From: Dichomitus squalens LYAD-421 SS1
Lineage: Eukaryota > Basidiomycota > Agaricomycetes > Polyporales > Polyporaceae
Direction of reading: 5' to 3'
NCBI RefSeq assembly: GCF_000275845.1
Contig: NW_006766883.1
Span: 1,139,163-1,203,162, forward strand
Length of the DNA: 64,000 nt
The position numbers and the translations under genes are program-made. Positions 1 through 64,000 of this stretch are shown piece after piece (position 1 is the first letter of the stretch; each line of letters opens with the position of its first letter). The notes under the pieces were generated by a model. It was not told the DNA's origin, did not search any database, and saw nothing but the letters and a program-made list of their open reading frames with translations.

Positions 1-991
1 ATTTGCGCGCGCGCTTGAGGTTCTCTCTGAGTGTGCTCAGCTCTTCCTGGTGTAAGTCGGAAAGGAAGCCGTATTGATTCTGGAAGCGCTTGGGATCGAA
101 CTCGCCCGTCACTGGGAGGAAGCGTGGATCGCGTGGTACCTTGCGGAGAGGCATGAATGTACGAACAGCCAATTCTGCAAATCGACAAAAGATACGTACA
201 ACTTTATCCTCGGCTACAAACCTCGAGCGAGATACGGGTCTCTTCGAGGACATCTCCATAGGTCTAGAACAGATATTAGGTCCACAAGTCGATGAATTGA
301 CAGCATACTCACGCATGTTTGTGTTTGCGTTTTGGCACTACCTTCTTTGGTCGGATATTTTCTTCCTTCTCTTTGCCCTTGTCGAAACGAACTACAGGGC
401 CGTCGGACTCAGCCTCAGTCTCTGATACCGCAGAGCGCTCCTCTTCTTCAGAGTCAGCAACAGCTGATACTTTAGCTAAAGCCTTTTGTGCTTTGCGTAG
501 GGCACCAAACGATAGCGACCGTAAGCTCGCTTGCTAAGAGGACACGGTTCAGACAAGCCATCCTGGGAGGCAGAAGGGAGAGAGCATACTAGGTGGGACT
601 TAGTCCCCTCTTCGTCTTCGCTGCTCTCAGATGCCTCTTCCAAGACTTCTTCTTCGTCCAACTCCTCATCGTCCACCCACTGCGCGACCCGAGGAGCGTC
701 CGGTTCCGCGTCGTCAAATTCTCCTACGTAGCTCTCGCCCCCACCAAGGTCATCCTCTTCATCCTCGGGGCCAGACGTGCCCAAACCAGAGGCTCCTTCT
801 TCGAAGAAACCGTCGGAGCTTGAGCCTGCTACTGCCGACTCGTCCGACTCGGATTCTTCTTGAGTATGGTTGGCCTTAGACCTAGAGCCTCGAGCAGGTT
901 TTGCACGGGTAGCTGTGTGCGCTGCCTTGACTGAGGATGTGGCGGCATGTTGCGAGGTCCTCCTAGAAGCGGGGCGCGGTCTACGAGGCAT
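1..991 (-). CDS. RRP36: rRNA biogenesis protein RRP36, 3' end cut off by the window
   Basis: Nucleolar factor needed for early cleavages of pre-rRNA and 18S rRNA maturation, as known for the Rrp36 family. The start is the ATG at 991 ([11 protein letters not shown]). The first 130 residues are basic, then very acidic and Ser/Glu-rich. The family core follows over several exons: [15 protein letters not shown] near 470-510, then [14 protein letters not shown] near 230-260, then [19 protein letters not shown] and [19 protein letters not shown] down to base 1. An intron near 535-590 is needed to join the acidic region to the [10 protein letters not shown] helix; two further introns lie near 195 and 270-300. 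The C-terminus is outside the window. Divergent from the FMN reductase at 1484. The family call rests on the RDPRF-GEFD-F-YGFL signature and is firm; exon edges are approximate. Confidence 0.85.
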
Positions 992-1483
992 TCCGAGTCA
1001 AGGGAATCCGGGCAGGTTGTGGAAAGTGGAAGGTTGTGACCCTACAGGTTCGACCGCTGCTCAGCGCGGTGCTGCATAGATCGCAGGAGAGGTTATTTTG
1101 CCGTTATCAGATAAGATGGCGCCCGCACGGACGTGACCGCGTCCCGATCGCGTCGTTGCGCGCGATCGTCCGTCCTCGACTCACAAGGCTTGTAGCTTTC
1201 GTTCGCAGTCAATCGTCGACTATGCCGACTCTACGTGCGCCAACACAGGACATAGGCGCATTCCGAGGGCACATCATGTTCGTCATCAGCTTTATATAAC
1301 GTCCACGGCTTGCTCAGTAAGCTTGCTTTGAACCCAAACCCAAGCTGCGGCAGCCCTGTCCAATTGCGACACCCAACACCCATATTCGCCTATCATAATC
1401 AGTGCATGCTTGACTATAACAGAGCGGCCTGATCTGCCTGCCACCTGCGCACGCGCTATCTTCAACGCCCTCAGCACCCTACC
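992..1483. promoter_or_regulatory. shared upstream region of RRP36 and the FMN reductase
   Basis: About 490 bp between two divergent start codons. I see no coding exon or RNA gene. It presumably holds both promoters; no distinct motif stood out. Confidence 0.5.
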
Positions 1484-2080
1484 ATGTCCAAAGTCGCGCT
1501 CATCATGGGCAGCCTCCGCCGACCAGGCAACGGCATCGGCATCGCGAACTGGCTCACGCCCATCCTCCGCAAAGGCTTCGAGAACTCCAAGACGGACGTC
1601 GTCTTCGTCGACTCCACGAAGCCGCCCCTCCCGCTCGGCCCCCTTGTCGATGGCTCGTACGTCCCCGCCGAGATCCGCGACCCTACGAAGTACCTGCACC
1701 CGAACGTGCGCGAGTGGGCGACGTTCGTGAGCTCGTGCAGCGGCTTCGTCGTTCTCTCTCCGGAGTATAACGGCTCGTATCCCGGTGAGCTCAAGAACAC
1801 CCTCGACCACCTCTACTGGGAATGGCACAAAAAGCCCGTCTTGCTCGTCACGTACGGAGGCGGCGGGGGTTTGCGCGTCGCCGCGCAGCTTCGGGGGCTG
1901 TTGGGAGGGCCGTTCAAGATGAAGGTGGCTGAGAAGGGTGTTGCAATCAAGTGGCCGAAGGGTTCGGGGCATGTGCCATCTGAAGGGGAGCCGCCGCAAT
2001 GGCTTCAATCCTTCGAGCCGCAGGTGTTGGAGGCGCTAGAGGAGTTCAAGGTTTCAGTGGCAGAGAACGCAGCCGCATGA
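1484..2080 (+). CDS. NADPH-dependent FMN reductase family flavoprotein
   Basis: Single-exon gene of 198 residues with a flavodoxin-like fold expected for the FMN_red family (NAD(P)H-dependent reduction of FMN, quinones or similar). Visible marks are the N-terminal strand and phosphate loop MSKVALIMGSLRRPGNG, and the flavin-binding segment FVVLSPEYNGSYPGELKNTL, whose SPEYNGS motif is diagnostic. Further on are the strand PVLLVTYGGGGGLRVA and the segment LRGLLGGPF. The length fits the family (about 180-200). No signal peptide is seen, so it is probably cytosolic. The physiological substrate cannot be told from sequence. The 3' end converges on the membrane protein at 2231, leaving only 150 bp between stop codons. 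Confidence 0.9.
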   Translation: MSKVALIMGSLRRPGNGIGIANWLTPILRKGFENSKTDVVFVDSTKPPLPLGPLVDGSYVPAEIRDPTKYLHPNVREWATFVSSCSGFVVLSPEYNGSYPGELKNTLDHLYWEWHKKPVLLVTYGGGGGLRVAAQLRGLLGGPFKMKVAEKGVAIKWPKGSGHVPSEGEPPQWLQSFEPQVLEALEEFKVSVAENAAA

Positions 2081-2230
2081 CGAACTGCTGGTATGTTCAA
2101 AATCATTCGCAGATGCTCAGTTGCTCATAGTGTGCGAACGCGTCAAGTCATAGTCATACAAGCAAATCGTCCCCAGATACCCCAGATTGGTATATACATG
2201 ATAATGTAGCGTCCGGTGTCGTGGCTGTCA

Positions 2231-5200
2231 TTAGGTCGTCGACTTCGTAGACTTCTCCTGCCCATCCAGATCTCTCCACTTGTCTGACTTCCGAGCGTTC
2301 ATCGTCCCCTGCCCCTCCAATAGCACGTACTTCCCGTTCTCCAGACGGACATCCAATGACAGACCCTGAGACGCGTCACCACTCCGCCAGAGCGGACTGA
2401 CTCCAAACCAGACTGCAAGCCGAGACAGGAACCGCCGTTGGTGGCTCTTCTTCGCGCGGAGGGGGTCATCGAGGATACCTTCCCAGCGGTAGACCGGCCG
2501 AGCGCGGATCTCGTCGTCGTCGTACTCCGTTCCTCCCCCGGTCCCGAGAGTGGACGGTCGAGGGAGCGTCTGAAGGTCGATCTCCTCCATGTCGAGCTCG
2601 GAAGTATCGTCGCCGAGGTGGAAGATGATAGCCTGTGCACATCGTGCATAAGAATCTACTCTCACGAAATGGGGTTGCTCGCCAGAATGTGACTTACCCC
2701 ATCCATGCCGTGGTAGACTACATCATTCATTCGGAGGTAGATCTTGTTCAGGAATCCGGCATGGAAAAAGTCGAAAAACTTGGCCTTCTTGTTCAATAGC
2801 CCTCGCTGCGTAAGGAAGTTCTCCAGAGCGGCCCTAGGCAGAGGCGTGTACGCGATCGACGTGGGATAGTGCGGGTTGAAGTCCGTCTCATACTTTTGTA
2901 GTCCACTGATCGCATCGTAGTTCCGCCGCCATAGGTCATCCTGCATGTGTTGTCAACATCTCGTCACGGTGGCTTCGCGAAGTGATGCGTACCCAGAAGA
3001 TATACCACCACGTCGCAAGCTCGGAGTTCGTCACCGCCTCCAACCGCTCGTACGAGATCCCGAACACGTCCACGCTCGCCGCCATGAGCTTCCGCACCCG
3101 CGCGTCCCTCTCCATCTCGACCGCGCTCGCCGACAGACCGGCAGGCTCCCGCGGCTGGTCGTACACGTTGCTCAAGAACCGGTACGAGAGCGTGTGCCGC
3201 TTCCATTCGAACTCCTTCCTGTTATGCCGCCGGTAGTTGTGCAGCACGGCCTCGATGTACGACAGTCGGCTCGGGATGAGCTGCTCGTTCATCGCGAGGA
3301 AGTGCGCGAGCGGCTGGTTCAGGTCGAAGTCGTCCGTGAGCCCGATGACGGCCCCGTTCACCTTGACCTCCTTGGCGTATGCGATCTCGACGGTAAAACC
3401 GCTGCCCAGATCGAGGCCTTCCCAGGCCAGGTGCCCGTTGCGCTTGATAGTGAGCTTTCCCGCCTGGTAATGGATGGATGTCTGGGCTCCGTAGCGCTTG
3501 CCGCAACAGCAGAAGAGGTCGTGGTCGCCAACCTCCTTGACATGGTCGTAGGGCCACCTGACGAACTGCCCGTCCAAAGCGCGAAGCGCCATGCGTAGCT
3601 GTCGCTTCCGCATGATGTCCTCGGTGGAATTTTGGCGGACATAGGCCTCCAAGTCCTTCACCTCACTGAGAACGGCCTCAGGACCGTCGTCGTACTCGAT
3701 AACCTCGAAGGGGGTTAAGCATACGCGATTGAGCCATGTTAGACTGGCACTCACCAACGTTGGGGGGAAGGGGATCCACCAAGCGTTCCCGAAGAACCTC
3801 GTACAGCCACGAGGAAGAGTCCCCTTAGGTTTCCAATAGCAGTCCGGGCCAATGAAGTGCTCCAGGATGGTCTCCTCCAAGTATCGGAACCACTCATAGT
3901 CAGGACCGGAGATCAGTCTGACGGCTTTGGTGTAGGCCAGTCCTCCGACCTCTCGCAGGATCTGCAGCACTGTTATACGAGTACGTTCTTGGCTAGCGGC
4001 GAGGAAGAAAACTATACCTTCAGATTCTCGACATGCCTCTCTCCTGGACTACCCTTGAAATTGAGGAGGTACGGCGGATACTCGCTGCTGAGCGCTTGCT
4101 TGAACTGCATCTTCTGCTCCTTGGGTATACGACAATGCTCATCCGTGAGGAGCAATGTGGTAATCGCCTCTTGCCATATCCGACGCTTCGCGTGTGGGGA
4201 ATTAGGGGACAAATCCAGCCTAGGTGAAAATATATCGATGCCTATAACACGGTGCCAATGAGCATCTGATTGAGATTGTGGGGCCCACATGCTTACTGAA
4301 ATCAATCCTAGTCGCGAGCTCTGGTGGATATAAGCGTGAGCACGACGCGCAATGGCGGAAAGAAGCCACGTACTCTTGACCCATCGACGAACAATGCCCA
4401 TGTTGATGAGTATAAAATCTGCAGACAGGAAAAGTGAGACACTGTAGGGAGCAATTCAGAAGCCAGCGACCTACAGAAGCTGAGGCCATAAGTTATTATA
4501 TAGATTCTGGGATACGCTTTTCAGCACATATCCGACACGTCCGCAAAGGAAATGCATACAGATAGAGCACTGGTCCATTGAAGATAGCTTGTCCGGGTAT
4601 ATTGAGTGCGACAGCAAGAGAAGTTGCCGAAGTCAAGACGTAGTTGAGCCGAGAGAACCATTCGCTGGCGTTGTTGACAGGGTCCAAGAAAGGAGCGAAC
4701 ACGCATTGCAAGATGAAGAACACAAGCATCGCGATAACGAGCAAGATCTGGCGAGCAACAGCGACGTTATTTCGTGAAGGAATATTTCGGAATAGACAGT
4801 TATCCGGGCTGACGACGGCCGTGAGGAGAAGGGTGGTTAGCTTGGCAAACAGGTACATAGATTGATACGTCGCCCAGCCTCGTCGGAATCCTGGTGGATG
4901 AAGCATATGTCACACGACAAGTTCAAGTCGCTCAGAGTATTGGCAACATACCACTATAAAGGAAGGACAGCGGGTTTTTGTCTCGGTCCAGAAGCCGCTG
5001 ATACTCGCGATCCATATCGCTTTGGCTTCGCAATCCGCCAAGCTCGGTATAGCGGTCAACCTTCGGATACACAAGGTTGATGGTTCGGTGGAGGTGGATC
5101 GGATACCAAACCGTTAACTGCAAGCCGTCAGATTGTAGTCAGTGGGGCAGAAGCGTGGTAAGTGACTTACTCCAAGAAAACATATCAGGGCGAGTATCAC

Positions 5201-6860
5201 TGCAGCAGGAGCCCAATTGATCTCGTTGCGCAGCATCGTGGTGGTATAACAGAAGTCCAGAGGGTCACGAAACTCATCCGGTGGGCCTAGGGGCAGGACG
5301 ACTGGAGGTAAGGAAGTCGCATTGGTATACGGGTTTTGGACTGCCCACAAGTCGTCCGACCAGACAAGAACATGGACCGCCATCGTGCTCAAGGGAAGAT
5401 AGATGACTGTCAGGACAAAACTTGTTAAGACAACAGCCCACGTGTTCTTGAGATACGTGGTGGGCTGTATCCCCTCTGGCACGACGGCGGAACAGCAGGC
5501 AGACGTCATCCTCATGAAGCAATAGAGCAGAACGCCCGCTATGACCATCAAGATGATGAGTAAGATCAAGGACTGCACCAAGGTCGAAGCGAAGTTGAGG
5601 GCAAGGATGTTCGGGCTGGTTCCAATGTCAGTCAGCTTGTCCAGCAAACGGAGCAAAGAAACTCACATTGTCTGCAACAGGATGGTTCGCACGTTGCCCT
5701 CCGATTTCACCCCGTGTGAGACTGTCGGAACTTAGTCGCCGTTTATCTTATCAAGGATAGGTCGTACGTACAGAAGGTGCTCAGGAGCAATGCGAATATT
5801 TGAAGCGTGTCCACCAGCCCTTGCACGCTGTAGAATGAGGCTATCGCGCTTGAGCCCTGGGGCAATATCAGCTCATTGAACCAGAGTGATCAAACGGGCA
5901 ACTGACTGTGATGCTGAGCGCAACGTTGAGTAGGCCGGAGAAAATGGTATCTCGGTTCCTCCATGCAGGTGCGACAGAAGAATTATTCTCGAGGTCCGCG
6001 ATAGTGGTGCCCTTGAGCTTCTCCAGTGGCGGAAACGGCGCGATATCTAGAGCTTTGTCCTTCCCCTTGCCGTTTGCTGCATGGGTGATGGGAAACGAAG
6101 GTGCTTCGAGGGTCGAGATGTACTCGTCCAACCTGGGAAGCGATACCGGAGCAGCATTTCGAGCTAAGATCTGCGACAGAGGGATGGGTGTATGCGGTCC
6201 TAGGACGCGCGAAGTTTGCACAAGGGTAACCGTAGACGAGGAGAGCGGTGCATTCTTGTACACTGTAGACGTAGAAGCGACGGACGCCGTCTCCACTTGG
6301 AATCGTGACCGCGATTCGGAGCAAGACCCGGAGGTACCAGGGATAGACACCGTTTGCGACGAACCTGTGTTGCCGGGCAGTAGTGTGCCAAGCTCAATGG
6401 CTGAGTCTTCATCGCGATCATCCACCCTCTTCGCCCAGCCAGAAGCGTGTGGCCGAGAGCTGCCACGAGCGAAGACGCTTTGCTGACGGCCCGAGACAGA
6501 CAAGAGCTCATCAGTCACATCCGCATCGCCGGCCGAGGGTGTTGTCTCTTCGTCATCGACATTACTGAGGGGAGCATAGGCTGTCGACGATCCTCCGGAA
6601 ACAGAAGGGTCTGGAAGAGTTGGGTCATCTTCCTGGTCTGCCGAGCTGGGCTCCCGCCTGCGCAGTAGAGGGTGTGCGATGAACCTGGCAGGACTTGGTG
6701 AGGGGAGGCCAAGCGCGGAATGTGACGAGGGTGCCTTGGGTGTGGGTGGTGAAGGAGACGTGCCGTGCTGCGACGCCTTGCGGTCTTGTGCAGATTGAGT
6801 GCGAGATGAGGATGGTGGGGAGCGCGACTCGAAGAGGCCCACGATGTCCTTCACCGCCAT
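2231..6860 (-). CDS. large multi-pass membrane protein of unknown function
   Basis: Multi-exon gene of roughly 1,150-1,250 residues whose family I do not recognise. The start ATG at 6860 gives MAVKDIVGLFESRSP. Residues 1-300 are Ser/Pro/Thr-rich and look disordered. A membrane region follows (about 5,870 down to 4,390) with at least seven hydrophobic segments, for example SLILLIILMVIAGVLLYCF, AVVLTSFVLTVIYLPLSTM, AAVILALICFLG and ILLVIAMLVFFILQCVF. Between them is a charged loop with DKNPLSFLYS. After the last membrane segment comes a long soluble domain (4,400 to 2,231) with WKPKGTLPRGCTRFFGNAWW, CCCGKRYG and a carboxyl end rich in Asp and Lys. The C-terminal half is well formed and uninterrupted (3,970-2,936), so this is not a pseudogene. 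The layout, with a cytosolic tail after a helix bundle, is compatible with a channel or transporter, but no signature proves it. Confidence 0.65.
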
Positions 6861-7155
6861 CCTCCGGGTAGCGTGCAAGTGGTTCGAGCGTAACGAGGTC
6901 TATCAGGAGCGCATTCCCAGAGGCGGAGGGGCGGGCGTGGGTGGACGAGCGTTGGCAGACTCTCGCGCGACAGACCCCGGTGTGAAGACGCGTCGCGGCG
7001 AGGAGTACCTTCGCGCGCACGTGGGTCAGCTCTTCCGCCTACTTTGCCCAATTTGGTCACGTCGCACACTACCCGTACAGGCACTCATTCCATACATCGA
7101 AGCGTAGTACAAGCAAAATGATGTTGTCTTATGTAGCTCCACTCCCCATGGCCGA

Positions 7156-9583
7156 CTACAGGAACTCCTTGACCACAGGACCAATGTTACTCTCATGCAC
7201 CAGCTTCCCCAACCAGTCCTTGACGTGCTCCTTGTGGACGTCCCCATGTTTAATATGTTTGATCGCTTCCCCAGCTTTGTGAAGCAACGATGCATGGTGT
7301 GTCTGGTGCGCAGGATCAGCGTCGGCAGCTGTGACGACAGTCTCTGAATCGGGGACTCCGGGAGCTCGAGTATGAAGTTTGACAGCCCAGTACTCTTTCA
7401 TCTTCGTCTCCCAAGGAAGCAGCGTGGCGACAATCGCTGGATTGGCATCGAGAACCTTTCTAAGCTCAGGTACCACTTGCTTCTGCTCCAGAACGGAGGA
7501 GTGGATGACTTCATGGGTAATATCATCCGTTTGGGTGGGCAGCTTCCTCTGGATTGACTTCGCAAGAGAGTAAATACCAACGAGAGGGCTGTCGAATGTA
7601 TGAGGAGTCCAGTCTTGAAAATATAGCATTTAGCACGCACTTGTGCGGGGGTTCCGTTCCCCAGGGTTTACCCGGGTTGGGAAGCGAAGCGATGTAATCG
7701 AAGTCGAGCGACAAGGCATCCTCGATGTTGGCCTGGCATTCCAATTGAGTAAGCTATACGGCCTGGGATGTACGTGGTCTGAGATGAACTTACGACTATC
7801 CAATTAAAAGTCAACTCCATCAGGTCATGCTCTTTATAGCCACCGCCGATCTGTCCAGTATCAGGACATTGTTAGAGCAGACAAGAAACATCTACTCACG
7901 TCACTGTGACATCCTGAACGTGAGCGAAAATAGTTAAGCCACCTGTACTCGAAATCGTCTGTTAGGCGACGTACCCGTGAACCAACACTATTCCGGAGTC
8001 AGTTGCCGCTATACGGATTACTGAACCGTGGGACATACCTGCTTGAGCACCTGACCCTTCCTACGTCCTTCGGGAGTTTGCTCAAACTTCGCGACATCCT
8101 AAATTATAACATGAGATCTGAACTTCGTAGTGTGAGATTTGTCATGCACTGACGAAGTCCGCTCGAGTCTCGTTGATGGCCATAGCATGGTAAGCTCGCT
8201 CGACATGTGTTCCAAGGAGGTGGTCCGGGAACCCGAATATATTCTTCATCTTCTCGTTGCCCAAGGTCAACTCCTCCGGCAAACCGACGGAACCGACGGT
8301 GTCGAAGACACCGATGACTCTATAATCAGCACATCAGAGGGGTCCAGACGGTTCCGTTCTAGCTCACAGCTCCCATACTTGATAGAGAAGCCTTCGGGCC
8401 CAATGGCAGCGCGTCTCTTGCCGGGACCGTGGTCAGAAGTCCAAGGCGCAAGTTGGGCGTCCAGCTTCTGTATGTCTATGATTAGGAGGCCCGGGCTCAG
8501 AGACTGGGGCTACCGATGACTTCAATGCGTGTGTACCTTCCGGGTCCTCGGCTTTTCCTCGCTTCTGGTACGCGAGGAAGATATCAGCGAAATGGTCCAT
8601 TTGTGTACTATTCAGCACCCCGATTGCTCCCTGCAGCCATGAGGGTTTAGTACACATGTCACGGGAGCTCGAACTGTAGGCGACAACGCACGATGAACAT
8701 AGCGACCATCCGGGCGGTGTACGCGCCCTAATGTGGGACGATTAATCAGAACGCCGGAGCAGACGTAGGCTATGTGAGAGTATACGAACCCTAGAGAAAC
8801 CGAACAGGAAGAGCTACGACTATATCAGCATGTGCTATGCTGTATGCGAGTCTATACCACTGTACCTCATCTCCGGGCTGGTAGTTCCTATGTAATTATG
8901 CATCCATGTATGAGTATCGAGATGCTTCGGGAACTGTGGGTCATTTCGTCTTACTGAGCAATGAAACCGTAGGCCTCCTCGACCTTGTTCGCTGTACGGC
9001 CCCACGTTAGTCAACTGCAATCTCTCCAGCAGTCCGCGCGGGATATACCGCGCACCCAGATTAGCACCGGTAACGCCTGGAAGGACGCAAGTCAGCCCCA
9101 GTCAGTTTGACCGTCGCTAACAGTATAGCTCACCATCGACGACTTTGTCGTACAGGTTCTCAGTCCCAATGCCAGACTGGTAGAACACGACCTGGTGGAT
9201 TGGCGAACCGCTGCAATGGCATAGTAAGTAGTGGCGCGCGGGCAATTGCAATACCACTGACTGTCGGTCGTCGATGTGTTTGATAGCCCGAGCGATCCTC
9301 TACGAGACGACAGTAAGCCTGAGAGCCACAGCGCAGCAATTGCGTGAGATGTACAGTGACGTTGGAGTACTTCCACCTTGCGGTCGCATCCAAGGCGTCG
9401 TCCCATGTTCTGTGAACGCAGTCAGTACGTAAACCTACGCGGAATGACGTTACAGCCATGCACAAGCAACACTGACCCGTCGCAGCAGACGATAATTCGC
9501 TTGTAAGCCGTTGCCAACCCTGGCTCTACAGTGTTGAACTCGCGAGGATCTAAGGAGTCCGCAGCAGGGTAGTAGTCAGTCAT
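7156..9583 (-). CDS. DUF2235 (Tle1-like) alpha/beta hydrolase domain protein
   Basis: The start ATG at 9583 gives MTDYYPAADSLDPREF. The first strand of the DUF2235 domain then appears as KRIIVCCDG joined across an intron to TWDDALDATARWKYSNV. Later exons give FYQSGIGTENLYDKVVDG, the nucleophile elbow FGFSRGAYTARMVAMF (spliced, near 8,790-8,690) and GAIGVLNSTQMDHFADIFLAY. The GFSRG serine and the early Asp fit the hydrolase fold named for bacterial type VI phospholipase effectors; fungal members are common but their substrates are mostly unknown. At least a dozen small introns split the gene. The last exon (7,156 to about 7,600) encodes a His/Lys-rich alpha-helical tail with repeated HKxG-like segments that is not part of the domain. 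No signal peptide is seen. A cytosolic lipase/esterase is likely but unproven. Confidence 0.75.
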
Positions 9584-10089
9584 GGTACGAGGCGGTTTTG
9601 CAGAGCTGAAGGATGTGTAGCGCTGAATATATACGCCGGAGCTTTCAGTACGAAGCGCGTCAGACCGGTGACAAGAAACTGCGGGCCTTGAGCGCAACCC
9701 ATGCAACTGATCGGACTCGGTGGCTTACTTCAGTGGGAAACAGTTGAGAAGGAAGCGACACTTGGCGATAAGAATAGACCTGCCTTGCATCTGGACGCGT
9801 CCAGGAACGAAATAGCCGAGCGTGCACTGCTTGCATGTCAGTGCTCGGCGGTGCAAACGTGCGATGCAGAGGGCCAGTGTAAGTGCAAAAGTTGCAGTCG
9901 GAGTCTACATCATACCTTGCGTTGACAAAGGGGTCTAGTGTGGACAAGTCCACTGTTCAGTCCAAGTATCTGGCAATGTCCATCTAGTCATAAAGTTCCA
10001 ACTGTCCCCGGGATCCCAGGCCCAATGGCGTGACGGCTGCACAACGTATAGTCCCAACACGTATTACACCTACTCGACACAAGAACGCG
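9584..10089. promoter_or_regulatory. gap between the DUF2235 gene and NUS1
   Basis: Both flanking genes read leftwards, so this holds the promoter of the DUF2235 gene and the 3' UTR of NUS1. Open frames here have no recognisable protein. Confidence 0.4.
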
Positions 10090-11300
10090 CTACTTCCCAA
10101 GACGCATCTGAGCGCCCGCATACTCATCGAGAGCTCTTCTGAACTCCACTTCCTCTATGGAAGACTGTTCAGATGCTTCCCGAGTCCACCACGTACCGAA
10201 CCTAGGGTATGTAGTCCAGCTGGTCGACATGTCAGTCCACACTTTACCAAAGGCCATAGATGAGGACTCACTGTATCTCGGTCAAGTGCATTTGCCACGG
10301 CGGGAATCCAGTAACTTCCACCGGTGAACGCAACTGTCCAGCAGGCGGCTTTCGGTGGACGATCATCAGGTCCGGCGAAGGAAACCCATACTCGCCTGTC
10401 GCGTTCTGAAATCAGCTGGTGTTGTCCTGAAGGGCGGTTCACGCATGCGAACCTTCTAGTATCTCATGGAGCTGCTGGATTGCTAGTCGCGCCGAAGTGG
10501 TGAATACAAATTCAGCAACCTTCGTCTTCCTGAAATCGTGCAGGAGCGTATCAGTTGCAGCTGCAATGGCAGGTTTGCTGGACTTGTATGATACGACGTG
10601 AAGGACCAATGGCGTCTCTCCAGCCTTCTCGTCGTTTCCTGCATGATAATGTCAGGGCGAACAGCGGCCAAAAAGGATGCCAGTACACACGGTTGACACG
10701 TCGGCGCTTTGATGTTGTTCTACTGACGCCTGACCTCCGTTTTGCTTTGGGAGAATTAGTGGGGTAGCGTATTGTAGTGACACTGAGCTTCGGGATGGAC
10801 GGCTCAGAGTGCGGAGAGAGCGGTCTAGACTCCGCGTCGTCCGATGGCGGAGGTGTAAGGGGGTAGCGTATGTCGCATTCAACTGGGGAATCATCCACGT
10901 CTTCTTCCTGTGCTGGTGGCATTACGCGCTTCCTGATATCCAAGGAAGAGTTCGCAAGAATACCTATGGAAGCCCGTTCCATCTTCGTTTACGACTGTTT
11001 CGAGCCTGCAGAAGATTGAGACGTACCGTTACGATCATATACCGTCAACCTCCGTATTCCAGTTGCCTGGCACCAAGCGGCCACCTTCTCCACGCTATTA
11101 AGCATGTACTTTTCATTAGTTTCCTCATCCGCCTCCGGATTAGGAATTAGGTTCAACGCCAAGTGTGAAGGTATTTTGGTACGTTTAGCAACCAGAGGCA
11201 GGGGATCCCTGTCGAAACGAGCCACCAAAGACTTGACTGCAAGGACCAGCTTATAGAGGGCGTGGAGCAGGTAGAGCACGACAGTGGCCAGCCAGGACAT
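10090..11300 (-). CDS. NUS1: NUS1, subunit of dehydrodolichyl diphosphate synthase
   Basis: Non-catalytic partner of the cis-prenyltransferase that makes dolichol at the ER. The N-terminus has a hydrophobic anchor (MSWLATVVLYLLHALYKLVL), followed by KIPSHLALNL and the segment AAWCQATGIRRLTVYDRNG typical of the family. A Ser/Pro-rich insert of about 70 residues follows (near 10,960-10,740). Next comes LVLHVVSYKSSKPAIAAATD, and then, after an intron, SPDLMIVHRKPPAGQLR joined to GFPPWQMHLTEIQ. A final exon gives FRRALDEYAGAQMRLGK and stops at 10090. The C-terminal R-x-G motif (RLG), needed for activity in the human and yeast subunits, is present. The catalytic Asp of true cis-prenyltransferases is not evident, as expected for this subunit. 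Tandem with SEC17 upstream. Confidence 0.88.
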
Positions 11301-11678
11301 CGCGCTTCGCGTCGGGGACGTCGGGCGACGCGTCGGCTACCAAGGAGCGTTCACAGACGTGTAGTGGTACAGAGTTGAGTAGACGCAGTCGTTGAAGTAG
11401 TGCGAGGAGTAGGATACAACGCCAACAGCTTTCTGCTGCGAATAGCATCCCAAAGTCACGTGAAAATAGACCACCGTCACCGCCGACGTGTCCGGCCTGT
11501 CTCGGACTTCAGAACACCTTTCAAATGAGATCAGTCCAGGCCACACAAGGATGCTGCGGACGCGCCCAACCACCAGCGCGACATCCTGATACATGTTCCG
11601 CGCAATGTCCGATACTAATAATTGTGATGATACATGGCGTCTCGTAAAGTAGTACAAGGGACTCCCTTCCACAGTGTC
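11301..11678. promoter_or_regulatory. gap between NUS1 and SEC17
   Basis: This is the upstream region of NUS1 and the 3' region of SEC17. It includes GC-rich sequence near 11,300-11,340 just upstream of NUS1. No gene seen. Confidence 0.4.
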
Positions 11679-12711
11679 TTAGAGGATCGTAGGCTCCTGA
11701 TCTAGAGTCTTCTTAATCTTCAACAATATGCTCGTCTTCCAGTTATCCAACTTCGTAACTTGATCAAACTCGAAGACCGCGCCAGTAAACGTCTCCAGGT
11801 CGCCACCCTCAATCGCGTCAGTGAGGATGTTGATGAACTTGGCTTCCCTGGTCGAAGTGAAGGTAGTATCGAGAGAACCATACTTCGACAGGTTGCGTTT
11901 GGCAGTTACCGTATCCTGCTCAGCGTAGTTGCATAAGTGATTAATGTGACTGAAAGAGCATCAGACTTACCCCCATCGCAAGAGCGCATAGACTGGCCCG
12001 CAACCAGTACTCCTTGACGCTGTACTTCGTTAGGGGAGAGGATAACGAGCCATTCGCCACCTGCTCGTAGAGAGCGATGGCCTGCGGATATTCCTCCAGC
12101 TCAGCGTGGAGATCCGCAGCATCCTTGTAACACGCATTCGCAGTCCTTTGGGCAAGCATGTCAGGCGAGTATCCTGCTAGTCAGATAAACAACGACATAC
12201 GCGGTAGCGTCCTCCTGCGAGTACCATTCTGCTGCGCGTTCATAGCTCTCGCAGGCCTTCCGGAGATCGTTGAGCTCCTGGAGGTATATCTGGCCAATCT
12301 CCTTCTCCCGGTCGGCGGCTTGTCTAAAGCGACCAGCCTTTGTCAGGTGCGTGATGGTCTGTGAGAGGGCTTGGACAGCGACTATGGCAAGTATGAGGCA
12401 TATAGCAACCAATGCTTCGCATAGAGGAACGCACGGCTAGGATCGACCCTCTTGTACGCCTTAGCAGCATTCCACCAGGCGTTAGCGGCTTCGTTACTCT
12501 CCTGGCACTTCTCCCTGCACTCCGCTTCCCTCGCATGTGCATCCCCCGCCAGCTTGAACTCCTTGTCAATCTTGAACGCATTGGCAGCTTGCTGGTAGAG
12601 ATCGCCTGCTTCTTCGTACTTGGTAGAGGCGGAAGAGAACCAGCCAGTGGAGGAATTGGCTTTCTTATCGGCCTTCTCGAGCAGAGTCTGACCCTGTGAC
12701 TTGGCGGGCAT
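11679..12711 (-). CDS. SEC17: alpha-SNAP / SEC17 vesicle-fusion adaptor
   Basis: Recruits the ATPase NSF/Sec18 to SNARE complexes so that they can be taken apart after membrane fusion. About 290 residues over several exons, the usual length. The start MPAKSQGQTLLEKADKKA at 12711 is followed by the canonical WFSSASTKYEEAGDLYQQAA and NAFKIDKEFKLAGDAHAREA. Further TPR-like helices read NEAANAWWNAAKAYKRVDP, RQAADREKEIGQIYLQEL, YERAAEWYSQEDA and YPQAIALYEQVANGSL. The end carries the family's FEFDQVTKLDNWKTSILLKI with the terminal Leu that stimulates NSF, finishing EPTIL. It is divergent from PCM1 with 286 bp between start codons. The assignment is secure. Confidence 0.93.
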
Positions 12712-12997
12712 GATGGATGTCGTGAGTAGAGATAACTAAAGCGGGGATTTGAGCACCGAAGTGTCTACGACGATAGAGCAGCGGTGTGAGGCTAAGCAGC
12801 TGGCGGTGCGAGGGCAAGTGCCAGTGCCTCGGCGGAGACATCATGGTGCATCGCGTCGCACGTGGCCTGCGCGCCGTCGCGATCGAGATCTGCTCGATAC
12901 AAGGAGCAGAGCGCGTAACCTTAGGCCTCACAGTCCGTGCATAAATACCTTCCACAGCAAGGCCGCATCCCCACTCAGCTCTTCGTCGACATCCGTC

Positions 12998-14921
12998 ATG
13001 ACCTTGTTGCCTGTGGATGCCATCCGGGCACTCGCCGATCAACACCAGAAGCCCGCTAACGTCCTGTTCCAGTATGGGACGGCGGGCTTTAGGACTCTGT
13101 ACGTCTCGCTTGCCGATGCAGTAGATGGTTTACTGATCTGCGCATCAGCGGGAGTGCATTAGACCCAGTGATGTTCCGAGTCGGAGTCCTGGCTGCGCTC
13201 AGGAGCAAGAAGCTCGATAGCAAGACCATCGGGGTCATGGTTACTGCCTCTCACAACCCGGAGCCGGTGCGAGCCATCCATGCTAGACTAATATCTATCA
13301 GACTAACCTCGATCGCTTAGGACAACGGCGTGAAACTCGTCGACCCCCGCGGGGAGATGTTGGAGGCATCGTGGGAGACCCACGCTACAAACGTCGCTAA
13401 TGCACCCACCACCGACGCGCTCATCGATGCCTTGGAGACTCTTGTGAAGAACCTGAAGATCGATCTCTCGAAGCCTGCGAAGGTGGTTTACGCTCGGGAC
13501 ACTCGACCATCGGGACCCGCTCTCGTCGCTTCGCTCGAGGATGGTCTCAAGGCACTAGGCGCTGATGCTCGGAATGCTGGCGTTACGACTACGCCGGTGC
13601 TACACTACCTCGTCAGGGCCATCAACACGAAGGGCACCAAAGACTCGTACGGTGACGACACGGAAGAGGGCTACCTGGAAAAACTCAGCTCCGCGTTCAA
13701 GCAGCTCGTGGTGCGTCAAGACTCTCGTACTGAATGACGATCAATTGCTCATGTCATATCAGGCGGGGAAGCCTGCGCTTCCTTCCCTTGTCATAGATTG
13801 TGCCAACGGAGTTGGTGCTATTGTGGGCCAAAAGCTAGCGAGACACCTTGGCAATTCACTCGAGCTTCAGTTAGCGAACACCGCGATTGACACACTTGGT
13901 GCCTTGAACAATGCCTGTGGCGCGGACTTCGTCAAGACGCAACAGAAACTACCCCCTTCCCTCGCTTCTGTCCTGACACCGGGCCAGAGAGCTTGCAGTC
14001 TTGACGGCGATGCGGATCGGCTGATTTACTTTTATCTGGATGACCATGGCCAGTTCCACATGCTCGATGGAGACAAGATCGCCGCACTTGTTGCAGCCTT
14101 CGTCGTTGAGCTGACCAAATCCGCAGGGCTGGAGGGTAAGATACAAGTGGGTATTGTCCAAACAGCGTACGCGAATGGTGGCTCGACCAAGTACTTGTCA
14201 GAGGTACGCCGGTTGAAGTCGCAGATGTAGCTATAGCCCGCATATTCACCGCAGTATAGCGTCTCCCCGTCAAGTGCGTCCCCACAGGTGTCAAGCACCT
14301 CCACCATGCAGCGGAGCACTATGACATCGGTGTGTACTTCGAGGCCAACGGACACGGCACGGTCCTGTTCTCTCCTGAGACGCTGGAGACGCTTTCCACC
14401 TACCAGCCTTCAACGCCCGCTCAATCGACAGCGCTGACGCACCTCAGGAACCTCACCAACGTCATCAACCAGACTGTCGGCGACGGGCTGTCCGATATGC
14501 TCCTTGTGGAGGCGGTCTTGGCCCACAAGTCGTACAGCGGCGTAGAATGGAACTCGCTCTACGTCGACCTGCCCAACCGTCTTGTAAAGGTCGTGGTGCC
14601 GGACCGCAGCATCTTCAAGACTGAGGACGCTGAGCGGCGGCTGGTTAGCCCGCCAGGGCTGCAGGCGAAACTTGACGAGCTCGTGCGGCGTTACGAAGGG
14701 GGACGTTCCTTCGTCAGGCCCAGTGGCACGGAAGATGTTGTCCGCGTCTATGCCGAGGCCACCGTCCGAAGCCAGGCAGATGGTAAGTTACGGTCCTATG
14801 CCCTTATATCGTGCTGCTGATTGGACCACGTATCCGTGCAGAGCTTGCATTCCGCGTCGCGGGGTTAGTCTACGACGAGGTCGGGGGAGATCCGGCGAAG
14901 CGCCCTTCCGAGTTCCTGTAG
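12998..14921 (+). CDS. PCM1: phosphoacetylglucosamine mutase
   Basis: Interconverts GlcNAc-6-P and GlcNAc-1-P on the way to UDP-GlcNAc, and therefore serves chitin, GPI anchors and N-glycans. About 540 residues over seven or so exons. Key sites are all present: the [10 protein letters not shown] entry segment, the catalytic serine loop [11 protein letters not shown] (13,235-13,270) and [13 protein letters not shown]. The metal-binding loop [12 protein letters not shown] lies near 14,000, the sugar-binding segment [13 protein letters not shown] near 14,335, and the phosphate-binding loop [18 protein letters not shown] near 14,700. The final exon gives [18 protein letters not shown] and ends at 14921. 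The ATG at 12998 ([15 protein letters not shown]) was chosen because it directly precedes the family N-terminus. Expected in the cytosol. Confidence 0.93.
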
Positions 14922-15289
14922 ATACTGGTCACTGCATTGGCTGGCTGGACGGACATGACATCGCTCTGGGAAGGAAAGAAGTGTATCGCTGTCTGTATAT
15001 TACGTGTGCATAACCAGGGCATTCGGAAATCGTTGGAGAATGGTTGGGTGAATTTGAGTCATCGGCGCATGCCGGGCGCGCGCGAGGTCGAAACTCGGGG
15101 CAACACCTGCAGCGACGGCGTCCAGGGTTATAGGCAGAGATGAGCCACTATGTCGCCATGCCCCATTCCCCGAGCCCATTGCGCTCTTCCGCTGCCAGAT
15201 ATCGCCATCCCCTCTACCGCTTGAACTGCGCCTCGTCCGGCTAAGCTTACGTCCTAATCCTCCTCGCAGTCCCCAACCTTCCTCTCACA
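14922..15289. other. gap between PCM1 and DUG3
   Basis: This is the 3' region of PCM1 followed by the DUG3 promoter, with pyrimidine-rich sequence just before the DUG3 start. No gene seen. Confidence 0.4.
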
Positions 15290-16908
15290 ATGTGCCGGTT
15301 TGTCATCTACAAAGGCACAGAGCCCGTACAGCTATCGCATCTCCTCACGCGGCCCTGCCATTCGATCATCAACCAAGCCTTCGACTCCCGGTTGCGCTTG
15401 GACCATCGGAGACCTATCAATGGCGATGGTTTCGGTGTTGGTGAGTGGCGCGTGATGTGCAATTCGTCAGTTGCTCACACCCTGCGACTGCTCCCGTAGG
15501 CTGGTATGACTCTGTGTACGACGAAGAGCTGGGTGTTCAACCTTGCATCTTTACCTCTGTCACTCCCGTATGTCATTGTGCTATGACCCGGTGGGCACGC
15601 GTCGTCTAACTCGACACGCAGGCGTGGAACAACGTAAATCTCGTGCGCTTGGCAGAGAAGATCAAGTCGCCTCTGGTCTTGTGAGCAGACTCCTTTGGCA
15701 CGATGACCGCGGAGAATCTCACGGTTTATGGCTCAGTGCTCACGTCCGTGCCACTACGGCTGGAACGCTCAGTCTCGACAACTGCCATCCTTGGTCGTAT
15801 GGTAAACTCATGGTGGGTGAATCTCGTGCGACGCGGTTGTGATGAGTCTCAGACAATCGTTCTCTAGTGGATGCACAATGGTGGCATATCAGACTTTCAC
15901 AAGCTGAAGCGCAAGCTGCTGCAGAGCGTACGAGATGATGTGTTCAACTGGGTTACCGGTAACACAGGTCAGTCCCGTGCACGTTAGGGTGAACAACACA
16001 TCTGACTACCCCAGATTCTCAATGGGCGTTTGCGCTGTTTCTGTCCAAGGTCAGTTACAATCCACAATGACGGCGTCGAAAGCACCGTCTAACATCGACC
16101 CGTCTCGTAGTTACCAAACCCCTCGGCAGAGAGTTTTACACCAGCGGTCCTCCAGCGGGCGATGCTGGACACGATTGCCCACATCAATTCTCTATTGGAA
16201 GAATATGACATCACTGAGGTCGGTCTCTTGAACCATGGGTCATATTGACTCATGATGCTCATAATCGAACACAGCCCAGTCTCATGAACTTCTGCGTCAC
16301 TGACGGTGAGACCGTTGTCGCAACGCGTTACATCTCATCACGGACAGATGAAGCCGCATCGCTGGTAAGTGACACCGTCCCTATAAGTTATATACGCTCA
16401 ATCGACCTCTGTGTAGTGGTTCTCTTCTGGCAGCACGTTTAGTGAGTATGCCGAAGGTGGTCATTATAAAATGTCAAAGACAGACAAGCGCGAGAATTTG
16501 ATATTGGTACGGCACCGCACTACAACTCTGCTTAGTAGTACTGAGATGCGCGTACTAGATTGCGAGTGAACCTCTGACCTTCGAGAAGGGTAAGTTACCC
16601 TAGCGTTGTTCGCTTCACTTATGTCTCACTTACCATGATCAGCGGACTGGATGGAGATACGGACGAACCATATGGTGGTCATAACGCCGAAGATGAACCT
16701 GCTTCAAATCCCCATTGTTGACAAGTTCTACGTCAAGCCTTCAGATCCTGCAGCTCCTCACAGAGATGTTGAGTTTGCAGCTGCCAAGGGTTTCTTGAGC
16801 CCAGGCTTGAGGCGAGACACGATTTCTCGTCCAATGGATGCCGCCACTTCCCAAGCCAATTGCCACTTCAGCACAGCGCTTTCTTCAGTAGGACACCGGA
16901 TCGGATAA
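15290..16908 (+). CDS. DUG3: DUG3-like class II glutamine amidotransferase
   Basis: In yeast Dug3 works with Dug2 in the cytosol to cleave the gamma-glutamyl bond of glutathione. The mature N-terminal nucleophile is Cys2 in MCRFVIYKGTEPVQLSHLL. This is followed by the class II amidotransferase signatures NGDGFGVG joined to WYDSVYDEELG, FAHVRATTAG and NCHPWSYGKLMWMHNGGI, the last spliced across an intron near 15,810-15,870. Later exons give AFALFLSKLPNP, PSLMNFCVTDGETVVATRYIS, LWFSSGSTF and DWMEIRTNHMVVITPKMNLL. About eight introns are needed. The C-terminal 60 residues after KFYVKP are specific to this protein and look disordered. Its partner DUG2 is not in the window. ICE2 follows in the same direction. 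Confidence 0.9.
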
Positions 16909-17180
16909 TTTATTACATGTACATGTACCCGCACCCCTAGCTTAGAGCAATATACACCATTTAGAGTCGTATTGTTCCTCGCTGTGTACGTGTCGACGTC
17001 GGTGGCGCAGGGGCAAGTGGGGAAGTGCACACTGCATGCTGCTGCACGTGTGAATGGGTGCGCTCGAAGGTAGGCGCGACTGTCCGTGTTTGCTCCCTAC
17101 GCCATCCGCGGCGTCCCACTCTGGCCACAGGCCAACCTCTTGAGCTCTCCCGTATCGCCCTCTGGTGATACTGGTCAGCT

Positions 17181-18533
17181 ATGTCTCCTTGGTTTCTTTG
17201 GCACGCGTTGTCCAGCACAGCGAGGTGAGTTTCTCGTCCGCCAAGGTGAGTAGCACATTACTGGTGCTAACCGACGCGCTCCAGACTGTCCACCGTTCTC
17301 CAGATTCTCATCTTCCTCCCCCTCACGCTTTCTACGCTCTCCAAGTCCGCATTCCTCCTTCTCTCGCTCCTCCTCTTTCTGCACTCGCTGATCCATGGCA
17401 CGCTCGTGCTCTTCTGGGGCTCGCCCGCGCTGAGCATTATGCAAGTCCCCATGCACCCCTTCCTCCTCCTCGTGTGCTTCAACGCGTTCTCCGAGGGCGT
17501 GCACCCGTGGCTCACGATGGCGGCCTCCTGGTGGGGACAGATCCTCCAGTGGTCGGGCCCGGGATTCATCGTCTTGGAAGGCATGTCGAGTTTACTGGTG
17601 GCTCAAAGGCTAGGACAGGTCGGAAAGGAGCTAGTCGGCGAGGGCGAAGCTTATCAATTCGGCCTCCTTGTTGCGGCCGCAGCGGCATATGTCGCGTCGG
17701 CGTTCTGGGTCGTTGTGGTGCGTTCTCGTTCAACTCGCATGAGTGGATCAACTCAACATATATGGCTTGTAGTCCTATCCCGCGACCGCGGACTCGCCGC
17801 TCTCCTCTACTCTGCTGGGGGTCGCGTTGACCACCTTGATCTTCCTCACGTTCATCGGATTCGCGCTGCGCCGCACGAACGTGATCGAGACCAGTTGCCT
17901 TGCCCTGATCGTGGCGTACAACGTATGGTTGTGCGGCGTCGACGACGCCCTCGTCCTCGACACCGGCCTCCAATAGTACGTCATTCTTCTTGCGGCATGT
18001 CACACGATCCGCTCACGTTCTACTGCTTCAGTACGCCGTTGGTCTCGAACATACTTCCCCATCTTCAAACTCTTGCCAACTTCGTGTCCAATACGGTACC
18101 AAAGCCCGTTCTATTCGCCCTCGTCTACCGCCTATGTGTGCTCCACTTCGCCTCGCATATCCTACCCACTATCGGAGCAGACAGTTGGGAAGATGAGACA
18201 GGTGTGGACGACGGATGGGAAGGCAGACCAGTAAGTGAACCACTACTCTCCGACTTGTTCTACGCTGATCAGGGTGTCAGACTTCCAAGTTGACTTACCT
18301 CCTACTGACTTACCGGCAGTCCATCTTCGTGACAGTTTATTCACACCTACTCAGTGAGTCGTGAACCCTCTTCGCATGATTAGAATATCACTGATTGCTG
18401 TTCAGTGTTGGATCACTCCTCTCAGGTCTGGTGGAGATGGATGAACATTTTCTTCACGCTGGCTATCTGGTCCATAGAACTCCTTGTGAGCAACGAGGAC
18501 GACGATGTTACCAAGAAATGGAAAGTCGACTGA
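17181..18533 (+). CDS. ICE2: ICE2-family ER membrane protein
   Basis: Polytopic ER protein. In yeast Ice2 supports cortical ER structure and inheritance and phospholipid/lipid-droplet balance. The start ATG at 17181 gives MSPWFLWHALSS, with a short first exon. Hydrophobic stretches then follow: ILIFLPLTLSTLSKSAFLLL, SLLLFLHSLIHGTLVLFWG, FGLLVAAAAAYVASAFWVVV and VALTTLIFLTFIGFALRR. The family's conserved block is seen as WWGQILQWSGPGFIVLEGMS followed by LLVAQRLGQ, matching the position of the SEGFF-LAIQ segment of yeast Ice2. Near the end are RLCVLHFASHILPTI and, after two introns, VWWRWMNIFFTLAIWSIELL, the counterpart of the C-terminal yeast segment ending in ATELI. The stop is at 18533. Exon edges in 17,990-18,420 are approximate. 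Confidence 0.8.
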
Positions 18534-18679
18534 TTCTCTGCGAGCGCACGGACTACCCTCCTCACGACACCTGCACGATGTTTGTGAGTACCTCCGTTTT
18601 ACATTTCTACTCACTGCAAGTCCTTACAGGATTCCAGACGCATGGCTACTCCGCATATACACAGTTTATATCATCGCTT

Positions 18680-19274
18680 TCAATGACCGACGTTTGCCTT
18701 CCACTCGGCATCCTCTTCCTGTTCCCCTTCGTAGAATTCCCTCTTCCATATCTGCGCCTTCAGCTTCACCTCCTCTAGGATCTGCTCGCACGCCATGAAC
18801 GCTTCCTTTCGGTGAGGCGAAGAGACCGCGATCACGATTGAAGGCTCGCCGACGGGAACTGTCCCCAGTCGGTGATGTACCGCTGATCGAATCAGCGAAC
18901 GGGCCTGTGTGCCACCGCTCTCGACGGTCTGGTGTGCTGAGCGTGTGTGTGCGTTGTGAACGTTGCGGACAATGTCGGCCATCGTCCGGATGGCAAGCTT
19001 GCTGTACGCCTGATAGTCTAAACGGGTGACCACTTTGCCTGTACGAGAGTCATCATTACAGTAGTACACGACCTGCGAACATGGTAGTGGCCTTGCCTTT
19101 GAAAGAGTTCCGCGTGGTGCCAATGAAGACTGCTGTTGCTCCCGCTCCGTCATCTGCCACCCATTGTATGATGGCTTGGGTGTCGAGTTTCTCGTATGTG
19201 AGGACGCATACTCCTTCGGGAATTTCGAGATGCGCTTCGACCGATGCAGAAGGAGCGGCTGGTGTGGAAGTCAT
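18680..19274 (-). CDS. MOCS2B: molybdopterin synthase large (catalytic) subunit, MoaE/MOCS2B
   Basis: Inserts the dithiolene sulfurs into precursor Z to make molybdopterin, the cofactor of nitrate reductase, sulfite oxidase and xanthine dehydrogenase. The start ATG at 19274 gives MTSTPAAPSASVEAHL. The exon then reads VCVLTYEKLDTQAIIQWV and FIGTTRNSFKG, an intron follows, and the second exon begins KVVTRLDYQAYSKLAIRTM. The two catalytic lysines of MoaE are kept with the right seven-residue spacing in EEVKLKAQIWKREF. The middle has the family segments HHRLGTVPVGEPSIVIAVSS and HRKEAFMACEQILEEVK. The best splice model uses a GC-AG intron at 19039-19096. The small sulfur carrier MoaD/MOCS2A was not found nearby. 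Head-to-head with the pseudouridine enzyme, 148 bp apart. Confidence 0.88.
19039..19096 (-). other. probable GC-AG intron in MOCS2B
   Basis: On the minus strand AAAG|GCAAGG opens and TCGTACAG| closes a 58-nt intron whose removal joins NSFKG to KVVTRLDYQAY, as in other MoaE proteins. The alternative GT-AG intron is only 34 nt and leaves a seven-residue insert. Confidence 0.6.
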
Positions 19275-19422
19275 GATACAAGAGGTTACATACCATCGGT
19301 TGTTGAATCCTGCAAGTACGCCTGACCATGACTCGCATGCTTCCCGGGTCGCGCCCGAAGAGCCCGTGCCGCTGCGAGCGTCCGCTCCTGTTCCCGACTC
19401 CCACTGTGATGCATACTGGCTG

Positions 19423-22400
19423 ATGTCTTTCCTCCAACGACGTGCTGCACCTCTCCTGAGACCCACGACTGCTTCGCTGAGATGCAAGCGACCCATCTCC
19501 TTGTCGGTCGCGCTTAAAGAGCACGCGCCGATTGACGTCCATCCCGAGGTCCAGGAAGCCCTCGCGCACCGTCGGCCGGTCGTTGCGCTCGAGACGACCA
19601 TAGTCACCCACGGCATGCCCTACCCAACGAACCGGGAGACCGCACTGTCCGTCGAGAGCAATGTCCGGAAGGCGGGTGCGATTCCTGCAACCATCGGACT
19701 TATAGAAGGACGCGTGAAGATCGGTCTCGAGCCACTCGAGCTGGAACGGCTCGCGGACGTGAGCAAAAATCCTTCTGTTGTGAAGCTGTCGAGGAGAGAT
19801 CTCGGCACGGCGATCGCTCTCAAGAAAGACGGTGTGAGTGCGCACATCACTCCTGGGGGAGTGGGGATAGTGAATGCGACGGGTTGTACCAGGGGACAAC
19901 ATGCAGCACTACCCTCATTTTCGCTGCGTTAGCTGGGATCAAGGTGAAGACTCATGTTAGGTGTGAGTGGACACCCCGTTGACTGGCGCGTAGGTCTTCT
20001 CCACCGGAGGGTAAGGGCAGTCTCCTCCCTTAAGCCAATGTCTTGATTCGTCTTCGTGCGACATACAGTCTCGGTGGAGTTCATCGCGGGGCTGAGTCCA
20101 GTGAGTCCTTGTAGAATGAAGGAAGCGCTGTTTTGACGAGCAGACACGCAGCTATGGACATATCCGCTGACCTTCACGAGCTTACTCGGTGCCCGGTTGG
20201 GCTGGTTTCTGCTGGAGTGAAGTCTATATTGGATATTGGACGGTGAGATCCCCTACGCATACATCACTACAAATTGTTCATTATATGGAACACAGAACGC
20301 TTGAGTATCTGGTTCGTCTGACAGGAATATCTTGCCACGCCTGGCCAATAATGAGGGCATGCAGGAAACCCTAGGTGTTCCGGTCGTATCGTATGGCCCT
20401 ACAGACGACTTCCCCGCATTCTACACCAGGAGAAGCGGCTTCAAGGTGAGTTTGCACTACCGGTTATTGTTACCCGTACCGACTTGTTCGCTGCAGAGTC
20501 CATGGCGCATAGACGACCCAGAGTCTGCGGCTCGAATTCTCAGTACGTTGCGTCTTAAGCCGTGCCGTGTCATCGCATTTTCATACTGCCAACAGACACT
20601 CACAGGCAGCTGGGAATGTCCAATGGTGCGCTATTTGCTGTGCCAATCCCGGAAGAGTATGAGTCTGTCGGCGAAGAGCTCCAGCGCGCTGTCGAGCAAG
20701 CCATAAAAGAGTCAGAAGCCAATGGCGTGAGCCGACGAGGAAAGGAAGCGACCCCATGGCTGCTCAAACGTGTCAGCGAACTGACGGCTGGCAAGTCTTT
20801 GAACAGCAGTGAGTAGTGTTATTATATGAGAAAGAGCTGTAACAGAGATACAAACACCTACTCACAGATATTGCGCTGATCGAGAATACGGCCACTATCG
20901 GTCAGTGATCACGCACAATACGCATGAATGCTCGACCCTCATAGGACTACAGGTGGCCAAATTGCTGTCGCGTATTCACAATTAGCAAGGGAGACCAGTG
21001 CTTCCCATCCCCATGTAGTTCACCCAGAATCGACGCCCGCGGCGTCGAAACCAGAGAGGACGAATGTGGTGCGTGGATTCTCGAGTATCCTTGTATGTTC
21101 TATGCTCGGGCTGACTTGATGAGTATCTACAGCCCCCCGCAAAGCTGGTCATCGTAGGTTCCGCCGCCGTCGACGTCACAGCACGAGCAGATCCTGTTCC
21201 TGGCGGGGCGCGTTCGAACAACAATCTGTATACTACCTCACCTGGCGTGGTCTCCCTCACGTCAGGCGGAGTTGGTCGTAACGTTGCGGAAGCCGCCTAC
21301 CGTATCTTGAGCTCGTTCTCTAAGGACTTGGCTCATTCTGCTGTCTTGGTTTCTCCCATCGGCGAGGATGCGTTCGGACAACTACTGGTTTCCGAGTCAG
21401 AGCGGATCGGCATGCGTACAGACGGCCTGATTCGTGTCCCTGATGCGCGGACAGCCGTCTGTAATATGGTGCTGGATAGCGCAGGAGAACTTACCGGTGG
21501 TGTTGCTGACATGGACGTGATTCGAACGCTTGACGCAGCGAAAGTGAGCTTGTCGTTCTTTCGCGGAGACCAAGCTCAGTGCACTCATGCGCATGCAAGG
21601 TCATCGAGGTCCTGGACAAACAGAAACCCTCTCTTCTGGCTCTGGACGCAAACATGTCTCCGGAGACTATGAAGTCGTTGTTGACTTACGCCACGAAACG
21701 GAATATCTCTAGTGAGTACACATGCCTACTAATCTCTCTTCGGCCCACCTCTCATTTGTTCACCAATAGCCTTCTTGTGAGTTATCATACGCCTCTACTA
21801 TTGACCGCAATTGACCCCTTGCAGCGAGCCCACCTCTGTACCAAAGTCGACGACGATCTTCCCTGCCATCGCTGCATCGCTGAGCTCGGCATCTCTGTCT
21901 CACGCGCCTGTGACGTTCGCCACTCCGAATGTGCTTGAGTTGGCTCACATGTATCAAGAGGCGTGCGCGTCACCTCTCGAGCTGACCGCACACAAGTACT
22001 GGTGGCAAGTTATCGACGACATGACTCTCGGCTCCGAGTTCCGCATGGAGCTCGAGCAACTGGCGCGGCGCCAGGCGTTCGAGGACGAGGCGGTCACAGG
22101 CAATCTCTCTTTCCTGGTCGAGAACGGGATCGCGCAGATGACCATCAACCTCCTTCCGTTCTTCCAGCACCTCATCATCAAGTGCGGGGAGCGAGGGCTC
22201 ATCGCTGCGTTCCGGATCTCTGGCGAGCAAGCGCAGTCGTCTGCATGGGCAAACCAGAGTAGCAATGTCTACGCCCGCCAGGTTGTGGCTCACAACAGGA
22301 CAGGCAGTCACATAGTCGTGTTCAAACACTTCCCTCCCATTCGGGTCGCAGCCGAGAAGATCGTAAATGTTACGGGTGCAGGCGATTCCTTGGTCGGCTC

Positions 22401-22563
22401 CATGTTAGCTACGCTCTCCCAAGCCCCCAACGCCTTCGAAAGTCCAGAAGCACTGGATCAGCTGGTCGCACAGGCGCAGCTGGCTGCCGTCTACACTCTG
22501 CAAAGCGAGCATGCTGTCTCTCCGAGGTTGTCGAACTTGGGCACGAACGGGAGGTTGCATTAG
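19423..22563 (+). CDS. bifunctional pseudouridine-5'-phosphate glycosidase / pseudouridine kinase
   Basis: Two enzymes of pseudouridine breakdown in one chain: a PfkB-type kinase phosphorylates pseudouridine and the PsuG domain splits it to uracil and ribose-5-P. The start ATG at 19423 gives an Arg/Ser/Leu-rich leader (MSFLQRRAAPLLRPTTASLR) that resembles a mitochondrial presequence. The PsuG half follows: VVALETTIVTHGMPYPTNRE, IGLIEGRVKIGL and KLSRRDLGTAIALKKDG joined to GGTTCSTTLIFAALAGIK. Later come TLGVPVVSYGPTDDFPAFY and IEEYESVGEEL-like sequence near 20,660. The kinase half starts near 21,130 with AKLVIVGSAAVDVTARADP, then TSGGVGRNVAEAAYRI, GEDAFGQLLVSESERIG and the catalytic loop VNVTGAGDSLVGSMLATL (near 22,365). 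The insert between the substrate-binding part and the C-terminal lobe is long. Such fusions are known in fungi. The 3' end faces IRC3 with 55 bp between stops. Confidence 0.9.
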
Positions 22564-22618
22564 TTTCGATGGCAATATGTACTCTACGATGTGTAGTCTA
22601 TTACAAGAGATAGTAATG

Positions 22619-25225
22619 TCAATGGGTCAATGGTAAACGTCCGACCTTGACGTCCTCCCTTGCCCGCCTACGAATCTCTTTCTGCTGAGCAAGATGTATC
22701 TTAGCCTGCTGCTTGCGCTTCTTTTCAAAGCGAGTCTGTGTACAGTTCCTTTAGCAAGACTGGTCAGAGGGAAATGTTGCACTGAACCTACCAGTGCTCC
22801 ATGCTTCAAACGAGTGATAATGTTCGCAGCCTCGCCCTTCTTCAGAGCCCTCAAGCCCTCTTCCGTGGTATGCCTGACTTTTCCTAGTCCGTCCGCAGCG
22901 GCGATGACCTTGCGATCTTTCCAGCGTTTGATTATGAATTGCTTCTGCGTTTCAGAAGCCGGCTCCCAGCGCCATCTCGATGTTCGCAGTAGACCGAGGG
23001 CAACAGTCCCGGGCAGAATCTCGTTCAGCGCGTAAGTATCGCAGCCGCGAATCGCATCACCCAACGTGGCCGCGGTCAATATCTGCCTACTCTTCCTATA
23101 AGGAGATATCTTCAACATCCATGCTGTCTGCTTGGCGAGCGTTGGCGGGGTATAGTGAGCGACAAACTTGGCGTCTGCCAAGGCTTGAACACATCGTTAA
23201 TATGAGCACGAATTCCGGACGTACTCTGCTCTTGGCCTGCAACTGCGCCTGTGGTTTCGCTTTCGCCTCCACCTCCATCTTCCCTCTCGCCATCATCCTC
23301 GTCCCCGCCTTCCGTTGGTGTGATACGTATATACCCTTTACCAAGGCATTCCAGCACGTAAACACCACCACCGCAGGATACCCAAGCGTTTCGGGTGAGC
23401 TGATGAAGGCTAGGGTCTCCTGACCCTTGATCGGCGATAATGAAAGGGTCATCATGGTCAATGTACTTCACAGCTGTAGGGGAGGACATGTTGCCCGTGA
23501 CAGCACCGGTTGGGGACCCGGTTTCCTCATCGGCTTCGACCATGGCGGCATTGCGCTCCTCGAGACTTTCGATAGTCTCATCTGCCTTCTTGTTCAGAGG
23601 CGAGACTGAGGTATAATATCGACCTTGAGCTACGTACCGTCCGATATCATCGAGGGGTCCAATCCGAAGAGCGTGGGTGTAGAGACGACACCAGCCACAC
23701 GCGCCTCTGAGTCGACGAAGTCGATGATGCGGCAGTAATCCTTGCCAGTAGCCGGGGATAACCTCATACCGCGGCCGATCTACCTCCGCAGTAAGCACTA
23801 TGAGACCGAAGACAAAAACAAGCTCAAGACTGACCATCTGCGCGAAGACGTTGCGAGATCTCGTCGGCCGTGCCACTATGACACAATCGATGTTGGGGAT
23901 ATCCGTGCCTTCCGTCAGAACCGCTACGAGGCGACGCGTCAGGGGCGAAGCGATAGTCCGTTGGGCAGCAAACCGTACCACAATTCACCAGCACCGGGAA
24001 TATAGCCGCCTTGAAGTCTTCAACCAAGGCCTTTCGTTCGGCCGCAGGAGTCTTCGAATGGACGTACCGCGCGTCCACTCCTGCGTTCCTGAACGTCGTC
24101 GTGAGCGCATTGACATGCGCGAGGTTGACGCAGAACACGAGGGTCGACTTGCGGTCCGCTGCACGGTAACGCACAATTGTTATTTCGGGACGCCGTTCCA
24201 ACCAGCACGAGACTGACCTGCTTTATCCAACCATGATCGCACGACAAGCTCGTTTACGACTGGAGTGTTTACGACGTGTGCCAAGCTTGTCGGGTTGAAG
24301 TCTCCACTGCTGGTATTGACCGTCACTCCGCTGAGGTCCAGGTCCGCTTGAACGGTGGTGAATCGAACCTCGCAGAGCCTAACAATGGTGGTTCCGTTCA
24401 GCTACGCGCCAACCAAGTCGATATAGGCTATATGCGCACCATTGGTCCTTGATCATCTCAACGACATCCTTGTGGTAGACTATCTCCTCAAACACCGAAC
24501 CGAGGGCCATGCCGTCATGCCTGCTGAAGGTCGCAGAGAATCCTAGTATGGGTATGCGATGGCTCAAGGCCGGAGGCTCGAATTCATCGTCTGGGCTCTT
24601 GATTGCAGAGTCGAAATGCGAGAGAATGCGACGGTATCTGGTCGGAGACTCAACCAAGGCACCCGTGCACGAGATCCGAGGCAACTCACGAAGGTGCGGC
24701 AGCGTGGTGCGCCTCGTCGACAATCACGCCCTTCAGATACTGCGCTCTGAACTTGCCCAGTCTCTGAGATCGCAGCAGCGTTTGGAAGGTCGCGACTGTG
24801 CTGTGTTCGAAAACATCAGACAGGCGTCCAGATACAGTCAAGGGAGAGACGTACAGATCCGCGAGACCTGAAGCCTGTTGCTTCCCTTGTTCAATCTCTA
24901 CTGTCCACTCAGGAAAAAGCCTTCGAGCCTGCTCCGCGGTTTGCCGGGCTAACTCAACGCTGTTGACGATGACGAGTGACCTTGTTGCATCTGGGGCTTG
25001 CTTTGGAGCGGGGAGTCGCGACAGAAGGGAAATGAAGACTGTGGTTTTGCCAGCACCAGTTGGCAGCGAGACACCAATTCGTGTAGAACCTCTTTCGAGA
25101 GCATCGACACAAGCTTGCAGACACGTCTCCTGGTAGGGGCGAAGCACAACTGGGCTACCAACGCCTGCAGTATAGCATCTCCAGTGACCGGCCGTCGATA
25201 TCCTCAGCCGCCATAAACGTAGCAT
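22619..25225 (-). CDS. IRC3: mitochondrial DEAH-type superfamily 2 helicase, IRC3-like
   Basis: Yeast Irc3 is a mitochondrial double-stranded DNA helicase needed for mtDNA stability. The start ATG at 25225 gives a basic presequence-like leader ([20 protein letters not shown]). Helicase motifs in order are [19 protein letters not shown], Walker [14 protein letters not shown], Walker [17 protein letters not shown], and motif [14 protein letters not shown]. The second RecA lobe shows [19 protein letters not shown], then [20 protein letters not shown] and motif VI FAQM joined to [11 protein letters not shown]-terminal domain follows (23,180-22,619) with [20 protein letters not shown], ending in a Lys/Arg-rich helix ([18 protein letters not shown]). 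About ten short introns are required; several of the joins were checked by frame. Confidence 0.88.
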
Positions 25226-25546
25226 AGAACAGAGTAGCGGAGATCCGCTACCGACGCGCATGTACTCGGCTGAGTGCGTATCCACCGAAAGCTGTAGGCG
25301 CTCGATCGCAATGGTATACGAAATCCATCGATTTCAATTCTACGTATACTAAGATAATATGCCCAACGCAATATAGATGGCACTACCAAGGAAATAGCGA
25401 CACTGTCTATTGGATGTCGAGTAGCATGCAAGGTAAGCGGTAGTACTACTAAGTTGATCCTACGTAAAGTGTCCTCTCTAAATACGCTTAGCCAGAGCCT
25501 GTGCACAAAGCGTTAAATGAGATGCACGATGCCTTGAAAGTTCAAG
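25226..25546. other. gap between IRC3 and the ADP/ATP carrier
   Basis: AT-richer sequence holding the IRC3 promoter and the 3' region of the carrier. No gene seen. Confidence 0.4.
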
Positions 25547-26854
25547 TTACATACCACCAGAGTAGACCTTGCCGAAGAGGACCTCCTGGAGCTTGTCGTA
25601 CAGCGAGAGCACACCAGCGCCAGCAACACCACGGAGGATGTTGGCACCAGCACCCTTGAAGAGCGACTTCACGCCCTCCTTGGCGACGATCTGCGAACCA
25701 GCATCGAACATGGACTTGTAGTGAACACCACCACCAGAAGTCATCATCATACGACGACTACCAAAGGATTCCGTGGTCAGTAGACAACTCATCTTGTCCA
25801 GTTTGAATTGACTTACCGGATCGTGTCAAGAGGGTACGACGCAAGACCAGCACCGATGGTAACACCCCAGCCAAGGAAGAAGGAAGCCAAGAAGGAGCCC
25901 TCGAGAGCGCCAACCAGCACAACAGGCTCTGCAAATGATGAGAAACGACACAAAACACATGTTAATTGAATATACTCACTAACGGAGTCGTAGACACCGA
26001 AGTAGAGACCACGGTAGACAATGATACCGACGACCGAGGGGACAAAGCCACGGTAGAGACCAGCAATACCATCGGACGCAAGGGTCTTCTTGTAGACGTC
26101 AACGAGACCGTTGAACTGGCGCTGTCCTCCACCCTTGGCCGACTTGGCATCGTTGGCGAGACGCGTACGAGCGTAGTCGAGAGAGTAGACGAAGAGAAGC
26201 GATGCGGCACCAGCGGCACCACCAGACGCGACGTTGCCGGCGAACCACTTCCAGTAGCCTTCCGACTTCTTAAAGCCGAAAAGGGACTTGAAGTAGTCCT
26301 CTTTTTGACACGTCATGGGTCAAATCAGGATTCACCACGGTAAAAGAAAAAACGCACTGAAGGCGAAGTTCAGCGCCTGCGTGGGGAAGTACCGGATGAC
26401 GTTGGCAGTGTTACCGCGCCAGAGGGAGAGAAGACCCTCATCACGGTAGGTACGCGCAAAGCAGTCGCTGATACCCTTGTAGGGCTCGGCAAGACGACCC
26501 TGCTTGATCTGAAGAGAACAAGCCAGTCAGGGAGTGCACAGAATCTCATCCTTAAATCTAACAGACCATCTCATCCTGGTTCTGAATGAGAAGCTTGATA
26601 CGCTCGATGGGGGCAGCAGAGGTTTTGGCAACAGCCTGAACAGCACGAAAGCTGATCAGTGACACGTCGACAGCCCATTAGAACACGAAACATACCGCAG
26701 ACACACCACCCATCAGGAAATCGACTGCACACGGGTGCCAGGTCAGCAATCAAGCTTCGTGCATGAAAGGCACACGCCGCAAACGACGCAGCGTCGCAGG
26801 CGCATACGCACCTGCGAACTCCTTGGGAGTCTTGCCCTTCTTAGCGTCGGCCAT
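25547..26854 (-). CDS. AAC: mitochondrial ADP/ATP carrier
   Basis: Exchanges cytosolic ADP for matrix ATP across the inner mitochondrial membrane. About 310 residues. The start at 26854 gives [14 protein letters not shown] joined to [10 protein letters not shown]. The first carrier repeat has [20 protein letters not shown] and the second [20 protein letters not shown]. The third has [18 protein letters not shown], which contains the RRRMMM signature unique to ADP/ATP carriers. [20 protein letters not shown] and [12 protein letters not shown] are also typical. The last exon ends in KVYSGGM. Codon use is strongly biased to C-ending codons, as expected for a highly expressed gene. Five to six introns, the first ones very near the start. 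The identification is unambiguous; paralogues may exist elsewhere. Confidence 0.96.
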
Positions 26855-27336
26855 TTTGACGGAGTGGAAACCGGAAGGAAGAGGAACTGAGTGGAGGGGG
26901 AGGACAAGTTGGAGGAGCAAAAAGTCTCGCGTGCGAACGCCTAAGTACGTTTTCGGACAGCGCCGGGATTTGGAACCCCGAGTCCGGCCGACATGACGGC
27001 CCGTCAAAATTGCGCTGGACCAATCATATGCCTGCCCGAAATGACGGACGAAACCCGCGACGTTTCGCGAATGACGAGCCGACTCGCCTGGCATCATCCC
27101 ATCTCGCATCGCCTGCTCCCTCGGCAGGTCCTCTGTTCTGTTCGCCACCACCACTTCTCTGTCCGTCACCACTAGGTGTGCTCCCAAAGAAACACTCGAC
27201 ATTACGATGGCCATTGGCGAACACTACAAGGCTACGATTATACTCTATGATAAGCCACTGTACAAACTGCTGTAAGCGACGACCGCAAGAAAAACCCATC
27301 AATAACCGGCCAATCAACGTCAAATATATCCCCCCG
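26855..27336. promoter_or_regulatory. promoter region of the ADP/ATP carrier
   Basis: About 480 bp upstream of the carrier and downstream of the SIZ1 stop. An apparent 164-residue frame reading leftwards through 27,518-27,024 overlaps the SIZ1 end in another frame and has no family features. A pyrimidine-rich run on the minus strand precedes the carrier start. Confidence 0.45.
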
Positions 27337-29972
27337 TCACCGCCAACTCGTAGGTGAAGAGCTTCCCGCACCGCTTCCGCGCTGTGATGTATACGCGAGC
27401 GGAGGCAAGGTGGTCCGGTAACCGTCGTGTGGCGACGACGGCAGACGACGGGGTAGTGTAGGCGGAGGCGGAGGCGGCGGCGGAAGACGCTCAGGCGGGT
27501 TGAATGGCTGCGACCCACGGTATGGGGGAGATCGCTGCGACGAAGGCTGATATCGAGGCTGCGAGGTAGAAGGTGCTCCCAGCCTCCGCTGCGCAGCCGC
27601 TTCCTCTGCCATGCGTAACGTACTGCTATTTACCAGAGTATCAAATCCTGGAGATGAAGATGAGGAGCCGCTTTCCGTGCGTGACTTCTTCCAGATTTGC
27701 TCCGTAGGAGAGAGCAGTTCGTCTGTTTCCTTCCGCTTCTTCGTCGACGGTGCAGACAGTCGTGGAGGAGGCGGCTCATCGTCGTCTGAATCCAACGTCA
27801 GGTCTATGATATCAGCGGCCTGAGCTGTTGTAGACCGTGACGGCTGCGAGCCACCTATAGACTGACTTGGTCGAGGGAGCACGCCGTCAGTGGAAGGAGA
27901 GAGCTCCCGTTTGACCCGACCTTCATCTTCGTCTTCGTCATCAGAGTCCAAGATGACAATCTCCGCTTGACTAGGACGAGGCTTCTCTTGGCCATTCACT
28001 CCGTTCATGCCATTTGCGGCATGCTTGACTGGAGAGGCTGCCCGCTTCGGAACCGGAGGTTTGACAGGCGGAGCCGTAGGATGAGTCGCCTTCCACACAG
28101 GCGAAGCAAACTTGTTGTCCTCAGTGTGCCACTGTCCATCGGCTTCGACGATCACGTCCTCGACACTATCAGGTGTGTGCTTCAAGATATCATCGAAGTA
28201 CCTGAGTTCCGTCCGATGAGCGTCAGATACGATAAGAGACTTGAAGGCGCATACCCGTCGATTATGAGATCCTCAACGTTCAGCACCTTCTCGCAAACTG
28301 GACACATCCATGTTGTTGTCTGCTCCATGACGGAGAACCATGACATGGCGTCGAAGCATTGTGGATGTACGCATGCGGAGGATCGGCATGGCGTTGTGAT
28401 ACGCATATAGCTCAGCTATGGGGACAGTCAGGTCAGCCTGATAAGACAGCAACGAAAGAAGGATGGCACTCACCGGACACTTCAAGGACATCTTCTGGTG
28501 ACCAGCGATGATGTCGTCGTCGTCCGATGCAGCCTTGTTCACTGCACAACGATCCTCAGTTCTTGCGCGAATAGTGAACCGAGGAAACTACGCACTTTCT
28601 GCAAGAATGTCGTCTTTAGGCTTATATTTGCCTTTCCTGAGTCGCTCGATTAGCTGATCCACCGAGGTAACTTCGACCAACATGACCACAAGATAAAACT
28701 TCTACTCGCGGGAGTGAGTACACGGTGAATATACATCTGGAGCGAATGCAATACCTTGGCCGGTGTGGGCTGCTGGCTGTTCACGTAGATCATCTCAACA
28801 CGGTTAGACGCGTTGGCTGTCTGACGAGCGAGCTTCCCCAGGTCAGGGGGTGGCGCCGTGCCGGCTTTCTTCTTCAAACCTTTGAGGTTCGCGTTCAGCT
28901 GCGTGCCGTTGACCCGTACTTCACAGGTTGGTGGGAATTCAATCGGACATGGGGTTGCCCCGGGTGAGCGGAACGATCCGTTCGGAGTGTAATATGTGGA
29001 CGACGTGCAGTAAAGTCGGAGCTGATACTTGGGGCTGCGGCAGCGGGATAAGCCCAGGGGGTATGTTTTTGGCTGCGGTATTACTCACCTGGAAGAGTTC
29101 AGCTTGGCAATGATGTCTGGCTGCATAGTGAAGGTGAGGGATTGTGAGCGGCGGTCCATGGAGCTTGTAGATTCTAAAGAACAATGAGACACAAGTCAAA
29201 CGACCACATCAGACGCCGGACATACCTGGACATTCCACGACGGCAGAGACTATTCGTTCCATCCTGAAGAAAGGGGAGTACTTGAAGCGGATGACAGGCA
29301 TAGGTTGTTGTGGCACGGGAACAGTAGAGGTAGGTGTTACGGACGCTGGTTGTGTCGGTCGTCGGGGAGGTGCATATGGATCATAGCGTGGGATCGCGCC
29401 AGAGAGCGAACTCCCTGACTGGTAGGCTGTAGTTGGTGGCGGAGGGGCAAATGAGTGCGAGTGGGAGTAGGAGGACGAGTCACCGTTGGGCCTGTAGGCA
29501 CCAGCGTGGTATCTGCCAAACCGATCTCGGGTAAGCAACACAGTCGTCGCCGGATAGCCAGACATTATTCTTGTCGTGTGCGCGGAAGACAGCCAAGTGG
29601 CTCGGCGGACGATAGGATGGGTGGAGGAGGACAAAAGGTGGCGGGGGACTCACGAGTTGGTTCGAACCCGATTCATAATGGCCTTTGCCCGCGACCACCG
29701 TTCCCTGTTATTCTCCCGCCTCCACTCGTCGAGCGACCGGACAATCTTGTCGATGAGGTCCTGTTTTTTGCCGGTCTTAGTATGATTCGTGTAACACTCC
29801 TCGTTGAAGGCGGACAGGATCTGTTTGAGTTGGTCGACCTTGTTGTGCTTCACGTTGTGTCGGAGCGTCTGTTGCCGAGCAGGCGGGGTCAGCCTCCTTA
29901 ACCATATTTGGACAACCCAGTCCGCCAGACAAAACCCACCTCGAAGTCTGACCAAACATCCTGGCTCTCCAT
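27337..29972 (-). CDS. SIZ1: SIZ/PIAS-type SUMO E3 ligase
   Basis: Promotes SUMO transfer from Ubc9 to nuclear targets. The start at 29972 gives MESQDVWSDFE, joined over an intron to TLRHNVKHNKVDQLKQIL, a SAP-type helix pair. The PINIT domain runs from about 29,290 to 28,620, with VIRFKYSPFFRMERIVSAVV, CPIEFPPTCEVRVNGTQLNA and RVEMIYVNSQQP. The SP-RING zinc finger follows: MSLKCP joined to LSYMRITTPCRSSACVHPQC, then FDAMSWFSVMEQTTTWMCPV and CEKVLNVEDLIIDGY, with the expected Cys/His ligands. The 280-residue tail (28,185-27,337) is disordered and has two SUMO-interacting motifs next to acidic runs, EIVILDSDDEDED and DIIDLTLDSDDDE, then a proline run. Divergent from nudC with 274 bp between starts. 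The domain order makes the call secure. Confidence 0.9.
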
Positions 29973-30246
29973 GAATGATGGGGACGTACCGGATGGGGCG
30001 TAGATGGTCAGGAGAGCGACTCTCTCGTGGTGGACGACGGAGGCAAACGCTGCTGCTCACTGTCCGGCGCGTGGGAAACCTCCGGAAGACCCTGCCATCA
30101 CGTGGCATGACGCTTTCTGGAATCCGCACAGCTCTCTACTCAAGTGAACTCAATCGCAGTGCTTTCCGCCCCGCCCTTGCCAGTTATCCTCAAACCCCAT
30201 ACGCTCTACCAGGATTCCTAAAAACGCGACTCAAACCTTGTCCACC

Positions 30247-31163
30247 ATGTCTGCTGACGACGACTACGACAAGCTCACACCCGAAGAGCGCGAAGCACGC
30301 GATAAGGCAGATCGCGCGCGCGAAGCCGCCGAGCAAGCTGGTGCGATCCTATGCTCTGATCAAATACCCGAACGTACATCGTATCGACATGTCTTTGGAC
30401 AGCGCTGCCCTACAAGTGGACGCAACAGCTAGGCGACGTCGATATCACCGTCCCAGTCCCCAAGGGCACGCGCGCGCGCGACCTCAACGTTGTAATACAG
30501 AAGAAGAAGCTCAGCGTCGGCCTCAAGGGCAAGGAGCCCATCCTGGCCGGAGACCTTTGCAAGGAGGTCAAGCTCGACGATAGTACCTGGACGCTTGGTA
30601 TGCGACGCGGTGTTACATTATATCAAGAGCATGCGCCCCATCTCACCGTGCTCAATAGAGGATCAGGAGACCGTACTCATCCACCTGGAGAAGCTGAACC
30701 AGCAGCAATGGTGGGAGAACGTACTCACGCATCACCCCAAGCTTGATACCACAAAGATCCAGCCCGAGAACAGCAAGCTCAGTGACCTTGATGGGGAGAC
30801 CAGGTGCGCTATGAATGACAATGTGACCCGTGCACCGCTCACCTTCGGATAGGGCTATGGTGGAGAAGATGATGGTGAGCCTCCCACCATTCAAGGTCAG
30901 GCATCGTTCAGTCCACTGATCCTCGCCTTAGTTCGACAACCAGCAGAAGGTAATGCATATATAGTCTTCCCCCAATCGACCCATCTATTGAACAGAACGC
31001 AGCAAATGGGGAAGCCCACGTCGGACGAAATCAAGAAGATGGAGGTTAGTCTTTGACTTCAGTCAGTTCGACGAGGTATTGAACGCTCCCGTCTGTCCAG
31101 ACGCTGAAGAAATTCCAAGAGGCTCACCCGGAACTCGACTTCTCCAAAGCGAAGATCTCATAA
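30247..31163 (+). CDS. nudC: nuclear movement protein NudC
   Basis: A CS (p23-like) domain cochaperone that supports dynein/LIS1-dependent nuclear movement. It is about 190 residues, the short fungal form. The start at 30247 gives [20 protein letters not shown]. After one intron the CS domain begins [19 protein letters not shown] and continues [32 protein letters not shown] and, after another intron, [20 protein letters not shown]. The C-terminus LDGETR joined to AMVEKMM, FDNQQK and [14 protein letters not shown] is cut by short introns with very small exons. It ends [16 protein letters not shown], matching the FSKAK end of animal NudC. The stop at 31163 follows that match. The 3' end converges on the repeat protein at 31549. 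Confidence 0.93.
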
Positions 31164-31548
31164 TCATAGGAAGAGAAAGCCAGCTGCCTATCTGTTGCTC
31201 TGAAATGTATAAGTGTACAGTACCTTGCGTCGTTCCGTCCTGTCCCACATCTAAGGACCATTTTCACTCGTGCGATCTATCTTCTCAGGCGAATTTGTGG
31301 GTTTCCCAATCTCGAACCAATCATGGATTCCAGAAAGAACGTAAAACCTTCGCAAGCGAAGGTAGTGCTAGGGTAGGGATACAAAGCACGCAAATCTAAG
31401 ATATAGCCAAGAACACCTGAAGCACATCGTCCTGTCAGTGTCAAGTGTCCATGCTCGGCCGTCATGGCCTGTCCCCGACAGTCACGGCAGGAAGCCGCTG
31501 TACAATCTGTCAGCGATGCAGTCATGATGAAACAGCAACGAACAAACC
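31164..31548. other. gap between nudC and the repeat protein (two 3' ends)
   Basis: About 385 bp between convergent stop codons, probably both 3' UTRs. No gene seen. Confidence 0.4.
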
Positions 31549-32503
31549 TTAGTTCTTGGCGGCGTTGTTGACAAACGGCACAATCTTGCCGTTCTGCGAC
31601 ATCGAAGGCTGCTCAACGGGCACGGTGTTCACGTCGGCGCGTTTGCCCTTTGCAGCATGGTTGACGAATGGCACGATCTTTCCGTTCTGGGACATGGACG
31701 GCTGCTCAACAGGGACAGTGTTGACATCCGCGCGCTTGCCTTTGCCGGCGGAAGTGTTCACGAAGGGGACGATCTTGCCATTCTGCGACATCGAGGGCTG
31801 CTCGACAGGGACAGTGTTGACGTCGGCACGCTTGCCTTTGCCTGCAGACGTGTTGACGAAGGGGACAATCTTCCCATTCTGCGACATCGAGGGCTGCTCG
31901 ACGGGAACTGTGTTCACGTCGGCGCGCTTGCCCTTCGCGGAGTGGTTGACGAACGGTACAATCTTGCCGTTCTGGGACATCGAGGGCTGTTCAACGGGGA
32001 CAGTGTTGACATCCGCGCGCTTGCCCTTGCCGGCAGCAGTGTTAACGAAGGGGACGATCTTGCCGTTCTGCGACATAGAAGGCTGCTCGACAGGGACGGT
32101 GTTGATGTCGGCGCGCTTAGTCTTGCCAGTGTTCACGAAGGGGACGATCTGGCCGTCCTTTGCCATGGTGGGCTCGCTGTCGGTCACGGAGTTGATTGCG
32201 CGGGACTTGATCGCGCGGGGGTTGACCTTGCCAGTGTTGACAAAGGGCACAATCTTCCCGTTTTGCGACATCGACGGCTGCTCGACAGGAACAGTGTTGA
32301 CATCAGCGCGCCTGTAGGCGGCGATGGTCTCGAACGAGGCCGCCTGGCGGCTCTCGAGTTCGCGCTGCATCCACAGCTTCAGTCCAGTCAGATGGTTCAA
32401 GCAGGAGGAGACAACTTACACGCATCGGCATCGGCATAGGGTGGGCCAGCGCCTGCCCAATGAAGGCGGCCAGGACGGCGACAGAAAGGAGCTTGGAGAA
32501 CAT
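31549..32503 (-). CDS. secreted KEX2-processed tandem repeat precursor (KEP-type)
   Basis: Precursor of 299 residues. Exon 1 (32503-32420) encodes a signal peptide, MFSKLLSVAVLAAFIGQALA, followed by HPMPMPMR. A 55-nt intron (32419-32365) is removed in frame, and one exon encodes the rest. After a short spacer (RELESRQAASFETIAAY) come eight units of 31-32 residues. Six begin with Lys-Arg (the site cut by the Golgi protease KEX2), unit 1 begins with Arg-Arg, and unit 2 is diverged and has only single Arg. The constant part is ADVNTVPVEQPSMSQNGK plus IVPFVN, and a variable Gly/Ala/Lys linker precedes the next KR. There are no cysteines, so disulfide-knotted peptides are excluded. Comparable fungal proteins include Ustilago Rep1 repellents and peptide precursors of cyclic RiPPs. 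No UstY-type tailoring gene lies nearby, which favours a free peptide or surface role. Function unknown. Confidence 0.88.
31556..32320 (-). repeat. eight tandem 93-96 bp peptide-coding units
   Basis: Unit boundaries fall at the Lys-Arg codons near 31,645, 31,736, 31,832, 31,928, 32,021 and 32,117; unit 1 begins near 32,312. Units 3-8 are almost identical in protein but differ at many third codon positions. Unit 2 (near 32,130-32,225) is diverged, keeping DSEPTMAKDGQIVPFVN. Confidence 0.9.
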
Positions 32504-32951
32504 CTCGACGTGATATTAAAGAACGAGTGCTGAGAGTATAGGTGCTTGACGTGGATCGGTTCAACCGAAGAAATGCGTCGTCCTGCGGCCTAGCGCGAGG
32601 TTGGAATCTGGAAGAGCAATCATACAGGGTCAGACAGGGAGACACAAATTGCGCAGGAGGGGGCATACGCACAGAAGGGAACGAGAAAGGGGAATGGGGA
32701 AAAGGAGAGAGATGGGCGTATAAGACGTGTAGGCTCGAACGCTGTGCCCGTCGGCGCTGACAGGAGACGGATGCACGCGGCCGTATCATCTGATACCGGC
32801 TTCGTCGTCAAGCAACTTTGCTTCCTGGCTATTTACGACCGCCCATATTGGGTAATGCCTGTCACACGTCGCTTTTACTCTGTCACGCACAGAGTTTGAT
32901 GCTGATTGGCTCGTGTCTGCCGTCCTTTGCTCTGTCTCTACCGTCTGCGCC
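32504..32951. promoter_or_regulatory. shared upstream region of the repeat protein and ESF1
   Basis: About 450 bp between divergent starts. It contains purine-rich sequence (32,640-32,715) on the plus strand. No coding exon is convincing. Confidence 0.45.
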
Positions 32952-35416
32952 ATGTCCGACCCTCGTTTTGCTCGCCTCAAGACAGACCCTCGCTTTCGGC
33001 GCATCAAAAAGGAAAAGAACAGGGTCGTAGTAGACGATCGGTTCAAGGACTTCTTTGACGGGAAAAAGGAGAAGAAAAGCAAAAAGGGGAAACGTAAGCC
33101 GAAACCTCCGGTTTCTGTTCACATCGTCGCTCACACATGCTCGGAAATGATCAGCGCGTGTCGACAAGTATGGCCGCCCCCTCGCGGATGATCACGAACA
33201 CGACAACCTCCGCAGATTCTACCGTCTCGACGATGAGGACGAAGCTCAGCTAGAGCTCAAGCCCGGTCCAGACTACGCTCGCGGAGAGGTCCTCCTCGAG
33301 TCTTCCGACGAGGAAGACGACCGCCTGCCAGACGCACAAAGCGATGATGACAGCGACACCGGTGGCATCATCACCTTGGGAAGGGATGTGACCCAACCCA
33401 TACCTGTGTCCGATGACGCTGAAGTCGACCTCGACGAGGACACATATGCGGACTTGGATGCCCAGGCTGCGGCCTATGCCCAAGCCAACCAGGACGGCGA
33501 TCAGGAGTCGCAGGTCCAGCGCACCCGGCGGATTGCGGTCGTCAATCTTGACTGGGATCACGTACGTGCTATACATCTCTACAAGATTTTTTCGTCCCTC
33601 GTCTCTCCTACGGGCGCACCCGTTGCCTCGGGGTCCAGAGACAATGGCGCATCCAAGAGCACTTCTGGTTCTGTGGCGCTTGGAAAGGTTCTCAGCGTCC
33701 GGGTCTACCCCAGCGAGTTTGGCAAGGAGCGCATGGCCAGGGAAGAGACAGAAGGACCTCCCCCAGAGATCTTCAAGAAAAAGCGCGAATTGGCACCTGA
33801 GGAGATCAACGAGCGCACCGTTTATGACGTCGGCGAGGGCGAGGACTACGACGAGGACGCGCTTCGGAAGTATCAGCTCGAGCGACTACGGTATGTTAGC
33901 ATCCTGCGGTATAGGCGGACTCGCCATTCATGTCTCTGTAGATACTACTACGCTATCGTCGAATGTGATACTGTCGAAGCCGCTTCACATATCTTCAATG
34001 AGCTGGAGGGAACAGAGCTCGAACGCTCCGCCAACGTCTTCGATCTCAGCTTCGTTCCCGACAACATGACCTTTGACGATGAGTTCCGGTGAGTGCGTCT
34101 GATGCCTCGGCATCTATCTATGGTCTCATTCTTAATGTCTCTTACAGTGATGAGGCGAAGGATGACCTTAGCGTCCCATACAAGCCACTCGAGTTCACCA
34201 CAGACGTATGTATGCCAGCCGTCGGAGCTCATGCACGCAGCTGATGGGTTATAACGTGTCCCCAGGCCCTCCGGCATTCCAAAGTCAAGTTGACTTGGGA
34301 TGAAGACGAACCCGAGCGGGCGCTGGTCACCAAGCGCGTCCTCTCGCGCAAGGAGATCGAGGAGAACGACTTCCGCGCCTACATCGCCTCTTCGTCCGAA
34401 TCCGAGTCTGACGATGCCCCCGCCGCGTCAACGGGCAAGGGCAAGAAGGCAGCCAAGGCCGCCGAGCGCGAGAAGCTGCGCGCTTTGCTCCTTGGGGGCG
34501 GCGACGACACGATGCCAGAGGGCTGGGGTACCGGCAAGGGCGGCAAAGATGAGGACGACGTCGATATGGAGATCACGTTCACGCCTGGGCTGAGCGCGGG
34601 CAAGGACGACAAGGACGAGACGACGCTCGAGAAGTACCAGCGGAAGATGAAGGAGAAGAAAAAGAAGCGGAAGGAGGAGATTCTCGAACGGCGACAGGAG
34701 AAGGCCGAGGAGAAGAAAGGGAGCAAGTCTAGCAAGAACCCCCTCGATGACGACTTCTTCAGCGGTGGCAGTGACGAGGAGAGTGCCGAGGAGCTTGCGG
34801 AGGCGGCGACGACAAGCAAGAAGGGAAGAGGAAAGGACAAGAAGGGCAAGGGCAAGAGTAAGGGAGCTGACGACGAAGACCGGCCTGCGCGCGTCGAGTC
34901 CACTGCGGAGGAGCTTGCGTTGTTAGCCGCGTCGGACAAGCCGCATGGGGAAGTCAAGCACTTCGATATGAAGGCCGTCTTGCGTGCGGAGAAGAGGGGC
35001 GGCAAGAAGAAGGGAAAGAAAAGCAAGAAGGGTGCGGACGATGGGGAGAATGAACTTCAGGAAGACTTCTCGATCGACGTCAAGGATGACCGGTTTAAGG
35101 CTGTTATCGAGGATCACACGTTCGCCATCGATCCCACCAATCCTCAGTGCGTTCCACCTCGCTCGTTGTCGCCTCCAAGGGCAGCTGACACTTCTGATAT
35201 AGTTTCAAGAAGACCAAAAGCATGGCTGCTCTTCTGGAGGAGCGTTCTCGCCGGCAACAGGAGAAAGCCTCCGACAATCGTGATTCAACGGTGGTCAAAC
35301 AATTCACTAACGCGGATGGGTCGCAACCAAGCTTGCGGAGTCTGGTTGAGAGCGTCAAGCGCAAGAGCGCAGCAGTGAACACGCCGTCAGTGGGCAAGAG
35401 ACGGAAGATATCATGA
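32952..35416 (+). CDS. ESF1: pre-rRNA processing protein ESF1
   Basis: Nucleolar protein needed for early 18S rRNA processing. About 740 residues. The start at 32952 gives MSDPRFARLKTDPRFRRIKK, the family hallmark, followed by VVVDDRFKDFFDGKKEKK. After an intron comes an acidic region, then IAVVNLDWDHVRAIHLYKIF, which opens the RNA-binding-like domain. KVLSVRVYPSEFGKERMARE, YYYAIVECDTVEAASHIFNE and the segment FDLSFVPDNMTFDDEF complete it. A highly charged Lys/Glu stretch covers 34,400-35,050. The C-terminal NUC153 motif is DRFKAVIEDHTFAIDPTNP, joined over an intron to FKKTKSMAALLEERSRR, and the end GKRRKIS is a basic nuclear signal. Five introns. It belongs with RRP36 at the other end of the window to ribosome biogenesis, but the two are not adjacent. 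Confidence 0.93.
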
Positions 35417-35902
35417 CCGTTCTAATTGCCCTCAAATACATAATGCATACTCTTCAGCCGCTCAGCTAGTGCTGTCACATACAATCTGGTTTTCAATGCT
35501 GCGGCAGCCGGACTCCGCACCGCTCCGTCCCGTTTCTTGAGAGATAATGTTGTGAGACTGTGACCAACGGGCAAACAGCGTGGGCAGATCCCTGAGTTGG
35601 GGTTACTGTGCAGCAGGTTGCTAGGATGGGCATCTCGGACAGAGTGGACACGTTCAACGACCCGCAAACCGCCTTTGAAATCTCAAAGCAACCCAGGGGA
35701 CTTGCCCTTGTGCTTGTTCCACAACGACCTTCGAGGAGTGGGCCGTCTCTAGATCTATTGACGCTGACATTCCGACACTTCACGACCTCAAGGCAACATG
35801 CCTTCTCGCCTAGTGAGAATATCGCTACAGTAGTCACGCTCTCACCAACGCCCAATATAAGCGCAGTACGCTCGATATGCTCCACGCCATCGTGTCTGCC
35901 GA
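35417..35902. other. gap between ESF1 and the EED-like gene (two 3' ends)
   Basis: About 485 bp between convergent stops. Long frames on both strands here (35,493-35,991) lack family features and look spurious. Confidence 0.45.
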
Positions 35903-38083
35903 TCATCTTCTCAGCCGCCAGACATATAGAGTACCCCTCTCTCCGATACCTGCGATGCCCAGGCCCTCAAATCCCATGGCACATGTCGTGACGTCTGCCA
36001 TCTCCGGGGGACCATTGCCTGGCGGAAGCTCAGCGACGACGTCGTAGCCTTCGACGCTGTCAAACAACGCGGTGAGCGGAGCAGGGGGAGGGTATGTCGT
36101 CGTGGGAATGGGATCGTCTTCGCCATCTTCCTCCTCGTCCTGGTCCCCCTCTTGCTGTGACGGGTTGTCCCTGCTGGCAGATTCGTTTTCGTCGTCGTCC
36201 TGTTCGGTGCTGCTCCCACCCCCGCGAGGGCTCCTAGGTCGCGGTGTGCCCGGGTCACTCCCGTCATCGTCCAGGCTAAGCTTGCTCGTCAATGATGCGA
36301 TATTGGTGTCCAGAGGGAACTTCGGTGGCTGACGGGGAGAGAATTGCGAGATGTTGAAGATGCGTACAATCTTTCCCATCGGGATGAGTAGTAGAGGATC
36401 GTGCGAGAAGGAGCGATAGACTTGGAAGTGTTTGGCTACTGAAGGAATGTGATATCCGGACAGAATCTTGAAGGATTCTGAGGCGCACGGTGTGAGGACG
36501 AAGAGCTTATCCACACACATTCAAATGGTACGAACGTACCGCTATTGCGCCAATCCTAATTCAAATGGTGAGTGTTCGTGATGGCTAGAGAAACCGAAGA
36601 AGAAGTGGACGTACACTAGCTGTACCCCTCATAACCTTCTGTGGAATCTTACCGGCCGGAAAAAATCGGTTGAACCCAAGCCACTGCCATGTCATCGCTG
36701 TCTGAGTTTTAGGGGCCCGTTGGAACAGCTACTGTTTCGACGAACATACCAGTACCATCCTCCCAATATGTCTTGTCAACCTCCATTGGGTTCCGTCGCA
36801 TGAGAGCAGGTGCGCTGCAAGAGATCAGTATGTCGTCGTCTAGCCTAGTGGAAACATGAGAATAGAGCTGTCTCGAATTCATGATGACAACTAGCCAGCT
36901 CAGGAAAAGCACTCGAGCTTTGTGGATGAGATCGGTACTGAACAACGGCTTATCTTCCCTGGCAAGCGTGGCTGATGGCTGCACCGTAAATACCGAAGGG
37001 GGGATGCGCCATATCTTGACTGTGCGGTCTATCTGATATTTCATCACTTCTCATGAGCATCTCACATGTCGCCGAGAGAATCGCAGGATACTCACGCCTC
37101 CGGTCGCGATGAGAGGTTGGGACGGATGAAAGGCCTGATATGGAGATCAACGAGGCGCTCGAACGTCTGGAAAGGAGGAACAACGTACGCAACACAACAC
37201 AGCCCCGCGATGTCCTCCTGAGCGTCCACCGACCATCACAGCGACCGCTCGACCAATACCTTCGCCTTCTGGCTCGCACATGTGCAAGCCATGAGCAGGC
37301 CCCGCAAGGCTGCCCACCCCTTTCGTGTGGGGGAGCCAGTTTGGATTGTTCGGCACCTGCACGGGTGACAGGGTGAGGTCGTAAATGCGGGCGGTAAAAT
37401 CCTTCGATGTTGTGCAGAACAGCTCTGGAGACGTGGGATGCACCGCCAAACAAGTGATGGGCTGAGAGGTGCAGACATTCAGCCAAATCAATCGCGAGCG
37501 AAGACAGATACTTACCCCGCCGTGTCCACGCAGTTTCCCAACAATCTCGCGCCTCTTTACATCGTATATCAGTATGACACTTGTGACTGTGAAGACGATG
37601 AGCGGCTTCAGTGGCTCATTGCTATTGATAGCCCAAGCGACGTTCTCAACCTCTGCATCGGCCTAGGATGATGGCAGAGAGTCGTGAACCACACATAGCA
37701 GGAAGAAGCGGTGCAGAAGCTCGCTCACCTCCTTCAGCTTCACAACAATTGGTTTCTTCGTCCCCAACTTAGGAAATATACACAAGCGGCCTTTTCCGCC
37801 GGCGGCGATAGCTCCCATCCACTCTGTGACAACGTCCTGCCACTGCGGCACCAAGGTTTCTTGTAGTGCACTGCCGTTCCATAAAATTTCCAGAGACTTG
37901 GCGGTCCAAGGGAAGCATGCGATGGAGTTAAACGGGCCGCCATTGGACTAGTAAGATAGACATTCAGCATGCTGATCAGCTCGCGACTGGACCTGCACGA
38001 TTACAGACAGTCAATACGGTGAACAAGCTGAATGGTTGCGAGTCTGTCGATCCTCTGAACCAAGGTTGGGGAACGGGATCCAT
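35903..38083 (-). CDS. EED: EED/ESC-like WD40 protein, probable Polycomb complex 2 subunit
   Basis: In animals and Cryptococcus, EED binds H3K27me3 and activates the methyltransferase EZH2. Spliced segments line up along EED in order. VENVAWAINSNEPLKPLIVF and LIYDVKRREIVGKLRGHGG (37,650-37,530) match the first blade. ITCLAVHPTSPELFCTTSKD then FTARIYDLTLSP match the second. HRGAVLCVAFHPSQPLIATG and VDRTVKIWRIPPS match the third. STDLIHKARVLSISWLSDD matches EED FSTRDIHRNYVDCVRWL. The last blade is VTTCAMGFEGLGIAGIGERG then TLYVWRLRR, near the EED end. A 90-residue acidic, Ser/Pro-rich insert (36,300-36,060) sits before the last blade. The start at 38083 (MDPVPQPWFRGSTDSQPFS) is the least certain part. 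Other PRC2 genes are not in the window. A different WD40 family cannot be fully excluded. Confidence 0.7.
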
Positions 38084-38327
38084 GCTTGAGTCGCATCAGT
38101 CGGAGGGAGAGAAACGTAACAGAAAAAGTCTATTGTGAGCCACTCCTTGCGCGCGGAGAGAGGAGCATTTCGGACGTGCTGCAGCCCGTCGAGGACGATG
38201 TGCAACGGTGGGCGGCTGATTGGCCGGAGGACCCGGCGGCCTCCGCAACAACTGACGCCGAGAGAGGCAACGGTCCAGTTTGTCCAACTCTCGTTTTATA
38301 CACGACCTCACCAGGCCACCATACACC

Positions 38328-38947
38328 ATGGCCGACCCTAGTGGTACCACCGCCTCCGGTGCAACACCGGACGTGGCTACGTACGACCCAAAGCCCTCCT
38401 TACAATACGCGTCCGCCGTCGGTCTTCAAGCTGCTGGCATCGGTGCCCTGGTCAGCGCCGTCCAAAACGCCCTCGGGACCCATTCGAGCGGTGCAGCAGG
38501 TTTCTTCACGCGAACGGGCGGAACTATCGGTTTCTTCGGTGCGTCTGGTGTTGGTCGTGACGCCCAGCGCTCTGGCTGAAGCAGTCGCAACTGCATAGCG
38601 GCCATGGGCGCGACCTTCGCGTTGACCGAGTCGGTCGTGGCAAACCAACGGGAGGTCGATGACTCCCTCAACGGTGCTGCAGGTGGATGCGCTGCAGGCT
38701 TCCTGGCTGGAATCCGAGGTGCGTCAGCCATAACTTACTTCGAGACTTGTTACTGAGGTGAGGGTGGGTAGCGCGTTCTCTGCCAATTGCACTCGCATCT
38801 TGCGCCGTCTTGGGTACGGCCATTGGTACCCTTGACTACACTGGAAGGAACTTCGCACCCAGAGACGTTGAGTCGATAGAGGAGAGGAGAAAACGTTTCT
38901 TCAAGCAGCCTCGACCAACACCTTCTCCTGCGTCGGATGCTGAGTAG
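38328..38947 (+). CDS. NDUFA11: complex I membrane-arm subunit B14.7 (NDUFA11 / 21.3 kDa type)
   Basis: Accessory subunit of NADH:ubiquinone oxidoreductase with a Tim17/22-like four-helix fold in the inner mitochondrial membrane. The start at 38328 gives MADPSGTTASGATPDVATYD. Helix segments are LQYASAVGLQAAGIGALVSA, GGTIGFF joined over an intron to AAMGATFALTESVVANQRE, NGAAGGCAAGFLAGIR and, after a second intron, LPIALASCAVLGTAIGTLDY. The tail is basic (ERRKRFFKQPRPTPSP) and ends at 38947. The length of about 180 residues and the Gly-rich helices suit the fungal 21.3 kDa subunit better than Tim17, Tim22 or Tim23, which lack this tail. Divergent from the EED-like gene with 244 bp between starts. 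Confidence 0.8.
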
Positions 38948-39205
38948 ATCCTTGTTGGCTAATGTAGAGATTTATCACCTGCTTCACACCCGGTCGAATT
39001 GCATCCTGCGTCTGACCAATACCGAGAAGGTACGTGCATATCAATATGCCAAAATTAGGAGCCTTGCCAGTTATGCAACTGCAGTTGTATGAACAAGGCC
39101 CATAGTGACATAAGAATTTGACGGCATACAGTATAACGACAGTCGGGCATACAGAACTACCACCATTGTACGAAACGCATAAGAACTCCTTATTGGCTTA
39201 ATTCT

Positions 39206-41902
39206 TCATTCGGGTTCAGTCTTCGGGGCGTGCTCATCTGTTCCATGCAAGTTACTCAGGCGCGAGACCTCCTGGTTAACCGCCTCGCTGTGCTCCATCC
39301 AATAGTCTTCCCATTCTTGAGCGGACATTTGCGGATACTGGAAGGATGCTCGTCACTGGATGAGGTGTCCAAAACGGAGATGCAGGCGTACCTGTTGGGC
39401 CATAGTGTTCCACACTTGGCTGTCACTGAGATTGTCCGCCAATCCATCGGCGAAGAACGAGGCCAAGAGAGTCAGCGGATCAAAAGGGGTGCTCTCCTCC
39501 TCAAGCCCTGCCGACTGAGCCATAGGCGAGTCCGACAGGCTGGCGTCGGGATGGGTCGCCTGCCTGGCATCCACATTGGCGGATCGCTCCTCGCGAACCT
39601 TGCGGTTGAGGATCTCTGCCCGCCGTCTCCACTTCTCTAGCTTCTCGCGTCGGGAGGCGTGCGATATGCGAGTCGCCCAGGACTTAAGGGTGTGATGAGG
39701 CATCTGCAGATGCTGAAGGTCAAGCAGCATCCCTAGGAGTTTGTTCATAACCGACCTTCTCATACAGCTTTTCCGCAATTTGAGACAGGGTGGAGGTCGG
39801 ATTGCGGTTCAAGAGGATTGGGATGTACTCGTCGCAATAGTCATCATCCTCCTTCGTGTACAGATTGCCCCTGAAATGGGGCGCGACGTGAGTCGGAGGC
39901 GGCGGGGACGGTTCCCAATAGCCACTTTGAGTAGGTGTCGGCGAAGACGCTTTGCGTTTTGCTTTGGTCTTGCCTTTGCTTTTCGCGAACTCGTCGTGGT
40001 CTACAGCTTTTGCAGTTGACTTCTTCTCCGCTGTCTTTACTGGCTTCGCCGGCCTCCCTATAGTCGGCTTCTTCACCGCGACTCTCCCTTTCCCCTTGTT
40101 CATAGGCGTCGACTTCTGAACCTTCTCATCCTCGTCGTCCTCCGACTCCCTCTCCTCCGAATCCGTCGTGTCACCTTTTGCCGGGGACCTCTGAAGGATA
40201 TGTCGCGCGCCCAAAAGAGACGGTCGACCACGTTTCTTGACGATATGAAAGTCTTCGAAGCGGTACCTCTCGAAGTCCAGGATCTCGCCCTCATCAACGC
40301 TGTCATACAGCCATCCAGCCTTCACTGGGACCTTGCCGTTGTTAGCGGACTGCCGCAGCCAATCCGCATCAAGAGGGTTCCCCAAAATTACGTAGTCTGC
40401 TACAGCTATGTCAGGTATCAGCTTACCGCCGTTTCTCTGAAACGGCACCGGAAGTGTGAGTCATGGATTATATACAGGTGTGGGAGACAACCGACCTTGA
40501 TAGCCTCAGCGATCTTCAAGCGATTCCTAACAGGGACCGGAACCCAAAATTGAGATGGCTCGCCGTTGGCTTTGGTGAAGAGCCTTCGGCGTGTATCAGG
40601 CAACTGCGTAGGAGGCGGCGGAGAGGAGTGGGGGTACGGTAGCGGGAGCTCGTAGGGATCGCTAACGCGACGATGCTTCGAGGGACGCCCTTCTTCGCCT
40701 GTTCTTCCCTTTTTCTGAGCTGCGCCTGAGGCCGATGGATCCGCAGACTTCGTCTTTCGCTTGAGGGGAGGAGACTTCTCATCCTCATCCATAGGACTGC
40801 CCCGGTAAGATGCTATGACATGCTGTCAGATGGACGCACGCATCTAGGTAACATGCAACACACCTGAGACGCTGCTATTCCGCCGGCCGTGCATGTCGGG
40901 CGACGCGGAACCGGGGTATTGCCCCTGCAGGGGAGGCTGCATAACCATAGGCTGGGAAGGAGGCATGCCCATCATGTTTTGTGAGAAATTAGCCTGAGCG
41001 CCCGGGGGGAACCCGCCCTGTTGCAGGTATGGCATGCCCTGCGGAGGAAAGCCCTGGCCTTGGAGCATGGCCATGGGCATCTGGTTCGGCATTTGGGACA
41101 CTTGGCCAAATCCAAGAGGCATTCGCTGTTGCTGCTGCTGCTGCTGCTGCTGGCTCGCGTACGAAGCCAACAGCGCAGCAGCTACGGACGCAGGAAGGGT
41201 AACTTGGGCGTTAGGGTAGTTCTGAAGGACAGCCTCCATGGGTATCCCGCCAATAGGCTGGCCGGTTGGCATCTGCAGGGGTGTCTGTGGGGGTATTTGA
41301 GGGGCAGGAGAGGTAGACATAGGCTGGGCTGGTTGAAACGTGCCCCCTGGGACGTGTTGACTTTGCATGGCTGGTTCGCCTTGAGGACTCTTCACGTCAG
41401 GTGGAGTGACCCTAGGCGTGGGCAGATGGCTTGATTGTGCGGTCAACGCGCGATGATAGATACAGAAGACATGCAGTACTCACTTTGGGCCAGTGTCACT
41501 CGCTACAGATCCTTCCACCGACGCAGCGGCAAGAAATCCTCCCCAATCCTCGTTTGCAAGAAACGCCTTCCCCCGCTGCACTGACTGCTGTACCCAATGT
41601 GACTGAAGAACTGCCTTCTCAGAGCTCCAGTCCGCGACAGCTCTTTCGCCAGTCTGCGAATCAGGGTCGACGATGATGATATCTGCGTCTTTGATCTCCT
41701 GTAGGACGTTCGCCCCTCCCTTCTGCAGCCCAGGTTTAGAGTGGAAGATTACAAGGGTGATCAGGAATCTCACCTTAAGAGTACGTCCAATCTTGACACG
41801 GTTGAATACCGCGGCGTCGACGAAGACCTTGAGAGGCTGGTCCGCGGAGTCCACGAATACACGATGCACAACTTGGGTGGAAGGAGGAGGATCTTGGTCC
41901 AT
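39206..41902 (-). CDS. BRCT / polyGln / Myb-like nuclear protein, Rap1-like layout
   Basis: Multi-exon gene of roughly 750 residues. The start at 41902 gives MDQDPPPSTQVVHRVFVDSA. A first BRCT domain covers 41,870-41,500 with LKVFVDAAVFNRVKIGRTLK, IKDADIIIVDPDSQTG and VLQSHWVQQSVQRGKAFLAN. A Gln/Met/Pro-rich region follows (41,440-40,870) with a run of nine Gln. A second BRCT-like segment lies at 40,430-40,240, GGKLIPDIAVADYVILGNPL and VKAGWLYDSVDEGEILDFER. A basic stretch with AT-hook-like KRGRPS and GRPAKPVK comes next. Then a Myb/Rap1-type motif reads LYTKEDDDYCDEYIPILLNR, spliced to MPHHTLKSWATRISHASRR. Rap1 combines BRCT and Myb domains, so a telomere or chromatin role is plausible; this is inferred from layout only. 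The stop is at 39206. Confidence 0.65.
41126..41152. repeat. CTG/CAG trinucleotide run (nine codons)
   Basis: Nine CTG/TTG units on the plus strand, read as nine Gln codons on the minus strand inside the BRCT protein. One unit is TTG (CAA), the rest CTG (CAG). Confidence 0.9.
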
Positions 41903-42624
41903 TTCGGCCACCGGCAAATCCGTCGCGTCGGTTGAAGGTCCGACTAGATCGTGCCCAGTTCTGTACAAGCGTGCCGTAAGGGTAGAGTATGCGCGCAGAT
42001 AACGTCTTTCCCAAGGCTGAACGGCGTTCAGCGACTCGAGCTAGGTGTGGTTGTGGACAGGTTCAAGCTTAGCGGCTGCATCGCTATAAGAACGGTCGCC
42101 GATCCAGTAAACTCAACACAACTATCGCGCCACTGATCCACGCTGCATTAATTTGCTCGCGGTTGCAGCCCATCCACACTCACGTATGGATCGCCCTCCA
42201 GCGAGAACGCCATGCGGGTAGTGAGCATACATACTCTTCGCCGCATATACGTGGTGCCCACGGGGATGTGACACGCTTCCTTTCATAGGCGCCCTAAGGA
42301 TCGACGCGAATCGCAACACATACTCAGTATGGACACTTTGCCGACAGCTTCGTGATGATTGATGTCGGGTTCGGTAGGAAGGAGCGTCTTTTGACCGACT
42401 AACGCGACGGGATATGCAGGACGCAGCCACGGTCTCAGCCCGTCGACCGGGGGTTGTCGAACGACGTCACCCTGTCACACATTTGTGCGTACTCGTACAG
42501 TTGATATCGATTGCACCAGCACATATATGCCCGTCATAGAGTCTGCATGTTGCCATGGCATAGCGTATGGAGGAGATAATAGAACATGACAATGCAACGA
42601 AGACAGCGACCAAACCAGACCGTT
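41903..42624. other. gap between RPS16 and the BRCT/Myb gene
   Basis: About 720 bp with both genes reading left: promoter of the BRCT gene plus 3' region of RPS16. No gene seen. Confidence 0.4.
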
Positions 42625-43210
42625 CACCGGTAGCTGCAAAGAAGATCCGTTAGCCCTTCTCGCCTTCTCGAACGACGAGGACAAAGATACGTACGACTTC
42701 TGCCTGCGGGCACGGGCACCGTGACCACCGAACTTCTTCGGCTCTGCTCTCCTGGGGTCGGCAATGAGGAGCGTCCTGTCGTACGCAACGAGCTTCTTCT
42801 TGAGCTCGAGCGCGCTCGCCGCGTCGAAGTACTTGGCGTAGTACGCAACAACTGCCTTCGCGATCGCCTGACGGATGGCGTAGACTTGCGAGGTGTGTCC
42901 ACCACCCTTCACACGGAGGCGGATGTCAATCGCAGAGAAAGCGTCCTCACCCGCGACGAGGACGGGCTCGTAGACCTTGAAGCGCAAGATCTCGGGCTTG
43001 AGGAGAGAGATGGGCGAGCCGTTGATGTGGATGAGGCCACGGCCCTCCTTGGCATGCGCGACAGCCGTTGCGGTCTGTGAGCAGAGGAAGGGTATAGTGT
43101 GTCAATAGCTTGAACCAGTTGTGAAGACACGGATTTGGGAGATGCAATGACATCCACCAACATACCTTCTTTTTGCCGAAAGTCTGGACGGCCTGTGTTG
43201 CGGGTGCCAT
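42625..43210 (-). CDS. RPS16: 40S ribosomal protein uS9 (S16)
   Basis: Small-subunit protein whose C-terminal tail reaches the decoding site. The start at 43210 gives [15 protein letters not shown], joined over an intron to [20 protein letters not shown]. The next exon continues [40 protein letters not shown] and [20 protein letters not shown], then GARARRQKS. The family end is QKSYR. To obtain it a 60-nt intron (42694-42635, GTACGT to TTGCAG) must be removed, and the last exon is only 10 nt, encoding the end of S, then Y, R and stop. If the intron were kept, the protein would gain a foreign tail. Strong C-ending codon bias. Head-to-head with mitochondrial uL4. Confidence 0.96.
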
Positions 43211-43623
43211 TTTGTTGTAGAAGTGGGCAGTTGCGAGGCTAAATGAGAGGGCGAAGTTCAGCTCAGAGGTCCGGAGACATCGCCCGAGTCCAGTGCAAGG
43301 AAGGGTCATCCAAAGTCATCCGAAGTGGTGGGGTGCAATCCAGCCGTCATTCCGTCCCCTCCCGCAATTCTCCTCCCCTACATCATCCGGGTCGACTAGG
43401 AGGACCCTCCTGCAGTATCAGGATATGAACTGACGAAGACTCACCCCTCGGAGGTTTGAGGTTTGCTGGACGGCTAGTACGGTGCCCGGCTCTGGGGATT
43501 TGCTTCAGACATCTCGTAGGATCACGCGTAACAAATGGGCCCAAAATAGTAAGATCACAGTCACAAGCTGTTCACTGGCAGGCATAGACGCCGAGGACGA
43601 CCGGAGCAACTTCAGTGACGGCC
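43211..43623. promoter_or_regulatory. shared upstream region of RPS16 and MRPL4
   Basis: About 410 bp between divergent starts of a cytosolic and a mitochondrial ribosomal protein gene. An ACGCGT hexamer occurs near 43,526. No coding exon seen. Confidence 0.45.
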
Positions 43624-44609
43624 ATGCTGTCTGCAATCCGGCGTGCACTGGGGCAGGTTCGTTAGGGTGACTCTCTCGATCATATTACGCTCATTTTTGC
43701 ATAGACCCCTCAGCTTGCTCGTCGTCACCTCTCCACGGCCGTTCCCTCCGCGGCACACAGTACTGCTGCAGAACACCTGGCAAACCAGGGCCTCCGCGAG
43801 ACGGCTCACGCAAGCTCATCCTTATTGGCCCCAAATGCGTCCGGAGTATCCCCCGTCTCCTTCGCGGGTGAGATTTCTTTCGCCCGAGTCATTGGTCTGC
43901 ATCAGCTGACGAGCTATCAGGCGTCCGTCCCCTATACCTCTCTATGTCCTCCCTGATCCGCCCCGAGGAAAACGTCGACCCCTCCGACGAACTCGTCGAA
44001 CTTGACCCTGACGTCTTTGCGCACCCCATTCGCCGAGACATTCTGCACCTGTGCGTCGTCCACTACCTCGACTGCCAACGACAAGGAAGCGCGAGCACCA
44101 AGACGCGTGGCGAAGTCCGCGGTTCCGGTCGCAAAATCCGTCCCCAGAAAGGCTCCGGTCGGGCACGTCTCGGTGATGGCCAGAGTCCCATGCTCCGCGG
44201 CGGAGGTGTCGCCTTCGGTCCCAAGCCTCGTGACTTCGCGACGAAGCTGAACCGCAAGGTCATCGCGATGGGCATGCGAGTTGCCTTGAGCGCACGTGTC
44301 AAGGAGAATTCACTCGGCGTTGTCAGGAGCTTGGAGTGGCCTGGGACGAAGACGAGGGAGCTTGACCAGCGCATCCAGGAGCTCGGTTGGAGGAGGACCT
44401 TGTTCGTCACAGGGCATGAGGAGATCCCGGACGGTCTGTGGAGAGCGGGTGCCAACCTGACGGGCGTGGACATGGTGACGGCTGAAGACCTTGACGTTTA
44501 CCATACGCTCAAGTGGCCTCGCCTCGTGCTGGACCTTGAGGCTGTGGAGTGGTTTGAACAGGCCTTGGGTAGACCGAAGGGCGTCGCACATCGGGAGTAC
44601 AAGCCGTGA
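43624..44609 (+). CDS. MRPL4: mitochondrial ribosomal protein uL4m
   Basis: Large-subunit mitoribosome protein (yeast YmL6). The start at 43624 gives MLSAIRRALGQ, joined over an intron to TPQLARRHLSTAVPSAAHST, together a clear mitochondrial presequence. A second intron joins VSPVSFAG to VRPLYLSMSSLIRP. The uL4 core follows uninterrupted: LDPDVFAHPIRRDILHLCVV, TKTRGEVRGSGRKIRPQKGS, ARLGDGQSPMLRGGGVAFGP and KLNRKVIAMGMRVALSARVK. The C-terminal half (GHEEIPDGLWRAGANLTGVD, VTAEDLDVYHTLKWPRLVLD) is standard and ends EYKP at 44609. The downstream ATG at 43944 lies inside the core and is not the start. Confidence 0.93.
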
Positions 44610-45181
44610 TTATGTTAGTACGCACGCATACTACAGGTAATGCTAATTCACTAGATGATCTTTGCGTCGCAACATGCGCCTTGTGGACACCGTGTGCTTG
44701 CCCGATAACCATGACGTCTGTGTCCTCATATCACACCTGTCGCTCATATCCACGGATTGCACGATGCCTTTCATTGGATTTCAGTCGCTTTGGTAGCATA
44801 CTGGTTACTACAAATGCTCAGTTCTCCCACATCTTGGGGTCCAATTGATCGCGACATAGTTGATACGCATAAGTTATATTTCCCGGCTGTCCGAAATCCC
44901 AGAGGTACAATACAAAGACCGTCCACCTCTCGCGTTCCCTGCGAAGGATTTACGCCGAACCTATAGGGTCGTATGTTTCTGTTTTCCGCGGCTGTCAGCG
45001 ATCATGTTTAAGCGCCCATATATACAAGGGCACGCGTTCACGTGATGCGACGCGTGGTTCCGTAGGGGCGCTGCAACGCGCCGAGCTGACTGAACTCTTC
45101 CCCCATTGTCCACCACCCTTGGAACCCTTCGCTCCCCCCTCTCCGGCCCGATACCCCACTTTTTGATACATCTACTTTACT
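44610..45181. promoter_or_regulatory. RAD51 upstream region with two ACGCGT boxes
   Basis: Two ACGCGT hexamers lie at 45032-45037 and 45050-45055, about 130-150 bp before the RAD51 start. ACGCGT is the MluI cell-cycle box bound by MBF/DSC1 in yeasts, where DNA-repair and replication genes carry it. No gene seen in the gap. Confidence 0.5.
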
Positions 45182-46454
45182 ATGAGCTCGCCGTTGCCTT
45201 CGCAGGACCAAGAAGAGGAGGAGGTCCACGTCTCCGGACCCCTCCTTGTCGATAAGCTCGCAGAATGCGGCATCACACCGCAAGACATCAAGAAACTGAC
45301 AGAAGCTGGTCTAAACACCGTCGAATCCGTTGCATACACTCCAAAGAAGAACCTTATGTCCATCAAAGGCATCTCAGAACAGAAAGCCGAAAAGATTCTA
45401 GCTGAAGGTGCGGCCTCTCTGCCTGACTTAACGGCACCGATGGGGAACAGGAAGACAAACTTCTTTGCAGCTTTGAAGATCATTCCTCTTGGCTTCCAAA
45501 GTGCTACCGAGGTCCACGCACGCCGTGCGGAGCTCGTACACATAACCACTGGCTCGAAGAACCTGGACGCCCTCCTGGGGGGAGGCATCGAGACCGGCGC
45601 GATCACGGAGCTGTTTGGTGAGTTCCGTACCGGGAAGTCGCAAATATGCCACACACTCGCCGTTACGTGCCAACTCCCTATCAACATGGGAGGAGGAGAG
45701 GGCAAGTGTCTCTACATCGACACAGAGGGCACATTCCGTCCCGTACGGTTACTGTCGGTTGCGGAGCGGTTGGGTTTGAACGGAGAAGAGGTGTTGGACA
45801 ACGTCGCCTACGCGCGTGCATACAACGCCGACCATCAGCAACAACTGCTCACAGCCGCGAGCGCACTGATGTCTGAGTCGAGGTCAGTGTCCAAATGCAA
45901 CTATATGCGCATTCTCCGAGAATCCTAAACAGCTCGTGGGCAGGTTCTGCCTATTGATCGTCGATTCCGCCACCGCGCTTTACCGGACGGACTTCAACGG
46001 TCGTGGTGAGCTCTCCGCACGACAGTCACATCTGGGCAAGTTCCTCCGTACGCTTCAGCGACTGGCAGACGAGGTGAATCATCCTTCGGCCTGCTCGGTC
46101 AACTACAATCTTGACACATCGTCCTCGTTCCCTTGACTTCAGTTTGGTATCGCAGTGGTTATCACAAATCAGGTCATGTCCAACCCAGACGGCGCAGCAG
46201 GGCCGTATGCTGCAAACGAGAAGAAACCAGTCGGTGGCAATATTATGGCCCACGCCTCGACAACGCGGTATGTCCCATTGGTATTACGTTTACTTATGCG
46301 CAAGCTCACTTCGATTAATACCTGCAGTGTGCAGCTAAAGAAGGGTCGAGGAGCGAATCGTCAAGCCAAAATTTATGACTCCCCGTGTCTACCAGAATCG
46401 GAATCAACGTTCGCTATCCTTAACAGCGGTATCGGGGACCCCGAGGAAGAGTAG
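45182..46454 (+). CDS. RAD51: RAD51 recombinase
   Basis: Forms the nucleoprotein filament that carries out strand exchange in homologous recombination. The start at 45182 gives an acidic N-terminus ([20 protein letters not shown]). The helix-hairpin-helix domain follows: [20 protein letters not shown] and [21 protein letters not shown] 63-nt intron (45408-45470) is in frame and stop-free; removing it joins KILAEA to [20 protein letters not shown] as in all Rad51 proteins. Walker A is [20 protein letters not shown] (near 45,620) and Walker B is [16 protein letters not shown] (near 45,950). Loop segments [16 protein letters not shown] and [12 protein letters not shown] are present, and the end [20 protein letters not shown] is canonical. 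The codon-level match favours Rad51 over Dmc1. Confidence 0.96.
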
Positions 46455-46847
46455 ATATTTGTCCAATGTTCTTGTCGGTCCCTTTCGGATATACTCTTAG
46501 GCTTTCGTTCATCGCTGTATTGCACGGACGCTACCTTATTCTGTATAGATACTCACGGATGTTACGCATTGATGCATCACTTCCATCGCTTCCCTTCCCG
46601 AGCGAGATATAATACAACGACGATGCACAGAAGGTTAGTCTACAGCGGTTGGACAGTCGAATGCCAGTTGAATGAGCACAAACGAGACCAGTTGAGTGGA
46701 ATCGCGAGTAAGTTGCTAAGGGTAAGGAAAACGTCTACGAATGCAAGATGCACCGTCCATGCGCGGGCTTTTCAGCACCAGGCGATAGGGGGAATAGGCA
46801 TGCCTGGGGTTATGCGTAGCGAGGTATAAGCAACCAGGGTGGCTGCT
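46455..46847. other. gap between RAD51 and SER3 (two 3' ends)
   Basis: About 390 bp between convergent stop codons. No gene seen. Confidence 0.4.
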
Positions 46848-48296
46848 CTACGCGAGCAGGCGCGTGAGGATGTTCGCGTGAGTTTTGCTGATCTGCTCCC
46901 GGAGCGAGTTGACGTCCTTGCCGCTGACGTCCGCGATATCCGCCATGAGGTACGCGATGTCGCCCTTGGAGTCCGAGTACTGCTTCTCGACGTTGAACGG
47001 CGAGAGGACTTCATTGACCTGGCGCAGCACACCGGGGATGTTTTTATGTACGTAGCAGACACGGATGTGGTTCGGCTCCTCGAGTGTGATGGCGCGAAGG
47101 TCGACTTCGGGGAAGTTGACAGCGCCGAGGGTGGCACCGTAATTGAGGTAGCGGACGAGGGCCGACGACACCTCTTCTCCAATCATCCTCTGCGCCTCCT
47201 CCGTAGAACCACCGATGTGCGGGGTGAGGATGACGTTTGGCAGCGAACGCAAGGTGCTGGCCCAAGGGTTCAATTGGTCGTCGAATGGGGCGCCGTTCGC
47301 GCCGGGCTCGGCGGGGTAGACATCGAGGGCGGCACCGGCGAGGTGGTCGGACTTAAGGGCCTCAATGAGTGCAGGAATGTCGACGCACTTGCCACGCGCG
47401 TTGTTGATGAGGTAGGAGCCCTTTTTCATCTGCGCTAGCTGCTGAGTGGATATCATGTTCATCGTCTCCGGGAGCTCGGGGACGTGGAGGGTCACGAAGT
47501 CCGACTCCGCGAGGAGCGCGGAGAGGGATTCTACCTGGCGAGCGGACCCCAGGGGCATCAGGTTGACGACGTCGTAGAAGAGAACGCGCATTCCGAAGGC
47601 CTCGGCGAGAACGGACAATTGGGAGCCGATGTGCCCGTAGCCCACGATACCAAGGGTCTTTCCGCGGACCTCCCAGCACCCCTTGGACTGTTTGTTCCAG
47701 ATGCCGGACTTCACCTCGATCGCGCGCTGGAAGTACTGCCGTGCGAGCGCAATGATCTCGGATATAACGAGCTCCGCGACCGACCGGGAGTTGGAGAAGG
47801 GCGAGTTGAACACTGGGATACCAGCCTTGGCCGCGGCAGGTAGGTCGACCTGGTTGGTGCCGATGCAGAAACATCCGATCACCAGGAGCTGTGAGACAGG
47901 GAAGCAGGAGTTAGCGCATGTGCGTTGTGGTGGGATGAGGACACGCACCTTGGACGCAGCCTGGAGGACTCGCTCGGTAATTTTGGTCTTGCTTCTGATG
48001 CCAATGGCGTGATATGAGCCGATCTTCTCCACGAGCTCATTTTCCGACATGGCCTTGGTCGAGTGGTCGACATGGAAGCCTTGTGCACGGAAAGTCCTCA
48101 CTGCCTCCTGGCTGATATTTTCCAAGAGAAGTAGTCGAAGGTCTTCATTGTCTATGGGGTGGAGAACCTTGGGCAGGCGAATGGAGAAGTTGACCGAGTC
48201 CTTGCGGAGGAGCATACGGTCATGAAGGCTGCTGGACGCAATGGGAGACGTCGAAACAGCAGAGCGACTGCTCGGGATGTTGATGGCAGCGGACAT
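46848..48296 (-). CDS. SER3: D-3-phosphoglycerate dehydrogenase
   Basis: First step of serine synthesis from 3-phosphoglycerate, NAD-dependent. About 460 residues after removal of one 60-nt intron. The start at 48296 gives MSAAINIPSSRSAVSTSP. Then LLLLENISQEAVRTFRAQGF and IGIRSKTKITERVLQAASK run to the intron, and LLVIGCFCIGTNQVDLPAAA follows it. The intron (47948-47889, GTGCGT to TCACAG) is in frame and lacks a stop, so a naive reading adds 20 residues. The NAD site is KTLGIVGYGHIGSQLSVLAE; catalytic Arg, Glu and His are seen in INNARGKCVD, DVYPAEPGANG and LTPHIGGSTEEAQRMIG. A C-terminal ACT domain (HIRVCYVHKNIPGVLRQVNE) suggests serine feedback. Divergent from HIS7. Confidence 0.95.
   Translation of the reverse strand: MSAAINIPSSRSAVSTSPIASSSLHDRMLLRKDSVNFSIRLPKVLHPIDNEDLRLLLLENISQEAVRTFRAQGFHVDHSTKAMSENELVEKIGSYHAIGIRSKTKITERVLQAASKVRVLIPPQRTCANSCFPVSQLLVIGCFCIGTNQVDLPAAAKAGIPVFNSPFSNSRSVAELVISEIIALARQYFQRAIEVKSGIWNKQSKGCWEVRGKTLGIVGYGHIGSQLSVLAEAFGMRVLFYDVVNLMPLGSARQVESLSALLAESDFVTLHVPELPETMNMISTQQLAQMKKGSYLINNARGKCVDIPALIEALKSDHLAGAALDVYPAEPGANGAPFDDQLNPWASTLRSLPNVILTPHIGGSTEEAQRMIGEEVSSALVRYLNYGATLGAVNFPEVDLRAITLEEPNHIRVCYVHKNIPGVLRQVNEVLSPFNVEKQYSDSKGDIAYLMADIADVSGKDVNSLREQISKTHANILTRLLA
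47889..47948 (-). other. in-frame stop-free intron of SER3
   Basis: 60 nt, GTGCGT at the 5' side and CTCACAG at the 3' side on the minus strand. It interrupts the conserved AASK-LLVIGCFCIGTNQVDL region. Confidence 0.8.
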
Positions 48297-48577
48297 GGCG
48301 AGGGTGGAAGGGATGGTTGAGGACTGAGTCGACCGTCGAGAGGGGAGTCTGGAGGAGTCAGTGAAGCTCCTTCGAACGAGTTATAGCGAGATGCACAACT
48401 CGGACTTTGGTATGTACCGCGGAGATGGTGTCATTCAATGCAAAGATTAGATTAGATGCACTTGGTATATCTTTTCTTGACTCGATCGCCCCTGCTCAAA
48501 TCTCCTCCCAGTCCAACGCCCAAGATGTTGGCTGCGCGCACATTCCCCTGGCCTCTCACGCAAGCCTTCCGCGCACC
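48297..48577. promoter_or_regulatory. SER3/HIS7 divergent promoter with two Gcn4-like sites
   Basis: 281 bp between start codons of two amino-acid synthesis genes. TGAGTCG at 48325-48331 and TGACTCG at 48478-48484 each match six of seven bases of the Gcn4/Cpc1 site TGASTCA. Binding is inferred, not shown. Confidence 0.45.
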
Positions 48578-50326
48578 ATGGGTCTATATCTCCTCGACTA
48601 TGGCGCAGGCAACGTGCAAAGCCTTGCAAATACCCTCAAGAAGCTTGGCCACGACTTCCAATGGATCGCATCCCCTGCTGATTTCGACAAAGCTACAGTC
48701 AGTCACTTATTCTCCATCCCGAATTATTTCGCCGCTTATGTTCTGCTTGGCATGCTCCCTTAGAGCCTCATCTTTCCTGGAGTGGGTGCTTTTGGCAGCG
48801 CAATAGATGGCCTCGTATTACGCGGCCTCTACGAGCCCCTCCGCGATTACATCGCGTCGGGGAAACCATACTTCGGGATCTGCATTGGGATGCAAGTCCT
48901 CTTCCGCTCGTCCCTGGAATCGCCCTCCTCCAAAGGCCTGGGCATCATCCCGTCTGACATCGGAGTCTTTGCCAACGCAGACAAGTCCGTCCCGCACATG
49001 GGCTGGAATTCAGTCGAGTTCCTCGATCCGGACGAAAAGGCGCACGAGGGGCTCGACCCGCGCGCGTCCTACTACTTCGTCCACTCCTTCCGCGCGGCGT
49101 ACGACTGGGAGCGCCCCGACGTAGGCCAATGGGCGCATACCACCACGCAGTACGGCCAGGAGGTGTTCCTGGCTACTGTCCGGAAGGGCAACGTGTTCGC
49201 ATGCCAGTTTCACCCGGAGAAGTCGGGGCCCGCAGGGCTCAAGGTTCTCGACGCCTGGCTCAAGCAGTCAGAAGCCGAACGTGCGACGAGCCCTCCCACG
49301 CCCCGCGTCGCGCGTCATCCGAAGCCAAAGGACGGGTTCACGAAGCGCATCATCGCCTGCATGGACGTCCGCTCGAACGACGACGGAGACCTCGTTGTGA
49401 CGAAGGGCGACCAGTACGATGTCCGGGAACGGACGGCCAATTCTGCAAACGTCGCAGGCGCGGTGCGCAATCTCGGAAAGCCCGTCTCGCTCTCGGCGCG
49501 GTACTACGCAGAGGGCGCGGACGAGATCTGCCTCATGAACATCACCTCGTTCCGCCACTCGCCGCTCCTCGACCAACCCATGCTGGCCGTCGTCCGCGCC
49601 GCGGCGGAGACGGTCTTCGTCCCTCTCACTATCGGTGGCGGGATCAAGGACACCGTCGACCCCGATGGTACGCCCCACTCCGCCCTCGAGGTCGCCGGCG
49701 AGTACTTCCGCGCGGGGGCCGACAAGGTCAGCATCGCGACCGAGGCCGTGTTCGCAGTCGAGCGGATGCGCGAACGCCCCAGCACGGATGGCATCGGGGA
49801 AGGCGACGGGACGAGTGCGATCGAGACGATCGCCCACGCATACGGCCGCCAGGCCGTGGTCGTCTCCGTCGATCCGCGACGGGTGTACGTCGAGCCCGAC
49901 TACGACGGCCCGTACAAGGGCGAGCTCGTGTACGGGAAGCCCGACGGACCAGAGACAGAGCGTGGCAAGGCCTGGTGGTACCAGTGTACCGTCCGCGGCG
50001 GGCGGGAGAACCGGCCGCTTTCCGTCGTCCAGCTCGTCAAGGGCGTGGAGAAGCTTGGAGCCGGGGAGATCGTGCTGAACAGCATAGACCGGGACGGGAC
50101 GGGAGCAGGATATGATCTCGACCTCATCGCGCTCGTGCGACGTAATGTGCGGATACCCGTCGTCGCGAGCAGTGGAGCGGGGAACGCGAAGCACTTCGTT
50201 GAAGTCTTCCAAAAGACAGGCGTTGAGGCGGCGTTGGCTGCAGGGGTCTTCCACCGTAACGAGGTTGGCATAGATGAGGTCAAGGCCACGTTGACGGCGG
50301 CCAAAATCAACGTGCGGACGGTCTGA
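48578..50326 (+). CDS. HIS7: imidazole glycerol phosphate synthase, fused HisH-HisF
   Basis: Makes imidazole glycerol phosphate and AICAR in histidine synthesis, with ammonia passed from the glutaminase half to the cyclase half. The start at 48578 gives MGLYLLDYGAGNVQSLANTL, the normal HisH N-terminus. An intron (about 48,697-48,761) joins DKAT to SLIFPGVGAFGSAIDGL. The glutaminase nucleophile Cys is in YFGICIGMQVLFRSS and its His/Glu partners in FACQFHPEKSGPAGLKVL. The HisF barrel begins KRIIACMDVRSNDDGDLVVT, and continues LMNITSFRHSPLL, FVPLTIGGGIKDTVDPDG, SVDPRRVYVEPDYDG and LNSIDRDGTGAGYDLDLIAL, so both catalytic Asp residues are kept. About 560 residues, as in yeast His7. The upstream frame is open through 48407, but the HisH start is strongly conserved. 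Confidence 0.96.
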
Positions 50327-50868
50327 TGTAGGTCGAAGACGACAATTTAATGTATCCGTATACGTCCCAATTTTCAAGGGCTCTCACTATGCGTTCCGAG
50401 CAACCTTAAGCGTAATCATTGTGGACAACCGTTCAGCTCGGTGTACATACAAAGGGTAGTATTTGACAGGATGGGAAACATTGGTGACACAGTACGGTAA
50501 GACGAAGGTGGTGAGACCACCGATTCAGGGAGCAGGGAAACCAGCGGAGAGGTTCCGTCGAGACTGGTATCAAGTGACAGGGAACGTGGAATCATTAGGC
50601 GAGGAGACAACGGCGGTAGGCATGCGGACTGTCGCGACGAGTACATACGTACAATCGTTATGTGGAGAAGGAGAGGAGGAGTCGCGTGCTGGTAACACGG
50701 TAGTGAAGTCCCTCTAGAGATATACAGCCATGTGAAGCTAGTCTGCATGGCAAGCAGGACGAGGTGGGCTCCAGAAACAAATACAGTCAACCGAAGGGGA
50801 AAGCATACAACTGCGGCACTCGGTCATTGAGGCGTACGATCGTGACATGGGGGGTGGGAAAGAGCACT
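50327..50868. other. gap between HIS7 and PAL1 (two 3' ends)
   Basis: About 540 bp between convergent stops. A 124-residue leftward frame (50,790-50,416) has no family features. Confidence 0.4.
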
Positions 50869-52460
50869 TCACTTGGCGCGGCCCTTCACCACCGTCCCGA
50901 CCTTCTTGAGGAGGCTGGTCTTACGTCCAAGACTAGCACCACCCATGCCCATTTCCGCTCCGTCGAAGTACTCATCTGTAGTTTCGTATGCAGGAGTGCC
51001 ATCCTTGGGAGGGCTAGGCAGGGACTTGTTCTTCGTCATTGGCACGTGGTCCACGTACACGAAGGCGTCATCAGAGGGGCTAGAGGCCATGTTGGCACCA
51101 CGGCCGAAACGCCCTATAAAAGATCCTTGTGAGCGATGTGTCGGTCGGCTGGGGACGCGAGCTTGCTGCGAAGGGTAGTATTGCGGATGTCGGTGATGCT
51201 CACCAGAAGGTCCGGGTGACATGTCACGCCTCCCACCGTCGTCATCGTATGCGCCTACTGGGACGTTCGGCTGATCACGCATCTTGCGGATGCGTTGCAT
51301 GAGCGACTTGTTTCGTCGAGGGGCATTTCCGCCTGGGGAATCATATCCAGCGCTGGTAGGCGACGGCGGGTTGTTACCGAGCTCGTTGTCTGGGACGAAG
51401 ATAGGCTGCGGCGGCGGGATGCTGCGCTTCGCGGCGCGACGCGCAGGGGAAGGGTGGTTTTCTTCCAGATACTCTCGATACACGTCACGAGCATCTCGCC
51501 CGTCCCGAGTGCGCCTTGAGGACCCATTGCCACTCCTAGCGTGTTCACCGCTCTGTCGCGCGGTAGCTCCACCGCCCGCGGAGAAATCCTCGAACGGCTC
51601 TGGCTCGTGGATCCCCCACGCCTCCGCAATGGCGTCGTGGTTCTTCTTCTTGGGGGCTTCGTAGGGAATGAAGACGTCGGGCGACCTGGGTTGAATCGGC
51701 TGAGCGTTGTTAAGGGCCTGCTGATCTGCCTCGTGGCCCGCACTCCAAGCTAGCATGGGTGCCTTCGTCCGGTGACGATTGCGAGAGGGCGCACATGCGT
51801 CGAATGGGCCGTCATGGTGGAACACTGGTTGCACAAGGGTCAGGCGTGCAGCAAGAGCAACGGAGACAGAGACAACGCACTGGGTCCGACACCAGAAAAG
51901 TCCAGTCTATCGATGACATCAGCATGAGAGGACCCCTTCTTCTTGCGGCCGGTCTTGGCCTTCTCCATGGCGTTGGCTGTGCGGACGACGGAGTCTTGAG
52001 ATTGCGAGCGTTTGGAGACGGGCGCGGTGGAGGGACGGACGAGGGTAGGACTGTGTGGTTGGGATAAGAGATGAAAAGGGAAAGGAGCGGGCAAGCGATG
52101 CAAAGCGTTGATATCAGACCTAATCGGCGGCTAGCTGCAGAAACGGACAACTTACGGAGGGAGTTCGGTTTGGCTCCGAGCGACCCTCGCACGGGGAATC
52201 TGATCTGGGGTACCCCGCACGGTGACGGTGTCTCGAACGGCGTCCATGGTATTCTGGCGATTGCCGGTGGAGGGGCGAGAAGAGTGCGGTTTCGCGGTGT
52301 GTTTGGGGGGAGGTGGTGGAGGTTGGACAGCAGCAGGGTAAGGCGGGGCGTTCCTAGAGAGGGTTGGAATGCCGTATGAAGAGTAGGAGACGTTGGCGGG
52401 GTCGTTGAACGGATCAGCGCTGGCCGACCTGTGCCGGGTGTGATGCTTCGAGACTTGCAT
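50869..52460 (-). CDS. PAL1: Pal1-family cell morphology / endocytic coat protein
   Basis: Pal1 proteins sit at the cell cortex of growing tips and early endocytic sites. The start at 52460 gives MQVSKHHTRHRSASADPFND. The N-terminal 150 residues are Pro/Ser-rich. The Pal1 signature is SSHADVIDRLDFSG, joined over an intron near 51,890-51,820 to VFHHDGPFDACAPSRNRHRT and KAPMLAWS. The rest (51,800-50,869) is low complexity with charged patches: EAWGIHEPEPFEDFSAGG, DVYREYLEENHPSPARRAAK and KSLMQRIRKMRDQPNVPVG. The end has the conserved-looking basic segment GRKTSLLKKVGTVVKGRAK just before the stop. About 480 residues. The central motif makes the family call firm; details of the first two introns are approximate. 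Confidence 0.85.
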
Positions 52461-52973
52461 GCTGTTACGGTTGTTGGTCTGGGTGAGGGTGACCAGGATC
52501 AGGAGGTCTCTCTATCCGGCAACACGGTTTTCCCACGCCAAGACAATGGACGGGAATGATAAAGCCACAAGATGCTAAGTACTGGTGGTACAACAGAACG
52601 GGAGACGATGCAGAAGACGACGGGTGAGATGGAGAAAGCGGAAGGAAAGCGACGAGATGATGGGAGGAGGAAGGAGAGGTGCGAAAATAGCCCAGCGTCC
52701 GGGGTCGAGGCACTGGACAAGGAGCCCGAGCCTCCGACGCACAGTCATCCACCTACTGGCCCCGGCTCAGGGGCGGATATCTACGCCCCTCCGTATATGT
52801 CCCGTCCTCGGATTCCCGTACCGCAGCTGTCCCACAACCCCCCAATCTAGGCCATCGCAGCGCAAACATCGTCGTCATCATGCATTCGGGCGTACAGTAC
52901 ACTTAGTTTAAGCAGCCTTGGCTGCGCGCGCTTGCACAGCTGTGATATCATCCGGTTGCGGCCCACAACACCC
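52461..52973. promoter_or_regulatory. gap between PAL1 and the MetE-like gene
   Basis: Both genes read left. This is the PAL1 promoter, rich in purines at 52,590-52,690, and the 3' region of the MetE-like gene. No gene seen. Confidence 0.4.
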
Positions 52974-54798
52974 TTAGCCCCACAGCTCCCGCGCCGCGGC
53001 GACCACCAACGCCAGCTTCTTCTTCTCGTCCTGTGCACAGATCATTTCAGCTGCTTCGGCAGTGATAGACAGCAGCAGCCGGGTGCCCACCTCCTCAGTG
53101 ATAGGATTTCCCTCAAACACCGACGCAAATCCGCACTGCGGACTAATGGAAATCCTGCACAACGCCACAGTCAGCCTCAACGCTCACACTCGCAGCCGGT
53201 TGGCGCTCACTGCCCAAGTGCCTGCTCGTACGACCGCCGTGGTTGCCCCTCAGAGATGATCTCAGCGGCGCGACGGACACGCCCCTTCACTGTCTCAATG
53301 TCCTCAAGCTGGTATATTAGGCTCCATCAGTCACGGGAGGCCGCATGTCGATGGGGTGCCTTACCGCCCCACTCTTGGTAGTGACAAGGCCAAGAACGAC
53401 GTGCTTTCCCAGAGGAAGGTATCGTAGGGGTTCTAGCCCACCCGCACGGTCGGTATCATACTCAAGCTGGGGAATCGAAGGACATTTCGGTCATCAACGC
53501 TCCTGTTTCGTGGCTGCTCTGAGTCACTCACATAAAAGACGTCTACGTCCAATTTCGTTAGGAACTGTTGTGCTACGTGATCATAACTGCCTTCAGAGAA
53601 ATGCATGCCCTGTCCGGGACACAGTCAGCGCGAGATATGTCCACATGTGAGGACGGCGTTAGAGCTGACCTTCATGTTCCCGCGACAAGTATGCACCCCA
53701 ATAACAAGGTCCGCCGGTCTGCCGGCCGTGATCTGGTTGTATACGTCGATATGCGTATCCAGCAGCTTCTCTCGGTCCACGCCGGCAGCTTCCATCCCAG
53801 AGATCAACACATTCGAGCAGTAAAATGCAAAACCGGGATCGTCAAATTGAATGCGCCGGCAACCATGATCGTACAGGTCCTGGACTTCCTCGCGGAAGAC
53901 TTTCACAAGGTCTGCAAAGTATTCGGCTGCGACGGCACTGATTAGAGTGGACTGGTGGCTCTCGGGCATGCGAAGAGCTCCTTACCGTCGTCTTTGTAGA
54001 CTGCGTGATCATAGGTATGCTCCGAGCCATGTCGCAAGTGCATCCACGTTGGCGAACACATTGTAATCTTGAGTTTAGACACATCCTGTGTCCGGTCGCC
54101 CCACTGTCAAGAACTTCTTCTTCCTATGGCTGCTTTACGTACCTCCGGAGACACATGCTGCTTCAGCGACAAAAACTCGTGTACGTGCACAGGCTTGGTC
54201 CGACGCAGCTTTCCCTGCGCGTTAATCAGGGTCAGGGTGTGATAGACGAGGTGGAAATTCTCTCGACTGACCGTGGTCTTGGTTGACGTAAAACCTTTGA
54301 TGCCCATGGATGAAAACAATTGCACGTAGGGTAGGTAGGGCTAGTAAAGGAGCTGAGCTTAATTCTACAGTGGAAACTCGGTGAGAACTTGGAGACGCAC
54401 CACATACTCCGAAAACGGACCTATGCCGAGGGTCGGTGTCGTGTCACCAAGAGGCGAGGGAAGCACACTCACGATCCGGAATGACAGTCATTCCTTCGAC
54501 TTGCTCAAACATGCCGTGGTTGTAAACCGCTCTGAGTTGAATTGGGTCAGGGCATATATCACCCTATCAAGCCCTCCTCATACCTGCGCACCTCTCCGTC
54601 CGTGAGGACGGTCAGGCCAAGATCCTTCTGCAATTTGACAATCTGAGGCACAGCCTCGTCCTCGACTGCCTTGAGGTCCTCCGCTGTACACTGGCCGCTG
54701 TGAAAAGCAATCCGTTTTTCGACCAGCTCCTGGGGGCGGAGGAGTGAGCCGACGTGGTCGGCGCGAGGGAAGTACTTCGCAAGAACGGGAGAAACCAT
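52974..54798 (-). CDS. cobalamin-independent methionine synthase-like protein (short form)
   Basis: Corresponds only to the C-terminal catalytic barrel of MetE/Met6, about 400 residues instead of 760. The start at 54798 gives MVSPVLAKYFPRADHVGSLL, then RPQELVEKRIAFHSGQ and TVLTDGEVRRYEEGLIG, the usual opening of the barrel. Later exons give EYFADLVKVFREEVQDLYDH, CRRIQFDDPGFAFYCSNVLI and the zinc ligands HTC in DLVIGVHTCRGNMKG. The Glu ligand is in VFYLEYDTDRAGGLEPLRYL and the last Cys in SISPQCGFASVF. It ends AARELWG at 52974. All four metal ligands are kept, so an alkyl-transfer enzyme is likely. Whether homocysteine is the acceptor cannot be told; related stand-alone proteins act on other thiols. 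About eight introns. Confidence 0.8.
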
Positions 54799-55922
54799 GG
54801 TATCTGTGCGCGAGTAGGAGATGTACCCGTTGACCGGTCAAGACGCGGCCATTTTGTACGTTGAAGCCGCTGTCGGGTCTGTCCTCGTGTTGTGGCTCTA
54901 GAACGATTACTATCGCAAACTAGAAGACTGTAGATGTCGATGCACGTCGCCAGCACCACGCTGAAATCGGAGAGTCCGTCGCGATTGAGTATATCAAGGT
55001 AGAAATCTGGGCAGTGTCAGCTTCTCTGTGTGAAGGCTCTGGACCATCTTCGACAGTCAGGCTCCGAAACATTAGAGAGGAATCCCACGTGGAATAAACT
55101 CTACACGGCAGAATTCGCCAACTCTCTAATCGTGAGGTCACATTGGCCGCGGCGTGGACTGATAATGCCGTTATATGACATTTCGGGGTGACGCTAGCTC
55201 TCACGCTCGAACAGAAAGAAGCCTGCGAAGGTGTGCATGGTCATTAGGTGGAAGGAGAACTTTCACGATGGGATGCCTTGGAACTAACCTCTCATCGACT
55301 AGATGCTGGGAAGCGGCAGCAGAGAAATATCAAACTTTTGAGCCTCGTGCTCAACCTTGGCACGACACGATGTCAGAGGTCAGGTTGGGACCATGAGCGA
55401 ATCCGGGATATGTCGGTTATGCAAAGAACAAGATCGTCTAGCCAGACATGAGTCTGAGCCGAGCGGTCAAGACAAGTACTTAGCGCAATTGCATCAAGGC
55501 AAGCCAGCTGTAACCAGCAGGTAACCATGATGTTCCGTATCAAGAGAATGAGCGTCTGATGATGGAGGGAGGTTCCCGTGCCGGCCGGCGACCGGGGGGT
55601 TGTTCCGGAACAACAGCTTCTCAGTGTTGGAACTCCGCATCGCTCTACAGGCGCCTCAGTCTCACAGGGCAGAATCCGTCAACGCCTCCTCAAGACCCCC
55701 TTCAAGGTGAGTATGCCCGTTTACAACCTCGAAATGCTGCTAGACTGTCTCTACGGATGTCCTTTGTATGGTCCATCGCATTTTTTACTTGGAGGAAGTG
55801 CTGGAAACGGGTGGATTGACCATACTTAGGACGGATGTACCGACGGACCTTCATCTGGCAACTTCTGTGTATTCCCCTCTGACCTCTTTGCTGATCTCCC
55901 ATCTTCATCTCCAGACTAAGAC
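54799..55922. promoter_or_regulatory. long upstream region between the MetE-like gene and RPL13
   Basis: About 1.1 kb between divergent starts. A donor-like AAG|GTGAGT near 55,708 and an acceptor-like CTCCAG just before the RPL13 start (near 55,915) could frame a 5' UTR intron of about 200 nt. No protein gene is convincing. Confidence 0.35.
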
Positions 55923-56721
55923 ATGGGTTTCCGCTACAACAACGGTTCGTAAAGGGCTCCGAGCGTGCCAGATTGCTAAATAATTGAATGGCATCTCGTA
56001 ATCTACAGTCCTTCACGCCAACCACTTCCGCAAGGACTGGCAGAGCCGTGTCCGTACCTGGTTCGACCAACCCGGTCGCAAGCTTCGTCGCCGCCAGGCC
56101 CGCAAGGCGAAGGCCGCCAAGCTCGGCGTTCGCCCCCTCACCCTCCTCCGCCCCGCCGTTCGCGCACAGACCGTGCGCTACAACAGGAAGGTCCGCGAGG
56201 GTCGTGGGTTCACCCTGGCCGAGCTCAAGGAGGCTGGTATTGGCAAGAAGGAGGCTCGTGGTATCGGCATTGTTGTCGACCACCGGAGGCGAAACCTGAG
56301 CGAGGAGGGCAAGGCTGTCAATGTTGAGCGCCTGAAGGCGTACAAGGCCCGCCTCATTGTCTTCCCCCGCAACGCCAAGAAGCCCAAGCAGGGCGACTCC
56401 ACCGTATGTTTTATCCTTCTATCATGTATTGAGCAGCTTGTAACGTGGAGGTCAGGGCGAGGATCTTACTGCTCCCATCTCTCGCACCTCCATTCCCCTC
56501 CCTCCCCCCTTCGTTCCCGAGGCTCCCCGCAAGATTACCGAAGAGGAGCGCGAGTTCCAGGCTTATCGCACCCTCCGCAACGAGCGTGCCGCCGCCCGCA
56601 ACGAGGGCAAGCGCAAGATCCGGGAAGCGAAGGTTTGTTATCACGTTTTGTTCTTCGGTTGCATACTCACAGTCTCGATATCCTGCAGAAGGCGGAGGAG
56701 GAGGCGAACAAGAAGAAGTAA
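55923..56721 (+). CDS. RPL13: 60S ribosomal protein eL13
   Basis: Large-subunit ribosomal protein. The first coding exon is tiny: MGFRYNN, from 55923. It is joined over a 65-nt or so intron to [20 protein letters not shown]. Then follow [60 protein letters not shown] and [40 protein letters not shown] closes the core. A further exon after about 56,520 gives [36 protein letters not shown], and a last short exon [10 protein letters not shown] ends at 56721. Codon bias is strong. The intron near 56,404-56,520 is longer than its neighbours. A 193-residue frame on the other strand is a shadow of this gene. Confidence 0.95.
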
Positions 56722-57009
56722 ACTACTTGTACACGACTTCTTCCTTTCCTGTACCACCTCTCCACCATGCTTCCGCACGCCTATCTCATGTACTCAAAAG
56801 CTGGCACGCCATGGGTCTTATAGCATCATATGCCACATGCATCAATATGATTGCACTTTTGGTTGGGCTCCTACCCCAACTCTACTAACGAATATGGCCA
56901 CTGAGCCTTAGCAACGGGTATTGTGTCACAGACATCACAAATCTAGCGTGCTATCGCTCTAGTTTCTCTATACAATTCCAGCACAATTGAGGCAGCAAGG
57001 CAGCTGTAA

Positions 57010-58805
57010 TCAGCCCTTCATGGCTTCCTTAACCTCCGAGTCCGCCACCATTCCGATGATCTTGATCTGGTCAGCGACCTCCTTCAGCACCCCTCGCACC
57101 TCCGCATTGCCATCTGCGAAGCCGAACTCGGCGTACTCCAGCCCGCGCTCCTTCGCGTACTCTTTCACGATCAAGCTCGCCTGCCGGAGGTTGTGTCTGG
57201 GCAAACGCGGGAAGAGGTGATGCGTCACTTGCAAGTGCAGCCCACCGTGGATGAACTCAATGCTCTCAGAGCAAATCACGTCGACAGTCGTGCGCAGTTG
57301 GCGCGCGAAGAACGACTCGACTGGCCCCAGGTCAACCGTTGAACGTGAAAAGTGTGACAGCACAATCTAGAATGACAGGCTCAGGAGGGCATGCGACACA
57401 CATCGTCGCGACGATGACTCACCTGCACGTGTACGGGGCTCGCAGCGATATGGCTGACGAGCAGATAGACGAGGATGTTCTTCCATGAGCCGCAGCCCTT
57501 CAGGACGGCGCCGTACCAGGTGAAGAAGAGACCGAGCGCGAAGACCTCGGCCCACCACCACCAGCGGCCGCCGCGAGCCTTCTTGGGCTCAAAGGCGGTT
57601 TTGAAGAGGTAACCGTAAGAAAGGGCGTAGAGGTTGAAGCGGGCGAGGGAGAGGACGACGTAAAAGAGCTTGTGTTGTAAGGAGATGAAGAACTTCGCCG
57701 GTGCGTCGAAAGTCATCTCGCGCTTGTAGTACGAGGACCAGAGTGATCTGAGGAAGACGGGGCTAATGGCAAAGAAGGGGAGGTGCTGAATATCGGGATC
57801 ACTGTTCGGCAGAGAACGTCAGGCCACTGTATAGGACGCGTGGGTGTAAGAGACGTACTGAGTGGGGTGGTTAGGTACCACTTCGTATACGGGGGCTTGT
57901 CACTACGATGGCCCGACGAGAGATACAAGATGACTTACAATGGTGCACGTTATGATTCTGGACATGCCGTGAGCGTAATGAATAAGCACATTGGATTTTG
58001 GTCTACTCACGTTTACCCACCAGCCTATGCTCAATCCACCCAAGAAATCCGCAATAAAGATAGAAATGAGGCGATCAAGGGTCCAGTTGTGCGTCACACC
58101 GACATGGCCCAGGTCATGCGCGGTGAAAGTAAGCTGCTGCCAGAACAGCCCGAGCAACAGAGCACTAGGAATGAGCCAGCCCTTCGAATAGCAGACGGCA
58201 GACAGAACCGCGAGCAGCGTATACCGCACGATCTCTGGCCCGTACCCAGTGATGTACCGACACTGGTATAGGCCCGCGTCCTTGACCCGCCTGTGTAGCT
58301 CCTGGTACGCTTCCGAGTTCAGCTTCTCGTTCTTGAGCGATAGCGAGTTCGGTGCGGGCTGCAAGTCCGCTAGCGTCGGCGCGGGCCCCGCGGGAGGCGT
58401 TCCGTCTCCCTTCACGAGCAGGATCGACGGCTCGGCCTCCGTTGTCGCATGTACCGCGCGCGCCTCGTTATACCACTCCGTCTTGCCATCCTTTCCGTTC
58501 CTACGCACCCAGCCGGTTGCGATGGGGGGCACAAAGGGCGCCCAGCCGTCCTCGCCCACATCGACCTGCCCGATCACGTACCCCTTCATGCGCTGGAGGG
58601 TCTCCTGCGAGTGGAACGCCCCAATCTCGTCCGTCGCGTCGCGCCCGACGAAGTGCAGGATAGAGAGGTTGCCGCCGGGGTGCAGAGAGAGCCAGGACGC
58701 AGGGACGCGGACGAGGTTGCCGTTCAAGACGAACACTGAATCCCCGGCGAGAATTCTGGCCGCGACTTGCTCGCGAGTCCAGACTTGCGTCGGCGGGAGG
58801 CCCAT
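57010..58805 (-). CDS. cytochrome b5-fusion delta-8 sphingolipid desaturase
   Basis: Front-end desaturase of the ER that adds the delta-8 double bond to the long-chain base of glucosylceramides. The start at 58805 gives MGLPPTQVWTREQVAARILA. The b5 domain has the heme motif SWLSLHPGGNLSILHFVGRD. Histidine box 1 is QQLTFTAHDLGHVGVTHNW. Box 2, NHNVHH, lies in a 19-nt micro-exon (57957-57939), and the text continues PVYEVVPNHPTHDPDIQHLP. Box 3 is the front-end type with Gln, LHLQVTHHLFPRLPRHNLRQ. At least four membrane segments lie between. The stop at 57010 follows MVADSEVKEAMKG. The longer reading frame up to 59069 is not needed because the b5 domain starts at 58805. Fatty-acid front-end desaturases share this layout, so the exact substrate is inferred. 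Confidence 0.85.
57939..57957 (-). other. 19-nt micro-exon carrying histidine box 2 of the desaturase
   Basis: Bounded by TCCAG on the 5' side and GTAAGT on the 3' side; reads NHNVHH in phase with the previous exon ending WWVN. Confidence 0.75.
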
Positions 58806-59331
58806 GTTTGGGGTCGGCTGGCGCGAAGAGGAACGTAGGGGGTGGGGATTATTGGCGACGCCGCCTGTGCTGTATGTACTAACGGCGCAGCCCAGGCGGT
58901 ATTTCGAGGATCTGGAATCGCTAGCAGCCACAGTACAAACAGGTGTATACACCGCTCGCTGCCCAGCATGGCAGGTCCCACGCCGCACGAGGCAGGAACT
59001 TCCAACGGGCGCGCACCGAGCTTGCGGCGGTCTCGTACACAGCCTGAGCGTCGACTTGGATATGGACACCGATTGATCATCGTATTAGCACAACTGATGA
59101 GAGTGGCAAAGTATTGCTCAGTATGGACTTTCAAATGCGGACTATTACTTTGTGCTTTACTCCGCACTTCTTTCGAGAGACACCTCTTGTTTCGGCGCAC
59201 TCGTCCTTGAATTAGAAGGCCCGCGTAGAGTACACACAGAGAACAGTCTTGTATCGTTATCCGTCCAATCACCGCCGTCGGCTGAGTCTAAGCAGCAGTG
59301 CCCATGGCGCTGGAAGCTCACTTAGATCAAC
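58806..59331. other. gap between the desaturase and the phosphoesterase
   Basis: Both genes read left: the desaturase promoter and the 3' end of the phosphoesterase. The open frame continuing upstream of the desaturase start to 59,069 lacks family features. Confidence 0.4.
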
Positions 59332-60287
59332 TTATATTTCTACCACCATGTGAGGCTCAAAGCCGTCCATGGCATGCCGATAACCCCTCGGATTGCTCAC
59401 AACCCTCACACCCTTCCTCTCGAAGTCGCACGGCCAGTGCGTGTGTCCGAACATCCACACCTTCACCCGCTCGTTCCAGCACGGCCCTTCCGTCAACTCC
59501 GTCGCGAACGCCGAGTTCAGCGGCCCCCCGACGAACCTCTCCTCGGACGTGTCCGCGACGGTGGGCGCGTGGTGGGTCATCACGACGATCCGCCGATGGG
59601 GCTCGTCGCGGGCGATCTGCGTGATGCTCCGCTCGAGCCACTCGACGTCCCGCCGGTGGAGGGCCGTGTACGTCGCGATGTTCATGTCCGAGATGAGGCG
59701 GAAGTCGTTCAGGCCTAAGCAGAGCATCTCGGCGTTCAGCATGTCGAGGCGGGACCACAGCGTGCAGCCGAGCACGGTGACCGTATCGGAGAGGTCGAAC
59801 CGCGTGCGGTCGAGGAGGACGAAACGGCCGATGGACTGGCCGGCGGGCGGGTTGGCTGCCCATTCGTCGCACTGTGCGGCGAATGCGACGAGTCTGCGGT
59901 TTGACGCTTCCTTCAATCGAGTGGGTGAGCCGCCGGGCCAATTAGATACATTACATGTACGAGATTACTGACCAGAGACGAGTGGTATGCTTCGTGGTTA
60001 CCGGAGAGGAAGAGCACCAATTTGAACCGCTTCAGCTGGGAACGAAGCCAGGCGAAGAAACGGTCGTCTCGCGTTACACCGATGTCTCCAAGCAATGCAA
60101 GGACGTCGGCGCGTGCCGGGAAGTCGTATTCAAAAACATGTCCGTCCTCGCTGTATCCTGATTCTGGATGATAAGGCCGAGGCATCTCCAGGTGCAGGTC
60201 GCTCAGGAGCTGAATACGGACTGTAGGCAAGGTAGAGCTTGTTTCGGTTTCGGAGTGCTCCCCCATGATTTCGTCAGGATGATTCAT
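59332..60287 (-). CDS. calcineurin-like metallophosphoesterase
   Basis: Two-exon gene of about 300 residues with the full set of dimetal motifs: IQLLSDLHLEMP (Asp-x-His), LALLGDIGVTRDD, LVLFLSGNHEAYHSS, IVVMTHHAPTVADTS and VKVWMFGHTHWPCDF. The intron lies near 59,985-59,920 and joins the GNHE exon to STRLKEASNRRLVAFAAQCD. The start is the ATG at 60287 (MNHPDEIMGEHSETE), with another ATG 21 bases on at 60266; the choice is open. No signal peptide is visible. The family includes Ser/Thr phosphatases, nucleotide phosphodiesterases and others, and the substrate is not evident here. Similar stand-alone proteins are common in Agaricomycetes. Confidence 0.85.
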
Positions 60288-61184
60288 GTCGTTTGCAGGG
60301 TAATGGCTAATATAGCGTTCTAGCGCGAGCAGAAATACACTGGACGTGCTGTGAGATGTGAACAATGACCTTTGGACGATGTAAGAGTGGACGATATCTG
60401 GCCGTAATCTTCGAGCGCGATTGGAGTGGCTACAACTAATCAAGTTGGCATTTACGGATCGAAGCAGCCGATTGTGCCGCGAAGATCAGTATCGCGCATC
60501 GCATGACGTTGATCTGGGCGAACTGTGTACGCGCAGCATGTGGGACGCAGAGCAATGCCGATGTATACATACGCAAGGAACTCGGGGTGCAGTGATGCCG
60601 GTGAGACGGCAGAAGAAGTTGAAGAGCAGCGGAGGCGGTGCAAGACGAGATCAGTCGTTTTTGGTGATTGTGTCGTGGTCGCCTAGGCGCCAGCATGCAA
60701 ACGTCTGGCAGGTTGACAGCGCCATCAGGGTCGGGATATATTTTCTGCTTCTCGTGTGTGACCCCTCCGTGGCCGTTGAGTTCTAGAGAGGCTCTGGGAA
60801 TGCGAATGGCTAGCAGTGTCGAGGAGTGCTGGTTGAGAGGACACGCAGTGGCTACATAGCTCGGGGTGTCAGGGACGTCCGAGTCGGGATCGCATCGGTC
60901 GGGATTGGCGTGCCAAGCACAGACCAAATCCGGCTACATATGAATTAGGCGCCGTCAGAGGTGTGGGCGGCGTCGGACTCGCGACCTCCACCGCGTCTCT
61001 TCTCTGTTCTCCCTCTTGCGCTCATCATCATCCTTCCCAGCGGCCAGCGCTGTGCAGAGCGTGTAGCACGCCCCTCCACTCGTTTCACACCCCCCTACCT
61101 CCTCCCCGCCTCCACGCCCCATCCCTATCGCCTCTTGGCGCCAACTTGCCTCGCTCTGCACTCCTTGTGTCTGGTCTCTTGTCC
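60288..61184. promoter_or_regulatory. upstream region between the phosphoesterase and the type I membrane protein
   Basis: About 900 bp between divergent starts. A 163-residue leftward frame (60,927-60,436) has no signal, domain or intron evidence. A pyrimidine-rich stretch (60,985-61,180) precedes the membrane protein start. Confidence 0.4.
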
Positions 61185-63061
61185 ATGTGGAAGATCCCCT
61201 CCAGTTTGATCCCGTCCTTGCTCCTACTATGGCCGCTCCAGCAAGTTTACGCGGCCAACTTCACCTTCACTTACGGGCCGGGAACGCAATGCGATGATTT
61301 CCAAGTATCATGGCAAGGTCTGTTGCTGCTCACGCTCTATCCGTCCATCGCGTACTCAACTTGCGCGTGTCCTAGGTGGCGTGGCGCCTTTCAGTCTAAC
61401 CCTTGTCCCCGTATGTTCTTTGCGCACGGTCTCAGAATACTTACGATTTTCAAATTGAAACGCTCTTCCAGTCTTATGGAACGCCGCAAACACTCCCTAT
61501 CCCTACTAACGCTTTCAGTAATAACAAGGGAACGTTCGCAACGACGCTGCTTTTCCCAAAAGGCAATCAGATTATGGCCATCATGTCAGACTCCACTGGA
61601 TTCGCTTCTGGGGGAGTTTCTCCAGTGATCACTGTTGGCGCTTCATTGAGCGGGAATAAATGCAACACCACTGACCCTGGTAGGTCCGTCTGCTGTCCCT
61701 GATGTTCTGCCATACTGACATCGCGGACTAGGTACCGACTTTACCTACGAAACGCCTTTAGCTCTGGCGCAATGCAGGTATGCAAGTCCGTCTGGATTGG
61801 TACATGATCATCGGTCTTACAGCGGCGCAGTACCTATACCTTCAGTGGTTACAGCCTAGGAGCCGTCCAGCCTATAGTGATTAAGGTATGCTGGCGAATG
61901 CACGTATGTTAAAACCAGTTGACTGACCGTCCTTAGGGCGTTATACCGGGTGGCTCTTCCTTCGTCCTGAATCCCCCTCAAGGTGACAGTTTCGACTGGA
62001 TCGTGGATATCAAGGCTGGGACGACGGTATCCTTCATCATGACTGACGCCAAAGGACGACAGGGAGGTGCTTCACAGTTTTTGCCTGTGGCCCTCTCCGC
62101 CGACGCGACGTGTCTCGACAAGAGCTCCCCCGCTTCCGTTTCCAACGCTCCTTCATTGACGTCGTCTACTCACTCGGCAACTCAGACGAAGAGCACCAAA
62201 CCGACTCAGTCAGGCTCTCAGCCATCCGCGTCCGCAACCGCAACCGCATCCCCAGATCCGACGACCACATCCAACGGTGGAACAATAGCCGCCGCGATCG
62301 TCGGCACCATCGTCGCTCTGCTCGTATTAGGCACGCTTTTCTGGTTCTACCTCCGTCGCCGAAACGGCGGCACGTCCATGTTCAAGGGCACATTCGGGCG
62401 TCGGTTCCAGAAGAAGGATGTCGACCTCATGAAATCGGACAGCAACCTGCCCCCTCCCGCCTCCCTAAGCCCGTACCCGCTGTATCACGCGGGAGAAGCT
62501 GCGAGCGACGTGTTCACCCCTAACTCGACCTCAAGCCTCATCATGGGACGACCGAGCGACGTCGGGTCGGCGTTCGGCGCTGCCTCCACGGTCAACTTCG
62601 CTCGTCCTCCTAACTCAACGTCCTCCCACTTCCCTCCGTCTGCCCGCCCTGACACCATGCACGATGGCTCGTTGTTCGGCGCCGAATCTGCGTACGGCGG
62701 CGTCGCCGCGTCTGGCTACGGTAGCTCTGGGTACGGCTACGGCACAGCGGCTGCCGCAGCAGCCGCAGCCCCTCGTCCTGAGGGCAGCATCTTGTCATGG
62801 GACCAGAGCCTCACGTCCAGTGCTGCTCGCCGCAAGGCTGAGCAAGCTGGCGTATCGGCGTACCAACCTCCTGCGCGCTTCATCCTCCACACGGACCTCG
62901 AGGACGACATCCCGCCACCGCCAGAGGACGAAGTCATCGAGCTTCCGCCGCAGTACACAGAGCGACGGGCACCGCCTCCACCTGGATCGGGCGGCTCACG
63001 CGTGTCGGCGTCCTCCCCGGGCCTCGCGTATCGCGACTCGCACGGCTCGCAGCCGTCATAG
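61185..63061 (+). CDS. secreted-ectodomain single-pass membrane protein, unknown
   Basis: The start at 61185 gives a signal peptide (MWKIPSSLIPSLLLLWPLQQ, cleaved after VYA), then NFTFTYGPGTQCDDFQVSWQ, joined over an intron to GGVAPFSLTLVP. The ectodomain of about 250 residues continues TYDFQIETLFQSYGTPQTLP, GTFATTLLFPKGNQIMAIMS, GGSSFVLNPPQGDSFDWIVD and FIMTDAKGRQGGASQF. A Ser/Thr-rich stalk (SSPASVSNAPSLTSSTHSAT) leads to one membrane helix, IAAAIVGTIVALLVLGTLFW, and a stop-transfer FYLRRR. The cytosolic tail of about 230 residues is rich in Ser, Pro and Gly with a run of Ala (near 62,750) and a PPPPEDEVIELPPQYTE segment. The layout resembles fungal wall-stress sensors, but there is no WSC Cys pattern. 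Four or five introns, all in the first third. Confidence 0.7.
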
Positions 63062-64000
63062 TCGGCGTTCGCGCGACCCTCTTCCGCTCCTTTCTGTCTG
63101 CTGCTGTCGTATATAGGGTTTTCGGTATCTATATGCGCTGAGCCATGCCCCCCGTCCTCGAGGCCCTGGTGGTTGTTCCTATGGCTGCGTTTGTGTTGCT
63201 GTTGTTGTCTGGTGGTCGGCTGTTGGTTGGAGCTGGCGTCTCCTTGGTTCACCCGCTTTTTCCCCCTGAGCTGCATGTTGAACACTACTATCCTTCTATA
63301 ACATCCCCCGTCGTTCACCTCGCCATACCCTTGACCCCGCTCCTCATCTCGCGATCGCCACGAAAGTCCCCTCTCCGACCCCGTGCTCCTTGCTCCCACA
63401 TTCATTCGACTTCGCATACACTTCGCATCCGCACGTCCCTTTCAGTCCGACCGACGCGCAGGTCCCGCGCCGACACCGAACTGGCCGCTCTGGGAGTCCT
63501 CTCGTACCGATGTGCGCATACCACACGCGGGACGCGCTCCTTCCGTTTCGGTCGCCGTGCTGGCGTCGCGCAGCGCGTCGAATCCATCGACATCCTTATT
63601 GCTATGATGCTATAGTCATATCCGCACCTGCCTTCCCCCCCACATTTCTTCCAGACCTTCCAGCCGACCGACCCAAGGATACCAGTTTGTTTGTGTAGGG
63701 TAGTCGTGGGCCGCGTGCCGTGTAGTACAACTTCGACGTATTCCACATCCGTCCACCTGTGTGTCTGAAGCCGGTGCGCCCGCTGAACTCTGGCCACCCG
63801 ACGTGCTCCACATTGGGCCACATGCGAGCACCTGTGGGACGACAAAACAATAACGCAGGTCAGTCGCCTGACCGTGGTATGTGCAGATGGGCGAATGTGG
63901 AAACATGTGGATAGTCCATATGTCGCGATTTATTGGGAAAGCGGTACGTGTGGTAAACTAAGCAATCGGCGAACGTACTAGAACAAGAGACGTAGACGTG
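63062..64000. other. 3' flank without a recognised gene
   Basis: A rightward frame of 156 codons (63,145-63,615) overlaps leftward frames of similar length; none has family motifs, splice signals or codon bias. Probably 3' UTR and intergenic DNA. Confidence 0.4.

What the first reader, a model, noticed from the sequence alone, without database searches (positions are those of the whole stretch)
31549..32503. Secreted precursor of eight tandem KEX2-releasable peptides, without cysteines
Seen: a signal peptide, an in-frame 55-nt intron, and eight 31-32 residue units, six of them opened by Lys-Arg. Known: fungal KEX2-processed repeat proteins include sexual pheromone-like factors, Ustilago Rep1 repellents and RiPP precursors. 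Inferred: release of several copies of one peptide ending in IVPFVN plus a short Gly/Ala/Lys tail. I recognise no characterised family with this core, so it may be an undescribed signalling or cell-surface peptide.
Basis: partly seen in the sequence, partly recalled or inferred. Interest (0 to 1): 0.88.

Follow-up and report, generated by a model that had tools for sequence, protein, structure and literature searches.

The report
Mushroom-class secreted repeat-peptide precursor
A mushroom-class fungus carries a gene for a secreted chain of seven near-identical small peptides; it belongs to a peptide family already seen in many mushrooms, whose job is still unknown.

Summary
In detail: on the minus strand, 32503-31549, two exons around a 55-nt GT-AG intron encode a 299-residue, cysteine-free protein with a signal-like leader and eight units (seven canonical, one degenerate), six opened by Lys-Arg. 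It is a KEX2-processed repeat protein (KEP), but not of an undescribed family: the core VPVEQPSMSQNGKIVPF aligns without gaps to IPAELPTKSINGNIEPY of Coprinopsis cinerea KEP 497993 (1 of 20,000 shuffles as good), a peptide already detected by mass spectrometry (PMC9769878). Searches found 22 relatives, from Polyporus to Serendipita. It probably belongs to Umemura's type G-1, the most widespread KEP type (49 genera). Seen here: six copies encode exactly the same 24-mer, while their codons differ as much as independent draws; the tails vary. So the peptide itself is strongly constrained. A kexin gene is present; UstYa and STE3 matches lie on other contigs. Best explanation: a linear, secreted, ligand-type peptide; receptor and role unknown. 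Deleting the C. cinerea relative gave no visible phenotype.

The parts
32420..32503 (-). Exon 1: signal-like leader MFSKLLSVAVLAAFIGQALA and start of pro-region HPMPMPMR
   Evidence: aligned with P0002
32365..32419 (-). 55-nt phase-0 GT-AG intron
   Evidence: junction matched by P0002
31549..32364 (-). Exon 2: rest of pro-region, eight units, stop
32236..32307 (-). Unit 1 core ADVNTVPVEQPSMSQNGKIVPFVN, opened by Arg-Arg
32131..32202 (-). Unit 2, degenerate core (R)AINSVTDSEPTMAKDGQIVPFVN after a single Arg
   Evidence: family-profile score only 11.5 bits, 1 of 2,645 reported shuffles as good
32041..32112 (-). Unit 3 core ADINTVPVEQPSMSQNGKIVPFVN, opened by Lys-Arg
31945..32016 (-). Unit 4 core, opened by Lys-Arg
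31852..31923 (-). Unit 5 core, opened by Lys-Arg
31756..31827 (-). Unit 6 core, opened by Lys-Arg
31660..31731 (-). Unit 7 core, opened by Lys-Arg
31567..31638 (-). Unit 8 core, opened by Lys-Arg, followed by NAAKN and stop

Best explanation
A secreted, probably unfolded precursor of the agaricomycete KEP family typified by C. cinerea KEP 497993. The leader is removed on entry to the ER; in the late Golgi a kexin cuts after the Arg-Arg and Lys-Arg pairs; a KEX1-type carboxypeptidase trims the exposed basic residues; seven near-identical linear peptides ADVNTVPVEQPSMSQNGKIVPFVN plus a variable tail are exported, perhaps trimmed further towards the conserved aromatic residue. The peptide then acts outside the cell as a sequence-specific ligand, sensed by the fungus's own hyphae or by neighbours, through a receptor not yet known. 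Shown here: gene anatomy, family membership by core sequence, constraint on the peptide, presence of a kexin gene. Shown by others for the relative: processing in C. cinerea, and release into the medium when expressed in Pichia. Inferred: processing here, trimming, ligand role, receptor.
For: Anatomy. Gapless core match to the detected peptide of KEP 497993: 1 of 20,000 shuffles as good for the canonical core. 22 relatives by three searches; leader, pro-region and first units (the first 136 residues) match P. arcularius P0002 at 76 of 144 aligned positions. Family profile from 81 distinct cores of 21 relatives, window left out: window core 40.2 bits (best reported shuffle 11.6), C. cinerea peptide 30.7 (13.9). 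Seven canonical units: pS 0.64, pN 0.006, 222 synonymous against 7 non-synonymous differences over 21 pairs, the 7 all due to the one Ile codon of unit 3 (codon table). Six units encode the identical 24-mer, with 10.8 nt differences per pair against 10.55 expected from independent codon draws. Tails vary in residue and length (by eye). Kexin exon on C2, best solved relative Kexin 1ot5, E 6.7e-71, with a P_proprotein match beside it. S10 carboxypeptidases, KEX1's family (recalled), give 44 exon matches. AlphaFold of exon 2: mean pLDDT 45.1, as expected for an unfolded precursor.
Against: No peptide was measured from this fungus. In C. cinerea, deletion of KEP 497993 changed neither growth nor fruiting in axenic culture. 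There the core-equivalent peptides were found mainly in premature fruiting-body caps and not in the culture supernatant, where a second, shorter peptide was found, so outward signalling by this core is not shown. The peptides persisted in the single kex knockouts, read by the authors as redundancy; dependence on one kexin is unproven. No receptor is known. Low AlphaFold confidence from nine sequences does not prove disorder. The cores here begin with Ala, not with the Gln that becomes pyroglutamate in C. cinerea, so the product may be less stable.
Confidence: 0.6

Rival explanations
1. The released peptides are structural or surface-active: they coat hyphae or aerial structures, as Rep1 peptides of Ustilago maydis do.
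For: Same kind of precursor; Rep1 peptides (37 aa) are of similar length and control hyphal wall properties (PMC6339444 passages) and form amyloid-like fibrils (PMC9769878 introduction). Many copies from one gene suits a bulk product. In C. cinerea the core-equivalent peptide was found in caps, not in the supernatant.
Against: No Rep1 sequence was compared here. The core holds three prolines and no evident amphipathic repeat (by eye). Identity of six 24-mers with randomised codons is stricter than I would expect of a coat (inference).
Confidence: 0.15
2. The peptides act on other organisms: a defence or competition factor against bacteria, fungi or animals, or a signal to a plant partner.
For: Vogt and co-workers favour a role in biotic interaction because deletions had no axenic phenotype. 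Relatives include Serendipita and Tulasnella proteins, genera with root symbionts (recalled).
Against: Synthetic KEP peptides of C. cinerea did not inhibit five bacterial strains (which peptides were used is not said in what I read). Defence peptides tend to vary (recalled); here the copies are identical. One Lys per core, so not strongly cationic.
Confidence: 0.15
3. An alpha-factor-like sexual pheromone.
For: Same KEX2 layout. P. arcularius P0002 has Xaa-Pro/Xaa-Ala dipeptides in front of its VNT cores, as STE13 needs; a dipeptidyl peptidase gene lies on C44.
Against: The window's own units lack that signature. STE3-type receptor matches, 23 of 23, are on C32 and Homeobox_KN matches, 2 of 2, on C16 and C3, not on the window's contig C1. 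No STE2 match, but that search had no positive control. Basidiomycete mating pheromones are prenylated a-type.
Confidence: 0.03
4. Precursor of a cyclic dikaritin-type RiPP.
For: Shared precursor layout.
Against: UstYa (DUF3328) matches, 5 of 5, lie on C11 and C27; the core has no Tyr, Trp or Cys; type G-1 has 0 of 64 with DUF3328 nearby; the authors describe the C. cinerea products as linear.
Confidence: 0.03
5. A secreted repeat protein that stays whole, for instance in the wall.
For: Processing has not been shown in this species.
Against: Dibasic pairs between cores are kept in 21 of 22 relatives read (P0006 is mis-predicted); no fold predicted; processing shown for the relative.
Confidence: 0.04

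Closest known systems
Coprinopsis cinerea KEP 497993 (Vogt et al. 2022, PMC9769878)
   Same: KEP layout; core IPAELPTKSINGNIEPY aligns without gaps to VPVEQPSMSQNGKIVPF; at least 13 homologues in other species
   Different: Reported core peptides are 18-20 aa, start with Gln (pyroglutamate) and end at Tyr or one to two residues later; here 24 aa plus tail, starting Ala-Asp-Val-Asn-Thr, with Phe at the aromatic place. Its full sequence was not obtained
Umemura 2020 KEP type #7, label G-1/P-2 (PMC7329392)
   Same: 49 genera in 2 phyla, incl. Coprinopsis, Polyporus, Trametes; 1.03 copies per strain; 0 of 64 with DUF3328 nearby. Its listed Pfam labels include DNA_gyraseA_C, ChlamPMP_M and DUF1648; the window protein, P0002 and P0001 carry these
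   Different: Its profile is in a figure not held here, so identity is inferred; the type is described as high in Tyr, the window core has Phe instead
Polyporus arcularius K466DRAFT_593634 (P0002, partial)
   Same: Leader, pro-region and core: 76 of 144 aligned positions identical
   Different: Xaa-Pro spacers before the cores; core VNTMPVDVPTMSQNGKIVLFNN
Ustilago maydis Rep1
   Same: KEX2-released repeated peptides of similar length
   Different: No sequence relation tested
Ascomycete alpha-pheromone precursors
   Same: Layout
   Different: No Trp or Cys in the core, no STE13 signature in the window units

Membership tests
KEX2-processed repeat proteins (KEPs) | N-terminal signal peptide | tested here: met
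   By eye only, and conserved in P0002; no predictor was run
KEX2-processed repeat proteins (KEPs) | Highly similar repeats separated by KEX2 sites (KR, RR, KK) | tested here: met
   7 of 8 units opened by a dibasic pair
KEX2-processed repeat proteins (KEPs) | Actual release of peptides by kexin | not testable with these tools
   A kexin gene is present; processing shown only for the relative
KEP 497993 family | Core similar to QIPAELPTKSINGNIEPY | tested here: met
   1 of 20,000 shuffles for the canonical core (degenerate unit 2: 200 of 20,000); canonical core and C. cinerea peptide both far above shuffles on one profile
KEP 497993 family | Full-length similarity to KEP 497993 | not tested
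   The full sequence was not obtained
Umemura type G-1 (#7) | Match to its published profile | not testable with these tools
   Figure and supplements not held; indirect support only: 3 of the 27 Pfam labels that my 13 scanned proteins drew are on its list
Umemura type G-1 (#7) | About one copy per genome and no DUF3328 gene nearby | tested here: met
   Searches find only this gene (with a distant relative, finds nothing at all); one search lists no UstYa on contig C1
Alpha-type pheromone precursors | Xaa-Ala/Xaa-Pro dipeptides after the KEX2 site | tested here: not met
   Units read KR-ADVNTV; P0002 does have them
Alpha-type pheromone precursors | STE2-type receptor in the genome | tested here: inconclusive
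   no match, but no control rang either
Dikaritin RiPPs | UstYa-type oxidase gene close to the precursor gene | tested here: not met
   5 of 5 matches on C11 and C27
Rep1-type repellents | Sequence relation or amyloid-forming surface activity | not tested
   No Rep1 sequence was fetched; activity needs the bench

The most novel reading that the evidence does not exclude
The family is an agaricomycete-wide peptide hormone with its own receptor. Each copy in the array is held to an exact sequence because variant peptides would act as antagonists; this leaves the record seen here, randomised codons around an unchanged 24-mer, and it marks the mature peptide as ADVNTV...PFVN. P. arcularius would reach nearly the same N-terminus by STE13-like trimming.
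Probability: 0.3. Interest if true: 0.7.

Novelty: new member of a known kind. Interest (0 to 1): 0.38.

Why it matters
KEPs are widespread in fungi and most have no known function. This gene ties a Polyporus-like branch to the conserved agaricomycete KEP whose peptides have been detected by mass spectrometry, and its codon record offers a way to read from DNA alone which residues of such a peptide matter and where it may end. That makes the right synthetic peptide easier to choose. If the ligand reading is right, mushrooms share an undescribed peptide signal.

Tried and rejected
Undescribed family: rejected. Alpha-type pheromone and dikaritin: see membership tests. Gene cluster: the gene sits between a CS-domain gene (window 30381-30605; NudC-like by recall) and ESF1 (33376-35378), which I take for housekeeping genes; I scanned 12 reading frames around it with Pfam and saw no biosynthetic gene. 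Link to mating type: STE3 matches on C32, homeobox matches on C16 and C3; one peptidase M3 gene lies on C1 about 205 kb away, another on C7, and I could not tell whether the first is the MIP gene that often flanks MAT-A (recalled), so loose linkage is not excluded. More copies in the genome: none with the window protein or P0001; P0018 found nothing, not even the window gene, so distant paralogues are not excluded. Pfam labels of the window protein (DNA_gyraseA_C, DUF6875, DUF3290, Extensin_1) are all below cut-off and read as chance. Comparisons that did not support the link: degenerate unit 2 and P0001 unit A against the C. cinerea peptide (200 and 1,498 of 20,000 shuffles as good); against the second, 8-residue C. 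cinerea peptide only the canonical core stands out (24 of 20,000), the other three units gave 10,879, 10,416 and 2,781. Literature on sequence strings: the C. cinerea peptide only in PMC9769878; VPFVN and KIVPF in four papers unrelated by title; PTKSDGNG in none. Phrase search 'KEX2-processed repeat' from 2019: 14 papers; I read parts of three (PMC9769878: introduction, discussion, two of three parts of the results, passages; PMC7329392 and PMC6339444: passages) and saw only listings of the other eleven. Other paper searches: listings only. A bacterial promoter scan of the 5' region says nothing for a fungus.

Full report
What is there. The window lies in a 40.3-Mb, 116-contig genome, fungal by its genes. 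On the minus strand 32503-31549 two exons and a 55-nt phase-0 GT-AG intron encode 299 residues with no Cys, no Trp and one Tyr. The order is: hydrophobic leader, pro-region HPMPMPMRRELESRQAASFETIAAYRR, then eight units. Units 3-8 are opened by Lys-Arg, unit 1 by Arg-Arg; unit 2 is degenerate and follows a single Arg. The intron is supported by P. arcularius P0002, which reads straight across the junction.

Relatives. The first protein search gave one hit, P0001 (E up to 1e-3). In both profile searches only the candidates sharing most words were scored, five query rows (P0002, P0003, P0004, P0005, P0007) belong to the third profile, and P0005 and P0006 were not listed again. In 21 of 22 (P0006, mis-predicted, set aside) I could read cores bounded by dibasic pairs. 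From these 21 I took 87 units, 81 distinct; 66 end the core in Tyr and 21 in Phe. The common pattern, written by eye, is P-x-E-x-P/A-T/S-K/M-S-x-x-G-x-I-V-x-Y/F.

Link to a known family. Vogt et al. 2022 (PMC9769878; sections read) detected pyro-QIPAELPTKSINGNIEPY(K) and pyro-QVPVDEPA from C. cinerea KEP 497993. The longer peptides were mainly in premature fruiting-body caps and not in culture supernatant; the short one was in supernatant and mycelium; in Pichia the longer peptide was released into the medium. At least 13 homologues in other species are reported. Deletion removed the peptides and gave no phenotype; the peptides persisted in single kex knockouts. The window core aligns to the longer peptide without gaps, IPAELPTKSINGNIEPY / VPVEQPSMSQNGKIVPF, and 1 of 20,000 shuffles scored as high. 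P0001, found before that paper was opened, bridges the two: its QEVNTMPEQVPTKSDGNGKIVAYKR unit beats all 20,000 shuffles. Not every unit does (see Tried and rejected). On a profile of the 81 cores the window core scores 40.2 bits and the C. cinerea peptide 30.7; the best of the shuffles that hmmsearch reported (2,793 and 2,486 of 3,000) are 11.6 and 13.9. That test is partly circular, because the third protein search was seeded with both sequences; the pairwise test is not.

Umemura 2020 (PMC7329392; passages) sorted 7,878 KEPs into types; type #7, labelled G-1/P-2, has 64 members in 62 strains and 49 genera of 2 phyla, including Coprinopsis, Polyporus, Trametes, Lentinus and Ganoderma, none with a DUF3328 gene nearby. 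Its listed Pfam labels, presumably chance, include DNA_gyraseA_C, ChlamPMP_M and DUF1648. I scanned 13 proteins (window, P0001-P0008, P0015, P0018, P0020, P0022). They drew 27 labels: window 4, P0001 17, P0002 2, P0003 2, P0008 2, the other eight none. Three of the 27 are on the G-1 list: the window's first (DNA_gyraseA_C, just below cut-off), P0002's second (ChlamPMP_M, E 0.36) and P0001's second (DUF1648, above its cut-off). By rough count (27 x 27 / 24,736) about 0.03 would be expected if labels fell at random, which they do not quite. I therefore think that the window gene is a G-1 member; its profile figure was not available, so this is inference.

The codon record. The seven canonical units differ from each other by 222 synonymous but only 7 non-synonymous changes summed over 21 pairs (pS 0.64, pN 0.006); all 7 come from the Ile codon of unit 3. 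Six units encode exactly ADVNTVPVEQPSMSQNGKIVPFVN. Their mean difference, 10.8 of 72 nt, matches what independent draws from the gene's own codons give (mean 10.55; 60% of 2,000 simulations at or below the observed value). So synonymous sites are about randomised, yet no residue differs, while the tails vary in residue and length (by eye; no rate was computed for the tails). Caveats: the codon table comes from the same gene, and degenerate unit 2 was left out of the count. Some pairs three units apart are closer (u3-u6 0.92, u4-u7 0.89, u5-u8 0.88 identity; period 285 scores above period 96), which suggests that a block of three was once duplicated; u5-u6 is also close (0.90). Between species the core does change (P. 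arcularius VNTMPVDVPTMSQNGKIVLFNN). So the copies seem to have changed together at some time and then been frozen; how, I cannot say.

Where the mature peptide ends. Of 19 relatives with a usable C-terminus (P0002 and P0003 partial and P0006 mis-predicted, left out) 15 end exactly at the aromatic residue; P0001, P0004, P0010 and P0021 do not. Many of the 15 are close relatives of one another, so they are not independent. C. cinerea peptides end there or one residue on. The window's last copy runs on as FVNNAAKN, and within the window the frozen stretch includes FVN. So the product may be ...PFVN or be trimmed to ...PF. In P0002 the three complete cores are preceded by Xaa-Pro/Xaa-Ala pairs (APAPA-VNT, SPEPE-VNT, EPIPE-VNT), as is the cut fourth (APA-VNT); P0010 and P0021 show APA-INT. 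This is the STE13 signature described in PMC6339444 (passages) and points to an N-terminus at or next to VNT.

Machinery and setting. One gene has kexin features: an S8 exon on C2 whose best solved relative is Kexin 1ot5 (E 6.7e-71), with the genome's only listed P_proprotein match beside it. Of 17 S8 matches I checked two against solved structures; the strongest, on C60, is of the proteinase K type, so further kexins are not excluded, and Vogt et al. speak of three in agaricomycetes. Dipeptidyl peptidase on C44. UstYa matches on C11 and C27 only. STE3 matches on C32. The neighbours are a CS-domain gene and ESF1. AlphaFold of exon 2 gives no fold (mean pLDDT 45.1, pTM 0.14, 9 sequences).

Judgement. 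The gene is a new member of a known kind, a KEP with a KEP 497993-type core. No function is known for the family from what I read. I commit to a linear secreted ligand (0.6, processing and ligand role taken together), with outward-acting and surface roles as the main rivals. The codon record is the part that I did not see in the sections and passages read.

Noticed in passing
P0006 and P0013 (no window coordinates): In P0006 three cores, and in P0013 (Serendipita vermifera) one, are interrupted just after the ...KS by what looks like an unspliced intron; some relatives may carry an intron inside each repeat unit.
   Followed up: no
P0001: Alternates two different cores in one precursor, EDVNTFPVQQASMAPDGVIIPY and QEVNTMPEQVPTKSDGNGKIVAY, so one gene would release two peptides.
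   Followed up: partly
window 31556-32317 and 31657-32439, + strand: Long open frames opposite the repeats (253 and 260 aa); they mirror the repeat and are most likely shadows of the minus-strand gene.
   Followed up: no
G000 C32:276041-305343: A dense cluster of STE3-type receptor matches, about eight genes by spacing, probably the pheromone-receptor mating locus.
   Followed up: no
G000 C27 and C11: Five UstYa (DUF3328) matches, possible dikaritin-type clusters elsewhere in the genome.
   Followed up: no
window 33376-35378, + strand: ESF1 gene (RRM_ESF1 and NUC153 domains), neighbour of the precursor gene.
   Followed up: no
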